A stretch of 64,000 nt of DNA from Flavobacterium lacus (GTDB taxonomy: Bacteria; Bacteroidota; Bacteroidia; Flavobacteriales; Flavobacteriaceae): contig NZ_QLSV01000007.1 of NCBI RefSeq assembly GCF_003268815.1, forward strand, positions 62,001-126,000, given 5' to 3'. A program made the translations under genes and the position numbers. The notes beneath the pieces were generated by a model. It was not told where the DNA came from, did not search any database, and saw nothing but the letters and a program-made list of their open reading frames with translations. Shown here piece by piece: positions 1 to 64,000 of the stretch. The stretch's first letter is position 1. The number at the start of each line of letters is the position of its first letter.

Positions 1-1171
1 CGGAGAAAACGAAATTGAAGTAGAATCGGGGAGCACATTACTTTCTACACTTGGAAACAGCAAAATCTTCCTTCCATCCGCTTGTGGTGGAGGTGGAACT
101 TGTGTTCAGTGTAAATGTATAGTCACCAATGGTGGAGGATCTATTCTTCCAACAGAAGAGCCACATTTCACCAGAAAAGAGATTGCTCAAGGTTGGCGTC
201 TTGGATGTCAGGTGAAAGTGAAAAGCGATATGATTATTGAAGTACCAGAAGAGGTATTTGGTATCAAAAAATTCGCAGCAAAAGTTTATTCAAATTATAA
301 TGTGGCTTCTTTCATTAAAGAGTTCATTGTTGAATTACCGGACGACATGCATTATGAAGCAGGCGGTTATATTCAAATTGAAATTCCAAAAGGTGAAGTA
401 AAATATGCTGATATTGATATTACAGCACATCCTGAAGAACATCCGGGTGAGCCTGAAAAATTCAAAGCAGAATGGGATAAGTTCAATTTATGGCCATTAG
501 TAATGAAAAACCCTGAGTTGGTGGAAAGGGCTTATTCAATGGCTTCATATCCTGCAGAAGGGAGAAAAATTATGTTGAATGTTCGTATTGCTACTCCACC
601 TTGGGATAGAGCAAAAAATGGATGGGCCGCAGTTAATCCTGGAGTTGCTTCATCGTATATTTTTTCAATGAAAGCTGGTGATGCCGTTACAGTTTCTGGT
701 CCTTACGGTGAATTTTTTATCAACGAAAGTGAGTCAGAAATGCTTTATGTTGGTGGTGGAGCCGGAATGGCACCAATGCGTTCGCATTTATATCACCTTT
801 TCAGAACTGTTAAAACAGGAAGAAAAGTAACGTATTGGTACGGTGGTCGTTCAAAACGTGAATTATTCTATGTAGATCACTTTAGAGCTTTAGAAAAAGA
901 TTTCCCTAACTTTAAATTTTATTTGGCTTTATCTGAACCTATGCCAGAGGATAACTGGAAAGTGAAAGACGGTTTAGATGGCGAAGGAGATGGATTTGTT
1001 GGATTTATTCATAATGTGGTAATCGATAATTATATGTCTAAACACGAAAGTCCTGAAGATATTGAATTGTATTTCTGTGGACCACCAATGATGAACGTAG
1101 CTGTTCAGAAGATGGGAGAAGATTTCGGAATACCATTAGAAAACATTCGTTTTGATGATTTTGGTGGATAA
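1..1171 (+). CDS. nqrF: Na+-translocating NADH:quinone reductase subunit F (5' end missing)
   Basis: NqrF is the NADH-oxidising subunit of the Na+-pumping NADH:quinone reductase in the inner membrane; it passes electrons from NADH through FAD to a 2Fe-2S centre. The frame is open from base 2, so the N-terminal membrane helix and start lie before the window. Visible in order: a ferredoxin domain with the C-x5-C-x2-C cluster ([11 protein letters not shown]) and the fourth cysteine in RLGCQ about 30 residues on; an FAD-binding signature RAYSMASYP; an NAD-binding [11 protein letters not shown]; and the C-terminal FCGPPMMN and FDDFGG motifs typical of NqrF. The gene is followed by a long hairpin at 1201-1270 and then by two genes that also point to Nqr (a small conserved gene and apbE). 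Identification is secure; only the 5' end is lacking. Confidence 0.96.
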
Positions 1172-1200
1172 TATACAGTAATCTTAAAAGGTTAATTTTT

Positions 1201-1270
1201 CAAACCATTAAGTAATTAAGAAATTTAAGTCGAAACACTTAATAATACTTAATTACTTAATGGTTTTTGT
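1201..1270 (+). terminator. Long AT-rich inverted repeat after nqrF
   Basis: The left arm 1201-1220 (CAAACCATTAAGTAATTAAG) is matched by its near-perfect reverse complement at 1248-1268, with a loop of about 27 bases, and the right arm runs into TTTTTGTTTTT. It can fold into a stem of about 17-20 pairs and probably ends the nqr transcript. It is longer and more AT-rich than a classical terminator. Confidence 0.65.
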
Positions 1271-1333
1271 TTTTACAAGTATTTTTCAATTCCTTTTTTG
1301 TTTTAATTAAGAGTTGTTTTTCGCAATTCTACT

Positions 1334-1341
1334 TACTTTTG
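1334..1341 (+). promoter_or_regulatory. Bacteroidetes -7 box for the small Nqr-linked gene
   Basis: TACTTTTG matches the TAnnTTTG consensus of Bacteroidetes primary-sigma promoters. Its last G is 5 bases before the A of the ATG at 1346, so transcription would begin at or next to the start codon, giving a leaderless or nearly leaderless mRNA. Confidence 0.55.
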
Positions 1342-1345
1342 TGTT

Positions 1346-1711
1346 ATGGAAATTTTATCACAACAAGAGCTTCACAATCTGGCCATGAATCACGTTGGTA
1401 AAGAACTTGAGCTACAAGGCTTTGAGTTTATTGCCGTGAATAGTCAGTTGAAAAGACATCCGCAATTTGTGTGTGTAGACAAGCCAACCAATACGCTTCA
1501 TTTTGTTTTGGTTACCGTTTATAAGTATCCTGATAATCCCGAAGAGTATGATGAAATTTGGATGGAAACATTCAAAGTCCACGCCATCAAATTAAAAGCA
1601 AAAGTCCTTTACGCCGGAGTGGGAATTGCCAATGCTGCTGATTATGAAAAACCAGTTACAAAAAATGAAGATTATATTGTCAATTACAATGGAATTAAAG
1701 AAATTAGTTAG
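1346..1711 (+). CDS. Small conserved flavobacterial protein of unknown function, linked to nqr
   Basis: This encodes 121 residues with no signal peptide or membrane segment, so it is probably cytoplasmic. From memory, flavobacterial homologues are often labelled 'Na+-translocating NADH-quinone reductase subunit F', but it has neither a ferredoxin nor a flavin domain, so that name looks like transfer from the neighbouring gene. The sequence is mixed alpha/beta with an aromatic-rich middle and one cysteine (QFVCVDK). It sits between nqrF and apbE and its last 23 bases overlap the start of apbE, which suggests coupled translation and a role near Nqr assembly or flavinylation. That role is an inference from position only. 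Confidence 0.75.
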   Translation: MEILSQQELHNLAMNHVGKELELQGFEFIAVNSQLKRHPQFVCVDKPTNTLHFVLVTVYKYPDNPEEYDEIWMETFKVHAIKLKAKVLYAGVGIANAADYEKPVTKNEDYIVNYNGIKEIS

Positions 1712-2708
1712 TGCAATCGTTGGTATTTTTTTATTGATTAGTTGTCAAACTGAAAAAAAAGAGCAGGTTTTTTTGATTCAAGGAGAAGCTCAAGGAAGTA
1801 CTTATGCTATAAAGTATATTAGCTTATCTGAAGATGTGAAAAAGTCGTCCATCGATTCCTTGCTGTTGGCTTTTGACTTGTCACTTTCTACCTACCGACA
1901 AGATTCTCAAATATCGAAAATTAATGCTGGCGATTCAACCTTGGTAGTTGGTGATTTTTTTTTGGAAACATTTATCACTTCGCAAAAAATCTACCAAGAA
2001 ACCAACGGGCTTTTTGATCCTACAATTGGTGTTTTAGTAAATGCCTACGGATTTGGCCCGAAGAAAGAAAAAACCGATTTAAACCCTCTTAAAATTGATA
2101 GTTTGCTCAATTATGTTGGTTTTAACAAAGTTAAATTGAATGCTAACAATACAATTACAAAAAAACATTCGCAAACCTATTTTGATTTCAACGCTATCGC
2201 CCAAGGTTATTCTGTAGATGTTGTAGCCGATTTTTTAAAATCAAAAGGGATTCAAAACGGAATTGTTGAAATAGGCGGGGAAATTTTCGCTTTTGGAAAA
2301 AATACAATTGACAATAAAAATTGGGTAATCGGAATTGATGATCCAACACAATCGCCTACAGAACGTACTTTGATTGCCAGAATTAAATTAGAAAACTTGG
2401 GAATGGCCACTTCAGGTAATTATAGAAAGCTAAAAGTTGACTCGTTAACCGGTCAAAAATTCGTCCATATTATTAATCCAAAAACAGGTCTTTCTCAAAA
2501 AAGTTCGATGTTAAGTGCAACTGTTTTAGCACCAAAATGTATTGATGCCGATGGTTTTGCTACTGCTTTTATGATCATGGACATTGGAAATATTCAAAAA
2601 TTAGTAGAACAGCGAAATGATTTATTTGTTCTTTTAATTTATACCGATGAAAAAAATCAAATTCAACAATATAAATCGCCTAATTTTCAATCACTTATTT
2701 TAGAATGA
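1689..2708 (+). CDS. apbE: FAD:protein FMN transferase (ApbE), lipoprotein
   Basis: ApbE uses FAD to attach FMN covalently to threonines of periplasmic flavoproteins such as NqrB and NqrC. I place the start at the ATG at 1689, giving 339 residues, because this begins a lipoprotein signal (MELKKLVSAIVGIFLLISC) with the lipid-accepting Cys; a longer frame from 1626 would bury it. Family motifs follow in order: GEAQGSTYAIKY, FDPTIGVLVNAYGFGP, FDFNAIAQGYSVD with the Mg/FAD-binding region and IVEIGGEIFAFGKN, GMATSGNYRK and HIINPKTG. The gene overlaps the preceding small gene by 23 bases and lies just after nqrF, matching its expected role in maturing the Nqr complex. Confident by motif and context. 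Confidence 0.94.
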   Translation: MELKKLVSAIVGIFLLISCQTEKKEQVFLIQGEAQGSTYAIKYISLSEDVKKSSIDSLLLAFDLSLSTYRQDSQISKINAGDSTLVVGDFFLETFITSQKIYQETNGLFDPTIGVLVNAYGFGPKKEKTDLNPLKIDSLLNYVGFNKVKLNANNTITKKHSQTYFDFNAIAQGYSVDVVADFLKSKGIQNGIVEIGGEIFAFGKNTIDNKNWVIGIDDPTQSPTERTLIARIKLENLGMATSGNYRKLKVDSLTGQKFVHIINPKTGLSQKSSMLSATVLAPKCIDADGFATAFMIMDIGNIQKLVEQRNDLFVLLIYTDEKNQIQQYKSPNFQSLILE

Positions 2709-2801
2709 TTCTAAAAGTAGGTTTTTTCGTTAAAGAAAATATAATAAGTTTTAACATTTGAAGTTATACTCATAGATTTACAAATCATTAAACTTCTTTA
2801 C

Positions 2802-5609
2802 ATGAAAAAACTAAACAAACTATTCTTGTTTTTGTTAGCATTTCCCGCGTTGGTTTTTGCTCAAGAACTAAAATTAGACAGTCCGATTCCGATGGATCCT
2901 TCAGTAAAAATCGGAAAACTAAAAAACGGATTAACGTATTACATTCGAAAGAACGCAAAACCGGAAAACAAGGTTGATTTACGTCTTGTCATTAATGCCG
3001 GTTCGATTCTTGAAAATGATGACCAACAAGGTTTGGCTCACTTTATGGAACACATGTGTTTCAATGGAACAAAAAACTTCCCAAAAAACGAATTAGTAGA
3101 TTATTTGCAAAGTATCGGAGTAAAATTCGGACAGCATTTGAATGCCTACACTAGTTTTGATGAAACAGTTTATTTTTTACCCATTCCATCCGACGATCCT
3201 GCCAAATTGGAAAAAGGTTTTCAAATCATAGAAGATTGGGCATTTAATACAACGCTAACTCCAGAGGAAATTGACAAGGAAAGAGGTGTGGTTTTAGAAG
3301 AATACAGAATTGGTTTAGGAGCAGACAAACGAATGATGGGTCGATTTATGCCTAAAATGATGTATAACTCACATTATGCCAAACGTCTTCCGATTGGTCA
3401 AAAAGAAATTCTAGAGAATTTTACTCATGATAAAGTAGTTAGTTTCTATAAAGATTGGTACAGACCAAATTTAATGAGTGTGATTGTTGTGGGTGATATT
3501 GATGTAGCCGAAATGGAGAAAAAAGTTATCGCTCATTTCTCTAAATACAAAAACCCAAAAAATGAAAGACCAAGAACAAAATTTGATGTTCCCAATCACA
3601 AAGAAACATTTGTTGCAGTAGAAAGTGATCCGGAAGCTGCTTTCACGCAGGTTCAATTGCTTTATAAAGATTATGCAGAGCCAAAAGTCGTAAAAACGAT
3701 TGGCGATATGAAAGAAGAACTAACTATTGGTTTGTTTGCAACGATGTTAAATAATCGTTTAGAAGAGATAAGAAACTCTCCTAATCCACCTTTCACGTAT
3801 GGTTATTCCTATTATGGTGGAACCTATGCTAAAACCAAAAATGCCTTTCAGTCGTTTGCAATGGTTCCGCAAGATAAGCAACTGGATGCATTAAAGATTT
3901 TAGTTGAAGAAAATGAAAGAGTGAAAGCCTACGGATTTACAGCAGGAGAATTAGAAAGAGCCAAAACAGAATTTTTATCTCAAATAGAGAGACAATATAA
4001 TGAAAGAGATAAATCTGAATCGGAAAGTTATGTGTGGCAGTACCAAACTAATTTCCTTCAAAAAGACCCAATACCAGGAATTGAATGGACATTTACAACC
4101 ATGCAAAAATTGATGCCGACTATTACTATCGAAGAGACCAACAAATTAATTAATGGTTATATCAAAGAAGATAACAGAGTTGTTATTTTAACCGGACCAG
4201 AAAAAGAAGGAATGATTAAGCCAACGGAACAAGAGGTTTTGAATTCTATTAAAGTTGATAAATCGACGATAACTGCTTATGTAGATGAAGCCGTGGCCGA
4301 GAGTTTGTTGAGAAATCCGGTAAAAAAAGGGTCTGTTACAAAAAGAGAAACCAATGATAAAATAGCAACAACAACGTTAATTTTATCAAACGGAGCGAAA
4401 GTAACGTACAAAAAAACAGACTTTAAAAACGATGAAATTCTTTTTGAAGCTTTAAGTTTTGGAGGTTCAAATTTAATTGGAAACGATGAATTCGAAAAAG
4501 TACAATGGGCAATGGGCGGACTAACAGAAGCCGGTTTTTCGGGAATGAAATTAAACGACATTAATAAATTCATGACTGGTAAAATCGCCAGAGTTAATCC
4601 GTATGTTGGGGGAACACAAGAAGGTTTTCGTGGGTCTGCTACACCAAAAGATTTGGAATATCTTTTCCAAACAGTATATGCTTACTTTACCGATTTGAAC
4701 ATGGATAAAGAAGCATTTGAAAGCTACAAAATCAAACAAAATGGTTTTATGGCGAATATGAAAGCGATGCCATCAATGCATTTTCAAAATGAATTGTATT
4801 CTTATTTGAATCAGGATAATCCGCGTTTCAAAGGAATTTTGCCCGATGATGCTGCTTGGGAAAAAACAGATTACGAATTAGCATATAAAAAATACAAAGA
4901 GCGTTTTGCTAATGCAGCCGACTTCCATTTCTATTTTGTAGGAAACATTGACGATCAAAAACTAGAAGAATTCGCAAGTCTATATTTAGCTTCTTTACCA
5001 TCAAATGGAACCGCTGAAAAAGCAGTTGACTTAGGATATAGAATGAAAAAAGGGGACTTGAAAAAAGTCGTTAATAAAGGGAAAGACCCAAAAAGTACGG
5101 TTAACATCATGTTCTATGGTGATTGTACCTACGATGCCAAAGAAGCGTTAGCGTTAAGAGCTGCCGGTGAAGTTTTAACTATTAAATTAATAGAAGAGCT
5201 TCGTGAGAACGAAAGTGGCGTTTACGGCGCGAGTGCGAGAGGAAGCATGAACAAAGTGCCGAATGGAAGTTATAACTTTACCATTAATTTCCCTTGCGGA
5301 CCGGAGAATGCGGAAGCACTAACGCAATCTGCCTTGAGAGAATTAAACAAAATTATCGAAAATGGTCCGGAAGAAAAGGATCTAAACAAATTCAAAGAGG
5401 CAGAAAAATTAGACTACAAAGAAAAAATTAAACAAAATAATTATTGGATGTCTTATCTAACGCGTTCTTTTACCTACGGAGTTTCTGCGGATGAAATTTT
5501 GCAAGTAGAACAAAAAATAGATGCAGTTACTGCAAAGGATATTCAGGATGTGGCCAAAAAATATTTGTCTAAAGACAAAGTGATTGCTATGTTAATGCCG
5601 GAAGAATAA
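2802..5609 (+). CDS. Secreted M16 family zinc metallopeptidase, two-domain (pitrilysin-like)
   Basis: This 935-residue protein has a signal peptide (MKKLNKLFLF...ALVFA followed by QE) and so acts in the periplasm or outer membrane. The N-terminal M16 domain carries the inverted zinc motif HFMEH at residues 80-84, with a downstream acidic pair LEE near 166 as third ligand. An N-terminal M16 half, an inactive middle, and a C-terminal M16 half (about 520-930, without HxxEH) give the usual duplicated architecture in one chain. The R/Y substrate-binding motif region of the second half is visible (EELRENESGVYGASARGS). The substrate is unknown; Bacteroidetes homologues are annotated as insulinase-family or zinc proteases. 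It is a single gene, ended by the hairpin at 5636-5661. Confidence 0.92.
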   Translation: MKKLNKLFLFLLAFPALVFAQELKLDSPIPMDPSVKIGKLKNGLTYYIRKNAKPENKVDLRLVINAGSILENDDQQGLAHFMEHMCFNGTKNFPKNELVDYLQSIGVKFGQHLNAYTSFDETVYFLPIPSDDPAKLEKGFQIIEDWAFNTTLTPEEIDKERGVVLEEYRIGLGADKRMMGRFMPKMMYNSHYAKRLPIGQKEILENFTHDKVVSFYKDWYRPNLMSVIVVGDIDVAEMEKKVIAHFSKYKNPKNERPRTKFDVPNHKETFVAVESDPEAAFTQVQLLYKDYAEPKVVKTIGDMKEELTIGLFATMLNNRLEEIRNSPNPPFTYGYSYYGGTYAKTKNAFQSFAMVPQDKQLDALKILVEENERVKAYGFTAGELERAKTEFLSQIERQYNERDKSESESYVWQYQTNFLQKDPIPGIEWTFTTMQKLMPTITIEETNKLINGYIKEDNRVVILTGPEKEGMIKPTEQEVLNSIKVDKSTITAYVDEAVAESLLRNPVKKGSVTKRETNDKIATTTLILSNGAKVTYKKTDFKNDEILFEALSFGGSNLIGNDEFEKVQWAMGGLTEAGFSGMKLNDINKFMTGKIARVNPYVGGTQEGFRGSATPKDLEYLFQTVYAYFTDLNMDKEAFESYKIKQNGFMANMKAMPSMHFQNELYSYLNQDNPRFKGILPDDAAWEKTDYELAYKKYKERFANAADFHFYFVGNIDDQKLEEFASLYLASLPSNGTAEKAVDLGYRMKKGDLKKVVNKGKDPKSTVNIMFYGDCTYDAKEALALRAAGEVLTIKLIEELRENESGVYGASARGSMNKVPNGSYNFTINFPCGPENAEALTQSALRELNKIIENGPEEKDLNKFKEAEKLDYKEKIKQNNYWMSYLTRSFTYGVSADEILQVEQKIDAVTAKDIQDVAKKYLSKDKVIAMLMPEE

Positions 5610-5635
5610 AACACAAATTAATTGATTCTATACTA

Positions 5636-5661
5636 GCCCGCGGTTTCAGCCGTGGGTTTTG
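5636..5661. terminator. GC-rich hairpin between convergent genes
   Basis: CCCGCGG (5637-5643) and CCGTGGG (5650-5656) pair across a six-base loop with one G-T wobble, followed by TTTTG. It lies in the 65-base gap between the M16 peptidase (+) and the methyltransferase (-) and can end the + transcript. The same GC-rich hairpin style recurs, from memory, in other flavobacterial genomes. Confidence 0.7.
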
Positions 5662-5674
5662 TATATTTATAAAT

Positions 5675-6511
5675 CTAGTTTTTAAAACAAACCGGAATAA
5701 TTTCCCCTTTTGCTAAACAATATTTATCCACCAATTCAGATGAAATTTTGGAAGTATAATCTTCTTCCACAACCTTAAAACCAATGTTTCTTAATTTATC
5801 AAAATAATCTCTGCCATACACCCGAACGTGGTCATATTGACCAAAAATTTTTGCTCTCTCTTTTTTATCTGTAATCGAATCATCCGAAAAAGTGGTAACT
5901 CTCGACAAATCCTGTGGAATCTGAAAAATTCCCATTCCACCGGGCTTTAAAACACGATACAACTCTTGCATGGCTTTGGTGTCATCCGGAATATGCTCCA
6001 AAACATGGTTACACAAAATCACATCATACGAATCATCTTCAAACGGAAGATTACAAATATCCGCTTTTACATCCGCTAAAGGCGAGAATAAATCTGTCGT
6101 TGTATAATCTAAATTCTTCTGATTTCTGAAACGTTTGTAAAAAGCTTGTTCAGGAGCAAAATGCAACACTTTTAATGCTGAACTTGTTTCAGCATCTCTT
6201 AACTTAATTATTGGTTTATTATCAGAAGAATCTGAAATGAATTCAGATTGAAAAAAATCAGTTTCATTATTCAAATACAACCATAACAACCGATGTCTTT
6301 CTAACGAAAGCGTGCTCGGTGACAACACATTGTTACGCTGTTTTCCGTATCCATAAGGCAAAAACATTCGAAAACTTTTCCCGTCAATTGGCTCGGTAAA
6401 CCGATTTCCTTTTAACAGAAAAGCCAAAATTGGTCTTGCCACATAACTCAGACGAATTAATATCGGTCGTGGAATGGTATTAAGTACGTATTTAAATATC
6501 TTTTTTATCAT
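5675..6511 (-). CDS. Class I SAM-dependent methyltransferase
   Basis: This 278-residue protein has a Methyltransf_11-type core. The SAM-binding region is seen as KVLHFAPEQAF (motif I, lacking the usual GxGxG), DYTTTDLFS, then ADICNLPFEDDSYDVILCNH with HVLEHIPDD (motif IV) and YRVLKPGGMGIFQ. The N-terminal 90 residues carry a basic, hydrophobic start (MIKKIFKYVLNTIPRPILIRL) and may be a membrane-associating part. The ATG overlaps the stop of map by 4 bases (ATGA type), so the two are co-transcribed and coupled. The substrate is unknown; lipid, quinone or sugar methylation all remain possible. Confidence 0.86.
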   Translation of the reverse strand: MIKKIFKYVLNTIPRPILIRLSYVARPILAFLLKGNRFTEPIDGKSFRMFLPYGYGKQRNNVLSPSTLSLERHRLLWLYLNNETDFFQSEFISDSSDNKPIIKLRDAETSSALKVLHFAPEQAFYKRFRNQKNLDYTTTDLFSPLADVKADICNLPFEDDSYDVILCNHVLEHIPDDTKAMQELYRVLKPGGMGIFQIPQDLSRVTTFSDDSITDKKERAKIFGQYDHVRVYGRDYFDKLRNIGFKVVEEDYTSKISSELVDKYCLAKGEIIPVCFKN

Positions 6512-7326
6512 ATGAATAATTGAGTTTTTCTGAATTCCTCCTCCTCCTCACTCACAATTCCTAACGCTTCATAAACATATTTAAAAGTAGAAAGCAACTC
6601 CGGTTTGCCATCAATCAATGCCACGTTGTGTTCAAAATGAGCACTTGGTTTCATGTCGGCAGTTAAAATGGTCCAACCGTCTTTCAATTGCTTGATATTT
6701 TTTGTACCCATGTTAATCATCGGTTCAATCGCAACCACCATGCCTTCTACAAATAACTTTCCGCGACCTTTTTTACCGTAATTAGGCATTTCAGGATCTT
6801 CGTGCATTTTTCTGCCTAAACCATGACCTACAAGTTCTCTTACAACGCCATATCCATTTGATTCACAGTGTTTTTGAATGGCATTTCCAACATCCTCCAC
6901 GCGATTACCCGCTCTGAATTCACGAATGCCGACATATAAAGATTCTTTGGTTACTTTCAGCAACTTTTTCGTTTCCGGAGCCACTTCACCAATTTCAAAT
7001 GAATAGGCATGATCACCATAAAACTCATTCATCAAAACCCCACAATCTACCGAAATTACATCACCGCTTTCCAACGGTTTGTTGTTGGGAATCCCATGAA
7101 CCACCTGAGCATTTGGACTCATACAAAGCGAATTCGGGAAACCATATAATCCCAAAAAAGCTGGAACGCCTCCATTGTCGCGAATAAATTCTTCCGCTAA
7201 GTTGTCTAAATATAATGTCGTTACACCAGGCTTAATTTCCTTTGCAATCATACCAAGCGTTTTTGAAACCAATAACGAACTTGCTCGCATTAACTCAATT
7301 TCTTCTCTTGTTTTAGGGATAATCAT
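6508..7326 (-). CDS. map: Type I methionine aminopeptidase
   Basis: Removes the initiator methionine from new proteins in the cytoplasm, using two metal ions. The start is the ATG whose complement lies at 7324-7326 (MIIPKTREEIELMR), giving 272 residues; a TTG six bases upstream is in frame but needless. Metal ligands are visible: DCGVLMNEFYGDHAYSF (two Asp), GHGLGRKMHEDP (His), VVAIEPMIN (Glu) and the final Glu in the HFEHNVAL region. The substrate-binding His is in NAQVVHGIPN. There is no N-terminal zinc-finger extension. It is first in a two-gene unit with the methyltransferase and has a TACCTTTG promoter box at 7345-7352. Confidence 0.96.
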   Translation of the reverse strand: MIIPKTREEIELMRASSLLVSKTLGMIAKEIKPGVTTLYLDNLAEEFIRDNGGVPAFLGLYGFPNSLCMSPNAQVVHGIPNNKPLESGDVISVDCGVLMNEFYGDHAYSFEIGEVAPETKKLLKVTKESLYVGIREFRAGNRVEDVGNAIQKHCESNGYGVVRELVGHGLGRKMHEDPEMPNYGKKGRGKLFVEGMVVAIEPMINMGTKNIKQLKDGWTILTADMKPSAHFEHNVALIDGKPELLSTFKYVYEALGIVSEEEEEFRKTQLFI

Positions 7327-7344
7327 AATCAAATTTTAAAGTGG

Positions 7345-7352
7345 CAAAGGTA
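7345..7352 (-). promoter_or_regulatory. Bacteroidetes -7 box for map
   Basis: Read on the minus strand, this is TACCTTTG, matching TAnnTTTG, 19 bases before the map ATG. No good TTG was found at the usual 17-23 base distance upstream. Confidence 0.5.
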
Positions 7353-7382
7353 CACATTTTTATCTTTTTTTATCAGAAGCAA

Positions 7383-7524
7383 AATCCCGTCATCCGCTGC
7401 AAGCTTTTTTGTCTTGAGTCGTTTTTCTAAATCAAAAAAAGAGCTTCCGCTGGTCGCTTTTTTTTGCTAAGAAAAACTGCCCCAATCCTGCAAAAGGCTT
7501 TTCGCTGCTACCGGGGCTAAAAAT
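7383..7524 (+). repeat. Dispersed intergenic palindromic repeat, copy A
   Basis: This stretch of about 140 bases can fold into a long imperfect hairpin. Outer ends: CATCCGCTGCAAGC near 7391 and GGCTTTTCGCTGCTACCGG near 7497. Centre: an AAAAAAAGAGC / GTCGCTTTTTTTT stem around 7434-7465. The centre is almost identical (one C/T change) to that of copy B at 33410-33547, and the ends resemble copy C at 26481-26572 in reverse orientation. It lies between the divergent genes map and the acyl-CoA hydrolase, leaving their promoters intact on each side. Confidence 0.75.
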
Positions 7525-7570
7525 CCCAAAAACAATGAGAAAAATCAGTTTTTAAATAAATTTAACCACT

Positions 7571-7578
7571 TATCTTTG
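7571..7578 (+). promoter_or_regulatory. Bacteroidetes -7 box for the acyl-CoA hydrolase gene
   Basis: TATCTTTG is an exact TAnnTTTG box 17 bases before the ATG at 7596, just outside palindromic repeat copy A. A clear -33 TTG is not evident. Confidence 0.55.
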
Positions 7579-7595
7579 TTCAAAATTTAGGAAAT

Positions 7596-8882
7596 ATGAG
7601 TAAATATGTCACTGCAGAGCAAGCAGTTCAAGTTGTAAAATCGGGCGATAGAGTCTACGTTCAAGCCGCCGCCGCCTCACCAACCGTTTTAACCAAAGCA
7701 TTAACAAACAGAGCTTCTGAATTAAAAAATGTGGAAATTTGTCACCTGCATACTGAAGGAGAAGCACCCTATGCCAATCCGGAATTAGCCGAAAGTTTTC
7801 ACGTTAATTCCTTCTTTATCGGAGCCAATGTTCGTCACACACTCAAAGCCGGTAACGGTTCTTACACACCGGTTTTTTTGAGTGAATTACCCAATTTGTT
7901 CCGTAAAAATGTATTGCCTTTGGATGTAGTTTTTATTCACGTGTCGCCACCGGATAGGCATGGCTATTGTTCCCTTGGTGTTTCTGTAGAAGCTTCCGTT
8001 GCGGCTATTGAAAACGCAAAAATTGTCATTGCACAAGTTAACCCACAAATGCCAAGAACCTTTGGAGATGGCATTTTACATGAATCTGAAATTGATTATT
8101 TAGTAGAAGTAAATAAGAACATTTATACGCATGGTGTAGAAATATTTACACCTGAAGAAGAAAAAATAGGGGAGTTTGTTGCCTCACTAATTGAAGATAG
8201 AAGTACACTTCAAATGGGAATTGGTTCTATTCCCAACGCAGCTTTAAGTAAATTAACCAATCACAAAGATTTGGGATTGCACACCGAAATGTTTTCTGAT
8301 GGTGTAATCGATTTAATTGAAAAAGATATCATTAATTGTAACTATAAAGGAACAACAAGAGGAAGAGTTTTAGCTACTTTTTTAATGGGTTCGCGACGAT
8401 TATATGATTTTGTTGATGATAACTCTTTTGTTGAATTAAAGGAATCCTCAGCGGTAAATGATACGGCTCGAATTCGTAAAAATCCAAAAATGGTTGCCAT
8501 CAATTCTGCCATAGAAGTTGATGTAACCGGACAAGTTTGTGCTGATTCCATTGGCGGAAAAATGTATTCCGGGGTGGGCGGTCAAATGGATTTTATGCGA
8601 GGAGCTTCTTTAAGTGTGGGTGGTAAAGCGATCATTGCCCTTCCATCGCAAACCAAAAGAGGCGAAAGTAGAATTGTGCCTTTTTTAAAACAAGGGGCAG
8701 GTGTAGTCACCACGCGTTCGCATGTTCAATACATCATTACAGAATATGGAATAGCTAATCTTTACGGGAAAACTTTGAAACAGCGTGTAGCAGAAATGGT
8801 TAAAATTGCTCACCCCAATCACCGTGAGTGGATTGAGAAAGCGTATTTTGAATTGATGGAAATTAAGAAAGTTATTTGTTAA
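7596..8882 (+). CDS. Acetyl-CoA hydrolase / CoA-transferase family protein
   Basis: This 428-residue protein belongs to the acetyl-CoA hydrolase/transferase family (also 4-hydroxybutyrate or succinyl-CoA:acetate CoA-transferase). It would swap CoA between a short acyl-CoA and a free acid through a glutamyl-CoA intermediate. The likely catalytic Glu is E231 in LGLHTEMFSDGVIDL. CoA-binding loops MGIGSIPNAA (207-216) and the GGQMDFMRGASLS region are present, and the C-terminal half ends with GVVTTRSHVQYIITEYGIAN, typical of the family. There is no signal peptide, so it is cytoplasmic. The gene stands alone between repeat copy A and an AT-rich hairpin. Sequence alone does not separate hydrolase from transferase. 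Confidence 0.9.
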   Translation: MSKYVTAEQAVQVVKSGDRVYVQAAAASPTVLTKALTNRASELKNVEICHLHTEGEAPYANPELAESFHVNSFFIGANVRHTLKAGNGSYTPVFLSELPNLFRKNVLPLDVVFIHVSPPDRHGYCSLGVSVEASVAAIENAKIVIAQVNPQMPRTFGDGILHESEIDYLVEVNKNIYTHGVEIFTPEEEKIGEFVASLIEDRSTLQMGIGSIPNAALSKLTNHKDLGLHTEMFSDGVIDLIEKDIINCNYKGTTRGRVLATFLMGSRRLYDFVDDNSFVELKESSAVNDTARIRKNPKMVAINSAIEVDVTGQVCADSIGGKMYSGVGGQMDFMRGASLSVGGKAIIALPSQTKRGESRIVPFLKQGAGVVTTRSHVQYIITEYGIANLYGKTLKQRVAEMVKIAHPNHREWIEKAYFELMEIKKVIC

Positions 8883-8885
8883 ATT

Positions 8886-8990
8886 AAGGTTTAAAAGTTT
8901 AAAGTTTAAAAGTTTAAGAGGTATGGAGTTTAGTTTGTTTCTTGAACACTGCCTTTTAAACTTTTAAACTTTAAACTTTTAAACTTATAA
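8886..8990. terminator. Long AT-rich inverted repeat between convergent genes
   Basis: The left arm 8886-8921 and right arm 8952-8988 are near-perfect reverse complements built of TTTAAAAGTTTAAAG units, with a loop of about 30 bases. It sits between the acyl-CoA hydrolase (+) and the TolC gene (-), so it could end transcription from both sides. The internal repetition also allows slipped pairings. Confidence 0.6.
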
Positions 8991-9004
8991 CCTCTACCAT
9001 CAAA

Positions 9005-10405
9005 TTATTCATTAAACTGTGGATTTGCTATCAACTTAAATAAATCTGAATTGGCCACAAAAAATCGAAACTCAACATCAATTTGTTGCAAGCTCGTGCT
9101 TAGCAAACTGTTTTCTCTAGTATTTATTAAGAACAACGAACTTTCTCCAAAAAAAAACATTCTTTCTTCGGCATTTAGCATCGTACTAAAATCATTAACC
9201 AATTCATTGGTAATTTCAATTTGACCTTTCAAGGATTTGATTTCTTCTAGTTGATAATCAATTTTATTTTTTAATACTTGATTTTCAAACTGTAAATCTA
9301 ATTCGGCATCTTGTAATTTCAATTTTGCTACCTTAAAATTTCCTCTTTCTTTTCTTAAAAACAAAGGAAAACTAAAATTCACACCATATTTATAATTCAC
9401 AGTATTAAAATCTCGAACAAATTCCGGTTCAGACAAGTAATTGTAGTTTAAATTGATGGTTGGCTTCAGCAAGTCGCCTTTTAGCCGTTTGTCAACTTCC
9501 AAAATGGAAACTTTATTTTGTAATGATCTAATTTTTGGGTGATTTTGAAAATCGATATCGGCCAATAAAAGGCCATTTGTTTTGAGCGTGTTTTCTACTT
9601 TTTTATCCAATTCGGTCTCTGGCGAAATACCTTCTTGCAATTCTAGTGGAAGATTATTTTCAAACCAAAGATAATTTGATAAGTCCAATTTCGACTTGAG
9701 TAATTTTAATCGGGACTGTTCTAAACTTAGTTTTCTTGATTTTACTAATATTCCTGCTTCAATGCTATCAATGGCCGGTCGGTCTCCCGCAGCTATTAAT
9801 CCTCTAATTCCGTTAAATCTAACCTCAGAATTTTTCAAAAAGGTTTCATACAATTTGTACTCATTATAATTTCTATACCAATTAAAATAGCTGTTTGCGG
9901 CAGCATAAAGAACATTAGCCACTTCTAAATCTCGTTCTGCTTGGGATAAATTGGTATAAATTTTAGCTTTTTTCAAATCAGCCATTCGGTTATTGATTAG
10001 TAAACCTTGCCCGATGGGAACAGAAATTCCGGCCATTGCCAAACCGTTTGTTGGAGTGTTGTTTTGCGGGTTTAAAAAAGTACCTTCCATTTGATCGAAA
10101 CCGGCTTTAATTTCAATTCCATACCAAGTCGGAATTTTAAAAGTGGTATTTAACAAATCATAATACTCTGTCGATTTGAATTGCTTGTTTTCGTAATCTA
10201 TTTCAATTTTAGGATCAAATCCGCCACGAGCAGCAATAATTCCGGCTTGAGCCTGACTAACTTCTAAATTAGCTTGCTTTACCAAGGGGTGAAATTGTTT
10301 AACATAGCCCAAGTAGGAATCTAATGTTAGAATAGAATCATTGGTCATGTTCTGCGACCATGAAAGCAAAGAAAATAATAATATAAATGGCAATATGCTT
10401 TTCAT
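9005..10405 (-). CDS. TolC family outer-membrane efflux protein
   Basis: This is the outer-membrane channel of a tripartite exporter, 466 residues with signal peptide MKSILPFILLFSLLSWSQ. It has the long helical, Gln/Asn/Leu-rich TolC character: two related halves with coiled segments such as YVKQFHPLVKQANLEVSQAQAGIIAARGGFDPKIE and a later copy (EVDKRLKGDLLKPTINLNYNY). The family expects a trimer spanning the outer membrane and reaching into the periplasm. It is last in the tetR-ABC-HlyD-TolC operon, six bases after the HlyD gene, so its partners are those two. Sequence is more divergent from E. coli TolC than usual but the family call is safe. Confidence 0.9.
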   Translation of the reverse strand: MKSILPFILLFSLLSWSQNMTNDSILTLDSYLGYVKQFHPLVKQANLEVSQAQAGIIAARGGFDPKIEIDYENKQFKSTEYYDLLNTTFKIPTWYGIEIKAGFDQMEGTFLNPQNNTPTNGLAMAGISVPIGQGLLINNRMADLKKAKIYTNLSQAERDLEVANVLYAAANSYFNWYRNYNEYKLYETFLKNSEVRFNGIRGLIAAGDRPAIDSIEAGILVKSRKLSLEQSRLKLLKSKLDLSNYLWFENNLPLELQEGISPETELDKKVENTLKTNGLLLADIDFQNHPKIRSLQNKVSILEVDKRLKGDLLKPTINLNYNYLSEPEFVRDFNTVNYKYGVNFSFPLFLRKERGNFKVAKLKLQDAELDLQFENQVLKNKIDYQLEEIKSLKGQIEITNELVNDFSTMLNAEERMFFFGESSLFLINTRENSLLSTSLQQIDVEFRFFVANSDLFKLIANPQFNE

Positions 10406-10411
10406 TTGGCC

Positions 10412-11758
10412 CTATTTTTTGGTTTCAGTTGTTTGTTTAGGGGTGTAAAAATCAGGTGGGAAACCATTCAGTTTTCGCCAAATTTCATACCATATCGGTA
10501 CATTGTCTAATAAAGCAAACGTCTGTGCACCGGCACCAATATTTAACTCTTTAGGCCATGGTTTGTCTTGCGGATCTTGTGCAATTAAAACCCTGTATTT
10601 TCCATTAATACTGATAAAATTTTCGATAGCAACAACTTTTCCGCCAAAGGTACCATAGGAGGAATTTGGCCAGCCGCTAAAAATGATTGTTGGCCATCCA
10701 TCAAACCAAATCCGAACATTTTCTCCCTTGTGAATTAGAGGCATATCTATAGGGTCTATAAATGTTTCTACTGCTATATCATATTTAGAAGGCATGATAC
10801 TCACAACCGGTGTTCCTTCTTTAATTGTTTCGCCGATTCCTGATTGAAGAGCTCGGTTTACGTAACCGTTTTGTGGTGCTTTTATATAATAAAGTTCATT
10901 ACGCATTTTATAATTGGTAACCTGATTTTGCAATTTATTTACCTGAGCTTCCGTGTCAAATTGGCTACTTAGTGCCGTAAAACGTTCGCTTTGAGCTTTT
11001 GAAGTTTTATCAGTATATTCTGCAGAAATCCTATTGATTTCTACCCGTGCGTTTATTAATTCATTTTTGGAGGTTAGGTATTTATTCTGTTGTGTTATTA
11101 TTTTTGCCTCGGCATCTTGAAGTTTCAATCGTTTCTCTTCTAAATCGGTCACCGCTTTTAGTCCTTCCTTATTTAAATCTTGTGAACGTTTAAATTGTAT
11201 TTGAGCAATTTTAAGCTGTGTTTTTACTGCTTCCAAATCCATACTGTCACTTTTTACTTTTAATTGTGACTGTTCTATTTTGTTTCTGGCTTGTTCTAGT
11301 TTTAGAATTCTTTCACGTTCAATCGCAGTAATTTGAGTTGAAAGTGAGTTGGCTTTTCCCTCATAAGATTCTTCCGAAAGCATCTTGGCTTTCATTTGAT
11401 TTTCTGTATTAGAAACAAGATTAGGGTCAAAGTAATCATCTTTTACCTCTGAAATGAATAAAATAGTGTCCCCTTTTTTCACATATTGGCCTTCGGCCAC
11501 ATACCATTTTTCAATTCGTCCGGCGATGGCAGTATGAATAGTTTGTGGACGTTGTTCAGGGGAAACGGTAGTAACAAACCCTGAACCTTGAATGTTTTGA
11601 GTCCAAGGCAAAAGCACAAATAAACAGCTCCCAATCATAAACCACATCAAAAGGCGATTGAATGTTTTAAAGTACTTTCTTTCACCAAGTTTTTGAATAG
11701 TTTTAAAGCGAGTTAAATTGACTTTGTCATTAATATTTTTTCGGGCGATGTTCAACAT
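10412..11758 (-). CDS. HlyD family periplasmic adaptor (membrane fusion protein)
   Basis: This 448-residue adaptor links the inner-membrane ABC protein to the TolC channel. A single membrane helix lies near residues 35-51 (LLMWFMIGSCLFVLLPW) after a short basic cytoplasmic tail. Then comes the first half of a lipoyl-like domain (IEKWYVAEGQYVKKGDTILF), a long coiled-coil hairpin about 125-290 rich in Lys/Glu/Gln, and the second half (YIKAPQNGYVNRALQSGIGE). A beta-barrel domain follows. The architecture matches adaptors of type I secretion and NHLM-type exporters rather than RND pumps. It is one base from the ABC gene and six from tolC. The cargo is unknown. Confidence 0.9.
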   Translation of the reverse strand: MLNIARKNINDKVNLTRFKTIQKLGERKYFKTFNRLLMWFMIGSCLFVLLPWTQNIQGSGFVTTVSPEQRPQTIHTAIAGRIEKWYVAEGQYVKKGDTILFISEVKDDYFDPNLVSNTENQMKAKMLSEESYEGKANSLSTQITAIERERILKLEQARNKIEQSQLKVKSDSMDLEAVKTQLKIAQIQFKRSQDLNKEGLKAVTDLEEKRLKLQDAEAKIITQQNKYLTSKNELINARVEINRISAEYTDKTSKAQSERFTALSSQFDTEAQVNKLQNQVTNYKMRNELYYIKAPQNGYVNRALQSGIGETIKEGTPVVSIMPSKYDIAVETFIDPIDMPLIHKGENVRIWFDGWPTIIFSGWPNSSYGTFGGKVVAIENFISINGKYRVLIAQDPQDKPWPKELNIGAGAQTFALLDNVPIWYEIWRKLNGFPPDFYTPKQTTETKK

Positions 11759-11759
11759 A

Positions 11760-13430
11760 TTAGTTCGTGTCTGAAATTAATTTTCCTTTATCCAATGTTA
11801 TGATTCGATCACATTTTTGCTTCCAGTACTCATTTTTAGATGTTACTATTAAGGTCCAATTGTTTTCTTTGGAAAGTATAAAATCGATGATTTCTCTACT
11901 TTCATCCTCGTCCATTTTATCGAAGGGATTTTCCAAAAAGAGAACCAACGGATCATTTACAATTGCTCTGGCCAAAAGAATTTTTTGTGCCAACGATGAG
12001 GGTAATTGTTTTCCTTCGGTTAGAATTTTTTCGTCTAATCCTTTGGGCATCTTTTTGATTACTTCGGTTAACTTAATTTTTTCCAATACTAATTTTAATT
12101 TTTCAGTTGAAATGGTTGGATTTCGAAATGTAATGTTTTCCAAAATGGAACCTTCAAAAAGCGTTTGACCTTCTGTAATAATGCCGATTTGGGCACGATA
12201 CTGTTCAATGTTTATTTTGTTATATTGTTCGTCATTAATATAAATGGAACTTCCATTGCTGTGAATCAAGCCTGCTAAAATTCGTAGCAAGGTTGTTTTT
12301 CCTGAGCCGTTCTTTCCATCTAAATATATTTTTTCTCCCTGATTGATATGAAACGAAACTGCGTTTAGAATTTTTTTGTTTGAATCAGGAAAAACAAAAT
12401 TTAATTCATCAATTTCAAAATGAACATTTTTATAACAGTAGGTACTTTCATGTGTTTCAAACTCTTCAATTTCCATATCAACCACCTGACCAATTTTTTC
12501 GATGGAGGTTAAGACATCATAAAAAGTTTCTAATCCAACGATGATTTTTTCGACCGAATTAATGACCAATAAAATGATGATTTCGGCAGCTACAAATTGA
12601 CCGATGTTTAATTGTTGGTTGATAACTAAATAACCTCCAATAAGCAATAAACCAGCCGAAATTAATGCCTTAAAACCAATTAATTGAATGAATTGTCGCT
12701 TGATTACTTCAAAGTGACTCTCCCTGGATTTAAGGTATTCGCTTACCAATTTATCATTTTTGGTTAGGGCAAACTCTGCCTCAGTTTTATTTTTAAATCC
12801 AAAGTAATTTCGTGATATTTCTTGAATCCAATGAGCGACTTTATATTTGTATTTGGATTCGGTTAAACTCGTTTTTAGTCCAACTTCAAATGATACACGA
12901 AAGATTAAATAGAGTACTATAAATAGCAATAAACCAAACATAATAAACAACGGGTGATAGACAGAAAGTAAGAGTAGCCCAAAAATGATTTGTAGAATAG
13001 ATTCAGAATAATCCATGATTAATTTGGCCACACTTTTTTGTACTGTGATTGTGTCAAAAAAACGATTGGCTAATTCCGGAGGATAATTGTTGTGGAATTC
13101 GGTATATTTAATTTTTGGAAAACGATAGGAAAATTCAAAAGACGAACGAATGAATATTTTTTGTTGAATTGTCTCCGTGATACGTAATTGCATCAACTTT
13201 AAAATCCCATTAAAAACGACCCCTAAAATTACAATAACCACTAAAATAATCCACGATAAGCTAACTCTTCCGCCTTGAATAAGGTTGATGATGGCTTGGA
13301 TTCCTAAGGGCAGTGATAGGCTAACAAGACCCGAAAAAATTGCGTAAAAAAACACTTGATAAATGTCTTTTTTATCTAACTTTAAAAGATTAATAAAGCG
13401 ATTTAAAGGTGATTTTGATGCTTTTTCCAT
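11760..13430 (-). CDS. ABC exporter half-transporter with degenerate ATPase motifs
   Basis: This 556-residue protein has an N-terminal six-helix exporter domain (about 25-300) and a C-terminal nucleotide-binding domain. Walker A is intact (GKNGSGKTT, 372-380). The rest is unusual: the Q-loop Gln is replaced by Glu420, the LSGGQ signature is replaced by PSSLA (477-481), Walker B ends LEN in place of LDE (Asp to Glu500, catalytic Glu to Asn501), and the H-loop His is Ser531. There is no C39 peptidase domain at the front. Nucleotide binding is likely, canonical hydrolysis doubtful. It sits between tetR and the HlyD and TolC genes, so it should power or gate that exporter. Similar degenerate sequences occur, from memory, in other Bacteroidetes, so it is probably a conserved subfamily and not decay. 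Confidence 0.88.
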   Translation of the reverse strand: MEKASKSPLNRFINLLKLDKKDIYQVFFYAIFSGLVSLSLPLGIQAIINLIQGGRVSLSWIILVVIVILGVVFNGILKLMQLRITETIQQKIFIRSSFEFSYRFPKIKYTEFHNNYPPELANRFFDTITVQKSVAKLIMDYSESILQIIFGLLLLSVYHPLFIMFGLLLFIVLYLIFRVSFEVGLKTSLTESKYKYKVAHWIQEISRNYFGFKNKTEAEFALTKNDKLVSEYLKSRESHFEVIKRQFIQLIGFKALISAGLLLIGGYLVINQQLNIGQFVAAEIIILLVINSVEKIIVGLETFYDVLTSIEKIGQVVDMEIEEFETHESTYCYKNVHFEIDELNFVFPDSNKKILNAVSFHINQGEKIYLDGKNGSGKTTLLRILAGLIHSNGSSIYINDEQYNKINIEQYRAQIGIITEGQTLFEGSILENITFRNPTISTEKLKLVLEKIKLTEVIKKMPKGLDEKILTEGKQLPSSLAQKILLARAIVNDPLVLFLENPFDKMDEDESREIIDFILSKENNWTLIVTSKNEYWKQKCDRIITLDKGKLISDTN

Positions 13431-13432
13431 GG

Positions 13433-14104
13433 TTAGTTAATCTGTTTTAAAACCAAAGTTTTGAAAAATTCTGTTGGCGTAATTTCTTCGGTGCAATCTG
13501 TTATCGATGTAAAATGACTTTTTAAAAAATGTTGGTGCAAAGCTCCTTCTACAACCGTTGAAATTAAACTTTTTGCATAGGGAAAAGTTGGGTTTACCTC
13601 TTTTACCATCTCGATCATTCGATTAATTACACGTTTGTAAATTAAAAAATAACCCTCTTTATTTTCTTCATCTACTTCCTTCGTTAAATAGGATTTCGAA
13701 AATTCACAGATAATAATCTTATTCAAGAGCATTTCGTTTATGTGCGGATGGTTACTGTCGGTCATAATTTCCTCAGTAACAATTTCAATTCCCCTTATTA
13801 ATTTATCCTGAGGATTAGCAATACTATTGGTGGCTAGCACTAATTTGAATTCAATCCAACCCCAATACCACGACGTTAAATAGAGCAAAAGCTTGTGTTT
13901 ACTCTCAAAATACCGGTATATGGAACTTTCATTAGAGCCAATCCGTTGACCTAATTTTTTGAAAGTAAAATTATCAAAACCAATTTCATCAATCAACAAA
14001 ATACTATTTTCTAGAATTTTTTTTCCTAGTTCTGATGTCTCCGGGTCCTTGACATAGATTTTAGGGCTAATGTTTATTTTGATGCCATTTAAAATATTTT
14101 TCAT
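13433..14104 (-). CDS. TetR/AcrR family transcriptional regulator
   Basis: This 223-residue protein has an N-terminal TetR helix-turn-helix: SILLIDEIGFDNFTFKKLGQ followed by RIGSNESSIYRYFESKHKLL, where the recognition helix SSIYRYF is diagnostic. The C-terminal ligand-binding part (about 90-223) is not recognisable as a known class. It is the first gene of the exporter operon, two bases before the ABC gene, so it should repress its own operon and respond to an exported compound. The promoter region at 14136-14158 carries a 17-base palindrome that is a natural operator candidate. Confidence 0.92.
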   Translation of the reverse strand: MKNILNGIKINISPKIYVKDPETSELGKKILENSILLIDEIGFDNFTFKKLGQRIGSNESSIYRYFESKHKLLLYLTSWYWGWIEFKLVLATNSIANPQDKLIRGIEIVTEEIMTDSNHPHINEMLLNKIIICEFSKSYLTKEVDEENKEGYFLIYKRVINRMIEMVKEVNPTFPYAKSLISTVVEGALHQHFLKSHFTSITDCTEEITPTEFFKTLVLKQIN

Positions 14105-14135
14105 ACGCCAACGCTTCTACATAAAATTTACAACG

Positions 14136-14158
14136 CAAAAATAATAGTATTACTATTA
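14136..14158 (-). promoter_or_regulatory. Exporter operon promoter with TetR operator candidate
   Basis: Minus-strand TATTTTTG (14136-14143) matches the TAnnTTTG -7 box 32 bases before the tetR ATG. Directly upstream and touching it is a perfect 17-base palindrome, TAATAGTATTACTATTA (14142-14158). A repressor bound there would block the spacer and -7 element, as expected for autorepression by the TetR-type first gene. Confidence 0.6.
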
Positions 14159-14206
14159 ATTTTGAAATTGATTAACTTAATTTTAGGATTTGTAAAGGGA
14201 TAAGAT

Positions 14207-14236
14207 AAAAAAAGTCCCACCGAAGCAGGACCGTAA
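14207..14236 (-). terminator. Terminator after the type IX secreted protein gene, UUCG loop
   Basis: On the minus strand GTCCTGC-TTCG-GTGGGAC forms a seven-pair stem (two wobbles) closed by a UUCG tetraloop, followed by a run of seven T. It lies about 25 bases after the stop of the 1197-residue secreted protein gene. Confidence 0.75.
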
Positions 14237-14259
14237 TTATGTATTTAGGACATATATTC

Positions 14260-17200
14260 CTACCGCTTCAAACTAAAATTAGACCTAAATTCTTGTTTAA
14301 TTCCATCTTTTGTATAAACTGCTTTAAACCAATAATCATCGGATGGCATTGGTTTTCCGTTGAATGTGCCATCCCAGCCGTTGCCATTTTGCCCAATTTC
14401 TTTTAATAGTTTTCCATAACGATCAAAGATATAAATGTGGTTGATTTGGATAATGGGTGAACCAATCACTTTCCAAGTATCATTGAAACCATCTCCATTC
14501 GGCGTAAAAAAGATTGGAAAATCTAACACGGTAAAAGTGGTACTGATTTCATCACAACCAAATTTATTGCGAACACGTAATACAAAATCACCGGCAGGAA
14601 TGTTAGTAAAAACTGGACTATCTTGCCATAAATCAGGAATAATAGAATATTCATAATCTAACGAAACAGGGGTTGCCGTTGCGGTTATCATATTTTGATT
14701 TTCAAATCCGATTAAGTTTTGTGGTGAAACCGTCACAGCATCCGGAGCCAATGTTTTTATCGTTGTAAAGTTGAAAACACTTGAACAAAGTGCCACATTT
14801 GAAGTGTTTGTGATTAAAACAGAAAAATTGCCTTCAATGTCAGTTGAAAATGTGCTTGATGATTCTCCTGAAATTTCATTTCCCGGAAGAGCTTCAAATG
14901 CGGTAAACCATTCAAAAGTATAATCGGTTTCATTTAATAATGTCCTGATGTTGGCTTCTTTCAAAATGTTTCCGTTTTCATCAACACAAATATAGTAAGG
15001 AAATGTTCTCAAATTATTTTCAGGAAACGGACGAACATAAAGGTCTAATGCTAAAACTCGAAAACAAGCCAGTCCGGTCTCGCTATCAAAATTGGTTGTA
15101 CTGGTTACGCGAACATAAATTGTTTGAAAATCACTAACAGTATTGGTGAAAGTTGCTGGATTTTGAATGAAACTGTTGCTGTTGTTTTGAGCATCTGAAA
15201 AATTTTGATAGTATCGGATAACGATATTATTCAAGTTTGAAGGGCCCGCAATTTCAGTGATTCGCTCGGTTAAATCAAAAGCATAAAATCCGCTATCGTC
15301 GCACCTTTCAATAGGAGCAGGGTTGTTTAAACTTCCGGGAATTGTTACTACCGCTAAACTTAAACTGGTGATTGAAAAACAATTATTATTGGTTGGATCA
15401 ACTACTTTTACAAAAATTGTGTTTGTGCTTGATTCATAAGCATTCGGTTGTGTTATAAAATTATCTGCCGTTAAATCGGCTTGCGTTTCATAATAAAAAA
15501 CTTGGTAATTGATATTGCCTCCTGTAATTTGATTATTTCTGCGTGTTAAATCAAAAGTAGAAACCGTATCGCCACAAATTGAAATTTCATTCGGTGTAAA
15601 AATAATCGGATTCGGAAAAACTGCAATTGAAAAATTTACAATCGAAAAGCATTGCGTTGCAGTATCAAATAAACGAACAAATAGTTCATTATTGCCAACC
15701 GGAAAAGCTTGTGGAATATTTTTATTCAAAGCTGCAAAATTACTTTCTGCCAATTGAAATGTGCTGAAATAAGAAGTTTGAACGGTTGGATTTTGGTTTA
15801 ACAATCCTTCTGCATCAAAACTATTTAACACGACCGTTTCATTTTCACAAAGTGCGATCGAATTAATGCTGTTTTGTAGTGGAGGGGTTTTAATTTCCAC
15901 TTGAAATGTTCCCACCCCTTCACAAATATTATTGGTTTCAATGCGTGTGTAAATGGTTTGAATGCCAATTGGTACTTGCGATAAATCAGTTAATTGGTTT
16001 GTTTTTACGGAGGCATCTATGTCCGTTAAATAAAACGTAATTTCAACTGGATTTCCTCCAAAAAAAGAATTTCGAATGCTATTTTCTTGGAACGAAAAAT
16101 TTACTAATCCATAATTTTGATTTACAACCGGACAAACAGAAGCCATGTCAGGATAAGTAGACAAACTTGTTGGATTTACAGTTAAAGCTATTGTGGCAAC
16201 CGTGGTGGAGGTGCAATTTGGAATTACATTCTCATTAACAGCAATGACATAAATGGTTTGATTGGTTGTTGTGTTAACAAAAGCCTCCGGAGTTAAAATT
16301 TGTTGTGTTAATCCGCTATCTAAAAAATAAAATAAAGTTAGACCGGTAACATTATTTGTAATTTCATCATACGCTTCGGTTAAATTGGTTGTGGCAATTC
16401 CGTCGTTGTTGGGAGTAATGTAATCGCATTGTTCGATTATTATTGGATTTGTATTTAATACCGGAACTGGATTTATTTGAACGGAAACAGAATTAGAATT
16501 GCCAATGCAAATTCCTTCCTCAGTAACTTCTAAATAATAAGTTTCAGTTGAATTGTTTGTTTGAATTGCAGTTGAAACAATTAATGTTGGTGTATTTTCA
16601 CCTGAAAGCAGATTATTATTTTGATACCATTGATATGTTATATTAGTCAAATTTCCGCTATTAGCAATAGTGGAAGTAATCGTAAAACTATCATTATCAC
16701 AAATCGAAGCATTATCCAAAATACTAACTTGCGGTGTGGCATAAATAAAAATGGAATTAGAAATAACTTCATTACAACCACCGTTTTTTACACCTAAATT
16801 GTATTTTCCGGGAAGAGTGGGTGTAAAACTATTATTGGAAATGCCAGAAACAGGTACATCATTCCTATACCATTGATAAATTGGATTGTCAACCAAAAAA
16901 TCAAATTGGTTCTGATTCAAAATAGTGCCTTGTAAAACGGGATTAGAACTTAAACATCCTGCTGCTGCGGTATTCTGTATCGAAACATCCGGTAAAACAA
17001 AAAATTTTAATTCAATTTCAGCCTCACTAACAGGTAAATTAGTTAAATCAACGGTTGGATCAGTACTGTCATAAGCTGTTGTTTCAACCCGATAAGTGCC
17101 AGTTTCCGCTATGTTTGCCAACGTATTCGTGCTTTGAGTACTATTATTAATTGTCGTTAGGAAAACATTGTTGCGAAACCAAGTATAATTAAAACGTAAA

Positions 17201-17853
17201 TCGTTGACATTGCCGTCAAAATCAGTAACATCAATTGTTGCGGTTATACTTTTTGTTTCCGGTTTACAGTATTCTGTTTGTGTTATTTCGTTTCCGCTAT
17301 CATCAGTAATTTCCACCGAAGATAAAAAGCTACAATCAGAACTTCCGGTTCCACCGATTTGAGTGATGGTAATTTGTCCGGGAACATTGGAATAATTGTC
17401 TATTAACAAGACATATAATTGTCCGGTTTGTCCGTTTGGAATCGTAACAATTTCAACACTTGCCGGTAGCCAACTGCAATCTACTTCATTGTTTATGTTT
17501 AATTGACTACAGACATTCGATAAGTCGTTAAAAGGACCCCAAAGCACAAAATCTACATCCGTGCCATTCCCGTTATTGTTTACTTGATTTATTTGCAGGA
17601 CAATTTCTCCCGGTGTTTGTATTTGAATAAAAAACCAAGTTGGACCTTGAAAATTTTGCTCGATACACGTAGTGTTAAACGTTTCTCCATTTCCGCCTAC
17701 AGAATTCTGAAAAGGAATACTTGTGGCACAAGATTGATACGCTTCAAAATTTGCTTGAAATTCTGCACATGAAGGGGCTCCTCCTTGGGCAAGAGTATTT
17801 TGAACCAGAAAAATCCAAAACAGAAATAAAACCTTATGTATAGATTTTAACAT
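14260..17853 (-). CDS. Large surface protein with type B (gliding-associated) T9SS sorting domain
   Basis: This 1197-residue protein has signal peptide MLKSIHKVLFLFWIFLVQNT...AQ. The N-terminal region (about 25-175) resembles a secreted jelly-roll or pre-peptidase-type domain (PTWFFIQIQTPGEIVLQI). The middle has Ig-like modules and then at least four modules of about 100-120 residues that each contain a TIYVRV-like strand (QTIYVIAVNEN, QTIYTRIETNN, NTIFVKVVDPTNN, QTIYVRVTSTTN). The last 90 or so residues are the gliding motility-associated C-terminal domain: FFTPNGDGFNDTW, IYIFDRYGKLLKEI, GWDGTFNGKPMPSDDYWF. This domain sends the protein through the type IX system to the surface. A role in adhesion is likely but unproven. 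The ATG is 3 bases after gpmI, so it is probably co-transcribed. Confidence 0.92.
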   Translation of the reverse strand: MLKSIHKVLFLFWIFLVQNTLAQGGAPSCAEFQANFEAYQSCATSIPFQNSVGGNGETFNTTCIEQNFQGPTWFFIQIQTPGEIVLQINQVNNNGNGTDVDFVLWGPFNDLSNVCSQLNINNEVDCSWLPASVEIVTIPNGQTGQLYVLLIDNYSNVPGQITITQIGGTGSSDCSFLSSVEITDDSGNEITQTEYCKPETKSITATIDVTDFDGNVNDLRFNYTWFRNNVFLTTINNSTQSTNTLANIAETGTYRVETTAYDSTDPTVDLTNLPVSEAEIELKFFVLPDVSIQNTAAAGCLSSNPVLQGTILNQNQFDFLVDNPIYQWYRNDVPVSGISNNSFTPTLPGKYNLGVKNGGCNEVISNSIFIYATPQVSILDNASICDNDSFTITSTIANSGNLTNITYQWYQNNNLLSGENTPTLIVSTAIQTNNSTETYYLEVTEEGICIGNSNSVSVQINPVPVLNTNPIIIEQCDYITPNNDGIATTNLTEAYDEITNNVTGLTLFYFLDSGLTQQILTPEAFVNTTTNQTIYVIAVNENVIPNCTSTTVATIALTVNPTSLSTYPDMASVCPVVNQNYGLVNFSFQENSIRNSFFGGNPVEITFYLTDIDASVKTNQLTDLSQVPIGIQTIYTRIETNNICEGVGTFQVEIKTPPLQNSINSIALCENETVVLNSFDAEGLLNQNPTVQTSYFSTFQLAESNFAALNKNIPQAFPVGNNELFVRLFDTATQCFSIVNFSIAVFPNPIIFTPNEISICGDTVSTFDLTRRNNQITGGNINYQVFYYETQADLTADNFITQPNAYESSTNTIFVKVVDPTNNNCFSITSLSLAVVTIPGSLNNPAPIERCDDSGFYAFDLTERITEIAGPSNLNNIVIRYYQNFSDAQNNSNSFIQNPATFTNTVSDFQTIYVRVTSTTNFDSETGLACFRVLALDLYVRPFPENNLRTFPYYICVDENGNILKEANIRTLLNETDYTFEWFTAFEALPGNEISGESSSTFSTDIEGNFSVLITNTSNVALCSSVFNFTTIKTLAPDAVTVSPQNLIGFENQNMITATATPVSLDYEYSIIPDLWQDSPVFTNIPAGDFVLRVRNKFGCDEISTTFTVLDFPIFFTPNGDGFNDTWKVIGSPIIQINHIYIFDRYGKLLKEIGQNGNGWDGTFNGKPMPSDDYWFKAVYTKDGIKQEFRSNFSLKR

Positions 17854-17856
17854 AGT

Positions 17857-19374
17857 TTACAGTAAGGAATGCCTTGACATAGCATTTGGTTTTTCTATTC
17901 CCATTAAGGCTAAGATGGTTGGAGCAATATCGCCTAAAACGCCATTATTAATTATTTTTAATTCTTTATCAACCAAAATCACCGGCACAGGATTGGTAGT
18001 GTGGGCTGTATTAGGTGAGCCATCCGCATTTATCATTGTTTCACAATTTCCGTGATCGGCAATAACAATGGTGGTATAATTGTTTGCTAAGGCCGTTTCA
18101 ATTACTTCTTTTACACAAACGTCCACTGCTTCACAGGCTTTAATGGCAGCTTCCATGACACCGGTATGACCAACCATGTCGCCATTTGCAAAATTTAAAC
18201 AGACAAAATCAACTTCACCTTTTTTGAGTTCTTCTACCAAGGCATCTTTTAATTCAAACGCACTCATTTCGGGTTTCAAATCGTAAGTTGCCACTTTTGG
18301 AGAGTTTCTTAGTATACGCGTTTCACCTTCAAAGGGTTCTTCTCGTCCACCGGAAAAAAAGAAAGTTACGTGAGGGTATTTTTCTGTCTCCGCAATTCGG
18401 ATTTGCTTTTTATGGTTTTTTTCTAAAACTTCTCCCAACGTTTCTGTGATATTATCTTTGTTGTAAATTACTTTGATGTTTTTGTATGTTTCATCATAAT
18501 TGGTTAACGTAACATAATACAAATCAAGCGAATGCATGTTTTGTTCATGACAATCAAATTGAGTTAAAACTTCGGTTAATTGTCTTCCTCTATCGGTTCT
18601 AAAATTGAAGAAAATAACCACATCACCGTTTTTTATAGTTGTTAACGGTTTATCATTTTCATCCACCATCACAATAGGTTGAATAAACTCATCGGTAATA
18701 TCATTTGCATAATTATCTTGCAACGAATCTATTGCGTTTGTGGAATGAGTTCCAATTCCATTCACCAATAAATCATAAGCCAATTTTACTCTTTCCCATC
18801 TTCTGTCTCTGTCCATCGCATAATAGCGACCAATAACAGATGCTAATTTTGCGGTGGTATTTTTGCAATAATTTTCTACTTCTGAAATGAAACGAACTCC
18901 CGATTTTGGATCAACATCACGACCGTCTGTAAACGCATGAATATAAACGTTGTTTAAACCAAAATCTTGCGTGGCATCCACCAATCCTTTTACATGATCA
19001 ATGTGAGAATGCACTCCACCATCTGAAACCAGTCCTAAAAAATGAACATCTTTATCGTTTGTTTTGGCATATTGAAAAGCTTCTTGCAACACTTTTTCGT
19101 TGTTCAAAGTCTTATTTTGAACAGCTAAATTAATTCGGGTAAGTTCTTGGTAGATAATTCTTCCGGCTCCCAAATTCATGTGGCCTACTTCAGAATTTCC
19201 CATTTGACCTTCGGGAAGCCCAACATTTAAGCCGTCAGTTCTCAATTCGGCATTGGGATAATTTTTATACAATGAATCTATAAATGGTGTGTGGGCATGG
19301 TCTATAGCAGAAACTTTAGGGTCAGGAGAATGTCCCCAACCGTCTAAAATCATAAGGATAACTTTCTTGTTCAT
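17857..19374 (-). CDS. gpmI: 2,3-bisphosphoglycerate-independent phosphoglycerate mutase
   Basis: This glycolytic enzyme interconverts 3- and 2-phosphoglycerate using two Mn ions and a phosphoserine. The start is ATG at 19374 (MNKKVILMILDGWGHSP, 505 residues). An in-frame TTG at 19392 is rejected because it lies inside the TATCTTTG promoter box. Motifs: DGWG (first metal Asp), GNSEVGHMNLGAGRI with the catalytic Ser, HIDHVKG, DGRDVDPKSG, RYYAMDRDRRWERV, the FNFRTDRGRQ substrate arginines, NFANGDMVGHTG and VIADHGNCE for the second metal site. It lies between the DUF5916-like gene upstream and the surface protein gene three bases downstream, an odd pairing for a housekeeping enzyme. Confidence 0.97.
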   Translation of the reverse strand: MNKKVILMILDGWGHSPDPKVSAIDHAHTPFIDSLYKNYPNAELRTDGLNVGLPEGQMGNSEVGHMNLGAGRIIYQELTRINLAVQNKTLNNEKVLQEAFQYAKTNDKDVHFLGLVSDGGVHSHIDHVKGLVDATQDFGLNNVYIHAFTDGRDVDPKSGVRFISEVENYCKNTTAKLASVIGRYYAMDRDRRWERVKLAYDLLVNGIGTHSTNAIDSLQDNYANDITDEFIQPIVMVDENDKPLTTIKNGDVVIFFNFRTDRGRQLTEVLTQFDCHEQNMHSLDLYYVTLTNYDETYKNIKVIYNKDNITETLGEVLEKNHKKQIRIAETEKYPHVTFFFSGGREEPFEGETRILRNSPKVATYDLKPEMSAFELKDALVEELKKGEVDFVCLNFANGDMVGHTGVMEAAIKACEAVDVCVKEVIETALANNYTTIVIADHGNCETMINADGSPNTAHTTNPVPVILVDKELKIINNGVLGDIAPTILALMGIEKPNAMSRHSLL

Positions 19375-19389
19375 AGAAAAAATTTTAAG

Positions 19390-19397
19390 CAAAGATA
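19390..19397 (-). promoter_or_regulatory. Bacteroidetes -7 box for gpmI
   Basis: Minus-strand TATCTTTG matches TAnnTTTG and lies 16 bases before the gpmI ATG. It decides the start: the upstream TTG overlaps the box itself, so it would not be in the transcript. Confidence 0.6.
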
Positions 19398-19425
19398 ATG
19401 AAACATGACTTTCTGAAAGAATGAT

Positions 19426-21843
19426 TTAGACTTTTTTAAACCAGTTTTTAGCTTTGTTATAATCGATGAAATAGCGAAGACTTACAGAAAAGATATGATT
19501 TAAATTATCCTGAAATACATTATTAAAATTTGAGCTGTAGCTTTTGTCAATTTCGTTGGAAAAATTCTGAGCATTATTGCGATAGAGTGCGGTAATTTGG
19601 CTTCCCGGAGCAAACCACCACGAATAAGACAAATCAAAATTCCACAAATTAAAATTGGCATCTTTATTTATTGAATAATTGTTGTTTGGTGTAAAAGTTC
19701 CATCTTCTAACAAGGTATGAAATTCAATATTTTCTGCAAACGACCAATAATGTCTCGTAGTTAAATTCAACGTCATTTTATTATTAATGGCATATTTTCC
19801 GGTAATGGAATTGGTTAATGTTGTACGGTTTCTTTCTGCCAAAATAATATCGTTCTCAGAAAAATCTACCCAACCGATATCGCTGTTTTGAAGGTTATAA
19901 TTAGTAGAGTAAATCAAGGTTAATTTATCATTAAATCGGTATCTCGGACTAACAAATAGACCATAATTCATCCGGTTTTCTTGATTAAAAATTCTAACAG
20001 AGGGCTCAATGTCTAAGGCAAATTTTCGATTATAATTGGATGAAAAGAAGATAAATGCGTTTCCACTTTCCGGCAAAGCCAAGGGCCTGCCAACAACTCT
20101 GGACTCATAAAAATTGTAAGTTACAAACGGACTTACCAAAAAACCATATCCGATGTAGTCATTTTTTTTTGTATTGGAGTTTACATTTAAATTAATCCAA
20201 TGATCTTGAGCTTTTCCGGTACTATTTTCACGCTCTAGATAGTAATTGGTATTCAAATTGAAAGAATTGTATCGCTTGGTTGGATTTAAAATTCGATAAT
20301 TAAAATTAGCCGTGAAGTTGTGATAATTGGTAATGAAGTTGATTCCTAAATCATTAATATCAAATTCTTTAGAAACATATTGAGACGCAACAGAATAACG
20401 GAATTTGCCAAACGTTTTGCCAAAATTAATAAAAGTAGAATAACCATTTCCTTTTACATCATCATAAATGCTGCTCATTTTTAGATCGCCGGAAAAATTA
20501 TATTTGTTTCCTTTTGAATTAATGTCATACACAATTCCGGTAACGTTAGCATCTCTAAAATCGCCACCAACTCGAGTTACATTGGTATTGATAAATGAAA
20601 CAGATGAATTTTGGTTGAACCGTTGATCAAAAACCAGTATGTTGTAATTGGTCAGAGGTTCTACCATTTGCTCTCGAATTTCATTTGTGTTTGTATTTCT
20701 AATTCGAGCATACGTTTTTTCGGTAATGGCGTTTAAAAAACCAATACCTAAGCCATCGGAAGTGCGTCCTGAAACTTTTAACGCGTTGAGAAGATTCACC
20801 GTGTTGGGATTGCTTTCAACGATCTCGTTTTCATTGATTGATGCGGAAGTTGACGGTGGTCCTCCAATTCTCCGAGAGTAAACTAAATTCCCTTTGGAGA
20901 ACAAGTCGGTGCCTTCGGTAAAAAAAGGCCTATTTTCGTTAAATTGCTGTTCAAACGGCCCTAAATTTAATTCTACATTATCAAAGGCCGCTTGACCAAA
21001 GTCTGGAACCAAAATTGCATCCAAGGTGAATGAATCATTGATGCCATATTTAATGTCCATTCCGGCTTTAAAAGTGCTTTCTGTACTCAATTGGTTAGAT
21101 TCTACATAACCGGATGTATACGGAATTAAGAATAATCGGGTAGGGGTTTTAATGTTTTCAATTCCCTCTAAAATTCCGGCTTGATTGATTACAGAACCAA
21201 CGGCACGATCGATTTTACTCCAGGTAACTTTTTGCCTAAAACGACGAATTTCCCTCAAAAAATTTATGCCCCATGTTTGAACATTTTCTTTTGAAAACCG
21301 AAGTGCGGCATACGGAATTTCCATTTCAACCACCCAACCAAAATCGGTAATTGTAACTTCGCTGTTCCATATAGCATCCCACGAAAAGTCCTCTCCGTTT
21401 TCAGTTGCCAAACAATCCATTTGAACACCGGAAGCCGATACAAAAAAGCGAAAATCTTGTTGACCATCGTTAAATCCGTTTATAAAAACTCCGAAATGGT
21501 CAGCAGTTCCAAAACGATCCCTTAAGGTAATTTCTTTTTCAATTTTGGAGGGTTCATTGTCATATAAAATGGCTCCAATATAAATGGCATTATCATCATA
21601 AATAATTTTAACTTCTGACCTTCTTTCAGCAGACTCCGGAACACCGTTTTCCGGTTCAAACAGGATAAAATTATTTGCAATTGGGGCTTTTATCCAAACG
21701 GCCTCATCCAGTTTACCATCGATGGAAACAGCATCGTTGATTCGTATTGCGGTTGTTTTTTTTTGACTGAATGCCTGAAAGGTTCCGGCTATAAGTAAAA
21801 TAAAAAGTAATACTAAGGTAAAATGATGCTTCTTTGAATTCAT
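19426..21843 (-). CDS. Outer-membrane protein with CBM9-like and DUF5916-like domains
   Basis: This 805-residue protein has signal peptide MNSKKHHFTLVLLFILLIAG...FS. Residues about 30-230 form a carbohydrate-binding family 9-like beta-sandwich (IRINDAVSIDGKLDEAVWIKAP, DDNAIYIGAILYDNEPSKI, WVVEMEIPYAALRFSKE). The rest (about 235-805) has the alternating, aromatic, Asn-rich pattern of an outer-membrane beta-barrel with FNENRPFFTEGTDLFSKG and LVYSRRIGG, which are typical of DUF5916 proteins. The last strand ends in a hydrophobic pattern (FSVSLRYFIDYNKA). Function is unknown in the family; a surface glycan- or peptide-related role is only a guess. It is the first gene of the minus-strand run before gpmI, but gpmI has its own promoter box. 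Confidence 0.85.
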   Translation of the reverse strand: MNSKKHHFTLVLLFILLIAGTFQAFSQKKTTAIRINDAVSIDGKLDEAVWIKAPIANNFILFEPENGVPESAERRSEVKIIYDDNAIYIGAILYDNEPSKIEKEITLRDRFGTADHFGVFINGFNDGQQDFRFFVSASGVQMDCLATENGEDFSWDAIWNSEVTITDFGWVVEMEIPYAALRFSKENVQTWGINFLREIRRFRQKVTWSKIDRAVGSVINQAGILEGIENIKTPTRLFLIPYTSGYVESNQLSTESTFKAGMDIKYGINDSFTLDAILVPDFGQAAFDNVELNLGPFEQQFNENRPFFTEGTDLFSKGNLVYSRRIGGPPSTSASINENEIVESNPNTVNLLNALKVSGRTSDGLGIGFLNAITEKTYARIRNTNTNEIREQMVEPLTNYNILVFDQRFNQNSSVSFINTNVTRVGGDFRDANVTGIVYDINSKGNKYNFSGDLKMSSIYDDVKGNGYSTFINFGKTFGKFRYSVASQYVSKEFDINDLGINFITNYHNFTANFNYRILNPTKRYNSFNLNTNYYLERENSTGKAQDHWINLNVNSNTKKNDYIGYGFLVSPFVTYNFYESRVVGRPLALPESGNAFIFFSSNYNRKFALDIEPSVRIFNQENRMNYGLFVSPRYRFNDKLTLIYSTNYNLQNSDIGWVDFSENDIILAERNRTTLTNSITGKYAINNKMTLNLTTRHYWSFAENIEFHTLLEDGTFTPNNNYSINKDANFNLWNFDLSYSWWFAPGSQITALYRNNAQNFSNEIDKSYSSNFNNVFQDNLNHIFSVSLRYFIDYNKAKNWFKKV

Positions 21844-22037
21844 GTTTCAAAATTAAGTATTGGATTTTTAGTTACAATTACTTTATCATTTCCTTAAGAA
21901 ATAATTTATAAAGACGTTAAAGTTTAGTTATGTTACACTTTTGCGATACGAATTGTAGTTTTTTTCCGTTTTCTGCTGAGTTTTCTGTTTTGAAAGTGAG
22001 TTAATTTCCAAAAAAGTTGATATTTAGTTTAAAATAA

Positions 22038-22068
22038 TTTGGTTTTAAACTTTTAATTTATATTTTTG
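22038..22068 (+). promoter_or_regulatory. Complete Bacteroidetes promoter for the YkuD_2-type L,D-transpeptidase gene
   Basis: TTTGG at 22038-22042 and TATTTTTG at 22061-22068 are separated by 18 bases, matching both elements (TTTG and TAnnTTTG) and spacing of flavobacterial housekeeping promoters. The ATG is at 22105, leaving a leader of about 30 bases. Confidence 0.7.
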
Positions 22069-22104
22069 ACGTCCCAAGTCTAATTTTTAACCTGTAGATT
22101 ACCA

Positions 22105-22812
22105 ATGAATTACAAGATCTTATCGGTTTTGTTGTTTGGATTATTTTCATTCACAACGCCAACAAATAATACCACAGACCCTGCCACCGTCGCATCCAAT
22201 ACCAAAGTAACTTTTGAATCTAAAGTTATTTCTTTATACAATAATCTAGATGCTAAAAACTTTAAACTTCCACAATTGGAAAGTTTTACCAAAGCGTTGG
22301 AAGGTTTTTACCAGTTAAAGCAAAAAGGGTTAATTCAAAACGATATTTTAACGTTGGTTGATTTTAGTTTGTCTGCCAATTCCAAAAGAATGTGGGTAAT
22401 TGACATGAACACCAACACGGTTTTGTATCATTCCTTAGTGGCTCACGGAAGAAATTCAGGGGAAGAATTCGCCACTGCATTTTCGAATAAATCAGAATCG
22501 TATCAAAGTAGTTTAGGTTTTTACCTTACAGGAGAAACGTACCAAGGTAAGCATGGTCTCTCGCTTCGTTTGGATGGTTTGGAAAGAGGAATTAATGACA
22601 AAGCTCGCGATAGAGCTGTTGTGATTCACGGAGCAGATTATGTTTCGGAACAATTCATCAAACAAAACAAACGGTTAGGCAGAAGCCAAGGCTGTCCTGC
22701 TTTGCCGGTGGAACTAAACCAAGAAATCATCAAAACAATAAAAGACAAATCCTGTTTGTTTATTTATCATCCGTCAAGAAGTTATAAAGTGGCTTCGAAA
22801 TTAATTTCGTAG
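22105..22812 (+). CDS. Murein L,D-transpeptidase catalytic domain protein (YkuD_2-like)
   Basis: This 235-residue exported protein starts MNYKILSVLLFGLFSFTTP, a signal peptide. The catalytic region is VVIHGADYVSE then GRSQGCPALPVEL with the nucleophile Cys at about residue 197 and conserved His in HGAD, matching the YkuD_2 family (annotated 'murein L,D-transpeptidase catalytic domain'). Such proteins cleave or crosslink peptidoglycan stems at meso-DAP, consistent with murE downstream in this window using DAP. Its last 12 bases overlap the 3' end of the convergent YcbB-like transpeptidase gene. Whether it acts as a transpeptidase or a carboxypeptidase cannot be told. Confidence 0.88.
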   Translation: MNYKILSVLLFGLFSFTTPTNNTTDPATVASNTKVTFESKVISLYNNLDAKNFKLPQLESFTKALEGFYQLKQKGLIQNDILTLVDFSLSANSKRMWVIDMNTNTVLYHSLVAHGRNSGEEFATAFSNKSESYQSSLGFYLTGETYQGKHGLSLRLDGLERGINDKARDRAVVIHGADYVSEQFIKQNKRLGRSQGCPALPVELNQEIIKTIKDKSCLFIYHPSRSYKVASKLIS

Positions 22813-24378
22813 TTTTTTATATAATTCGGCATCCAAACCGTAAATATCATCTCTAAAAATAAGTAAATTTTTATCGCTCCAGGCTGTCCAATATAAAAGA
22901 TGGAGGTAAATGGGTTTGGTAAAGTTTACATTTTTGGTTTTGGATTCAGCCAACACTTCATCAATCTTTTCTTTGTTCCAATTTTCGGGATCGTCAAGAA
23001 GGTATTCTGTTAATTCAAACGGATTTTGCACCCGGACACAACCTGAACTCAACGAGCGGTTTTCGCGTTCAAAATAGCCTCTCGTATTTGTATCATGCAG
23101 ATAAACGGAAAATCGATTCGGAAACATGATTTTTACCAGTCCTAATGAATTTGAACTTCCAGGAGACTGCACATACCGGTAGGATCTTCCTTTCGACGGA
23201 ATCCAGTCAGACGGACTCACAATAGTACTTCCACTATAAATTGTAATATTTTTCGAGGCAAAGTAACCTCTGTTTTTGGTAGCAGCCGGTATCACATCTT
23301 CTTTTAAAATGGTGGGCGGAACGGTCCAAGTCGGATTAAAAACCACATAACTTAGTTTAGAAGACAAAATAGGCGTGGTTCTACTGGCTTTTCCAACAAT
23401 TACTCGGTGCGACCTCACGGTATCTTTGTCTTTTATAACGGTTAATGAATAATCTGGAATATTGATAATGAGGTATTCTTTTTCAAAATTTCGAGGATAC
23501 CATCGCCAACGTTCCATATTGGCAATAATTTGTTCTTTTCTTTTTTGTTTGGTAAAATTCAGCGACGCAATTGTTCCCTTTCCAATTACGCCATCGGGAG
23601 CCAAACCGTGTCTGCTTTGAAAGTTTTTGATGGCATTAAACGTCGTTTCATCATAAATGTTGGTCAACGAATCTGGTTTTTTCATGTCATACCAGTACGC
23701 AAGTCGTTTTTTCACCTCAATCAACACATCGTTGGTGTCGTTCAAAACAATTTTATCTTTAAGTTCTAGTTTTTTAAAATTTTCATCCGGGAATTGGTTG
23801 ATTATTTTCAAACTATTTTTTAGTTTGTGGTAAACAATATGATGAGGTTTTACTTCATTTACCGCATAATCAAACGAATCTTTTCGTTGAAAATTCAAAA
23901 GCAATTCTTGAACGTCGATTTTGTTTTCTTTTAAATCCCAATCTTTGTATAATTCTTTCGGATTTAAAGAACCTTTGGCCGTTTTTTCTATATATTTTTT
24001 TAAATTTTTCGTAAGTATTAAATCATATTCAACCAGTTCTTTATCGGATAATAGTGAGATGGATTTTTCAAATTTACCGATTTTTTTCAAATCAAAATCT
24101 TTAGGATTCAAGCCTTCTTCTTCCAAAGTTGTAAGAACCGTGAGCAGGGATTCTCGGCAATTGAATGCCAACCAAAACGTTTTGTTTCCATTTGCTCGAT
24201 AGAACGCTTTTAAAATCGAATCATTTGTTTTTGAAAGATAAGTAGAATCAATTGCCAACACTTTTCCCTCCGTTGTCACGTCAACTATTGGAATATTTTG
24301 ACTACAGGATTTGGGCGTTTTTTTCTTATCACAAGAAATCAGTAGGAGTACAAAAAAAAGTAAGTAAAAATGCTTCAT
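22801..24378 (-). CDS. L,D-transpeptidase, YcbB/LdtD type, lipoprotein
   Basis: This 525-residue protein starts MKHFYLLFFVLLLISC, a lipoprotein signal, so it is anchored in a membrane facing the periplasm. Residues about 35-190 form the scaffold domain, about 215-275 the peptidoglycan-binding domain (NIYDETTFNAIKNFQSRHGL, PDGVIGKGTI), and about 295-480 the YkuD catalytic domain. The catalytic motif is HDTNTRGYFERENRSLSSGC followed by VRVQNPFEL, with His and Cys. This domain order is that of E. coli YcbB (LdtD), which makes 3-3 crosslinks. It is 5 bases after the GNAT gene, probably co-transcribed. It overlaps the neighbouring L,D-transpeptidase tail to tail by 12 bases. Confidence 0.92.
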   Translation of the reverse strand: MKHFYLLFFVLLLISCDKKKTPKSCSQNIPIVDVTTEGKVLAIDSTYLSKTNDSILKAFYRANGNKTFWLAFNCRESLLTVLTTLEEEGLNPKDFDLKKIGKFEKSISLLSDKELVEYDLILTKNLKKYIEKTAKGSLNPKELYKDWDLKENKIDVQELLLNFQRKDSFDYAVNEVKPHHIVYHKLKNSLKIINQFPDENFKKLELKDKIVLNDTNDVLIEVKKRLAYWYDMKKPDSLTNIYDETTFNAIKNFQSRHGLAPDGVIGKGTIASLNFTKQKRKEQIIANMERWRWYPRNFEKEYLIINIPDYSLTVIKDKDTVRSHRVIVGKASRTTPILSSKLSYVVFNPTWTVPPTILKEDVIPAATKNRGYFASKNITIYSGSTIVSPSDWIPSKGRSYRYVQSPGSSNSLGLVKIMFPNRFSVYLHDTNTRGYFERENRSLSSGCVRVQNPFELTEYLLDDPENWNKEKIDEVLAESKTKNVNFTKPIYLHLLYWTAWSDKNLLIFRDDIYGLDAELYKKLRN

Positions 24379-24383
24379 AGCAA

Positions 24384-24833
24384 CTAAGAAATCGGATTCG
24401 TTTTTTTATACATTACAAAATGAGTGCCAATATCGCCAATTTCAAAAGGTTTTCCGTGAATGGAATAGCCTGCTTTTTCGTAAAACGGAATGGCTATTTC
24501 GCGAGCATTAAACCACAGTAAGTTACACTTGTATTTTTTTGCAATTTCTTCAGCTTCGTGGAGCAATTTTTCGCCGTAACCTCTTTTTTGATGGTGTTTT
24601 AAGACGGCCATTCCCCGAATTTGAAACTGTTTTTTTTCTTCAAAAGCTTCGTTTTTGTTTTTAAATAGCGAAACAACGCCAATTAAAGCACAATTAATAT
24701 ACAAGCCAAGGTGAATGGTTGATTGCAAATTGTCTCCTTCAAAGTGGCAACTTTCCATTGGTTTTCCTTCCCGAAGAACGGGATGTCGCACGGAATAGGT
24801 TTCCAAAGCTGTTATTTCTTTTAAAGTAAGCAT
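24384..24833 (-). CDS. GNAT family N-acetyltransferase
   Basis: Start ATG at 24833 gives 149 residues (MLTLKEITALETYSVRHPVL); a TTG 15 bases upstream is in frame but less likely. The acetyl-CoA-binding motif A is RGMAVLKHHQKRGYGEKLLH (the Q/RxxGxG/A type), followed by CNLLWFNAREIAIPFYEKAGY and YSIHGKPFEIGDIGTHFVMY, typical of GNAT proteins. Homologues take small amines or antibiotics as substrates, but none can be inferred here. It lies five bases upstream of the L,D-transpeptidase gene in the same direction. Confidence 0.88.
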   Translation of the reverse strand: MLTLKEITALETYSVRHPVLREGKPMESCHFEGDNLQSTIHLGLYINCALIGVVSLFKNKNEAFEEKKQFQIRGMAVLKHHQKRGYGEKLLHEAEEIAKKYKCNLLWFNAREIAIPFYEKAGYSIHGKPFEIGDIGTHFVMYKKTNPIS

Positions 24834-24933
24834 AATTTCTATCGTCAAACTTCGAAAACTAAAGATATAACTTTTTCAGAATAAATTGGTTATAAATTCT
24901 GTTAGCTTTTTGATAATTTTTTTAAAAAAAAAG

Positions 24934-24965
24934 TTGCAACAAAGAAAACAATTTGTCTATATTTG
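24934..24965 (+). promoter_or_regulatory. Promoter of tRNA-Gly
   Basis: TTG at 24934-24936 and TATATTTG at 24958-24965 are 21 bases apart, within the 17-23 range known for Bacteroidetes. The mature tRNA begins 12 bases after the box. Confidence 0.65.
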
Positions 24966-24976
24966 CACTCACATTT

Positions 24977-25049
<73 letters not shown>

Positions 25050-25054
25050 CTGCT

Positions 25055-25087
25055 AAAAACCTCAAACGAAAGTTTGGGGTTTTTTTG
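25055..25087 (+). terminator. Terminator after tRNA-Gly
   Basis: AACCTCAAAC, a GAAA tetraloop and GTTTGGGGTT form a ten-pair stem (one G-T wobble) followed by TTTTTT. It stands six bases after the tRNA and before the convergent frameshifted gene. Confidence 0.9.
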
Positions 25088-25099
25088 TTTTAAATAATC

Positions 25100-25482
25100 T
25101 TAAGTAATATACTTAAATCCTACCCCATGAATAAAAATTACTGCTAAAAAAAGAATCGTTAAATTTTTGAAAGAATTGTTTCTTTGCTTTTGATAATTTG
25201 TAATTAAGTCTTCAAAGTTTTCCAAATTATTGACATTTTCAATCTTTTTTAATTCTTTATCCGATAGCCAAATAGAGTTTATTAATTCTTTTAAAAATAG
25301 GTTGAAAGCCATAAATGCATTACTTTTTGGTAATTTATTAAATTCTTTTTCAAAAAGTTGCCAAAAAGGTTTTTCTTTTTTTTCTTAACGAAGTTTGAAG
25401 AGAAAGTATGAGTAATTGCGGAAAGAAATAATCCGTAGGTAAAGATGAAGAAAAGGAAGCTTGAAATCAACGTATTAATCAT
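25100..25482 (-). pseudogene. Small two-helix membrane protein, interrupted by a frameshift in an A8 tract
   Basis: The first frame, from the ATG at 25482, reads MINTLISSFLFFIFTYGLFL... and reaches VKKKKKN before running into an out-of-frame tail. The continuing frame reads EKPFWQLFEKEFNKLPKSNA, then MAFNLFLKELINSIWLSDKE and ends in a second membrane helix (LTILFLAVIFIHGVGF). They join if the minus-strand run of eight A near 25375-25383 had nine (or six). The joined product would be about 127 residues: helix, basic/acidic cytoplasmic middle, helix. It may be a real pseudogene, a phase-variable or slippage-translated gene, or a sequencing error. No family recognised. It lies 62 bases downstream of a hypothetical gene on the same strand. 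Confidence 0.6.
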
Positions 25483-25544
25483 ATTATTAAATGTATTTTC
25501 TTGTTATTTGAAAATAAATGATAAACAAGTTGAAAAACAGTAAT

Positions 25545-26360
25545 TTAGATTAAATTTTTTATAATTGTTTCCAATCTTTTAATTTCTTCCAAAGTTGCCA
25601 ATCTTTCATTTTTGACAAAAAGATTGTTATCCATAAATTCAATTTCTATTCTTTCTTGATTTTCAAATTTTTCTAAAATTTTTATAATTTTAATAACGTT
25701 GTTTGATTTTCTGATTGTAAAAGATTCATAATTTTTTAGTTGTAACTCATCGTCTTTTTTTATCAAGTCTAAAAATTTTTCTATATTCAATTTTTCTCTT
25801 AAATAGTAGTGACCCATGTCAAAATCAAATTTTAACCAAAACAAAACTTGAGGTTCAGTATAATTATTACTAAAATATATTGGAGTTTTATCATTAATTT
25901 CAACAGCTGGTAATAAAATTAGTCCATCAGTGTATTCTAAATTAAAGCAATCACTATAGCTCCAATTATCATATTTTGATAAAATTTTAGTGTCTTCAAG
26001 AACTTGTATCTGTTTGTCAGTTAGTTTGTGTTTTTTATACTCAATACTTTCTTTAAGGTAATTTTTACATATCTCAAACTTTTTTTCTTCTTCCGTTAAT
26101 AGTTTTTCAATCTCATTTTTCGGTACTATTTTGAACTCATTATCATGAGCAATCCAATGACCTGATTGAGCTTGTGCTAATGTTAATTTTGCACCCGTTT
26201 CGGGATCAATTATAAACTCATCTTTTAAGCTTTCTTCTAATTTTCTTTGATATTCTTTTTCAGTTTCTGAAGGCATGAAAAATAGTTTAACATACTTACT
26301 AACAAAGTATAATGCTATTAATGCTATAACTAGATAAAAAATGATTTCTCCAAATTTCAT
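25545..26360 (-). CDS. Hypothetical protein with N-terminal membrane helix
   Basis: This 271-residue protein is not recognised. One hydrophobic helix near residues 5-25 (IIFYLVIALIALYFVSKYVK) acts as an anchor; the rest is strongly charged, Lys/Glu/Asp rich and largely helical. There is a short segment AKLTLAQAQSGHWIAHDNEF about residues 55-75 that could be a small conserved domain. The C-terminus is a likely coiled coil (LATLEEIKRLETIIKNL). It sits upstream of the frameshifted two-helix membrane gene, so the two may form a unit of unknown job. AT content is high for the window, as is common for accessory genes. Confidence 0.6.
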   Translation of the reverse strand: MKFGEIIFYLVIALIALYFVSKYVKLFFMPSETEKEYQRKLEESLKDEFIIDPETGAKLTLAQAQSGHWIAHDNEFKIVPKNEIEKLLTEEEKKFEICKNYLKESIEYKKHKLTDKQIQVLEDTKILSKYDNWSYSDCFNLEYTDGLILLPAVEINDKTPIYFSNNYTEPQVLFWLKFDFDMGHYYLREKLNIEKFLDLIKKDDELQLKNYESFTIRKSNNVIKIIKILEKFENQERIEIEFMDNNLFVKNERLATLEEIKRLETIIKNLI

Positions 26361-26686
26361 TGTTTTTAATTTAGAATGATAGTTATGATTTCATTTTTCG
26401 AATATACTTAAATCGATTTAAAAATAACTTGTATTTGAGTAATATTTTCAAGCTCTAACTCTCTTTTAGCACAATTTGACGTGAGGGATAGCAGCGGAAA
26501 GCCCACAGAGAGGAGGCACGACGAACGAGGACTTGCAGCGAATAGCCCGACCCGCAGTTTACGGAGGGGCACGCCCAAAAAATGATTATTGGATTTTTAA
26601 ACTTTCAGATTACTAGATTTTTGAAGTTGCTTTTTAAAATTGTAATTGATCTTTGCTATTGCTATTGATTTTTGCCATTGTCATTT
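26361..26686. other. Intergenic stretch of 326 bases without a gene
   Basis: It holds dispersed repeat copy C (26481-26572) and, at about 26650-26690, a low-complexity run of TTGCTATTGCTATTG type. No reading frame here looks coding. It separates two minus-strand genes: pepE (downstream coordinates) and the hypothetical gene, whose promoter should lie just before 26361 but no clear box was seen. Confidence 0.6.
26481..26572 (-). repeat. Dispersed intergenic palindromic repeat, copy C (reverse orientation)
   Basis: Read on the minus strand, its ends resemble copies A and B: GGGCTATTCGCTGCAAG (compare GTCATCCGCTGCAAG) and GGCTTTCCGCTGCTATCCC (compare GGCTTTTCGCTGCTACCGG). The centre differs from A and B and lacks the A7/T8 hairpin. 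An additional GGGCACGCCC palindrome stands at 26566-26576, next to the end. Confidence 0.65.
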
Positions 26687-27394
26687 CTATTGAAACTTCC
26701 CCATCTCACTCCCACTTTCCACCTCAATCGCTTCCTGATTTTGCCGAAATAACCGTGCGGATAATGCTCCTTTTAAAACAATTTGGTCGCCTTTTACATC
26801 GAGCCAACTTCCTTCTCGCAAACCAATAACAGGTTGTGTATTGAATTGATGAAATTCTTTAATGCGAGTTTCGCGGGTTTCGCCCATGTGTTTCGAGTGC
26901 AAATCGGCATCCAAGTAGTGCGGATTCAAATTAAAAGGAATCGCTCCCAACGTTTCAAAACTCGGTGGATAAATAATCGGCATGTCGTTGGTGGTTTGCA
27001 TCGTGAGTCCGCAAATGTTGCTTCCGGCACTGGTGCCCAAATATGGTGTGCCATTTTCGATAACTTTTTTGAGTATTTGCATTTGGTTGTTTTGGTGCAA
27101 TTGCTTGACCAACAAAAAGGTGTTGCCACCTCCCGTAAAAATGCCTTCTGCTTTTTCAATGGCTCCGGTTGCGTTGGAAAATTCGTGTAAACCGTTGACT
27201 TTAATATTCAATAAAGTAAAAAACGATTTTACTTTCAGCGTATAATCATCATGCGAAATTCCACCGGGTCGGGCATACGGCACAAATAAAATGGTTTTGC
27301 AGTGAGCAAAATGAAGTTGTAATTCGGGTAACAAATACTCGAGGTAATTGCCATCATGAAGAGTGGAAGTGCTGGCGATAAGTAAGTTTTTCAT
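26687..27394 (-). CDS. pepE: Dipeptidase E (alpha-aspartyl dipeptidase, peptidase S51)
   Basis: This cytoplasmic enzyme hydrolyses Asp-X dipeptides. At 235 residues it is the usual length. The nucleophile Ser is S122 in GTPYLGTSAGSNI, the His is in NPHYLDADLH at about 159, and GIFTGGGNTFLLVKQLH is the conserved loop before the nucleophile. The Asp/Glu-binding arginine region is REGSWLDVKG. The gene is single and has a TATTTTTG promoter box at 27409-27416. Several reading frames on the opposite strand are shadows of this gene. Confidence 0.95.
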   Translation of the reverse strand: MKNLLIASTSTLHDGNYLEYLLPELQLHFAHCKTILFVPYARPGGISHDDYTLKVKSFFTLLNIKVNGLHEFSNATGAIEKAEGIFTGGGNTFLLVKQLHQNNQMQILKKVIENGTPYLGTSAGSNICGLTMQTTNDMPIIYPPSFETLGAIPFNLNPHYLDADLHSKHMGETRETRIKEFHQFNTQPVIGLREGSWLDVKGDQIVLKGALSARLFRQNQEAIEVESGSEMGKFQ

Positions 27395-27408
27395 GATTTC
27401 TGTTTTTA

Positions 27409-27416
27409 CAAAAATA
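27409..27416 (-). promoter_or_regulatory. Bacteroidetes -7 box for pepE
   Basis: Minus-strand TATTTTTG matches TAnnTTTG, 15 bases before the pepE ATG. Confidence 0.5.
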
Positions 27417-27594
27417 CGGATCGTGCCGATTGGATTTTCATCAGATTAACAAAAAATTACAAACTTGTTGGGAAATTCTTGGCAAGGCTTTGCAATACTT
27501 TTACTTGATGCTTTGTTGAATAATAAAAATTTTGTTTCAACTTTGTTTTTAAATTGTAAAGAATTGATAGAAAATTATAAAATTAGTTTGCTCG

Positions 27595-28344
27595 ATGAGC
27601 AAAAGTAAAATTGTCATAATCGTTTTTTTGTTTTGGGGTCCAATGCTATTTTCACAAACAACAATCAAAGGAAAAGTTGTGGTGAAAGAGCAATCGGCAG
27701 AAGGAATTCATGTGCTTAATTTGGTTTCGGAAGAAGCAACTATAACCAATGAAAAAGGGGAGTTTTCCATTGCGGTAAATGAAGATGATTTACTCGTTTT
27801 TTCTGCTGTTCATTTAGATTATTGGCGAAAGAGTATTTCAGCGAAAGACATTCAAAATGGCTACATTGAAATCGAAATCACACCAAAAGATATAAAATTA
27901 AAAGAAGTTGTTGTGACCGAATATACCAAAATCAACGCTCAAGATTTGGGAATTATTGATTATAAACCAAAAAGCTATACACCGGTAGAGCGAAAATTAA
28001 GACCGGCACAACTCAAAACAATTGATTTAATTAACTTTAATTCCTTGTTAATACCTTTAGATCCGCTGTTGTATTGGGCAACCGGAAGAACCAAATTACT
28101 TAAAGGTGAATTGGAAATTGAAAAAAAGGAATTACGGATTAAAAAATTGAACGACTGGTTTGATTATGAGTTTTATATCAATCAACTAAGCATTCCGGGA
28201 GAATATGTTGAAGGATTCAAATTTTTTATTATCTATGATGAGGAATTGACGGATTACATAAATTCAAACAGCAAAGTGCTCGGAAATTTTAGAATTACTC
28301 AATTAGCAGATGAATTTTTAACCTATTTGAAAGCAGATGAGTAG
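27595..28344 (+). CDS. Secreted carboxypeptidase-regulatory-like protein, paralogue 1 of 3
   Basis: This 249-residue protein has a signal peptide (MSKSKIVIIVFLFWGPMLFS). Residues about 22-105 form a CarboxypepD_reg-like beta-sandwich (IKGKVVVKEQSAEGIHVLNL, NEDDLLVFSAVHLDYW), the fold also found at the front of TonB-dependent receptors, and it is followed by a DEVVVTEY-type strand (LKEVVVTEYTKIN) and a helical C-terminus. No barrel follows, so it is not a receptor. It shares most of its first 140 residues with the next two genes; the end (EFLTYLKADE) also matches. It overlaps the next gene by 8 bases in ATGAGTAG geometry. Function unknown. Confidence 0.75.
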   Translation: MSKSKIVIIVFLFWGPMLFSQTTIKGKVVVKEQSAEGIHVLNLVSEEATITNEKGEFSIAVNEDDLLVFSAVHLDYWRKSISAKDIQNGYIEIEITPKDIKLKEVVVTEYTKINAQDLGIIDYKPKSYTPVERKLRPAQLKTIDLINFNSLLIPLDPLLYWATGRTKLLKGELEIEKKELRIKKLNDWFDYEFYINQLSIPGEYVEGFKFFIIYDEELTDYINSNSKVLGNFRITQLADEFLTYLKADE

Positions 28345-29089
28345 AACTTTAATTTTCTTGTTATTTTCATTCTTTACAATAACTTTTGTTTTTGGTCAAA
28401 AGCAAATTCATGGCGTTGTAAAAATTGAAAACGCTTCCGCAGAAGGTATTCATGTACTTAATTTGGTTACCGAAAAAGCAACTATAACTAATGAAAAAGG
28501 CGAGTTTTTATTGGAAGTAAAAGAAGATGATCTACTTGTTTTTTCTGCCGTTCATTTGAATTATTGGCGAAAAAGCATTTCGGAAAACGACATCAAAAAT
28601 GCCTTTATTGAAGTTATAATGACCACAAAAGAGCAAAAATTGGAGGAAGTAGTAGTAACCGAATATACCAAAATCAATGCTAAAGAGTTGGGAATTATTG
28701 ATTATGAACCTAAAAAATATACACCCGCCGAGCGAAGATTGCGAACCGCAGAAAAATTTAAATGGTATAGTCCGCTTCTAATTCCGTTAGGCGGAATGAG
28801 TGTTGATGGGCTAATTAATCAAATTAGTGGGCGAACCAATCAATTAAAAAAAGAAGTTGAAATTGAAAAAAAGGAATTATGGTTAAAAGAGTTGAACGAT
28901 TGGCATGAAAATGAATTCTACGTCAATCAACTAAGCATTCCGGAGGAAAATATAAATGGTTTCAAAGTTTTTGTAGTTTATGACGACGAATTTATAAATT
29001 ACCTCAATTCTAATGATACAATCAACGGAAGCTTGTGCCTTTCAAAATTAGCAAAAGAATTTTTAACGTATCTTAACAGCGATGAATAG
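28337..29089 (+). CDS. Secreted carboxypeptidase-regulatory-like protein, paralogue 2 of 3
   Basis: This 250-residue paralogue has signal peptide MSRTLIFLLFSFFTITFVFG. The N-terminal domain is close to its neighbours (ASAEGIHVLNLVTEKATITN, VKEDDLLVFSAVHLNYWRKS, EEVVVTEYTKINAKELGIID). The middle (EKFKWYSPLLIPLGGMS) differs between paralogues, while the end (EFLTYLNSDE) again matches. It is closer to paralogue 3 than to paralogue 1 in the beta-sandwich. It starts 8 bases before the end of paralogue 1 and overlaps paralogue 3 by 8 bases, both with an ATGARTAG junction, suggesting that whole gene units were duplicated in tandem. Confidence 0.75.
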   Translation: MSRTLIFLLFSFFTITFVFGQKQIHGVVKIENASAEGIHVLNLVTEKATITNEKGEFLLEVKEDDLLVFSAVHLNYWRKSISENDIKNAFIEVIMTTKEQKLEEVVVTEYTKINAKELGIIDYEPKKYTPAERRLRTAEKFKWYSPLLIPLGGMSVDGLINQISGRTNQLKKEVEIEKKELWLKELNDWHENEFYVNQLSIPEENINGFKVFVVYDDEFINYLNSNDTINGSLCLSKLAKEFLTYLNSDE

Positions 29090-29795
29090 ATTTTTTTTGT
29101 ACCTTAAAATTGCAATTTTAACCACGCTTTGTAGCTATGGTCAAAAAACGATTTATGGCGTTGTAAAAGTTGAAAACGCTTCCGCAGAAGGCATTCATGT
29201 TACCAATTTGGTTTCAGAAAAAGCAACGATTACAAATCAAAATGGAGAATTTTGGTTGGAAGTAAAGGAAGATGATTTGCTTGTTTTTTCTGCTGTTCAT
29301 TTGAATTATTGGCGAAAAAGTATTTCTTCAACCGATATTAAAAACGAAAAAATTGAAATTTTAATGTCCGCTAAAGTCAGTGAATTAGACGAAGTGGTAG
29401 TGACAGAATATACTAAAATCAATGCCCAAGATTTAGGGATTATTAATTATAAACCGGTTTCCTATACGCCGGCGGAAAGAAGATTAAGAACTGCTACAAC
29501 CGGACTTTTAGATCCATTGTTAAATTGGATGTCGGGGAGAACAAAGCAATTAAAAAAAGACATTGGCATTGAAAAAAAGGAATTTATGCTCCTATGGTTA
29601 GATGATAATTTTGAAGAATCAGTTTTTACGGATACATTTAAAATGCCCAAAGAATATGTAAATGGCTTCAAGTTTTATGTGGTAGAAGATGTTGATTTAG
29701 CACAAGCGATACAGGTCAAAAATAAATCACGTGTCACCTTTTTGTTAGGCGAATTAGCACAAGACTTTTTAAACTTTTTAAATAATGAAAAATAG
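29082..29795 (+). CDS. Secreted carboxypeptidase-regulatory-like protein, paralogue 3 of 3
   Basis: This 237-residue paralogue has an N-terminal hydrophobic start (MNRFFLYLKIAILTTLCSYG), then the shared domain (ASAEGIHVTNLVSEKATITN, KEDDLLVFSAVHLNYWRKSI, DEVVVTEYTKINAQDLGIIN, YTPAERRLRTAT). The middle and the end (AQDFLNFLNNEK) are more divergent than in the other two copies. It overlaps the following gene by 11 bases. No catalytic residues are evident; a binding or scaffold role near the downstream peptidase is only an inference from position. Confidence 0.75.
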   Translation: MNRFFLYLKIAILTTLCSYGQKTIYGVVKVENASAEGIHVTNLVSEKATITNQNGEFWLEVKEDDLLVFSAVHLNYWRKSISSTDIKNEKIEILMSAKVSELDEVVVTEYTKINAQDLGIINYKPVSYTPAERRLRTATTGLLDPLLNWMSGRTKQLKKDIGIEKKEFMLLWLDDNFEESVFTDTFKMPKEYVNGFKFYVVEDVDLAQAIQVKNKSRVTFLLGELAQDFLNFLNNEK

Positions 29796-30582
29796 ACTAC
29801 TACTTTTAATGACCTTGCTTTTGGCTCAATTTTCTTTTGCACAACTCGGCTCAAGAGAAATTATCAAAGGACAAATTATTTCTGAATTAACCGGCATCGA
29901 TAATGTTACGGTTTTTAATATTTCTTCTAATAAAGGAGCTGTTACTGATGATTTAGGTTTTTTTACCATGTATGCTCGACCATCGGACACCTTAGTTTTT
30001 TCGAGTGTGATTTTTAAATCGAAGAAACTGGTTCTAACCGAAAATGATTTTAAAGTCATCGTGTTAAAAATAAAATTGGAGGAGTTCATCAACGAGTTGG
30101 ATGAAGTTGTTGTAACGCCTTCAACACTTACGGGCGATTTAGAAAAAGATGCGAAAAACATTAAAGTCACAGACAAGCAAAGTGCCTTTAACAGTGGCGA
30201 GATTTCGGATATGCAATTGGAAAAAGATTTTCAATCAACCCAGTTCAACACTGCCATGCCAAGCGATTTGTCTATTCCCTACGGGATGGACTTTGTTAAA
30301 ATAGGGAAAATGGTGGGTAAACTTTTCGGAAAAGAAAAAAGCAAAGACCAACCCCTTGTTTTTACTTCGAATAAAAATTTTCAAGAAGCGGTGAAAGATA
30401 AATTTACCTATCATTTTTTTACCGAAACATTGGGTTTAAAGCAAGAAGAAATTGGTTTGTTTTTGAATTATTGCGATTCAGATCCTAATGTAAGAAAGTT
30501 ATTAGCAACCAATAAAGAAATTGATTTAATTGATTTTTTAATCAGTAAAAGCAAAGAATACAAAAATTTACGAAAGGAGTAA
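29785..30582 (+). CDS. Secreted carboxypeptidase-regulatory-like protein, distant fourth member
   Basis: This 265-residue protein has signal peptide MKNRLLLLMTLLLAQFSFAQ. The beta-sandwich domain is recognisable (IIKGQIISELTGIDNVTVFN, VTDDLGFFTMYARPSDTLVF) with the later ELDEVVVTP strand, but sequence is clearly different from the three tandem paralogues. The C-terminal 120 residues are helical and unlike them. This appears to be the type most often found next to DUF6702 and M1 peptidase genes in flavobacteria (recollection). It is 5 bases from the next gene, which has an unusually clear Shine-Dalgarno sequence. Confidence 0.75.
   Translation: MKNRLLLLMTLLLAQFSFAQLGSREIIKGQIISELTGIDNVTVFNISSNKGAVTDDLGFFTMYARPSDTLVFSSVIFKSKKLVLTENDFKVIVLKIKLEEFINELDEVVVTPSTLTGDLEKDAKNIKVTDKQSAFNSGEISDMQLEKDFQSTQFNTAMPSDLSIPYGMDFVKIGKMVGKLFGKEKSKDQPLVFTSNKNFQEAVKDKFTYHFFTETLGLKQEEIGLFLNYCDSDPNVRKLLATNKEIDLIDFLISKSKEYKNLRKE
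30573..30580 (+). promoter_or_regulatory. Shine-Dalgarno-like sequence before the DUF6702-like gene
   Basis: AAAGGAGT stands about 8-9 bases before the ATG at 30588 and overlaps the stop of the previous gene. Bacteroidetes mRNAs usually lack such a strong site, so it stands out and supports this start. Confidence 0.5.
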
Positions 30583-30587
30583 TTAGC

Positions 30588-31091
30588 ATGAAAAATAGGT
30601 TTTTTATTATTTTTTTGATAATCATTTCGCTTGCCATTTCGTCTTTTGAAATGCATAAATTTTATGTTTCTGTCACACAAATTAATTTTGCTCAAGACAA
30701 AAAAACCATTCAAATCACTAGCCGAATTTTTATTGATGATTTGAATAACGCTTTAGAAAAAAAGTACAAAAAGAAATTCTATATCGGTTCAACCAAAGAA
30801 ACAGAAGAAGAAATTCAACTGTTGAAGAATTATTTCAGCGAAAATTTTTCAATAAAAGTCAATAGTAAAACAAAACCAACCGTTTTTTTAGACAAAGAAA
30901 TCGAAGACGATGTGATTATTTTATATCATGTGATTCGAGACGTTTCCAAAATCAATTCACTCGAAATCAAAAATACTTTACTTTTCGATTTTCTTCCCGA
31001 ACAACAACACATCATTCACACTCAAATTTCCGGTAAAAAGTTAAGTGCTTTGCTCACTTTTGAAAATCGTACAGAGTTGTTAAATTATTGA
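30588..31091 (+). CDS. DUF6702-like exported protein
   Basis: This 167-residue protein starts MKNRFFIIFLIIISLAISSF, a signal peptide or anchor, followed by HKFYVSVTQINF and KTIQITSRIFIDDLNNALEK, which fit the DUF6702 family as I recall it (older annotations call it peptidase E, without basis in the sequence). It is mainly beta with no evident catalytic residues. In flavobacteria it is commonly found with an M1 aminopeptidase, as here 57 bases downstream. Function unknown. Confidence 0.7.
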   Translation: MKNRFFIIFLIIISLAISSFEMHKFYVSVTQINFAQDKKTIQITSRIFIDDLNNALEKKYKKKFYIGSTKETEEEIQLLKNYFSENFSIKVNSKTKPTVFLDKEIEDDVIILYHVIRDVSKINSLEIKNTLLFDFLPEQQHIIHTQISGKKLSALLTFENRTELLNY

Positions 31092-31148
31092 TAAAAATGT
31101 ATCGACATTTCTAAAATGCTTACTTTAGACGATTAAAAAAAAATACGA

Positions 31149-33404
31149 ATGAAGAAGTTTTTATTTTTAGCATTATTTCCAGCAATATTATTTGCTCAGG
31201 AGAAAACCGAAACCAAACGCGAGCCGGGTCATTATGACACCAATAAATTTAGCCAACTCTATGATTTATTGGCAACGCCCAACATGTTCAGAACGGCTTC
31301 CGGTGCTCCGGGTCCTGCTTACTATCAGCAACAAGCCGACTATAAAATGGACATCGTTCTCGATGACAAGAACAAACGATTAGATGGAGTTGAAACGATA
31401 ACCTATCTTAACAATTCTCCCGATGAACTAGAATATTTATGGGTGCAATTAGACCAAAATATGCGTTCCCGTCAATCAAAAACGCCATTGATTGAGAGTC
31501 AACGAATGGATGGTTCTATTCCTGTAGATGGTTTCGTGAAAAAATACATGCAAGATGGTTTCGATGGGGGATTCAATATCGTTCATGTGCACGATGCGGG
31601 TGGAAAACCACTTTCGCATAGCATCAATCAAACGATGATGCGAATTAATTTGCCAACGCCATTAAAACCAAATCAAAAAGTTTCTTTTTCCATAAAATGG
31701 TGGTATAACATTAATAATTACCGAGTCGATGGCGGTCGTTCAGGTTACGAAGAATTTGAAAAAGATGGCAATCGATTGTTTGTAATTGCTCAATTTTTTC
31801 CAAGAATGGCTGTGTACAATGATGTCGAAGGATGGCAAAATATGCAATTTTGGGGACGTGGCGAATTCGCTCTTCCTTTTGGAAATTACGACGTTAACAT
31901 TACTGTTCCTGCTGATCATGTTTTGGAAGCAACCGGTGTTTTACTCAATAGAAAAGAGGTATTTACTGCGGAGCAAATCAAACGCTACGAGTTAGCTGAA
32001 AAAACATTCGACAAACCGGTTTTAATTATCACCCCGGAAGAAGCAAAAGCCAATGAAAAAGGTTTTTCCACTAAAACAAAAACATGGAAATTTAGAGCAG
32101 AAAACGTGCGTGATTATGCATTTTCATCCTCCAGAAAATTCATTTACGATGCAATGGCAGTGAAATTAGATACCAAAAATGTGATGGCGATTTCACTTTA
32201 TCCAAACGAAAGTAATCCGTTGTGGGAAGAATTCTCAACTCGTGCAGTTGCTCAAACGTTGATTACTTATTCGCGTCACACGTTCGATTATCCGTACCAC
32301 AAAGCCATTTCCATTTCTGCCGAAGATCAAGGAATGGAATACCCAATGATTTGTTGGAATTACGGTCGCCCGGATGCTAACGGATTTGTGTCAGACCGCA
32401 TCAAATATGGAATGATTAGCGTAATTATCCACGAAGTAGGACACAATTATTTTCCAATGATTGTTAATTCAGACGAACGCCAATGGTCTTGGATGGACGA
32501 GGGATTAGATACTTTTTTGCAATATTTAGCCGAACAGGATTTCATGGAAAATTACCCATCCAGTCGCGGACCGGCAAGCAAAATTGTGCCTTATATGAGT
32601 GGCGATCAACGATTTTTAGAACCGATTATGTCCAACTCCGAAGGCATTCACCAATTTGGTGCCAATGCTTATTCCAAACCTGCAACCGGATTAAATATTT
32701 TACGTGAAACCATTATGGGTCGCGAGTTGTTTGACCACGCTTTTAAAACCTACGCCAACCGTTGGAAATTCAAACATCCAACTCCGGAAGATTTTTTCAG
32801 AACAATGGAGGACGCTTCTGCCGTTGATTTAGATTGGTTTTGGCGAGGTTGGTTTTTCTCGACCGATTACGTCGATATCGGTATCAAAGAAGTGAAACAA
32901 TATTTTGTAACCGATGAACCAACCACAGAATTAAAGAACGTAAAAGCCCGCAGAGGCCGTTTCGGAACCGCCACCGGACCTTATGTTTATTTGGTAGAAT
33001 CCAATCATAAAGAGCTTAAAAATAACCATAAAAAAGCATTGGCAAGAGAAGATATCAGTTCGTTAAACGACTTTATTGCAACAAAATACACAGCCGAAGA
33101 AAAAGCAATATTAAAAGAACCAAAATATTTCTACGAAGTAGAATTTGATAAACCGGGCGGAATGATTATGCCAATTATCGTTGAGTTGCAATTTGAAGAT
33201 GGGACTTCTGAAACCCATCATTTCCCGGCACAAATTTGGCGAAAAAGCAACCAAACGGCTACAAGAGTTTTTGCCACAGATAAACCAATCAAAAAAATTC
33301 AGCTCGATCCAAAATTGGAAACAGCCGATATTGATGTGACTAATAATACTTGGCCAAAAGAAGCCGTAAAATCAAAATTCGACGAATTAGATAAATCAAA
33401 ATAA
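31149..33404 (+). CDS. Secreted M1 family zinc aminopeptidase
   Basis: This 751-residue protein has signal peptide MKKFLFLALFPAILFAQ. The catalytic zinc motif is HEVGH (residues 428-432) with the third ligand Glu at 451 in WSWMDEGLDTFLQY, exactly the HExxH-x18-E spacing. The exopeptidase loop is present as a GAMEN variant, AEDQGMEYPM. The N-terminal beta domain (VVLDDKNKRLDGVETITYLN) and helical C-terminal region are as in M1 peptidases of Bacteroidetes. It may cleave peptides in the periplasm for nutrition. It lies at the end of the run of secreted genes and is followed by repeat copy B. Confidence 0.93.
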   Translation: MKKFLFLALFPAILFAQEKTETKREPGHYDTNKFSQLYDLLATPNMFRTASGAPGPAYYQQQADYKMDIVLDDKNKRLDGVETITYLNNSPDELEYLWVQLDQNMRSRQSKTPLIESQRMDGSIPVDGFVKKYMQDGFDGGFNIVHVHDAGGKPLSHSINQTMMRINLPTPLKPNQKVSFSIKWWYNINNYRVDGGRSGYEEFEKDGNRLFVIAQFFPRMAVYNDVEGWQNMQFWGRGEFALPFGNYDVNITVPADHVLEATGVLLNRKEVFTAEQIKRYELAEKTFDKPVLIITPEEAKANEKGFSTKTKTWKFRAENVRDYAFSSSRKFIYDAMAVKLDTKNVMAISLYPNESNPLWEEFSTRAVAQTLITYSRHTFDYPYHKAISISAEDQGMEYPMICWNYGRPDANGFVSDRIKYGMISVIIHEVGHNYFPMIVNSDERQWSWMDEGLDTFLQYLAEQDFMENYPSSRGPASKIVPYMSGDQRFLEPIMSNSEGIHQFGANAYSKPATGLNILRETIMGRELFDHAFKTYANRWKFKHPTPEDFFRTMEDASAVDLDWFWRGWFFSTDYVDIGIKEVKQYFVTDEPTTELKNVKARRGRFGTATGPYVYLVESNHKELKNNHKKALAREDISSLNDFIATKYTAEEKAILKEPKYFYEVEFDKPGGMIMPIIVELQFEDGTSETHHFPAQIWRKSNQTATRVFATDKPIKKIQLDPKLETADIDVTNNTWPKEAVKSKFDELDKSK

Positions 33405-33409
33405 GAAGC

Positions 33410-33547
33410 TAATCCTGCTATCCGCTTCAATATTTTGCTGTTTTTACAGATTTTGTAAGTCAAAAAAAGAGCTTCCGTTGGTCGCTTTTTTTTGCCAACA
33501 AAATCAAGGAAAAACAGCAAAATATTTCCGCTACTATCAGGGCTAAA
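33410..33547 (+). repeat. Dispersed intergenic palindromic repeat, copy B
   Basis: This repeat folds into a long hairpin. Inner arms AATATTTTGCTGTTTTT (from about 33429) and AAAAACAGCAAAATATT (from about 33511) pair perfectly; the outer ends TGCTATCCGCTTCA and TTTCCGCTACTATCAGGG are partly paired. At the centre is a second hairpin, CAAAAAAAGAGCTTCCGTTG with GTCGCTTTTTTTTG, which copy A matches except for one base. It follows the M1 peptidase gene and stands ten bases before the tatA promoter. Confidence 0.75.
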
Positions 33548-33556
33548 AAATCTTCG

Positions 33557-33564
33557 TACATTTG
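33557..33564 (+). promoter_or_regulatory. Bacteroidetes -7 box for tatA
   Basis: TACATTTG matches TAnnTTTG, 22 bases before the ATG at 33587. It stands just after repeat copy B. Confidence 0.5.
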
Positions 33565-33586
33565 CAATCAAAACAACAACAGAATT

Positions 33587-33934
33587 ATGTTTGGAATAGG
33601 AGGAGGAGAATTCATACTCATCATATTAGTGGTACTGATGCTTTTTGGGTCCGATAAAGTTCCCGAAATAGCCAGAACATTGGGCAAAATGTTTCGACAG
33701 TTGAAATACGCCACCGATGATATAAAAAATGAAATTCAAAAAAGTGCAGAAGCCAACGGAATAGACACCAACAGCTTAACCGGTGGAATTTCGGAAGAAA
33801 TTGACAAAGTAAAACAAAGTTTTAACAGTACAGTGAATTCAACAACAGGAGTAGACACCAACTTTACAACCGAAATTGAAAAAACTAAAGAAGATATCGA
33901 ACAAATCACCGGACCCATTAAAAGACAGTTTTAA
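33587..33934 (+). CDS. tatA: Twin-arginine translocase subunit TatA/TatE
   Basis: TatA forms the pore-related part of the Tat pathway, which exports folded proteins. The 115-residue protein has one membrane helix near residues 7-21 (EFILIILVVLMLFG), the hinge GSDKVPEIARTLGKMFRQLK (F and P-x-x-A-R-x-x-G conserved) and an amphipathic helix, then a long hydrophilic tail. The tail is longer than in E. coli TatA, as is usual for flavobacteria. tatC is not in the window. Two bases separate it from the PAP2 gene. Confidence 0.93.
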   Translation: MFGIGGGEFILIILVVLMLFGSDKVPEIARTLGKMFRQLKYATDDIKNEIQKSAEANGIDTNSLTGGISEEIDKVKQSFNSTVNSTTGVDTNFTTEIEKTKEDIEQITGPIKRQF

Positions 33935-33936
33935 CC

Positions 33937-34500
33937 GTGGAAGAACTTATTCAACTTGATAAAGATTTATTTCTTTTTCTCAATAATTTGGGCTCTGAAC
34001 AATGGGACGGATTTTGGTTAGTCATCACCAAACAAGTCTATTGGTCGCCTTTATTTGTTTTTGTTTTCTATTTTATCATAAAAAAAATCGGTTGGAAACA
34101 ATTTGGAATTTTAGTGCTTTTTCTGGCGGCTTTAATTCTCGTTACAGACCAATTAACTAATCTTGCTAAATACATGTTCGAACGTCTTCGGCCATGCAGC
34201 GATCCAACTTTAGAAGGTCAAGTTAGAGAGGTTTTGGAACGAAGTTCGTATGGTTATTTTTCCGGTCATGCTTCCAATTCTATGGCAACCACGACTTTTA
34301 TTTTTCTGCTTTTCAGAAAACATTTTAAGTATCTGTTTTGGTTATTCCTATTTCCGTTAATTTTTGCCTATAGCCGAATTTACCTCGGATTGCATTTTCC
34401 TGCAGATATTATTTCAGGCTACATCTTCGGAATCTTTACTGGAACTTTATTTTATCGTATTTATAAAATAATGCAGCCAAAGTATTTTTCAACTAATTAA
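33937..34500 (+). CDS. PAP2 family membrane phosphatase
   Basis: This 187-residue membrane protein starts at GTG 33937 (the next ATG would cut away the helix before the first conserved part). It has about five to six membrane helices. The acid phosphatase motifs are KYMFERLRPC (K-x6-RP), SGHASNSMATTTF (SGH) and YSRIYLGLHFPADIISGY (SR-x5-H-x3-D). Likely substrates are undecaprenyl diphosphate or phosphatidic acid; a lipid-carrier role would fit the cell wall genes elsewhere but is not shown. It lies two bases after tatA and overlaps the convergent methyltransferase gene by 4 bases. Confidence 0.9.
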   Translation: MEELIQLDKDLFLFLNNLGSEQWDGFWLVITKQVYWSPLFVFVFYFIIKKIGWKQFGILVLFLAALILVTDQLTNLAKYMFERLRPCSDPTLEGQVREVLERSSYGYFSGHASNSMATTTFIFLLFRKHFKYLFWLFLFPLIFAYSRIYLGLHFPADIISGYIFGIFTGTLFYRIYKIMQPKYFSTN

Positions 34501-35138
34501 AGCACCCGACTTAGCGTCAGCCCGTCTCGAATAGGCAACAAAACTGTTTCCACTCTTGGGTCATTTTTTAATCGTTGATTGTATTCCAATAAAATTTTCG
34601 TACTCAAATCGCCTTCTTTCAAAGGTTCAACCACTTTACCGGACCACAATACATTATCCGATAAAATAATACCGCCTTTGTTCATTTTTGGAACTATTAA
34701 TTCATAATAGTTGAGGTAATTTTCTTTATCCGCATCAATAAAAACCAAATCAAATTTCGTGTCTAATGTTGGAATTACCTCTACTGCTTCACCCAAATGT
34801 TGCACAATTTGATTTCCCCATGGTGATTGGTCAAAATATTTTCGTTGAAAGTCAACTAATTCTTCTTTAATATCGATCGTATGAACAATTCCGTTTGCTT
34901 GCATTCCTTCACACAAACATAAAGTTGCATAACCGGTATAGGTTCCAATTTCCAAAATGGAAGTCGGACGAATTAATTTAGATAACATACTCAAAACCCT
35001 TCCCTGAAAATGACCACTTAACATGCGTGGCAATAAAATTTTTTGATAGGTTTCTTTGTTCAATTGAGCTAATAATTCCGGTTCATCTTGCGAATGAGCC
35101 GTCACGTAATCTTCTAAATCTTCGGAGAGGAAATGCAT
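34497..35138 (-). CDS. O-methyltransferase (class I SAM-dependent, caffeoyl-CoA OMT-like)
   Basis: This 213-residue protein has the Methyltransf_3 layout: SILEIGTYTGYATLCLCEGM (SAM motif I), GIVHTIDIKEE, then FDLVFIDADKENYLNYYELI (motif with metal-binding Asp) and KGGIILSDNVLWSGKVV (second metal ligand region with DN). These features fit Mg-dependent O-methyltransferases. The acceptor is unknown. The gene lies 2 bases upstream of the toxin gene's stop region on the same strand, so it could be read through from the toxin-antitoxin transcript; its 3' end overlaps the PAP2 gene by 4 bases. Confidence 0.88.
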   Translation of the reverse strand: MHFLSEDLEDYVTAHSQDEPELLAQLNKETYQKILLPRMLSGHFQGRVLSMLSKLIRPTSILEIGTYTGYATLCLCEGMQANGIVHTIDIKEELVDFQRKYFDQSPWGNQIVQHLGEAVEVIPTLDTKFDLVFIDADKENYLNYYELIVPKMNKGGIILSDNVLWSGKVVEPLKEGDLSTKILLEYNQRLKNDPRVETVLLPIRDGLTLSRVL

Positions 35139-35140
35139 AA

Positions 35141-35407
35141 TTATTTACTGTTTTCAGGATTGTGGCGTGAATTAAAAACGCGAATTATAAAAATGGTATT
35201 ATTTGAATATTGATAAAGTAATTTGAAATTGCCAACAATTATTCGTCGGCAATCATTTCGATATTCATCTAATTGAAATTGTTCTGCAAAAGTAATTTCT
35301 TTTGGAGCATTAATTAATCTAATCATCAATGATTTGGAAATATTGTTTTTTATTTTGTTCAAATCATTACGAGAATTCAAAGTCCAAAAAATCGAATAGT
35401 TATTCAT
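35141..35407 (-). CDS. RelE/ParE superfamily type II toxin
   Basis: With ATG at 35407 the protein has 88 residues (MNNYSIFWTLNSRNDLNKIK). The fold pattern fits RelE/ParE toxins: a first beta strand YSIFWT, helices with basic residues, EQFQLDEYRNDCRRIIVGNF and the terminal strands KLLYQYSNNTIFIIRVFNSR ending in HNPENSK. The Arg in RRIIVGNFKLLY is at the position of the conserved basic residue. The target (ribosome-dependent mRNA cleavage or gyrase) cannot be decided. Its start overlaps the end of the antitoxin gene by 8 bases (ATGAATAA), as usual in such pairs. Confidence 0.85.
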   Translation of the reverse strand: MNNYSIFWTLNSRNDLNKIKNNISKSLMIRLINAPKEITFAEQFQLDEYRNDCRRIIVGNFKLLYQYSNNTIFIIRVFNSRHNPENSK

Positions 35408-35720
35408 TGTACCAACTTTCAATCTCTTTTTCTAACTTTTCTTGACTTATTACTCTGTTGTTTTTAATGTCGTTTAGACCTTCTTCAACTTTGTTGTTAT
35501 AATCTGAAAGATTTAATGCTTTTCCATCTGCATCATAGCCAATGATTTTGTTTTCGGTTTCAGAAAGTATTTTCTCAGCCGGTTCTTCCACTAAAGATAA
35601 TGGAGGGTCAGAAGTTTCAAACTTATTTTCAATAATTTTTTGGATTGCAAGCAAGATGGTTTCATCTTCTACTTTGAGAATAAGGCGTATAATTTCTAAT
35701 TTAAGTTCATTTATATTCAT
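35400..35720 (-). CDS. Antitoxin of the RelE/ParE-type pair
   Basis: This 106-residue acidic protein precedes the toxin. An N-terminal helical region (INELKLEIIRLILKVEDETI) may carry DNA binding or dimerisation; a Pro-rich acidic linker (SDPPLSLVEEPAEK) and a C-terminal helix (VEEGLNDIKNNRVISQEKLE) would wrap the toxin. No standard Phd, RelB or ribbon-helix-helix motif is obvious. It has its own promoter box at 35741-35748 and is divergent from rlmN. The call rests mainly on position and size. Confidence 0.8.
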   Translation of the reverse strand: MNINELKLEIIRLILKVEDETILLAIQKIIENKFETSDPPLSLVEEPAEKILSETENKIIGYDADGKALNLSDYNNKVEEGLNDIKNNRVISQEKLEKEIESWYNE

Positions 35721-35740
35721 TGCAAAAAAAGTTTATATAT

Positions 35741-35748
35741 CAAAAATA
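35741..35748 (-). promoter_or_regulatory. Bacteroidetes -7 box for the toxin-antitoxin operon
   Basis: Minus-strand TATTTTTG matches TAnnTTTG, 21 bases before the antitoxin ATG. It lies 34 bases from the divergent rlmN box, so the two promoters share one small region. Confidence 0.5.
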
Positions 35749-35781
35749 CAAAACAAAATTATACAAATCGTCAAATTAACC

Positions 35782-35789
35782 TAAATTTG
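35782..35789 (+). promoter_or_regulatory. Bacteroidetes -7 box for rlmN, probable leaderless start
   Basis: TAAATTTG matches TAnnTTTG. Its last G is 5 bases before the A of the rlmN ATG at 35794, which places the expected transcription start at the start codon. Confidence 0.55.
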
Positions 35790-35793
35790 CACT

Positions 35794-36834
35794 ATGAATA
35801 CCACCAAAAAAGACATTCGGGCATTGACCAAAATACAACTGCGAGAATTTTTTGTTGCTCAAGGCGACAAAGCATTTCGTGGCAATCAAATCTATGAATG
35901 GTTATGGAGTAAGAAGGTCTATAACTTTGATGACATGACGAATATTTCGAAAGAAACCCGTCAAATGTTGGAAGACAATTTTGTCATCAACCACATCAAA
36001 GTCGATCAAATGCAACGCAGCGAAGACGGAACCGTGAAAAATGCCGTTCGTTTGTATGATGGTTTGGTGGTAGAAAGCGTTTTAATTCCAACCGCAACAC
36101 GAACAACAGCTTGTGTTTCCAGTCAAGTGGGTTGTAGTTTAGATTGTAATTTTTGTGCTACCGCTCGTTTAAAACGAATGAGGAACCTCAATCCAGATGA
36201 AATTTACGATCAAGTGGTGGTCATTGATAACGAAAGCCGTTTATATTTTGACCGACCGCTTTCCAATATCGTTTTTATGGGAATGGGCGAACCGTTGATG
36301 AATTATAACAATGTCATTAAAGCCATCGAAATGATTACGTCGCCGGAAGGATTAGGGATGTCGCCCAAACGCATCACACTTTCCACTTCCGGAATTCCGA
36401 AAATGATAAAAAAAATGGCTGATGAAGAGGTGAAATTCAAATTAGCTGTTTCGCTGCATTCTGCAATTGATGAAATTCGTGCTGAAATCATGCCTTTTTC
36501 CAAAAGTTTTCCGCTGAAAGAATTGCGTCAAAGTTTAGAATATTGGTATCTAAAAACCAAAAGCAAAATCACCTATGAATACGTGGTTTGGAAAGGAATC
36601 AACGACGATAAAAAATCGATCGATGCATTGGTAAAATTTTGTAAATACGTGCCGTGCAAAGTTAATTTAATCGAATACAATCCTATTGATGACGGTATGT
36701 TTCAACAAGCTTCGGATGCTGCTTTGGATGAATATGTAAAAGCGTTAGACCAGATTGGCGTAATTGCCAAAGTACGCAGAAGTCGCGGAAAAGATATTGA
36801 TGCTGCTTGTGGCCAATTGGCAAATAAATCGTAA
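35794..36834 (+). CDS. rlmN: Dual-specificity 23S rRNA (A2503) and tRNA (A37) C2 methyltransferase
   Basis: RlmN is a radical-SAM enzyme that methylates C2 of adenosine 2503 in 23S rRNA and A37 in some tRNAs. The 346-residue protein has the iron-sulphur motif CSLDCNFC (C114, C118, C121, the C-x3-C-x2-C pattern), MGMGEPLMNYNNV, ITLSTSGIPKMIKKM and the catalytic cysteine near the end in DAACGQLANKS. The N-terminal RNA-binding helices (YEWLWSKKVYNFDDMTNISK) are present. Cfr-type resistance enzymes differ in detail; context and length support RlmN. Closed by the hairpin at 36836-36864. Confidence 0.96.
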   Translation: MNTTKKDIRALTKIQLREFFVAQGDKAFRGNQIYEWLWSKKVYNFDDMTNISKETRQMLEDNFVINHIKVDQMQRSEDGTVKNAVRLYDGLVVESVLIPTATRTTACVSSQVGCSLDCNFCATARLKRMRNLNPDEIYDQVVVIDNESRLYFDRPLSNIVFMGMGEPLMNYNNVIKAIEMITSPEGLGMSPKRITLSTSGIPKMIKKMADEEVKFKLAVSLHSAIDEIRAEIMPFSKSFPLKELRQSLEYWYLKTKSKITYEYVVWKGINDDKKSIDALVKFCKYVPCKVNLIEYNPIDDGMFQQASDAALDEYVKALDQIGVIAKVRRSRGKDIDAACGQLANKS

Positions 36835-36835
36835 T

Positions 36836-36864
36836 AAAAAAAGGTGCTCAAGGCACCTTTTTTT
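36836..36864. terminator. Bidirectional terminator between rlmN and the serine protease gene
   Basis: AAAAAAGGTGC and GCACCTTTTTTT form a ten-pair stem with a TCAAG loop and an A-run before, T-run after. It lies between two convergent genes and can serve both. Confidence 0.9.
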
Positions 36865-36880
36865 GTAATAATGTAGTGAT

Positions 36881-38404
36881 TTAATTCTTAACGAATAAAC
36901 CAGAAACTATCAATTCAGCAGGGATAGAAAATCCTATTCCTTCAACTCCGAAACCGGATACTTTTGCGTTAACAATGCCGATTAATTCACCCGATTTTTT
37001 TGTTAAGGCACCTCCGCTATTTCCACCGTTTACACTAGCATCTGTTTGAATAAAGTTGTTTTTATCAAACGTTCTTGTTCCGGATACAATTCCTTTTGTT
37101 AAAGATTGACCAAGCTCAACAGAAGTAGGTGTTCCAATTACAAAAATATCATCACCAATAATGTAGTTTTTTTCACTCGGAATTTGATAACAGTTCTTAA
37201 AATCTGCGTCGTCAAGTTTAATTAACGCCAAATCTAAATTTTCATTTTTACGGATTACTTTAGCGTTATATTCTTTTCCATTTCTATCAACAACAGTTAT
37301 TTTGTCTGTACTGGAAACAACGTGAAAATTTGTCACAACATAGCCATCTTTAGAAACTACGCAACCACTGCCGTGACCATTCTTCACTTTGATTGTAACA
37401 GTAGAGTTTAATGCATCTTCTAAGTTGTTGATTGGCAACGACTTGGTAAGAACCAACTGTTCGTAGTTGATTTTTTCTTCATTTTCTTTCTTAATAATGT
37501 CTCTGACTTCTTTGGCATCAAGAAATTTATAAAATGACTCAGTAATGGCATCTTCTACACTCATTCTCACAAAGTTCTCTGTTTTCATGGCAAATTCGCC
37601 AGACTCCGCTTTAAATGATTTTTTGTATTTTGATTGGTCATACAAATCATAAATCTCCCATTCAATATCAATTTTTGTTACAAGAAAATTCATGTATTGC
37701 CTAGCATAAATACTGTATACATCTTGAAACTCAACTTTTGTAATCTTAGAACTAATATAAAGCGTATTGGTTTTGCTTTTGAAAATAGTTTGTGTTGTAT
37801 CGATATAATTATTGTTTTTCAAAATTTCATCAACAGCCTCAGAGAATATAGAATTATTAAATTTAATATCTTCATCAAATACTTTAGATTCTTTAAATTT
37901 ATTCTTAGCTTTTTTGTAAGATCGATGTTTTGTCTTTTTTAATTTCACATCTTCTTTTTTTACATCAAAAGCGGTATTTTTTAGATAAATATATTTTTCA
38001 TCATCTGCTCTTTTTTTAATTTCTAAGCTACTTGCACTTACAGAAATTTCTTTTTTGTAATCATATGATTTTGGACCAATATCCATAAATGGAGGATAGA
38101 CTAATAATCCAAAAGGAACCCATGACATTATGTAAAGCGGTGATTTGCCTGTTTGGTAATGAATTTTGTAAGTTGGTTTGTAACCTTCCCTCTCTACTTT
38201 AATTTGTTGTACAGAAGCATTTCGTGGCATTTTTGTTACAACAGAAGAACCTGTTCCAGCCAATACATTATTTACATAAACTTTAGAATTAGCAGAACCT
38301 GTTTGAACAGTAACTTTTTGGTTTTTACTGTTAAGAATAGAGGCACAACTATTTAAAAACAATGTAGAAGTTAAAAGAAATAAATAAATGGTAATTTTTT
38401 TCAT
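36881..38404 (-). CDS. Lipoprotein with PEGA-like domain and DegP-like serine protease domain
   Basis: Start ATG at 38404 gives 507 residues and a lipoprotein signal (MKKITIYLFLLTSTLFLNSC); an earlier in-frame start 57 bases upstream is rejected because it would bury this signal. Residues about 35-90 resemble a PEGA domain (SKVYVNNVLAGTGSSVVTKM, REGYKP) and about 130-310 is an unrecognised middle. The C-terminal trypsin-like domain (about 330-505) keeps the triad: GYVVTNFHVV (His), NLDLALIKLDD (Asp), QTDASVNGGNSGG (Ser), ending in GIGFSIP. There is no PDZ domain. It is likely anchored in the periplasm facing side and acts in envelope quality control, by analogy only. Confidence 0.88.
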   Translation of the reverse strand: MKKITIYLFLLTSTLFLNSCASILNSKNQKVTVQTGSANSKVYVNNVLAGTGSSVVTKMPRNASVQQIKVEREGYKPTYKIHYQTGKSPLYIMSWVPFGLLVYPPFMDIGPKSYDYKKEISVSASSLEIKKRADDEKYIYLKNTAFDVKKEDVKLKKTKHRSYKKAKNKFKESKVFDEDIKFNNSIFSEAVDEILKNNNYIDTTQTIFKSKTNTLYISSKITKVEFQDVYSIYARQYMNFLVTKIDIEWEIYDLYDQSKYKKSFKAESGEFAMKTENFVRMSVEDAITESFYKFLDAKEVRDIIKKENEEKINYEQLVLTKSLPINNLEDALNSTVTIKVKNGHGSGCVVSKDGYVVTNFHVVSSTDKITVVDRNGKEYNAKVIRKNENLDLALIKLDDADFKNCYQIPSEKNYIIGDDIFVIGTPTSVELGQSLTKGIVSGTRTFDKNNFIQTDASVNGGNSGGALTKKSGELIGIVNAKVSGFGVEGIGFSIPAELIVSGLFVKN

Positions 38405-38516
38405 AAAATTGTGGTTTTTATATTTTGTCAAAGAAATAAAAAATTTACAATAAAACAACATCTTACAGAATTAATTTCAAAGTAGTTTTAAGTAGTATAA
38501 ACTTACTTGAATCAAG

Positions 38517-38547
38517 TTGTGATTTTCTAACTTTCTAACTATCTTTG
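38517..38547 (+). promoter_or_regulatory. Promoter of the polyprenyl synthase gene
   Basis: TTG at 38517-38519 and TATCTTTG at 38540-38547 are 20 bases apart, matching both Bacteroidetes promoter elements. The ATG at 38555 is only 7 bases after the box, so the leader is very short. Confidence 0.6.
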
Positions 38548-38554
38548 AGCTTTC

Positions 38555-39535
38555 ATGAAAATCACCGAGCAAATTAAGCAACCCATCGTTAAAGAGATGG
38601 AACTTTTTGAAAAAAAGTTCTATGACTCGATGTCTTCTAAAGTAGCGTTGCTTAATAGAATCACTTATTACATTGTAAATCGAAAAGGAAAACAAATGCG
38701 TCCGATGTTTGTTTTCTTAACCGCCAAAATGGTTTCAAACGGTTTGATAAACGAACGAACTTATCGTGGTGCATCGGTAATCGAATTGATTCACACGGCA
38801 ACTTTAGTTCACGATGATGTGGTGGATGACAGTAACCGTCGTCGTGGATTTTTCTCGATTAATGCCTTATGGAAAAATAAAATTGCCGTTTTAGTAGGCG
38901 ATTTTTTATTGTCTAAAGGATTATTGCTTTCGATTGATAATAACGATTTTGATTTACTTAAAATCATTTCTGTTGCCGTTCGCGAAATGAGTGAAGGCGA
39001 ATTACTCCAAATTGAAAAAGCCCGTCGATTAGATATTACCGAAGACATTTATTACGAAATCATCCGTCAAAAAACCGCTACGTTAATTGCCGCTTGTTGT
39101 TCTCTTGGTGCTTGTTCAGTTTTGCCTGAAAATCAAGAAGTGGTTGAAAGAATGCGAAAATTTGGTGAACTTATCGGAATGGCTTTTCAAATCAAAGATG
39201 ATTTATTTGATTATACCGACGAAGCCATCGGCAAACCAACCGGTATTGATATCAAAGAGCAAAAAATGACGCTTCCTCTAATTTATGTTTTAAATAATTG
39301 TACTTCAAAGGAAAAAAGTTGGCTCATTAATTCCATCAAAAATCATAATAAAGACAAAAAACGAGTCAAAGAAGTCATTACTTTTGTAAAAAGCAACCAC
39401 GGTTTGGACTATGCTGAGCAAAAAATGATTCAATTTCAACAAGAAGCATTGCCGCTTTTAGATAGTTTCCCGTCATCCGCATACAAAGAAGCATTGGTTT
39501 TAATGGTGAATTATGTGATTGAAAGGAAGAAGTAG
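38555..39535 (+). CDS. Polyprenyl diphosphate synthase (trans, all-E type)
   Basis: This 326-residue enzyme condenses isopentenyl diphosphate onto an allylic starter, giving the side chain of menaquinone. Both aspartate-rich motifs are present: LVHDDVVDDSNRRRG (first DDxxD) and QIKDDLFDYTDEA (second DDxxD), plus GKQMRPMFVFLTAK with the substrate-binding Lys/Arg and the KTATLIAACCSLGA region. Product length cannot be read reliably; octaprenyl or solanesyl synthases are the common annotation. It stands alone. Confidence 0.93.
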   Translation: MKITEQIKQPIVKEMELFEKKFYDSMSSKVALLNRITYYIVNRKGKQMRPMFVFLTAKMVSNGLINERTYRGASVIELIHTATLVHDDVVDDSNRRRGFFSINALWKNKIAVLVGDFLLSKGLLLSIDNNDFDLLKIISVAVREMSEGELLQIEKARRLDITEDIYYEIIRQKTATLIAACCSLGACSVLPENQEVVERMRKFGELIGMAFQIKDDLFDYTDEAIGKPTGIDIKEQKMTLPLIYVLNNCTSKEKSWLINSIKNHNKDKKRVKEVITFVKSNHGLDYAEQKMIQFQQEALPLLDSFPSSAYKEALVLMVNYVIERKK

Positions 39536-39748
39536 GGAATGTGGCAATGACATAATTAGCCCATAAATAAATTTTATTTTTTAACTTGTTGATAGTCAAT
39601 TTATTGCCTTAATAATTGACAAATTGCTATTTTCCCATGCAACCTTTTTCAAACTTCATTCGTCTATACCAATAGAATCTGAATTTAAACTGATTGTCAA
39701 ATTTATTTAACCATTTACCGATTACCTTTTGCCAATTACCTTAAAAAA

Positions 39749-40309
39749 ATGAAAGTTATCAACTTACATCAAGACGAGAAAAGCACAATCCGATTGGCTG
39801 TCGAAAATAACCGGCATGCTCAACATCAGATTTACACAAAATTTTCGCCAAAAATGTTGGGCGTTTGCAGACAATATATTAAGGATTTGCAACAGGCCGA
39901 AGATGTCATGATTACCGCTTTTATGAAAGTTTTTTCAAGTTTAAAAAATTTTGAGCACAAAGGCAGTTTTGAGGGCTGGATTCGAAGAATTATGGTCAAT
40001 GAATCAATTTCATTTATTAGAGTTCAAAAGCAAGTGAAATTTATAGAAGACGAAACGTTTTTTGAAGAACGGTATAACGATATAGAAAGCAAATTTTCGG
40101 TTGATGATATTCAGTTTCTCATTGATAGTTTGCCGGATGGATACAAGATGGTTTTTAATCTCTACGCTATCGAAGGTTATAAACATCAGGAAATTGCCGA
40201 AATGTTAGGTATAAACGAAGGAACGTCAAAATCGCAATTATCACACGCCAGAAAGATGCTTCAAAATCAGATTAACAAGTTAAAGAATTATGAAAATGGA
40301 ACCGAATAA
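39749..40309 (+). CDS. ECF-type RNA polymerase sigma factor
   Basis: This 186-residue sigma-70 family protein has regions 2 and 4 only, with a long linker between. Region 2: FSPKMLGVCRQYIKDLQQAE and DVMITAFMKVFSSLKNFEHK with GSFEGWIRRIMVNESISFIR. Region 4: LPDGYKMVFNLYAIEGYKHQEIAEMLG (two parts of one segment) and NEGTSKSQLSHARKMLQ, the promoter-recognition helix-turn-helix. It belongs to the large class of Bacteroidetes ECF factors. The next gene overlaps by 20 bases and looks like its membrane-bound regulator. Confidence 0.92.
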   Translation: MKVINLHQDEKSTIRLAVENNRHAQHQIYTKFSPKMLGVCRQYIKDLQQAEDVMITAFMKVFSSLKNFEHKGSFEGWIRRIMVNESISFIRVQKQVKFIEDETFFEERYNDIESKFSVDDIQFLIDSLPDGYKMVFNLYAIEGYKHQEIAEMLGINEGTSKSQLSHARKMLQNQINKLKNYENGTE

Positions 40310-40973
40310 TATAGAAAAACAAATCAAAGAAAAGTTGAATCAGCGAGAGATTCAGCCTTCTCAAAATGCTTGGGATCGTTTGGATGCGATGCTTTCGGTA
40401 GAAGAACAAAAACCGAAACGAAGTTATAAATGGCTTTCTATTGCTGCTATTTTTATGGGATTCACATTGATTGGGATTTTTATGATAAATCAAAGTAATT
40501 CAGTTGAAAATACAACTCCAACGAAAGAAATTGTTTTTGAAAATGAAATCAAAAATGTTGAAAACCAGAATGAAATCGAAAATAATTTTTCAACTAGAGT
40601 AACTAATGAAGATGTTGTTACAGTAATTCAAGCAAAGAAAAATCCGAAAGAAAATCCCATTGTAATTAATCCAAAGAAAGATTTTTTATTAGATAATCAT
40701 TCCAACAAAAAAGAAGCAATTGTTGAAAATCAATCAAAAAAATCAACGAATAAATATACTACTGCCGAATCACTTTTAGCTGAAATTGAAACCGGCGAAA
40801 AGATGGAAGTTCCCAATATTTCAAAAAAACCATCTGTCAAAGTAGATGCAAATGCGTTACTTTCTTCGGCAGAAAAAGAAGTAGATGAATCATTTAGAGA
40901 TAAAGTTATTCAATCAATAAATAAAAAATACAATTCGGTAAAGTCAACCTTGGCGAATCGAAATTACGAGTAA
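40290..40973 (+). CDS. Single-helix membrane protein, probable anti-sigma partner
   Basis: This 227-residue protein has a cytoplasmic N-terminal part of about 45 residues (NNIEKQIKEKLNQREIQPSQ, NAWDRLDAMLSVEEQKP), a transmembrane helix near 48-68 (LSIAAIFMGFTLIGIFMINQ), and a periplasmic, charged, repetitive tail with no known domain. The N-terminal pattern PSQNAWDRLD is common in Bacteroidetes proteins that follow an ECF sigma gene. By overlap with the sigma gene (20 bases) it is probably its anti-sigma factor, without a classical zinc-binding motif. No FecR domain is seen. Confidence 0.7.
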   Translation: MKMEPNNIEKQIKEKLNQREIQPSQNAWDRLDAMLSVEEQKPKRSYKWLSIAAIFMGFTLIGIFMINQSNSVENTTPTKEIVFENEIKNVENQNEIENNFSTRVTNEDVVTVIQAKKNPKENPIVINPKKDFLLDNHSNKKEAIVENQSKKSTNKYTTAESLLAEIETGEKMEVPNISKKPSVKVDANALLSSAEKEVDESFRDKVIQSINKKYNSVKSTLANRNYE

Positions 40974-41010
40974 AAACAATCAAATAACGAACAGTTAAAT
41001 TTTAAAAATT

Positions 41011-42123
41011 ATGCAAAAAATTATTCTTTATGCAGCAGTATTGCTATGCACGTTAGTTACCCAAATGTATGGTCAGGAAACATTTGATGAAAGAGCAAAA
41101 AACATTTCGGAAAACATTAAAAAAATCACGAATCAGGAAAAAGAAGCTCTTAAGCAAGAGGTAGAAGACATCAACAAATTAGTAGAAAACGGAACCATTA
41201 CAGCTGAAAAAGCGGATGCTGAAAAACTAAAAGCAGCTCAAGTGAGAGCTAAAAACATTGAAGAAAAAGTAGCTGTAGAAGAAGCAAAATTACAAGAATT
41301 AGTTAAAGATGCTGTTGATGGAAAAATTAATTATTCAAAAGAAAAAGAAAAATGGGGAACCACCATCATTTTAGGATCAAATTCTAACGATTCAATAGGT
41401 GAAAATCACACAGAAATTAGTATTGGTTCCATGAAAGTATATAAAGGCGAAAAAGATAAATTCAAAAGAAATTCTAAACGAACGACTTCTCAATTTGTGT
41501 TTGCCTTTGGATTGAATAACTTGGTTACAGATGGTGATACCGGCTCCTTAGAAGACAGTGATTACCGTGTTTGGGGTTCTCATTTCTACGAATGGGGAGT
41601 AACTTATAACACCAGAATCTTCAAAAACAATAATTTGTTGCATGCCAAATACGGTTTGTCTTTGATGTACAACAATTTGCGTCCGACTGACAACCGTTAC
41701 TTCGCGAAAAATGGCGAACAAACCAATTTAGAAGAATTTGATTTGAATTTAAAAGAAAGTCGTTTTAGAAATGTAAGTTTGGTTTTACCACTTCATTTAG
41801 AGTTCGATTTTACCCCTAAATCAGTCAAAGAAAATGGTGATACTCGATTTAGAACGCATAAAAGTGTTCGTCTTGGAATTGGAGGTTATGCCGGTTTTAA
41901 CATCAAATCGAAACAAATTCTAAAATTCAATGAAGATGATGTTCGTGTTAAAGTAAAAGAAAAGGGCGATTTCAACACCTCGGATTTTACCTATGGTTTG
42001 TCAACCTATATCGGTTATCGTGCTACAAGTTTGTATCTGAAATATGACTTAAATCCGATGTTTAAAAACAATACAGTCGAGCAAAATAATATTTCATTAG
42101 GTTTGCGTTTCGATTTCAATTAA
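41011..42123 (+). CDS. Hypothetical outer-membrane protein with coiled coil and beta-barrel
   Basis: This 370-residue protein has signal peptide MQKIILYAAVLLCTLVTQMY (cleavage near YGQ). Residues about 25-100 are a strong coiled coil (KAADAEKLKAAQVRAKN type). From about 120 the sequence alternates in the manner of an eight- to twelve-stranded barrel (SFVFAFGLNNLVT, SHFYEWGVTYNTRIFKNNN, LYLKYDLNPMF) and ends with SLGLRFDFN, an aromatic C-terminus as in outer-membrane proteins. It is 37 bases after the anti-sigma-like gene, so it is likely part of the sigma operon. Function unknown. Confidence 0.75.
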   Translation: MQKIILYAAVLLCTLVTQMYGQETFDERAKNISENIKKITNQEKEALKQEVEDINKLVENGTITAEKADAEKLKAAQVRAKNIEEKVAVEEAKLQELVKDAVDGKINYSKEKEKWGTTIILGSNSNDSIGENHTEISIGSMKVYKGEKDKFKRNSKRTTSQFVFAFGLNNLVTDGDTGSLEDSDYRVWGSHFYEWGVTYNTRIFKNNNLLHAKYGLSLMYNNLRPTDNRYFAKNGEQTNLEEFDLNLKESRFRNVSLVLPLHLEFDFTPKSVKENGDTRFRTHKSVRLGIGGYAGFNIKSKQILKFNEDDVRVKVKEKGDFNTSDFTYGLSTYIGYRATSLYLKYDLNPMFKNNTVEQNNISLGLRFDFN

Positions 42124-42150
42124 AATTTGTTTGAGTTAATATACATTTGT

Positions 42151-42186
42151 TTAAAGGTGTTTCATTTTGAAGCACCTTTTTTTTAT
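42151..42186 (+). terminator. Terminator after the outer-membrane protein gene
   Basis: AAAGGTG-TTTC and GAAGCACCTTT pair over about eleven positions (one wobble) with an ATTTT loop, followed by a run of T. It lies inside the longer reading frame of dnaG and so supports the later dnaG start. Confidence 0.85.
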
Positions 42187-42244
42187 TTTTAATTCCTTAT
42201 TTTTAAAAACTGAATTGTACTTTTACAAGCTACTAAAAACACCA

Positions 42245-44233
42245 ATGATAAAGCAAAACACCATCGATTTAGTTTTTGAAACCGCCCGAGTTGAGGAGGT
42301 GATTGGTGATTTTGTGCAACTCAAACGTGCCGGAAGTAATATGAAAGGCTTGAGTCCGTTTTCCAATGAAAAATCACCATCCTTCATGGTTTCACCCGTG
42401 AAGCAGATTTGGAAAGATTTTAGTACCGGTAAAGGTGGAAATTCGGTTACTTTTTTAATGGAACACGAACATTTTTCGTTCCCGGAAGCTATCCGGTATT
42501 TGGCAAAAAAATACAATATCGAAATTGAAGAAACCGTTTCAAGCGATGAAGATAAGGCTGTAGCCAATGAAAAAGAAAGCATGTATTTGGTCTCCGAATT
42601 TGCGAGTAAGTATTTTCAACATGTTTTATGGGAAGAAGAAGAAGGCAAAGCTATCGGATTTACCTATTTTAAAGAACGCGGTTTTACCAATGAAACCATC
42701 AAAAAATTCAATTTAGGGTATTCGCCAAATACGTGGGATGCTTTAACGAAAGAGGCGTTAGGGAAAGGGTATCAATTAGACTATTTAGAAAAAACCGGAC
42801 TTACCATTGTTGGGGAAGACAAGCAGTTTGACCGTTTTAAAGGTCGCGTCATGTTTCCAATCACAAGTATGTCGGGACGAGTGCTCGGTTTTGGTGGTCG
42901 GATTTTAACGAATGATAAAAAAGCCGCCAAATATTTGAATTCGCCCGAAAGTGAAATTTACCATAAAAGTAACGTGCTTTACGGGATTTTTCATGCTAAG
43001 CAAGCAATCGCTAAACTCGATAATTGTTTTTTGGTGGAAGGTTATACCGATGTTATTCAAATGCATCAAGCTGGAATTGAAAATGTAGTTTCATCATCAG
43101 GAACAGCTTTAACGCCAAACCAAATTCGATTAATTAATCGGTTAACGAAAAATATTACAGTGCTTTTTGACGGTGATGCGGCGGGTTTACGAGCTTCTAT
43201 TCGCGGAATCGATTTGATTTTGGAAGAAGGAATGAATGTCAAAATTTGTACTTTTCCAGACGGTGACGACCCAGATAGTTTTGCCAAAAAAACGCCGTAT
43301 GAAGAATTGGTAAAGTATTTGGATGAAAATGCGAAGGATTTTATTCAGTTCAAAGCTTCTTTGTTAATGCAGGATGCCAAGAATGATCCCATCAAAAAAG
43401 CGGATCTAATTCGGGATATGGTAATAAGTATTTCAAAAATTCCGGATCGAATTAAACGTGAAATCTATATTCAGGAATGTAGCCGAATTATGGATATTTC
43501 CGAGGATGTTTTGTTTAGCACGTTGGCACAAATGGCTCAAAAAGAGCTATCTGAAGCCAACAAAAAATTCAAACAAGAACAAAAAGTCTTTGAGGTTGTT
43601 AAAAATGATTCAACAGAAACCATTGCTAAAGTTGATGTAGTTACCTTACTGGAAAAATCAATTTTGGAGATTTTACTATTGTACGGTCATCATGAAGTGG
43701 AATTTGAAAATGTTTTTATTCAATTTGATGATAATGGAAAAGAAATTGAAACCATCGAAAAGGTGCAACATAAAATATACGAACGTATTTATTTGAGTTT
43801 ACAAGAAGACGAAATTGAACTGGCCAATCCTATTTTCAATGCTATTTATGTAGATTTAGTTTCGCAATTTCATCAAAATGAATCGTTTGATAAAAATCAT
43901 TACCTCAATAATTTAGTTCCTGAGTATGCCGAAGTTGTGACCGATATTTTAATGAATGATGAAAAATATCAATTGCATGGATGGCTGGATAAAAAGCAAG
44001 TTTTTGTGAAAGAGAAAGACGATTTCGAAATTCTTTCGCGATTGGTTACCGAAACGATTGCAACGTTTAGAGAGTATTTAATCAATAAATTGAATCGTGA
44101 ATTGATGGCTCAAATACAAGAAGAAACTCCCGAATTTACTCCGGAAGAAATTATAACAATGATAAATGATTATAACAAACTAAAAGTTAACATAACTCGA
44201 CGAATTGGTAGAATGCGTTCGGATTATAACTAA
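42245..44233 (+). CDS. dnaG: DNA primase (DnaG) without zinc-binding residues
   Basis: DnaG makes RNA primers at replication forks. The start is ATG at 42245 (MIKQNTIDLVFETARVEEVI), 662 residues; a longer in-frame start at 42167 lies inside the preceding terminator. The N-terminal domain has the family shape but all four zinc ligands are changed: Ser37 and Ser40 in GLSPFSNEKSPSF replace Cys and His, and Asp58 and Thr61 in KQIWKDFSTGKGG replace Cys and Cys. The catalytic Toprim domain is normal: FLVEGYTDVIQMHQAGI (Glu) and VLFDGDAAGLRA (DxD-type), then FPDGDDPDSF. The C-terminal third would bind helicase. Closed by a hairpin at 44232-44261. I recall related flavobacterial primases with the same change, so it is probably a lineage trait. 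Confidence 0.94.
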   Translation: MIKQNTIDLVFETARVEEVIGDFVQLKRAGSNMKGLSPFSNEKSPSFMVSPVKQIWKDFSTGKGGNSVTFLMEHEHFSFPEAIRYLAKKYNIEIEETVSSDEDKAVANEKESMYLVSEFASKYFQHVLWEEEEGKAIGFTYFKERGFTNETIKKFNLGYSPNTWDALTKEALGKGYQLDYLEKTGLTIVGEDKQFDRFKGRVMFPITSMSGRVLGFGGRILTNDKKAAKYLNSPESEIYHKSNVLYGIFHAKQAIAKLDNCFLVEGYTDVIQMHQAGIENVVSSSGTALTPNQIRLINRLTKNITVLFDGDAAGLRASIRGIDLILEEGMNVKICTFPDGDDPDSFAKKTPYEELVKYLDENAKDFIQFKASLLMQDAKNDPIKKADLIRDMVISISKIPDRIKREIYIQECSRIMDISEDVLFSTLAQMAQKELSEANKKFKQEQKVFEVVKNDSTETIAKVDVVTLLEKSILEILLLYGHHEVEFENVFIQFDDNGKEIETIEKVQHKIYERIYLSLQEDEIELANPIFNAIYVDLVSQFHQNESFDKNHYLNNLVPEYAEVVTDILMNDEKYQLHGWLDKKQVFVKEKDDFEILSRLVTETIATFREYLINKLNRELMAQIQEETPEFTPEEIITMINDYNKLKVNITRRIGRMRSDYN

Positions 44234-44261
44234 AAAAAGACCCCAAATTTGAGGTCTTTCT
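44232..44261. terminator. Bidirectional terminator between dnaG and the response regulator gene
   Basis: AAAGACCCC and GAGGTCTTT form a stem with inner CAAATTTG, an A-run before and TTTC after. It lies between convergent genes and can serve both. Confidence 0.85.
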
Positions 44262-44271
44262 CTGCGTATTT

Positions 44272-44901
44272 TTATACAATCTCTAATGTTTTTGCTTTGT
44301 TGACTAAGTCTACTAAATTGGTTACATTCAATTTTGTGAGCAGTCTCAATTTATAGGTGCTGATGGTTTTTTCATTCAGACCTAAAATTTTAGAAATTTC
44401 ATTGTTCTTTTTTCCGTCGCTCAAGAAACGCAACACCTCAATTTCTCTGTTAGAAAGTTTTCGGTACAGTCTTTCGCTTTTGTTTTGTTTAGCAATCAAG
44501 GCTAAACTTTTCTTAATGGCATCATTAAAAATCACAGCACCATTATTTACTTTCACTATTACGTTTCCAAGTGTTTCAAGTTTGGATGTCTTATGTAAGT
44601 AAGCAGAAACACCTGCTTTTAATGCGTTTGGTGCATAAATATTTTCAGAAAGATTACTGAAGATAATAATTTTGGTACTCGGAAACTCCTTGAGTATATA
44701 CTTTACTAAGTTGATACTCGATAGCCCTTCAAGTTCCAAGTCTAAGACTAAAATGTCAATAGGCTTAATTTTGAGCATGTCTAAAATCATATTATAGTTA
44801 CCTACATGGCCTACAATACTTATTTCAGCATGGTCTTTAAAGTACGATTTCACACCGAAATGAACAACGGGTTGATTATCGGCTAAACAAACTTTAATCA
44901 T
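44272..44901 (-). CDS. NarL/LuxR-type response regulator with altered acidic pocket
   Basis: This 209-residue protein has a receiver domain (1-120) and a LuxR-type DNA-binding domain (about 140-209: YRKLSNREIEVLRFLSDGKK and NNEISKILGLNEKTISTYKL). The phosphoacceptor is D54 in ILVLDLELEG, with Ser82 and Lys104 (YLHKTS) in place. The metal-binding pair usually written DD(H/E) after the first strand is D8-N9 (CLADNQP), so one acidic residue is absent. No histidine kinase is adjacent, so it is an orphan in this window. It may still be phosphorylated or act without it. Confidence 0.9.
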   Translation of the reverse strand: MIKVCLADNQPVVHFGVKSYFKDHAEISIVGHVGNYNMILDMLKIKPIDILVLDLELEGLSSINLVKYILKEFPSTKIIIFSNLSENIYAPNALKAGVSAYLHKTSKLETLGNVIVKVNNGAVIFNDAIKKSLALIAKQNKSERLYRKLSNREIEVLRFLSDGKKNNEISKILGLNEKTISTYKLRLLTKLNVTNLVDLVNKAKTLEIV

Positions 44902-45015
44902 GATAAGTGGTATTTAGTTAGAAAATGATTAATATTTTTTTAGGGCAGTTAAAGATACTATATTTTTTTTAATGGAATGTAATTCTGACAAATTTTTTTA
45001 AGAAAAATTTTAAAT

Positions 45016-45825
45016 TTATCTTAAATATTTGGGAATTTCACAAACAGGTATCGGGTTCATCTTGTGTTTGTTAGCGTTATTGAGTCTTTTGTAAATGTTA
45101 AAGACTTCTAAATTTCTTCCGTCAAAACCTGTAGTATTTTTACCTGCTTCATCCTGAAGCATCGCCCATTCTAATTCGTCATAACTAGCTCCCAATTGGT
45201 CTTCATCGGTACGATCGTCGCCAAATAAGCCATCTGTCGGGGCAGCAGTTAAAATTGATTCAGGAACTTCTAAGAATTTCCCAAGAGCATAAACTTCCGA
45301 TTTCATTAAGTCGGCAATCGGACTTAAATCTACTCCGCCATCGCCGTATTTTGTATAAAAACCAACGCCAAAATCTTCCACTTTATTTCCTGTTCCGGCA
45401 ACAAGTAGTCCGTGAATTCCTGCAAAATAATATAAGGTTGTCATTCTTAGTCTTGCTCTCGTGTTGGCAAGTGCTAAATTTTGTTTAGCGTTATTGTCAG
45501 TAGTAGGAACATCTTTTTTAAATTGTTCAAACGTATTGCTTAAATCCACAGAAGTACTTTCAACATTGGGAAAACGCTTTTTCAACTGTGCGATATGTTC
45601 CTTCTTACGACTCACATGCGAAGCCGCTTGATGGATAGGAAGTTCAACGCAAAGTGTTTTTAAACCTGTTTGGGCACAAAGCGTTGAGGTAACGGCACTA
45701 TCAATTCCTCCGGATACGCCCACAACAAAACCATTTACTTTTGCGTTCTTAGCATAGGTTTTTAACCAATTGACAATAAGTTCATTTACTTCTACTACTT
45801 TAATTGGTGTATTTTTTTGTGTCAT
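45016..45825 (-). CDS. nadE: NH3-dependent NAD+ synthetase
   Basis: NadE converts deamido-NAD to NAD using ATP and ammonia. Start ATG at 45825 (MTQKNTPIKVVEVNELIVNW) gives 269 residues; an upstream in-frame start is rejected since it adds a hydrophobic, non-family tail. The ATP-pyrophosphatase loop is GVSGGIDSAVTSTLC (SGGIDS). The substrate regions GNKVEDFGVGFYTKYGDGGV and DLSPIADLMKSEVYALG are typical. There is no glutaminase domain, so ammonia is the nitrogen donor. It is divergent from gldB; the pair nadE / gldB is, as I recall, a usual flavobacterial arrangement. Confidence 0.94.
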   Translation of the reverse strand: MTQKNTPIKVVEVNELIVNWLKTYAKNAKVNGFVVGVSGGIDSAVTSTLCAQTGLKTLCVELPIHQAASHVSRKKEHIAQLKKRFPNVESTSVDLSNTFEQFKKDVPTTDNNAKQNLALANTRARLRMTTLYYFAGIHGLLVAGTGNKVEDFGVGFYTKYGDGGVDLSPIADLMKSEVYALGKFLEVPESILTAAPTDGLFGDDRTDEDQLGASYDELEWAMLQDEAGKNTTGFDGRNLEVFNIYKRLNNANKHKMNPIPVCEIPKYLR

Positions 45826-45853
45826 CTTATTAAACTTATACGATTTGGCACTG

Positions 45854-45861
45854 TATATTTG
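45854..45861 (+). promoter_or_regulatory. Possible -7 box for gldB
   Basis: TATATTTG matches TAnnTTTG, about 82 bases before the gldB ATG and within the short space shared with nadE. No TTG at a suitable distance was found, so confidence is low. Confidence 0.35.
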
Positions 45862-45943
45862 CAATTCAATTTTAAAAAGTAAAAGTAGAAAAATCAAATT
45901 GATTTTCTAAATCAATTTAAAGTTATCATTATTCAAATTTAAA

Positions 45944-46900
45944 ATGAAAAGAATCGTACTAATTATTTTGTTGATTGTTGTTGCTTCCTGCGATAACAAG
46001 TCAAAAATAGAAAAACAGATTGAAGAAATCACGGTTTCACTCACTATTGAACGTTTTGATAAAATTTTTTACGAAACTCCCGTAGAAGATTTTCAAAAAA
46101 TGAAATCAGACTATCCGGCTTTTTTTCCCAGTCAGTTTCCGGATAGTATTTTTGTCAATAAAATGACCGATCCTTTATACCGCGAGTTGTATCATGAAGT
46201 ACAAAAAAAATACAGCAATTTCAGCCCTGTTCAAGAAGAATTAGAGGAAGTTTTTAGACATATAAAATTTTATTTTCCCAACCAAAAAACACCTTCAAAA
46301 GTCACCACTTTGATTTCTGAAATGGATTATCAAAATAAAGTGATTTATACCGATAGCCTTTTGCTTATTTCGTTGGATTTATATTTAGGAAAAGAACATA
46401 AATTTTATGAATTTCCGGATTATTTTCGTCAAACCTTTCAGCGTTCACAAATCATGCCTGATGTGGTTTCCGATTTTTCTACCCGCGTGATTGCTCCTCC
46501 TCGTGAAAAAGCTTTTTTAAACCAAATGATTTATTTTGGAAAAGAAATGTACCTCAAAGATTTGATTCTTCCTAAATATGAAGACTTTGATAAAATAGGT
46601 TATTCTAAAGAACAACAAATTTGGTGCGAGGAAAATGAAGAAGAAATTTGGCGTTATTTTATAGAAGACAACGTATTATATGATTCTGACACCAAATTAG
46701 TGCAGCGTTTCATTGCTCCGGCACCATTTTCTAAATTCTATCTCGAAATTGATGCCGAGTCCCCAGGAAGAACTGGAGTTTGGATTGGCTGGCAAATTGT
46801 GCGTTCGTTTATGAAAAATAATGAAGTATCTTTAGCTGATTTTTTAGCGATGGATGCAAAAGAAATTTTTACCCGTTCTAAATATAAACCCAAAAAATAA
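45944..46900 (+). CDS. gldB: Gliding motility lipoprotein GldB
   Basis: GldB is a lipoprotein needed for gliding motility and linked to the type IX secretion machine in flavobacteria. The 318-residue protein has a lipoprotein signal (MKRIVLIILLIVVASC) and the family sequence pattern: LTIERFDKIFYETPVEDFQK, DYPAFFPSQFPDSIFVNKMT, MIYFGKEMYLKDLILPKYED and ESPGRTGVWIGWQIVRSFM, the last near the C-terminal conserved part. It abuts gldC, with the stop and start sharing one base (TAATG). Confidence 0.93.
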   Translation: MKRIVLIILLIVVASCDNKSKIEKQIEEITVSLTIERFDKIFYETPVEDFQKMKSDYPAFFPSQFPDSIFVNKMTDPLYRELYHEVQKKYSNFSPVQEELEEVFRHIKFYFPNQKTPSKVTTLISEMDYQNKVIYTDSLLLISLDLYLGKEHKFYEFPDYFRQTFQRSQIMPDVVSDFSTRVIAPPREKAFLNQMIYFGKEMYLKDLILPKYEDFDKIGYSKEQQIWCEENEEEIWRYFIEDNVLYDSDTKLVQRFIAPAPFSKFYLEIDAESPGRTGVWIGWQIVRSFMKNNEVSLADFLAMDAKEIFTRSKYKPKK

Positions 46901-47232
46901 TGAGTTTGATTACTTCCGAAATAAAGTTTGATGTAACGTTAGACGAAAATAAAGTTCCAGAATCTCTAAAATGGACTGCCAAAGACGGTGGCATCGAAAA
47001 TCAAGAAACCAAAGCGATTATGTTATCGGTTTGGGATTCAAAATCAAAAGAATCGTTGCGAATTGATTTATGGACCAAAGATATGCCTGTGGATGAAATG
47101 AAAATCTTCTTTCATCAAACCTTAGTAGCGATGGCTGATACGTTTCAACGAGCAACCACTGATGATAAAATGGCCGATACGATGCGTGATTTTTGCGAAT
47201 ATTTTGCTGAGAAATTAGAACTGAAAAACTAA
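46900..47232 (+). CDS. gldC: Gliding motility protein GldC
   Basis: This 110-residue cytoplasmic protein of known gliding linkage matches GldC: SEIKFDVTLDENKVPESLKW, GGIENQETKAIMLSVWDSKS, KESLRIDLWTKDMPVDEMK and FFHQTLVAMADTFQRATTDD. Its biochemical role is unknown. The ATG overlaps the gldB stop, and its last 4 bases overlap the end of the convergent engB. Confidence 0.92.
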   Translation: MSLITSEIKFDVTLDENKVPESLKWTAKDGGIENQETKAIMLSVWDSKSKESLRIDLWTKDMPVDEMKIFFHQTLVAMADTFQRATTDDKMADTMRDFCEYFAEKLELKN

Positions 47233-47846
47233 AAATTATCGTTTTTAAACATTTCCTGATTAATTTCGTCAATAAACGAGAGTAATTCGTCTTTTCCGGT
47301 CGCTTCTGTGGCAGAAGTGATGAAATGTTGTGGCATTTCCTCCCAACCACTGGCTAAAACTTGTTTTCTGTACGCTTCAATATGTGAATGAATTCGCGTT
47401 TTACCAACTTTATCTGCTTTGGTAAAAATGATGCAAAACGGGACTTCGGTCACGCCCAAATACGTGAAAAATTCCAAATCAATTTTTTGAGCTTCTAATC
47501 GAATGTCAATCAATACAAAAGCACAAACCAATTGTTCTCTTTTTTCAAAATAATCAGTCACAAATTGTTGAAAGACTTCTTTGGATTTTTTAGAAACTTT
47601 TGCGTAACCATAACCTGGTAAATCGACCAAGAACCAATTGTTGTTTATTTTAAAATGATTGATTAATTGCGTTTTTCCCGGTTTAGATGAGGTTTTTGCC
47701 AAACTTTTGTGGTTGGTCAACATGTTTATCAACGATGATTTTCCCACGTTTGATCTTCCAATAAAGGCATATTCCGGAAGCGGGTCTTTCGGACATTTGC
47801 TTACTTCAGAATTACTAATTACAAATTCGGCGGTATTAATTTTCAT
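47229..47846 (-). CDS. engB: Ribosome biogenesis GTPase EngB (YsxC/YihA)
   Basis: EngB is a small GTPase that helps assemble the 50S ribosomal subunit. At 205 residues it is normal length. G1: FIGRSNVGKSSLINML; G2 region: AKTSSKPGKTQL; G3: DLPGYGYAKV; G4: TKADKVGK; G5: ITSATE. No extra domain. It is transcribed toward gldC. The terminator at 47863-47886 separates it from the hydrolase gene upstream. Confidence 0.96.
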   Translation of the reverse strand: MKINTAEFVISNSEVSKCPKDPLPEYAFIGRSNVGKSSLINMLTNHKSLAKTSSKPGKTQLINHFKINNNWFLVDLPGYGYAKVSKKSKEVFQQFVTDYFEKREQLVCAFVLIDIRLEAQKIDLEFFTYLGVTEVPFCIIFTKADKVGKTRIHSHIEAYRKQVLASGWEEMPQHFITSATEATGKDELLSFIDEINQEMFKNDNF

Positions 47847-47862
47847 AGTATTTATTTAAAAC

Positions 47863-47886
47863 AAAAAAGTCCCTTCGGACTTTTTA
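47863..47886 (-). terminator. Terminator after the alpha/beta hydrolase gene
   Basis: AAAAAGTCC and GGACTTTTT form a nine-pair stem with a CTTC loop. Read on the minus strand it ends with T-runs and stands at the stop of the hydrolase gene, before engB. Confidence 0.85.
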
Positions 47887-48648
47887 TAGTTTATTTTTTG
47901 TTAACCATTCCAGCATGAGTTTGTTAAACTCATCAGGGTGTTCCATCATCGCCGCATGACCACAATTATCTACCCAAAATAAGTCGGAATTTGGCAGTAA
48001 TTTGTGAAACTCTTCTGCAACCTCAGGCGGTGTAACTTTATCGTTTTTTCCCCAAATCAAACAAGTTGGCGTTTGCATTTTTGGCAAATCTTTCGCCATA
48101 TTGTGTCGAATCGCACTTTTGGCAATCGTTAATGTTTTAATGACTTTGATACGATCATTTACGATCGAAAAAACTTCATCTACCAGTTCCTTTGAAGCCA
48201 TTGTTGGATCGTAAAAAACATTTTGAGTTTTTAGTTTGATGTATTCGTAATCACCTCTTTTCGGATAACTATCACCCATGGCACTTTCGTAAAGTCCTGA
48301 ACTACCAGTTAATACTAAAGCAGCAACTTTCTCAGGATACATTTTTGTGTGATATAATCCTACATGGCCTCCTAATGAATTTCCTAATAAAATAACACGT
48401 TCATAACCTTTGAAAACAATAAAATCCTTCACGAATTTTGAAAAGGCTTTTACGTTCGTTTTTAAAATATTTTGTGTGTATAATGGAAGTTCAGGAATAA
48501 CAACTTTATATCCGTTCTTCGGAAAAAATTCAGCGACTCCTTCAAAATTGCTCAAGCCGCCCATTAGTCCATGTAAAACTATAATTGGGGTTCCTTCTCC
48601 GGCTTCAAAATATGTATATTTTCCTTCTTTCTTAAAGTTTTCTTTCAT
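47884..48648 (-). CDS. Alpha/beta-fold hydrolase
   Basis: The first ATG is at 48648 (MKENFKKEGKYTYFEAGEGT), 254 residues; the triplet before is TTG. The nucleophile elbow is LLGNSLGGHVGLYHTKM (Ser in G-x-S-x-G), the oxyanion region is IIVLHGLMGGLSNFEG (HGLMGG) and the catalytic His is in DNCGHAAMMEHPDEF; the acid is in IWGKNDKVTPP. No signal peptide, so cytoplasmic. The substrate is not known; fold resembles esterases and MhpC-like proteins. It has a TATATTTG promoter box at 48675-48682. Confidence 0.9.
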   Translation of the reverse strand: MKENFKKEGKYTYFEAGEGTPIIVLHGLMGGLSNFEGVAEFFPKNGYKVVIPELPLYTQNILKTNVKAFSKFVKDFIVFKGYERVILLGNSLGGHVGLYHTKMYPEKVAALVLTGSSGLYESAMGDSYPKRGDYEYIKLKTQNVFYDPTMASKELVDEVFSIVNDRIKVIKTLTIAKSAIRHNMAKDLPKMQTPTCLIWGKNDKVTPPEVAEEFHKLLPNSDLFWVDNCGHAAMMEHPDEFNKLMLEWLTKNKL

Positions 48649-48674
48649 CAAAATTCAGATCTTTCAATTCATCA

Positions 48675-48682
48675 CAAATATA
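48675..48682 (-). promoter_or_regulatory. Bacteroidetes -7 box for the hydrolase gene
   Basis: Minus-strand TATATTTG matches TAnnTTTG, 27 bases before the hydrolase ATG. Confidence 0.5.
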
Positions 48683-48953
48683 TGATATTATCCATAAAAA
48701 AGAAGAATTGTACTGTTTATTTGATATGAAATTTAGCCTTTGATGAAAATCACTCACCAATTTGTTAAGTGGGTAATTTTTAATGTTTATTCTAAGATTT
48801 TCAACACGTTGCATACGATACAATTCGTAGAAATACCGAAGCTAGTTTGTTAAACTGTTGCGTATTTTCTTTTAAACAGTACAATTCTAAATGTTTTGTT
48901 AAATAATATGCAATAATTCAACTTGTTATGTCTAAATTGATTTGATGTGTAAA

Positions 48954-49017
48954 GTGGTAAAACTTATTAACAAAGTGGTATTTTGTGGTAAATTGTGGTA
49001 AAATGTTTTTATATTTG
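48954..49017 (+). promoter_or_regulatory. mraZ promoter with MraZ-type repeated boxes
   Basis: GTGGTA occurs at 48975, 48985 and 48995, an exact 10-bp period, with a fourth at 48954 (21 bp earlier, about two periods). The -7 box TATATTTG follows at 49010-49017. MraZ of other bacteria binds direct repeats of TGGGN separated by five bases, that is also a 10-bp period, upstream of its own gene. The boxes here cover the expected -33 region, fitting autorepression. The transcription start must lie after 49017. Confidence 0.7.
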
Positions 49018-49044
49018 CTATCAAACCATCAAAATTGTAACTCG

Positions 49045-49518
49045 TTGAATACCATAGTTGGAACATATGAATGTAAGGTCGATGCTAAAGGAAGGCTGCT
49101 TTTGCCTGCTCCTTTGAAAAAGCAGTTGGCTTCATCATTGCAAGATGGTTTTGTCTTGAAGCGTTCTGTTTTTCAGCCGTGTTTGGAGTTGTACCCAATG
49201 GCAGAATGGACTATTTTGATGAACAAAGTGAATAAGCTTAATCGGTTTGTGAAAAAAAATAACGATTTCATCAGAAGATTCACCGCCGGTGTAAAAGTGG
49301 TTGAAATTGATGCACTGGGAAGATTATTAGTTCCAAAAGACTTAGTGGTTTTTGCTTCCATTTCAAAAGATATTGTTTTGTCTTCGGCGGTGAATATTGT
49401 GGAGATTTGGGATAAAGAGTTATATGAAAAATCAATTGATGATGCAACTATCGATTTTGCTGATTTGGCAGAAGATGTAATGGGAAATGTAAACGATGAT
49501 GACAATGGACTATCATAA
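49045..49518 (+). CDS. mraZ: Transcriptional regulator MraZ
   Basis: MraZ is a DNA-binding repressor of the division and cell wall operon. I place the start at the TTG at 49045 (residues NTIVGTYECKVDAKGRLLLP after the first), 157 residues. Earlier in-frame starts, such as GTG at 48985, lie upstream of or within the promoter boxes and cannot be translated from the mraZ transcript. Two SpoVT-AbrB type repeats are seen: YECKVDAKGRLLLPAPLKKQ and VVEIDALGRLLVPKDLVVFA. The acidic tail (LAEDVMGNVNDDDNG) is normal. Its 3' end overlaps rsmH by 23 bases. Confidence 0.93.
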   Translation: MNTIVGTYECKVDAKGRLLLPAPLKKQLASSLQDGFVLKRSVFQPCLELYPMAEWTILMNKVNKLNRFVKKNNDFIRRFTAGVKVVEIDALGRLLVPKDLVVFASISKDIVLSSAVNIVEIWDKELYEKSIDDATIDFADLAEDVMGNVNDDDNGLS

Positions 49519-50401
49519 TCCGGTTTTGTTAAAAACATCCGTAGAAGGTCTGGCAATAAAGCCGGACGGAGTTTATGTGGATGTAACTTTTGGTGGTGGC
49601 GGACATTCAAAAGAAATTTTGAGTCAGCTAGGTCCAAATGGAAAATTATATGCATTCGATCAAGACGAAGATGCGATAGCGAATGCTTTGCAGGATGAAC
49701 GATTTAAATTGATTAATGAAAATTTTAGAAACATCAAACGCTATTTGCGATTTCATGGCGTGAAAGAAGTCGATGGAATTTTAGCCGACTTAGGTGTTTC
49801 TTCTCATCAATTTGATGTGGCGGAAAGAGGTTTTTCCACTCGTTTTGATGCCGAATTAGATATGCGGATGAGTCAAAAAGGTGAATTAAATGCTTTTATG
49901 GTGGTGAATGAATATGATGAAGGTTCGCTAAAAAAAGTATTCGCAGAATTTGGCGAATTATCGAATGCAGGAGCAATTGCCAACACGATTATAAATGCCA
50001 GAAAAGATATTCCTATTAAAAATACGGAGCAATTAAAACAAGTGCTATCAAAATTTTTACCGGCTCACAAGAGTCATAAAATATTGGCTCAGATGTATCA
50101 AGCCATTCGAATTGAAGTCAATCAAGAAATGGAAGTTTTGAAAGAATTTTTAGAACAATCCTTACAGATTTTAAAGCCAGGTGGAAGATTAAGCGTGATT
50201 TCCTATCATTCTCTCGAAGACCGTTTGGTGAAAAGATTTATGAAAAACGGAATGTTTGAAGGCGAGCCGGAACGTGATTTTTTTGGAAATTTTTCCGTGC
50301 CATTCAAGTCCATCGGAAAGTTGATAATTCCGGATAATGCTGAAATTAAAATAAATAACAGGGCTCGCAGTGCCAAATTGCGAATTGCTGAAAAAAAGTA
50401 G
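49496..50401 (+). CDS. rsmH: 16S rRNA (cytosine(1402)-N(4))-methyltransferase
   Basis: RsmH methylates N4 of C1402 in 16S rRNA. At 301 residues it is normal length. Motifs: YHNPVLLKTSVEGLAIKPDG, VDVTFGGGGHSKEILSQLG (SAM binding), ILADLGVSSHQFDVAERGFS, RMSQKGELN and VISYHSLEDRLVKRFMKNG. Three ATG codons (49496, 49499, 49505) are possible starts; homologues favour starting a few residues before the YHNPVLL part. It overlaps mraZ by 23 bases and ftsL starts one base after its stop. Confidence 0.96.
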   Translation: MMTMDYHNPVLLKTSVEGLAIKPDGVYVDVTFGGGGHSKEILSQLGPNGKLYAFDQDEDAIANALQDERFKLINENFRNIKRYLRFHGVKEVDGILADLGVSSHQFDVAERGFSTRFDAELDMRMSQKGELNAFMVVNEYDEGSLKKVFAEFGELSNAGAIANTIINARKDIPIKNTEQLKQVLSKFLPAHKSHKILAQMYQAIRIEVNQEMEVLKEFLEQSLQILKPGGRLSVISYHSLEDRLVKRFMKNGMFEGEPERDFFGNFSVPFKSIGKLIIPDNAEIKINNRARSAKLRIAEKK

Positions 50402-50749
50402 ATGAAAGCCGGAATATACGACATATTAAAAGCAAGATTTCTAGTGAACCAAGATGCGGTTAAAAACTGGCGATTCATCGTTTTTCTTATTGTCTTGGCT
50501 ATGATAATGATTGCGAATATTCATCATTACGAAAAAAAAATATTCAGAATTGTTGAATTAAATAAAGAGGTTAAAGAACTGCGTTCAGAATTTGTAGATC
50601 GTCGTTCAGAATTAATGAAATTAAAAATGGAAAGCACCATTTCTAAAAAAATGGAAGAAAAAGGAATATTTCCTTCCAACGTGCCTCCAACAAAAATAAA
50701 AGTGATTCAACCGAAAGAAAAAACATTAACAGAAAAAATATGGAAGTAA
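50402..50749 (+). CDS. ftsL: FtsL-like cell division protein
   Basis: This 115-residue protein has a cytoplasmic N-terminus of about 22 residues, one membrane helix (WRFIVFLIVLAMIMIANIHHY) and a periplasmic coiled coil (IVELNKEVKELRSEFVDRRS), exactly the layout of FtsL. Sequence conservation is low in this family, so the call rests on topology, size and position between rsmH and ftsI. It starts directly at the rsmH stop (TAGATG) and overlaps ftsI by 10 bases. It would recruit the FtsQ/FtsB-like complex to the septum. Confidence 0.88.
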   Translation: MKAGIYDILKARFLVNQDAVKNWRFIVFLIVLAMIMIANIHHYEKKIFRIVELNKEVKELRSEFVDRRSELMKLKMESTISKKMEEKGIFPSNVPPTKIKVIQPKEKTLTEKIWK

Positions 50750-52734
50750 CAGATAAACATATCTCTTACCGAATTTATTTGGTTGCCGTAGTCGTCTTTT
50801 TGATGGCTATTGGTGTTGCTGTTAAGTTAACCAATATTCAATGGGTCGAAGGAGAATATTACCGAAAGTTAGCCAAAGAACGAAGTGTAAAAAATTTCGT
50901 AATACCTGCAAACAAAGGAAATATTTATTCTTCTGATGGAAGTTTATTAGCTACTTCTATCCCAAATTATAAAGTTCGTTTTGATGCAATGGCTCCCAAA
51001 AAAGAAGATTTCGATAAAAATCTTCAACCGTTGTGCGATTCATTGTCAATTCTTTTAGGAAAAACATCACAATTTTATAAAACGGAATTTTTACGTGCGA
51101 GAGAAACTAAAAACCGATACTACTTGGTAGCCAGAAATTTGAGCTATACCGAATACATGAAAATCAAAAGTTTTCCATTGTTTAACAAAGGAGCTTATCG
51201 CGGCGGAATTATAACCGAGCAAAAAACAGTTCGAGAACATCCTATTGGTTTAGTGGCCGAGCGAACGATTGGTTACGAAAGAATCAGACCAAATGGAACA
51301 CCGGACGGAAAAGGAATCGAGTGGGCTTTTAGAGATCATTTAAACGGGAAAGATGGAAAACGACTCATGCAAAAAATGGCAAAAGGGCAATGGAAACCTA
51401 TTCGCGACGAAAATGAAATTGAACCACAAGATGGCTATGATGTTATTTCTACCATCGATGTTTACATTCAAGATATTGCTCATCATGCATTATTAAAACA
51501 ATTAGAATATTACGAAGCAGACCACGGTTGTGTGGTAGTAATGGAAACAAAGACAGGAGAAGTAAAAGCCATTTCTAATTTAGGAAGAGATAAAGATGGG
51601 AATTATTCAGAAACGGTAAATTATGCCGTAGCCGAATCTCACGAACCGGGTTCTACCTTTAAATTAATTGATTTAATCGCCCTTTTTGAAGATAAATTAG
51701 CCGATACGAGCAGTGTTTTTGATTCTAAAGGAGGCGAAATATCCTATTACAATAGAAGGGTTCGTGATTCTAAAAAAGGGGGTTACGGAAAAATTTCACT
51801 CGGCAGAGGTTTTGAATTATCTTCTAATACCGTTTTAGTGCAAGCGGTGTATGATAATTATAAACACAATCCTCAAAAATATGTAGATCATATCAAACGA
51901 ATGAAACTGCATGAACCACTTGGTTTGCAAATAAAAGGAGAAGGCAAACCTAAAATCCCACAACCGGGCGACAAAAATTGGTACGGCACAACCTTATCTT
52001 GGATGGCTTATGGGTACGGTGTTTCAATGACACCACTTCAAACCTTAACATTGTATAATGCTGTGGCAAATGATGGAGAGATGGTTAAACCTTTATTCGT
52101 AAGAGAAATTAAAGAGTGGAACAAAACCATTAAAAAGTTTGACAAAGAAGTGATTAATCCAAAAATCGCTTCACAAGAAACATTAGATAAAATAAAAGCA
52201 GTTTTAGAAAATGTTGTCAAAAAAGGAACCGGTTCTAAGTTATATTCCAAAGATTTCTCAATGGCAGGAAAAACAGGAACTGCTCAAATGGGTTATGCTG
52301 ATAAAGCAAATTTATATTATGCATCTTCATTTGTAGGCTATTTTCCGGCAGATCAGCCAAAATATTCATGCATTGTTGTGGTTCACAAACCAAGTAAGTC
52401 CAAAGGATATTACGGAGCAGATGTTTCCGGTCCGGTTTTTAAACGAATTGCTCAAAAAGTGTTTACCGATGTTCCATCCACCAACGAAGTGAAAAGTTTG
52501 GAGAAAAATATTCCAATTCAGGATAAAAATTATGATACCTATTACGCCAATTCTTCCAAAGAGTTAAATACAATTCCAAATGTAAAAGGAATGTCAGGCA
52601 TGGATGCAATTGCCTTGTTAGAAAATTTGAAAATAAAAGTAAAAATCATCGGAATCGGAAAAGTCAAAAAACAATCCATTCAACCCGGCGAACCATTACT
52701 AAAAAATAGCACCATTATATTAGAATTATCGTGA
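50740..52734 (+). CDS. ftsI: Septal peptidoglycan transpeptidase (PBP3-like) with a PASTA domain
   Basis: This class B penicillin-binding protein crosslinks septal peptidoglycan. In 664 residues: membrane helix near 12-32, dimerisation region with RSVKNFVIPANKGNIYSSDG, the transpeptidase domain (about 235-595) with the three motifs SxxK (S305 to K308, EPGSTFKLI), SSN (361-363) and KTG (511-513, KTGTAQ), and a C-terminal PASTA domain (about 610-664, PNVKGMSGMDAIALLENL). A PASTA domain is absent from E. coli FtsI but known in flavobacterial and Gram-positive forms. It overlaps ftsL by 10 bases and murE by 4. Confidence 0.95.
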   Translation: MEVTDKHISYRIYLVAVVVFLMAIGVAVKLTNIQWVEGEYYRKLAKERSVKNFVIPANKGNIYSSDGSLLATSIPNYKVRFDAMAPKKEDFDKNLQPLCDSLSILLGKTSQFYKTEFLRARETKNRYYLVARNLSYTEYMKIKSFPLFNKGAYRGGIITEQKTVREHPIGLVAERTIGYERIRPNGTPDGKGIEWAFRDHLNGKDGKRLMQKMAKGQWKPIRDENEIEPQDGYDVISTIDVYIQDIAHHALLKQLEYYEADHGCVVVMETKTGEVKAISNLGRDKDGNYSETVNYAVAESHEPGSTFKLIDLIALFEDKLADTSSVFDSKGGEISYYNRRVRDSKKGGYGKISLGRGFELSSNTVLVQAVYDNYKHNPQKYVDHIKRMKLHEPLGLQIKGEGKPKIPQPGDKNWYGTTLSWMAYGYGVSMTPLQTLTLYNAVANDGEMVKPLFVREIKEWNKTIKKFDKEVINPKIASQETLDKIKAVLENVVKKGTGSKLYSKDFSMAGKTGTAQMGYADKANLYYASSFVGYFPADQPKYSCIVVVHKPSKSKGYYGADVSGPVFKRIAQKVFTDVPSTNEVKSLEKNIPIQDKNYDTYYANSSKELNTIPNVKGMSGMDAIALLENLKIKVKIIGIGKVKKQSIQPGEPLLKNSTIILELS

Positions 52735-54194
52735 TAACGCTGAAAGACATATTATATAAAGTTAGCATTGAAGCGGTCAAAGGTTCAACCGATGCCACCA
52801 TCAATAAAGTTGAATTCGATTCACGAAAAGTGGAATTGAATGATGTTTTTGTGGCCATTCGCGGAACCATTTCAAACGGTCACGATTTTATCGAAAAAGC
52901 TCTTAATCAAGGAGCATCTGTAATTGTGTGCGATACTTTTCCGGATATAATTGTGAATGGAGTAACCTATATTCAAGTAAAAGACACCAATTTGGCATTA
53001 GCTTTCTTGGCATCCAATTACTATGAAAATCCATCTCAAAACTTAAAATTAGTTGGAATTACCGGAACAAATGGCAAAACCACCATTGCATCGTTACTTT
53101 ATCAATTATTCAAAAAAGCAGGTTACAAAGTTGGATTGTTATCTACCGTAAAAATTTTGGTAGACAATGAAGAATTTCCGGCAACACATACCACACCCGA
53201 TTCCTTGACCATCAATTATTATTTGTCCGAGATGAATAAAGTTGGCGTCGAATTTTGTTTTATGGAAGTCAGCTCACACGGAATTCATCAAAAAAGAACA
53301 GAAGGGTTGCTATTTTCAGGCGGAATTTTTACTAATCTTTCCCACGATCATTTGGATTACCACAGTTCGTTTGCGGAATATAGAGATGTGAAAAAATCAT
53401 TTTTTGATTATTTGCCAAAAACAGCTTTTGTATTAACGAATGTAGACGATAAAAACGGCAATTTGATGTTGCAAAACACCAAAGCAAAAAAGTTGACTTA
53501 TGCTTTAAAGTCTTATGCTGATTACAAAGCTTCGATTTTAGAAAATCAGTTAAGCGGATTGTTATTAAAAATAAATGGGAACGAAGTTTGGGTCAAATTA
53601 ATCGGAACATTTAATGCCTACAATTTGTTGGCAATCTATGGAACTGCTGTCGAATTAGGCCTGGATAGTTTAGAAGTGCTGCGATTATTATCAGAATTAG
53701 AAAGTGTTTCAGGACGTTTTCAATTCATCGTTTCAGATGATAAAATCACCGCCATTGTGGATTATGCACACACACCCGATGCCTTGGAAAATGTTTTAGG
53801 CACAATCAATGACATCCGAACCAAAAACGAACAATTAATCACAGTGGTTGGTTGCGGAGGAAACAGAGATAAAACCAAGCGACCAATCATGGCAAATATT
53901 GCTTCAACGCTTAGCAACAAAGTGATCCTTACCTCTGATAATCCGCGAGATGAAGATCCAACCGACATTTTAATGGACATGGAAAAAGGTGTTGAACCGC
54001 AAAATCATCGCAAGACATTATCGATTTTAGATAGAAAACAAGCTATCAAAGTAGCATGCCAATTGGCAAGTCCAAACGATATTATTCTGATTGCCGGCAA
54101 AGGGCATGAAACCTATCAGGAAATTAGAGGAGTCCGTCATCATTTTGACGACATGGAAACCGTAAAAGAACTATTAGAAGAACGAAACCAATAG
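52731..54194 (+). CDS. murE: UDP-N-acetylmuramoyl-L-alanyl-D-glutamate ligase (meso-DAP type)
   Basis: MurE adds the third residue of the peptidoglycan stem in the cytoplasm. The start GTG at 52731 overlaps the ftsI stop (GTGA); homologues start at this place. The 487-residue protein has the ATP loop [10 protein letters not shown] (109-118), [41 protein letters not shown] and the diagnostic [11 protein letters not shown], which selects meso-DAP rather than lysine. This agrees with the DAP-dependent L,D-transpeptidases in the window. Confidence 0.96.
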
Positions 54195-54201
54195 AACCGA
54201 T

Positions 54202-55428
54202 ATGCTGTATTATTTATTTGAATATTTAGACAAATCACTCGATGTTCCTGGAACTGGAGTTTTTCAGTACATTACATTTCGTTCTGGCTTAGCGGTTCTG
54301 TTGTCGCTTTTAATTTCTACCATTTTCGGAAAAAGAATCATCAATTTTCTGCGAAATCAACAAGTTGGTGAAACAGTGCGTGAACTAGGTTTAGAAGGAC
54401 AAACACAAAAAGCAGGAACACCAACAATGGGTGGACTTATTATCATTATGGCCACGTTGATTCCGGTTATTTTGTTGGCAAAATTGGATAATATTTATAT
54501 CATTTTATTAGTAGTTACCACACTTTGGATGGGAACCATTGGTTTTATTGACGATTATATCAAAATTTTCAAAAAAGATAAACAAGGTTTAAAAGGTAAA
54601 TTCAAAGTAATAGGGCAAGTTGGTTTGGGTCTGATAGTTGGTTCGGTTTTGTATTTTAATCCGGGCGTTACTGTTCGAAAAGACACACAATTAACCAACG
54701 TTCAAACCACAACACAAGCAGTTATAAATCCTGCTTCTTTAGAAGAAAAGTCAACGTCAACAACAATTCCTTTCTTTAAAAACAATGAATTTGATTATGC
54801 TGATTTGTTATCGTTTTTAGGTGATGGTTACGAAACATGGGCTTGGTTAATTTTTATTCCGATAGTCATTTTCATCATCACAGCCGTTTCAAATGGTGCC
54901 AATTTAACCGATGGAATTGATGGTTTAGCGGCTGGAACTTCCGCTATTTCAGTACTCACATTAGGGATTTTTACATTCGTTTCGGGTAACATCATTTTCT
55001 CTAATTACCTGAATATTATGTACATCCCCAATTCGGGTGAAATGACAGTATTTATATCTGCGTTTGTTGGAGCATTAATTGGATTTTTATGGTATAACAG
55101 TTATCCGGCAGCCGTTTTTATGGGTGATACAGGAAGTTTAACCATCGGTGGAATCATTGCCGTAATCGCCATCGCCATTCGAAAAGAATTGCTTATTCCG
55201 GTTATCTGCGGAATCTTCTTAGCAGAAAATTTATCAGTAGTGTTGCAAGTCAGCTACTTTAAATATACCAAAAAGAAATTTGGCGAAGGAAGACGAATTT
55301 TTCTCATGTCGCCCTTGCATCATCATTATCAGAAGAAAGGCTATCACGAAAGTAAGATTGTAACCCGATTCTGGATTGTAGGCATATTGTTAGCCATTTT
55401 ATCCATTGTAACCTTAAAACTAAGATAA
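54202..55428 (+). CDS. mraY: Phospho-N-acetylmuramoyl-pentapeptide transferase
   Basis: MraY joins UDP-MurNAc-pentapeptide to undecaprenyl phosphate, giving lipid I in the inner membrane. The 408-residue protein has ten or so membrane helices. Motifs: [34 protein letters not shown] (catalytic DDY), [15 protein letters not shown] (NxTDGxDGLA), [12 protein letters not shown] and the [11 protein letters not shown] loop. A long extra-membrane insert (about 155-205, [20 protein letters not shown]) is usual in Bacteroidetes. Eight bases after murE; the stop shares a base with the murD start. Confidence 0.97.
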
Positions 55429-56759
55429 TGCGATTGGTTGTGTTGGGAGGAGGAGAAAGTGGGGTAGGAACCGCCATTTTAGGAAAGAAAAAAGGATATG
55501 ATGTTTTTCTATCCGATTTTGGAAAAATAAAAGAGAATTACAAAGAAGTTCTGATGCTTAATGAGATTGCCTGGGAAGATGAAAAGCACACCGAAGAACT
55601 GATTTTAGATGCTGATGTGGTGATGAAAAGCCCCGGAATTCCTGACAAAGTCGCAATTGTCAAGAAATTGCATGAAAAGCAAATTCCGGTGATTTCAGAA
55701 ATTGAATTCGCAGCCCAATTTACAGATGCCATCACCATCGGAATTACAGGAAGCAACGGAAAAACCACCACCACAATGCTCACGTATCATTTGCTAAAAT
55801 CGGGTGGTTTAAATGTAGGATTGGCAGGAAATATAGGAAAGAGTTTTGCATGGCAGGTAGCCGATGAAGATTTTGATATGTATGTGTTAGAATTAAGCAG
55901 TTTTCAATTAGACGGAATTATAAATTATAAACCGCACATCGCTATTCTCACTAATATCAGCCCGGATCATTTGGATCGATATGAGTACAAGTATGAAAAT
56001 TACATCGCTTCAAAATTTAGAATAACAATGAATCAAACGGAATCAGATTATTTGATTTACGATGCGGACGATGAAGCAATAGCCAATTGGTTAAAAAACA
56101 ACAAAACAAAAGCACAATTAATTCCATTTTCGCTTAAACAAAAGTACCAAATGGGAGGATTTATAAACAACGACACTATGGAAATGTACATCAACGAAGA
56201 AGAATTTACAATGGAAACCAAAACAATGGCTTTGGAAGGCAAACACAACATGAAAAATGCAATGGCAGCAACTTCCGTAGCACAACTGATGAGAATCAGA
56301 AAACAAACCATCAGAGAAAGTTTGTCTAATTTTCAAGGAGTTGAACATCGTTTGGAGCGTGTGTTGAAAATTCAAAATGTGCAGTATATTAATGATAGCA
56401 AAGCAACCAATGTTAACGCAACATTTTTTGCATTAGATAGTATGTCAACACCAACTGTTTGGATTGTGGGCGGTGTTGATAAAGGAAACGATTATTCGGA
56501 ATTAATGTCGATGGTTCGGGAAAAAGTGAAAGCCATTATTTGTTTAGGTGTTGATAATAAAAAAATTATAGATGCTTTTGGAAATGTGGTTGATGTCATG
56601 GTAGAAGTTTCTTCTATGAGCGATGCCGTTCGAACAGCTCAACATTTAACCGAAAAAGGTGATACCGTTTTATTGTCACCAGCCTGTGCCAGTTTCGATT
56701 TGTTTGAAAATTATGAAGACAGAGGAAGACAGTTTAAGCAAGCTGTTCGAAATTTGTAG
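55428..56759 (+). CDS. murD: UDP-N-acetylmuramoylalanine--D-glutamate ligase
   Basis: MurD adds D-glutamate to UDP-MurNAc-L-alanine. At 443 residues: VLGGGESGVGTAILGKKKG (UDP-binding), GITGSNGKTTT (105-115, ATP loop), ELSSFQLDGI, TNISPDHLDRYEYKYENY, EGVEHRLERV in the form GVEHRLERV, and NDSKATNVNATFFAL. All are standard. It overlaps mraY by one base. Followed by a 156-base gap with a palindromic repeat before ftsW, the only large gap in the cluster. Confidence 0.97.
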   Translation: MRLVVLGGGESGVGTAILGKKKGYDVFLSDFGKIKENYKEVLMLNEIAWEDEKHTEELILDADVVMKSPGIPDKVAIVKKLHEKQIPVISEIEFAAQFTDAITIGITGSNGKTTTTMLTYHLLKSGGLNVGLAGNIGKSFAWQVADEDFDMYVLELSSFQLDGIINYKPHIAILTNISPDHLDRYEYKYENYIASKFRITMNQTESDYLIYDADDEAIANWLKNNKTKAQLIPFSLKQKYQMGGFINNDTMEMYINEEEFTMETKTMALEGKHNMKNAMAATSVAQLMRIRKQTIRESLSNFQGVEHRLERVLKIQNVQYINDSKATNVNATFFALDSMSTPTVWIVGGVDKGNDYSELMSMVREKVKAIICLGVDNKKIIDAFGNVVDVMVEVSSMSDAVRTAQHLTEKGDTVLLSPACASFDLFENYEDRGRQFKQAVRNL

Positions 56760-56824
56760 GAAGATGAAAGATTGAAGATGAAAGAGGGAATAAAGAAGTT
56801 AAAAATAGAATAACGATTCTTTTT

Positions 56825-56901
56825 GTCATTTCGCGAGATGACGAAGTCGAAGTAGACGCGAGCGAAAGCGAACTGGCGAAGCAAATCTCCTACGTAGTAG
56901 G
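56825..56901 (+). repeat. Palindromic intergenic repeat between murD and ftsW
   Basis: GTCATTTCGCGAGATGAC (56825-56842) is an almost perfect 18-base palindrome, followed by GCG/CGA-rich sequence (ACGCGAGCGAAAGCGAACTG) and the small hairpin CCTACGTAGTAGG at about 56889-56901. It is unlike the coding DNA on both sides and resembles, from memory, a GTCATTTCG... interspersed element common in flavobacteria. It is the only interruption of the division operon. Confidence 0.6.
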
Positions 56902-56915
56902 AAAAAAAGAAAAAT

Positions 56916-58226
56916 ATGCTAGCACTAATAAAAAGTTTAAGAGGAGATAAAGTCATTTGGGCACTAATTGCCCTATTGGCTCTGTTTTCGTTTATGCCGG
57001 TTTTTAGTGCCAGTAGCAATTTGGCTTACGCCGGAAAAGGAACAGGAAACACGGTTAGTTATCTAATTAAACATTTGGTTCACGTAGCACTTGGTTTTTT
57101 TATTGTTTACCGTATTCATAAAATTCCCTATCATTATTTTAGAAGTATTTCGAGAATTTTATTACCTTTTATTTGGCTTTTACTCGCCTACACATTATTC
57201 AAAGGAACAGTTATTGCCGGAGCTAATGCTAGCCGATGGATTCAAGTGCCGTTTGTTGGAATTTCATTTCAACCTTCCACATTTGCGTTTATTGTTTTGA
57301 TGATTTTTGTAGCACGTTATTTATCCAAAACAAGAGAAGAACCACTCACATTCAAATCGTCATTCATCGATTTATGGCTGCCGGTTGGAATCACATTGAT
57401 GTTTATTCTTCCGGCCAACTTTTCCACAGCAGCCTTGATTTTTGCAATGGTTTTAATGCTGGTTTTCGTTGGAAAATATCCTTTAAAATATATCGGAGCC
57501 GTGTTAGGAATCGGAATCGTTTCGCTAGCTTTTTTTATTCTGATAGCAAAGGCATTTCCAAATCCGTTAACAACCCGTGTCAATACATGGGAAGCTCGTA
57601 TTGAACGATTTTTTAATGATGACGTCCAAGATCCGGACGAAGTATATCAAATTGAAAGAGCAAAAACAGCCATTGCAACCGGTGGAATATATGGAGTAGG
57701 ACCGGGAAAAAGCGTTCAAAAAAACTTTTTACCCCAATCTTCTTCCGATTTTATTTACGCCATTATCGTTGAAGAATTTGGATTAGCCGGCGGATTAGCA
57801 ATTCTAGGAATTTATCTTTTACTGTTTTTCAGAATAGTTATTGCGGCTCACAAAGCCAATACTTTATTTGGAAAATTAGTCGTCGTCGGACTCGGTTTTC
57901 CCATCGTGTTTCAAGCGATGATTAATATGGGTGTTGCTGTAGAATTATTACCAACGACCGGACAGACTTTGCCTTTAATCAGTAGTGGAGGAAGTTCAAT
58001 TTGGGTAACTTGTTTAGCATTAGGAATCATCATCAATGTAACCAAAAAAGAAGAAGAGATTGCTGCCGAAAATAAAGAAAAAGCCATGCGGGATGCAGCT
58101 CTTCAAAAAATGATCGACAAACAATTAAAAGAAGATGAAGAAACTCTTCAAAAAGAAGAAGAGAATAAGGATAATCCGGATTATTCTATCGAAGATAATC
58201 CCATGAATGCAGTTTTAAACAAATAA
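56916..58226 (+). CDS. ftsW: Peptidoglycan glycosyltransferase FtsW
   Basis: FtsW polymerises septal glycan strands with FtsI. The 436-residue SEDS protein has about ten membrane helices. Family signatures: [20 protein letters not shown] (with A-S-R-W-I), [20 protein letters not shown] (family loop with the P-x-x-S-D-F part), [12 protein letters not shown] and [14 protein letters not shown]. The C-terminal tail (about 375-436) is long, charged and Glu/Lys rich. Start ATG 56916 follows the repeat region; a GAAAAA stretch stands before it. Confidence 0.95.
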
Positions 58227-58227
58227 A

Positions 58228-59322
58228 ATGAGCAATTTAAAATTCATACTAAGTGGTGGCGGAACCGGTGGACATATCTACCCGGCGATAGCCATTGCCA
58301 ATGAATTAAAAGCTCAATTTCCCGATTGCGAAATTTTGTTTGTTGGTGCAAAAGATAAAATGGAAATGCAAAAAGTGCCACAAGCCGGATATCCAATAAA
58401 AGGATTGTGGATTGCAGGTTTACAACGAAAATTAACCTTGCAAAACCTGATGTTTCCTGTTAAGGTCATTGATAGTTTGATAAAATCAAGACGAATCATA
58501 AAAGCATTTAAACCGGATGTAGTGATCGGAACCGGAGGTTTTGCCTCAGGTCCTTTATTACGTGCGGCAGCTGTGATGAATATTCCAATTGTGGTGCAAG
58601 AGCAGAATTCTTATCCGGGAATTACCAATAAAATTTTAAGCAAAAGAGCGTCTGTGATTTGTGTGGCATATGATAATTTAGAACGCTTTTTTCCAAAAAA
58701 TAAAATAAAATTAACCGGAAATCCTGTTAGAGAAGATTTGATTTCTATTGATAATAAACGATTGGATGCGTTGACTTACTTTGCCTTAGATGCAACAAAA
58801 AAGACCTTGTTGGTTTTGGGAGGAAGTTTAGGTTCGAGAAGAATTAATCAACTCATTGCAAAAGAATTGGATTTTATTATCAATCAGAATATTCAAGTGA
58901 TTTGGCAATGTGGCAAACTTTATTTTGACGAATACAGTCATTTTAATGAAAAACCGAATGTAAAAGTTGTTTCGTTTATCGACAGAATGGATTTGGTTTA
59001 TGCGGTAGCCGATATCATTATTTCTCGGGCAGGAGCGTCATCTGTTTCAGAACTTTGTTTGGTGGGTAAACCGGTTATTTTTATTCCGTCTCCCAACGTA
59101 GCTGAGGATCATCAGACTAAAAATGCCAAAGCAATTGTAGATAAAAACGGAGCAATTTTGTTAAAAGAAAGTGAGTTAGACGGAAAATTTGAGCCTGTTT
59201 TTTCTCATCTAGTTGCCGATGAAAAACACCAAATTGAATTAGGAAATCAAATCAAAAAATTGGCTAAACCCAATGCAACGCAAGACATCGTTAAAGAAAT
59301 TAGTAAGCTAATAAAAAAGTAA
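58228..59322 (+). CDS. murG: UDP-N-acetylglucosamine--lipid I transferase
   Basis: MurG adds GlcNAc to lipid I, giving lipid II on the inner leaflet. The 364-residue GT28 protein has [19 protein letters not shown] (acceptor loop), [41 protein letters not shown] (second G-loop) and [17 protein letters not shown] with the UDP-GlcNAc-binding residues. It starts one base after ftsW. Then a 40-base gap before murC with a short sequence of CTTTGTG(T/G) type. Confidence 0.97.
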
Positions 59323-59362
59323 AGAAGACTTTGTGTCTTTTAGCCTTTGTGGCAAAAAAAAT

Positions 59363-60715
59363 ATGAATCTAAATCAAATCCATAACGTTTATTTCATCGG
59401 AATCGGAGGAATCGGAATGAGTGCTCTTGCCCGCTATTTCAGTTTCCTTGGAAAAGAAATTGCAGGCTACGACAAAACCGAGACAGAACTGACCAAAGAA
59501 TTGGAAGCGATTGGAATGCAAATTCATTATGAAGATGATATTAGTGCAATTCCAACCCATTTTTATGTAGAAAACACCTTGGTCATTACTACACCTGCTG
59601 TTCCAGTTTCTCATTCGGAATGGAATTATTTTTTAGAGAGAAATTACTCAATCAAAAAAAGGGCAGAAGTGTTAGGAATTATTACCAAAGACACTTATTG
59701 TTTTGCTGTTGCCGGAACACACGGAAAAACAACAACTTCCAGTATTTTAGGACATGTTTTGTATGAATGTGGTGTGGACGTAACCGCTTTTTTAGGTGGA
59801 ATTGTAGAAAATTATAATTCCAATTTAATCGGAAACGGAAAAACGGTCACTGTGGTTGAAGCCGATGAATTTGATCGTTCCTTTCTACATCTTCATCCAA
59901 ACATGGCCTGTGTGACGTCGATGGATGCCGATCATTTGGATATTTATGGAAATTCTGATGCTATTGAAGCAACTTTTGTAGAATTTGCTGATAAAGTGGA
60001 AGATGAAAAAATGCTTTTCACACCCAAAAGTTTACCACTGAAAGGTATGAAAATTGCCATCGATGAAGAAGCAGATTTTACTGCTTTCAACATCAGAATA
60101 GAAAATAGCACCTATGTTTTTGATGTAAAAACACCATCGGAAACAATTAAAAATATACATTTCAATTTGCCGGGAAGACACAATTTAATGAATGCTCTCA
60201 TGGCTTTGGCAATGGCTACAACATATGGATCCCCAACCGACGGTATTGCCAGAGCTTTGAGTACATTCAACGGAGTTAAAAGACGTTTTTCCTATCAAAT
60301 TAAAACAGAAAAATTGGTTTTTATTGATGATTATGCACATCATCCTACTGAGATAAATGCGGTTTACCAAGCCGTTAGTGAATTGTATCCCCAACAAAAA
60401 GTGTTGGCTGTTTTTCAACCGCATTTGTTCAGTAGAACGAAAGATTTTGCAGATGATTTTGCTAAAAGTCTTTCGCAATTTGATGAAATTATTTTGTTAG
60501 ATATTTATCCGGCCAGAGAACTTCCTGTGGAAGGAATTACCTCACAATGGCTATTGTCAAAAATAGATAATTCAACTAAAAAATTAGTAACAAAAAATAA
60601 TGTAATAGAGGCAATTTTAGCCTCAGATGCAACCGTAATTGTAACCATCGGAGCAGGTGATATTGGCGAATTAGTTAAACCGATAAAGAAGCGATTAAAT
60701 GAAAAAGTATTTTAA
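59363..60715 (+). CDS. murC: UDP-N-acetylmuramate--L-alanine ligase
   Basis: MurC adds L-alanine to UDP-MurNAc, the first step of the stem peptide. Start ATG at 59363 (MNLNQIHNVYFIGIGGIGMS), 450 residues; an upstream in-frame GTG at 59333 lies in the murG-murC gap and would add ten non-conserved residues. Motifs: GIGGIGMSALARYF, AGTHGKTTTSSILGHVL (ATP loop), EADEFDRSFLHLHPNMACVT, DADHLDIYGNSDAIEATF, FNGVKRRFSY and DDYAHHPTEI. Overlaps ftsQ by 17 bases. Confidence 0.97.
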   Translation: MNLNQIHNVYFIGIGGIGMSALARYFSFLGKEIAGYDKTETELTKELEAIGMQIHYEDDISAIPTHFYVENTLVITTPAVPVSHSEWNYFLERNYSIKKRAEVLGIITKDTYCFAVAGTHGKTTTSSILGHVLYECGVDVTAFLGGIVENYNSNLIGNGKTVTVVEADEFDRSFLHLHPNMACVTSMDADHLDIYGNSDAIEATFVEFADKVEDEKMLFTPKSLPLKGMKIAIDEEADFTAFNIRIENSTYVFDVKTPSETIKNIHFNLPGRHNLMNALMALAMATTYGSPTDGIARALSTFNGVKRRFSYQIKTEKLVFIDDYAHHPTEINAVYQAVSELYPQQKVLAVFQPHLFSRTKDFADDFAKSLSQFDEIILLDIYPARELPVEGITSQWLLSKIDNSTKKLVTKNNVIEAILASDATVIVTIGAGDIGELVKPIKKRLNEKVF

Positions 60716-61424
60716 CTGGACAAATTTGCGTTTAGTGTTGATGGTCATGCTTTTGGTCTTTCTGTATTCGTTTACATCCAAAAGAAATGACAACAGAAAA
60801 TTGCAAAATGCCACCGTTGAATTTCAAGATGGTGAGCAACTTTTTGTAACACATGAAACGGTTAATAAATTGTTAATAGAAAATAAAAAAGATGCTTCCA
60901 GTATACGGAAAGTTACTTTAGATTTGAATGATTTGGAAAATACCATCAATCAACACGACATGGTTGAAAATGCAGAAGTTTTTGTAAGTGTTGATGGTCA
61001 TTTAAAAGCAGTTGTTAAGCAGAAGACACCCGTTGCTAGAATATTCGAAGGTAGTGGTTCGTATTACATTGATTATAAAGGAACTAAAATGCCATTGTCA
61101 ACTATTCATACGGCACGTGTTCCGCTTGTTTCGGGGGGAATAAACGACAAAAACAGAGAAGATTTAAACGCATTGTTTCGAATGATTCATGACGATGAGT
61201 TTTTGAAAAAAAATATCATTGGTATACAAGTTTTGCCGTCCGGTAGCTTGAAAATGAAGAATAGAAATTTTGATTATGATATTGATTTTGGAAAAACCAT
61301 CAATATGGAAAAAAAATTTAGGAATTATAAAGCCTTTTTTCAAAAAGCAGTCCAAGATAGTTCCATACATGGTTACCAACTAATTAATCTGAAGTTCACG
61401 CAACAGGTAGTTTGCACAAAATAG
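60699..61424 (+). CDS. ftsQ: Cell division protein FtsQ
   Basis: FtsQ links the cytoplasmic and periplasmic parts of the divisome. The 241-residue protein has one membrane helix near residues 8-25 (TNLRLVLMVMLLVFLYSF), then a POTRA-like part (TVEFQDGEQLFVTHETVNKL, IRKVTLDLNDLENTINQHDM) and a FtsQ/DivIB part (NAEVFVSVDGHLKAVVKQKT, PVARIFEGSGSYYIDYKG). It is typical of Bacteroidetes. It overlaps murC by 17 bases and precedes ftsA by 6. Confidence 0.93.
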   Translation: MKKYFNWTNLRLVLMVMLLVFLYSFTSKRNDNRKLQNATVEFQDGEQLFVTHETVNKLLIENKKDASSIRKVTLDLNDLENTINQHDMVENAEVFVSVDGHLKAVVKQKTPVARIFEGSGSYYIDYKGTKMPLSTIHTARVPLVSGGINDKNREDLNALFRMIHDDEFLKKNIIGIQVLPSGSLKMKNRNFDYDIDFGKTINMEKKFRNYKAFFQKAVQDSSIHGYQLINLKFTQQVVCTK

Positions 61425-61430
61425 AAGCAC

Positions 61431-62792
61431 ATGAAAAATGAAAACATCGCAGTAGGTTTAGACATTGGTACCACAAAAATTGTGGCCATGATTGGTCGTA
61501 AAAACGAGTATGGCAAACTCGAAATCTTAGGTGTGGGAAAATCCAAAAGTTTGGGTGTTCACAGGGGAGTGGTCAATAATATTACGCAAACAATCCAGTC
61601 TATTCAAGCCGCTATTGCAGAAGCAGAGGAAAATTCAGGCTATATGATTAAAGATGTTGTGGTAGGAATTGCGGGCCAACATATCCGTAGCATTCAGCAC
61701 AGCGACTACATCAGCCGAAGCAATCCCGAAGAAGTAATTTGCGACAAAGACATTGAGCAATTAATTAACCAAGTGCACAAATTAGCCATGTTGCCGGGCG
61801 AAGAAATTATTCATGTGTTGCCACAAGAATTCAAAATCGACGGTCAAGCCGAAATCAAAGAGCCAATCGGAATGTATGGCGGAAGGTTAGAAAGCAGTTT
61901 TCATGTAGTGGTTGGGCATGCCGCTTCCATCCGAAACGTAGGCCGTTGTATTCAAAGTGCCGGAATTGAATTGTCCGGCTTAACACTTGAACCGCTTGCT
62001 TCGTCTGATGCCGTTTTAAGCCAAGAAGAAAAAGAAGCCGGTGTAGCCTTGATTGATATTGGTGGCGGAACAACTGATTTAGCGATTTTTAAAGATGGAA
62101 TTATTCGTCATACAGCGGTAATTCCTTTTGGTGGAAATGTAATTACCGATGATATCAAAGAAGGTTGTTCAATCATCGAAAAACAAGCCGAATTGCTAAA
62201 AGTAAAATTCGGATCAGCTTGGCCCGGAGAAAACAAAGACAATGAAATTGTTTCAATTCCCGGATTAAGAGGTCGTGAACCAAAAGAAATTTCACTAAAA
62301 AATCTTTCAAAAATAATTAATGCTCGTGTGGTTGAAATTATTGAACAAGTTTTTGATGAAATTAAAACCTATGGATGTGATGATCCTAAAAAGAAACTAA
62401 TTGCCGGAATTGTTTTAACCGGAGGAGGTTCTCAATTAAAACACATCAAACAATTGGTAGAATATATTACCGGAATGGACACTAGAATTGGTTATCCAAA
62501 CGAACATTTGGCCGGAAATTCTGACGAAGAAATGTCAAGTCCGTTATATGCTACCGCGGTGGGATTAATGATGAATAGCATTAACAATAATAGTAAAAGT
62601 GCCATTTTGATGTCAGAAATGGAACAATCACTTCCTAAAGGAGTAACCGTTGAAGAACCAAAAATTGAGTCTGTTGCCGAAACCCCAAAAGCAGCAGAAC
62701 CAAAAAATGAAAGTACAGAGAATAAAATCAAACGTTCTTTCTTTGATAAGTATGTAGAAAAGATTAAAGAATTTTTAGATAATGCAGAATAG
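61431..62792 (+). CDS. ftsA: Cell division protein FtsA
   Basis: FtsA is an actin-like ATPase that ties FtsZ to the membrane. At 453 residues: VGLDIGTTKIVAMIGRKNEY (phosphate 1), the SHS2/1C insert region, ALIDIGGGTTDLAIFKDG (phosphate 2), GIVLTGGGSQLKHIKQL (adenosine), and a C-terminal amphipathic helix RSFFDKYVEKIKEFLDN for membrane binding, after a Pro/Glu-rich linker. It lies 6 bases after ftsQ and 54 before ftsZ. Confidence 0.97.
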   Translation: MKNENIAVGLDIGTTKIVAMIGRKNEYGKLEILGVGKSKSLGVHRGVVNNITQTIQSIQAAIAEAEENSGYMIKDVVVGIAGQHIRSIQHSDYISRSNPEEVICDKDIEQLINQVHKLAMLPGEEIIHVLPQEFKIDGQAEIKEPIGMYGGRLESSFHVVVGHAASIRNVGRCIQSAGIELSGLTLEPLASSDAVLSQEEKEAGVALIDIGGGTTDLAIFKDGIIRHTAVIPFGGNVITDDIKEGCSIIEKQAELLKVKFGSAWPGENKDNEIVSIPGLRGREPKEISLKNLSKIINARVVEIIEQVFDEIKTYGCDDPKKKLIAGIVLTGGGSQLKHIKQLVEYITGMDTRIGYPNEHLAGNSDEEMSSPLYATAVGLMMNSINNNSKSAILMSEMEQSLPKGVTVEEPKIESVAETPKAAEPKNESTENKIKRSFFDKYVEKIKEFLDNAE

Positions 62793-62846
62793 AACCTAGT
62801 TCTGCACTATTGAAAAATTTAAAATGAATTAGAAAAACCAAGTAGT

Positions 62847-64000
62847 ATGACAAGCAACTCAGATTTTGGAAACATTTCATTTGATTTACCTAAAAACCAA
62901 TCAAATGTAATTAAAGTAATTGGTGTTGGCGGTGGCGGAAGTAACGCCATCAACCACATGTTTAAACAAGGAATTAAAGGAGTAGATTTTGTGGTTTGTA
63001 ATACCGACTCACAAGCACTTCAAAACAGCCCGGTACCTAATAAAATTCAGTTGGGTGTTAACCTTACCGAAGGATTAGGAGCAGGTGCAAACCCTGAAGT
63101 AGGTCAGCAGTCTGCCATAGAAAGTATGGAAGACATTGATAAATTATTGGATAGCAACACCAAAATGATTTTCATTACCGCAGGAATGGGTGGTGGAACC
63201 GGAACGGGTGCAGCTCCTGTAATTGCTCAGATGGCCAAAGATAAAGATATTTTAACGGTTGGAATTGTTACAATTCCGTTTCAATTTGAAGGTAAAGTTC
63301 GTTCGGAACAAGCGATGTCCGGCGTTGAACGTTTACGTAAGCAAGTTGATTCATTGATCGTTATCAACAATAATAAATTAAGAGAAGTGTATGGAAATCT
63401 TGGATTCAAAGCCGGATTTTCAAAAGCAGATGAAGTGTTAGCCACAGCTTCTCGCGGAATTGCAGAAGTAATTACGCATCACTATACGCAAAATATCGAT
63501 TTAAAAGACGCTAAAACTGTGTTGTCAAACAGCGGAACGGCTATCATGGGTTCTGCCATTGCTGAAGGCGAAAACAGAGCTAAAGATGCCATTGTTTCTG
63601 CGTTGGATTCACCGTTGTTAAATGACAATAAAATTACAGGAGCCAAAAACGTATTGTTGCTTATCGTTTCTGGTTCAACCGAAATTACGATTGACGAAAT
63701 TGGCGAAATTAACGACCACATTCAAAACGAAGCAGGTCATAACGCCAACATCATCATGGGAGTTGGTGAAGATGATTCATTAGGAGATTCTATCGCCGTA
63801 ACCATCATTGCTACGGGTTTTAATGTGGAACAGCAAAAAGAGATCGTGAATGCTGAGCCAAAAAAAATAATTCATACGTTAGATGAAAATCAAACCAATA
63901 CGATCGACTTAAGTCAAAAAATTGTGGCTCCGATGTTAGGTGTTGCCATTGAAAAAGAAACTCCCAAAGCTTCAACGGAAGACAAAATTGTTTTTGAATT
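62847..64000 (+). CDS. ftsZ: Cell division protein FtsZ (3' end missing)
   Basis: FtsZ is the tubulin-like GTPase of the Z-ring. Start ATG at 62847 (MTSNSDFGNISFDLPKNQSN); 384 codons are visible up to the window end, without a stop. Motifs: KVIGVGGGGSNAINHMF, CNTDSQALQNSP, the tubulin signature ITAGMGGGTGTGAAPVIAQM, and TIPFQFEGKVRSEQA; the T7 loop is VNFADVKTV-like in LKDAKTVLSNSGTAIMG. The variable linker and C-terminal conserved peptide for FtsA lie after the window or at its end. It is the last gene of the division cluster here. Confidence 0.97.
   Translation, partial: MTSNSDFGNISFDLPKNQSNVIKVIGVGGGGSNAINHMFKQGIKGVDFVVCNTDSQALQNSPVPNKIQLGVNLTEGLGAGANPEVGQQSAIESMEDIDKLLDSNTKMIFITAGMGGGTGTGAAPVIAQMAKDKDILTVGIVTIPFQFEGKVRSEQAMSGVERLRKQVDSLIVINNNKLREVYGNLGFKAGFSKADEVLATASRGIAEVITHHYTQNIDLKDAKTVLSNSGTAIMGSAIAEGENRAKDAIVSALDSPLLNDNKITGAKNVLLLIVSGSTEITIDEIGEINDHIQNEAGHNANIIMGVGEDDSLGDSIAVTIIATGFNVEQQKEIVNAEPKKIIHTLDENQTNTIDLSQKIVAPMLGVAIEKETPKASTEDKIVFE

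Follow-up and report, generated by a model that had tools for sequence, protein, structure and literature searches.

An ABC-fold exporter protein encoded beside HlyD and TolC genes in Flavobacterium lacus belongs to a widespread bacterial family that has lost the catalytic residues of its ATPase under purifying selection. One clade of this family has lost the whole nucleotide-binding domain (NBD), yet keeps the genes for the transmembrane domain (TMD), HlyD and TolC together, and a second branch, found in sphingomonads, has lost the P-loop. Judged from sequence comparison, export by this family is very probably not driven by ATP hydrolysis, and the ABC-fold protein is in all likelihood still part of the HlyD-TolC conduit. 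The reading that we favour, and to which as a whole we give an even chance of being right, is that the protein forms the inner-membrane part of an HlyD-TolC exporter which has abandoned ATP hydrolysis and is probably proton-driven through a glutamate in TM6 (Glu283).

The operon and its ABC gene

The window, i.e. the whole stretch of 64,000 nucleotides that was analysed, contains a run of four intact genes, all on the minus strand: a TetR-family regulator as first gene (13433..14104; Pfam TetR_N, 1.2e-08), an ABC-fold exporter half-transporter of 556 aa with a degenerate NBD and an ATG start (11760..13430; Pfam ABC_tran, 1.7e-21), a HlyD-type periplasmic adaptor of 448 aa (10412..11758; HlyD_3, 6.5e-09) and a TolC-family outer-membrane channel of 466 aa (9005..10405; OEP, 2.6e-33). 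The original prediction, made from the letters of the window, had described the gene as intact in an operon with HlyD and TolC, and rightly so. Two further model matches stayed below the respective cut-offs, namely that of the ABC protein to Pfam ABC_membrane (3.7e-05; 24 bits, cut-off 28) and that of the HlyD to TIGR01843 (4.6e-26). The ABC protein is 90% identical to its F. orientale counterpart and consists of a TMD (residues 8-317; 12480..13409, minus strand), delimited by the helices of the AF2 model and the only part to which NBD-less homologues match, followed by the degenerate NBD (residues 338-555; 11766..12419, minus strand). Directly upstream of the operon, at 14260-17853, a secreted protein of 1197 aa is encoded, whose C-terminal domain appears gliding/T9SS-like by eye.

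The register of the catalytic motifs was set by alignment with five other ABC exporters of the same genome (all motifs are on the minus strand). Walker A (GKNGSGKTT, residues 372-380; 12291..12317) is intact, Glu420 (12171..12173) replaces the Q-loop Gln, and Walker B reads VLFLEN (residues 496-501; 11928..11945) in the context LENPF, which amounts to two substitutions: Glu500 for the Walker B Asp and Asn501 for the catalytic Glu. These three calls of the original prediction were borne out by the alignment. The losses of the LSGGQ signature and of the H-loop His were likewise correct, whereas their placement was not: the signature had been put one residue off (PSSLA), LPSSL (residues 476-480; 11991..12005) being the segment that aligns, and Ser531 aligns with the Ser/Ala preceding the His, so that Lys532 (11835..11837) occupies the His column. 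The D-loop Asp507 is retained. Lys378 is the only one of nine canonical residues still found in the window protein, compared to 8, 9, 8, 9 and 9 in the five control exporters.

Loss of catalytic residues across NBD-bearing relatives

Relatives were collected from a sample of relatives (34 of 60 genomes matched at E up to 1e-60), a phylum sample (99 of 392 matched at E up to 1e-40) and, with the TMD as query and E up to 1e-25, an order sample (245 of 292 matched) and a family sample (89 of 201 matched), while from GTDB contigs 80 loci were kept of 121 encoding a relative; loci are designated below by L numbers. Motifs were scored in 184 stretches with a complete NBD-bearing gene, corresponding to 180 distinct proteins, leaving out six stretches with a gene cut by the stretch end (among them L272, at a contig end). 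The five exporters of the same genome, ComA and PCAT1 served as controls.

None of the 180 homologues keeps all nine canonical residues, the maximum being seven (in two of them), and in 131 both the catalytic Glu and the H-loop His are lost. The Walker A Lys is present in 178, while the Q-loop Gln is retained in 22, the Walker B Asp in 21, the catalytic Glu in 47 and the H-loop His in 14; the S-G-G of the signature occurs in none, L159 and L160 reading LSTGQ. Asp, Glu and His are found together in eight proteins (L155, L156, L158-L161, L165 and L185). Exceptions at Walker A within the Bacteroidota sample are L183, which is without the motif, and L251, which is without its Lys. The motif losses go beyond chance, since they recur across 180 distinct homologues. 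Recurrence in homologous operons, which the original prediction proposed as a check, was in this way confirmed for the losses, and no fully canonical homologue, named there as the counter-case, came to light, though eight do have Asp, Glu and His together. In the more canonical and some other members (L152-L158, L161, L165, L182, L185 and others) an extension of 150-260 aa precedes the TMD; it gave no Pfam match in L154, L157 and L165 and lies outside the coverage of type I secretion models.

Among close NBD-bearing relatives, dN/dS was about 0.02-0.07 for the TMD and 0.02-0.10 for the NBD, and the NBD value was the higher one in 31 of the 36 comparable pairs, ratios which are rough as many dS values exceed 1. 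On the basis of these ratios the NBD is under purifying selection, though apparently not for hydrolysis. A single damaged gene, considered as an explanation for the window protein, is ruled out by the 180 distinct homologues together with dN/dS, and the earlier view of a conserved exporter subfamily, in which decay is unlikely, gains from the kept gene order, the low dN/dS and the loss of the same residues in nearly all homologues. Because of the near-universal Walker A Lys and the selection acting on the domain, the NBD still has a job in the members that bear it.

This job could be gating. CFTR and SUR are gated by ATP binding without productive hydrolysis. A facilitator of that kind, in which the NBD dimer closes on binding ATP and a passive path opens as a result, would explain why the Walker A Lys stays while the other catalytic residues drift, and why N432, R488, G427 and G464 are also conserved in the NBD (31 representatives). 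Export would then run down the substrate's own gradient, and NBD-less members would be constitutively open or gated by HlyD or the substrate. A precedent is described in the accessible part of PMC7756269, where a D-loop mutant of ABCB2 turned ABCB2/B3 into a nucleotide-gated facilitator. We consider this explanation unlikely: hardly any homologue retains the signature, the motif by which a subunit completes its partner's ATP site, members without an NBD or a P-loop cannot be gated in this manner, and Glu283 would be left unexplained.

A clade without NBD

Six matches in the phylum sample cover only about residues 4-336, and the genes fetched for them have frames of 334-360 aa. Such NBD-less loci number at least 56 in 54 genomes of the order sample and at least 45 in 44 genomes of the family sample, making at least 101 loci in at least 98 genomes, with TMD-only open frames of 334-394 residues as counted from the matches listed. 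Three rows of the family sample and two of the six phylum-sample matches have a stop within the matched stretch. Some genomes carry two NBD-less loci: G900 (L269, L270), G556 (L253, L254) and G711.

The 77 NBD-less stretches that were fetched, some of them representing the same locus twice, contain genes with frames of 333-360 aa and correspond, without L273, to 63 distinct proteins. HlyD lies directly downstream in 76 of the 77; in L146 the NBD-less frame ends 66 bases before HlyD and in L149 it overlaps the HlyD gene. Where at least 3.2 kb of room was available, both HlyD and TolC were present in 26 of 27 stretches. The exception in both counts is L273, a 320-aa TMD frame with no HlyD by model and probably a broken full-length gene, which was classed as NBD-less by the script and omitted from the MRCA test and the conserved-residue counts. 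An assembly or frameshift artefact is ruled out for the NBD-less genes by their occurrence in at least 98 genomes, with HlyD overlapping or directly following. Their dN/dS ranges from 0.03 to 0.23 and differs by genus, with 0.09-0.23 for L149 and L187-L190 and 0.03-0.06 in the other genus compared.

In the TMD tree the 63 proteins are monophyletic (FastTree support 0.999). In an IQ-TREE analysis of 80 taxa the 19 NBD-less members included have a support of 99, which becomes 100 with the degenerate L244 added, and a clade of 26 taxa, comprising these 19 and seven degenerate NBD-bearing members (L244 among them), has a support of 100. The HlyDs of the NBD-less loci also form one clade (76 tips, duplicates included; 0.985), in a tree rooted by choice on the more canonical loci. 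The HlyDs of six NBD-less loci are 41-45% identical to that of L038; the corresponding values are 43-52% for four degenerate loci and 34-35% for L155 and L165, which are more canonical. According to the tree, NBD loss is one event, so that the case for dispensability of the domain depends on the NBD-less clade, the sphingomonads and L183. Motif decay preceded NBD loss, as the NBD-less clade is nested among members that are already degenerate; several deep nodes of the tree are weak (54-72), which makes the order of the residue losses uncertain.

An NBD supplied in trans was also considered. A search of 11 NBD-less genomes with the NBD of the sister L244 found no family NBD: the best match had an E-value of 7.8e-28 (a 626-aa frame) versus 2.2e-160 for the positive control. 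Nothing scored better than ABC proteins of other kinds would, and stand-alone NBDs among the matches were at 5e-16 or weaker. On such background-level matches, supply in trans was rejected for these 11 genomes.

The sphingomonad branch

Fifteen of the 22 plasmid records matched are from sphingomonads, and the same gene order is found on sphingomonad plasmids. Five of the encoded proteins were read (L276, L279-L282), and in all five Walker A is lost, as are the other motifs; adaptor and TolC genes adjoin the ABC gene, the three-gene order being annotated in each case. The two sphingomonad proteins placed in the tree fall inside a 67-taxon clade within the family that has a support of 100. Three of the five P-loop-less proteins are labelled "ABC transporter ATP-binding protein", and current annotation in this way hides the loss of the ATPase. 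A sphingomonad "HlyBD2-OMP2" operon is listed as an ABC pump in the accessible part of PMC9505733; it was set aside as a family member, the nearest relative standing under a different accession than the gene read.

The NBD-less clade and the P-loop-less sphingomonads bear on the earlier suggestion that the exporter binds ATP and hydrolyses it slowly, which is borne out only by half. Binding may matter, given the Walker A Lys in nearly all NBD-bearing homologues, but hydrolysis is unlikely as the motor because one large clade is without NBD and the sphingomonad proteins read are without P-loop; another mode of gating, offered as the second option in the original prediction, fits better. An ordinary slow ATPase, with the changed residues compensated in the native complex and slow hydrolysis driving transport, would be in keeping with Walker A and the D-loop Asp of the window protein and with the eight relatives that keep Asp, Glu and His. 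It is nevertheless highly improbable, as the window protein has neither of the Walker B acids, nor the Q-loop Gln, the signature or the H-loop His, and a related clade has dropped the NBD altogether with the gene set kept.

Gene neighbourhood

The order ABC-HlyD-TolC is conserved among NBD-bearing loci, with HlyD and TolC in 116 of the 119 that have room; L162, L165 and L246 are without HlyD and/or TolC by the models. Across 159 diverse stretches the only recurring operon genes are HlyD, TolC and often TetR, the latter (a gene of the cluster to which the TetR of the window belongs) occurring in 86. Two further gene clusters, one of sensor kinases (27) and one of RND type (10), have a scattered distribution.

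A second ABC frame within 6 kb was detected in seven of 267 stretches, many of which have short flanks. Five of the seven frames are of 161-287 aa. The remaining two, L112 and L267, are long and encode tandem NBDs with no TMD; by eye they look like ABC-F proteins, and one lies downstream of the operon, the other upstream. An extra ABC partner gene close by was on these counts rejected as a candidate. A degenerate subunit could instead have its canonical partner encoded elsewhere in the genome and form a heterodimer of the TM287/288 or TmrAB kind, the intact site of which would do the work, and the source genome (3.53 Mb) does contain, beside a single member of the degenerate family, many other ABC proteins, including exporters with intact motifs. 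The window operon has only one ABC gene, nearby ABC frames are as rare as stated, and a subunit without NBD cannot supply its half of either ATP site, all of which makes a heterodimer improbable.

Structure and acidic residues of TM6

AF2 modelled the window protein with a pLDDT of 89.6 and the NBD-less L149 with one of 90.3; both predicted structures align with ABC exporters almost from end to end and contain the six-helix TMD fold of these exporters. With Foldseek the window model aligned to HlyB of the HlyB/HlyD complex (8dck_A) with a TMq of 0.92 and an rmsd of 2.4 A, the best E-value being that of PrtD (5l22_B). For the L149 model the match to HlyB 8dck_A, with a VIA Z of 26.9, spans 327 residues at 2.8 A and ranks level with those to TmrAB (27.7) and others. 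Neither of the two structure searches with this model listed SbmA within its best 50 matches, which is uninformative either way. Short helices at 114-117 and 214-218 are retained in the NBD-less AF2 model, as a prediction.

The best conserved parts of the NBD-less set are ICL1-TM3, where the NRFFD motif lies (0.87), and TM6 (0.81). This set is more uniform than the degenerate set nearly everywhere except in the ICL2 coupling segment, which shows the clearest relative fall (0.50 in NBD-less versus 0.56 in degenerate members). In ABC exporters ICL1 faces the NBD. Its high conservation even without an NBD weighs against the favoured reading.

TM6 carries two acidic residues of interest, Glu283 (12582..12584, minus strand) and, 11 residues or three helical turns further, Glu294 (12549..12551, minus strand). 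According to the helix bounds of the model (TM6 276-317), Glu283 should be within the membrane. Position 283 is acidic in 63 of 63 NBD-less proteins, in all 172 other NBD-bearing ones and in eight of eight more canonical ones, and is Glu in the five sphingomonad relatives; in the five controls it is Ile, Val, Thr, Ala and Val, and in ComA and PCAT1 Asn. Position 294 is acidic in 63 of 63 NBD-less proteins, in a fraction of 0.99 of the 172 and in eight of eight more canonical proteins, but in neither the five controls nor the five sphingomonads, and it has a Glu counterpart in the ATP-driven ComA. In two sphingomonads that were checked, none of Glu86, Asp140 and Lys254 is conserved. Because of these losses and that of Glu294 in five sphingomonads, the family seems to have no full SbmA-like glutamate ladder, and a TM6 Glu alone is no proof of proton coupling.

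The conservation of TM6 also weighs on a further explanation, namely that a non-transporting ABC-like protein only anchors and assembles HlyD and TolC, these two then serving another transporter or acting as a duct. Where there is room, 142 of 146 loci retain HlyD and TolC (116 of 119 NBD-bearing, 26 of 27 NBD-less), and RND-type genes lie near seven of the 26 NBD-less stretches (without L273, and with L149 and L256 as the same locus), both of which would suit a scaffold. We regard it as unlikely, since a scaffold has no obvious need for a TM6 among the best conserved regions or for an invariant Glu283, and the RND neighbours vary in side and strand. The RND pump genes concerned, of heavy-metal, CusA/CzcA-like type by eye, were seen at L150, L151, L255, L262-L264 and L268, on either strand and side.

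Proposed energy source

In the favoured reading, for which SbmA is a precedent, the ABC-fold protein would act as a homodimer, forming the inner-membrane part of an HlyD-TolC exporter that stands here behind a TetR gene and would have a type I secretion-like ABC exporter as its ancestor. The TMD would cycle by alternating access powered by an ion gradient, most likely by proton antiport, with coupling through the family-wide Glu283, aided in Bacteroidota by Glu294 and other membrane charges, and the substrate would pass through HlyD and TolC. In members like the window protein the NBD would no longer be the engine, and may serve as a structural or ATP-binding regulatory domain, as its kept Walker A suggests. 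According to the accessible part of PMC13316013, SbmA is related to ABC TMDs, has no NBD, carries a glutamate ladder and is driven by protons. This precedent, of an ABC-type TMD driven by protons through membrane glutamates after NBD loss, together with the conservation of Glu283, favours proton-driven export here, a possibility which we rate at slightly below even.

We tentatively propose that the family may represent a further energy class of tripartite exporters, in which a former ABC pump became a proton-driven secondary transporter and kept the HlyD-TolC duct. If this is true, the stages of the change would be found in living species, from a partly canonical NBD to a dead NBD with P-loop, an NBD without P-loop and no NBD at all, and the family would be a second conversion of an ABC to a secondary transporter beside SbmA, in the export direction and with intermediates still present. 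ABC transporters are defined by their ATPase; the family makes the change from primary to secondary pump directly testable and allows one to test what a TMD can do alone. A literature search, largely at the level of listings, returned no account of the family as ATPase-dead or NBD-less.

Comparison with known systems

Type I secretion systems (HlyB, LssB/LapB, NHLP exporters) share with the family the fold and the gene order with HlyD and TolC, and the best NCBIfam score of the window protein is to TIGR03375. This score is 204.2 bits against a cut-off of 693.1, however, and the catalytic motifs of the family are gone or its NBD is absent. In the type I secretion model a C39 or C39-like domain is N-terminal; the window protein has no room for such a domain, its residue 11 already corresponding to position 139 of TIGR03375.

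The SbmA/BacA-like SLiPTs, as far as described in the accessible part of PMC13316013, are alike in being ABC exporter TMDs that lost the NBD, in their acidic TMD residues and in the persistence of NBD-bearing relatives (YddA/BclA there, degenerate members here). They differ in that SbmA is a peptide importer whose coupling helices are lost, and in that HlyD and TolC are kept here, while that part of PMC13316013 makes no mention of them alongside SbmA. In the present family, members with a dead NBD survive, the NBD is absent only in the NBD-less clade and present in the window protein, and the short helices given above are predicted for the NBD-less model. As for the glutamate ladder, what is seen here is the conservation of Glu283 and Glu294. 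Three NBD-less proteins (L146, L149, L150) gave no match to the SbmA/BacA family of Pfam; with E-values up to 0.01 allowed, ABC_membrane was their only Pfam match.

Exporters with one degenerate site (TM287/288, TmrAB, TAP, Pdr5, CFTR) have likewise lost the catalytic Glu, the H-loop His or the signature in one site, as stated in the accessible part of PMC7756269. They keep a second, canonical site, whereas in the window operon the single ABC gene retains only Walker A and the D-loop, all its other motifs being degenerate, and has relatives without NBD. Compared to type IV ABC exporters, the TMD fold and Walker A are present in the window protein and the hydrolysis motifs are absent. The MFS and RND tripartite pumps EmrAB-TolC and AcrAB-TolC combine an adaptor and TolC with an inner-membrane pump that is not ATP-driven. 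The same combination is proposed here, but with an inner-membrane part of ABC exporter fold. While a member of neither, the family is closest to type I secretion in fold and gene order, and closest to SLiPT/SbmA in evolutionary path.
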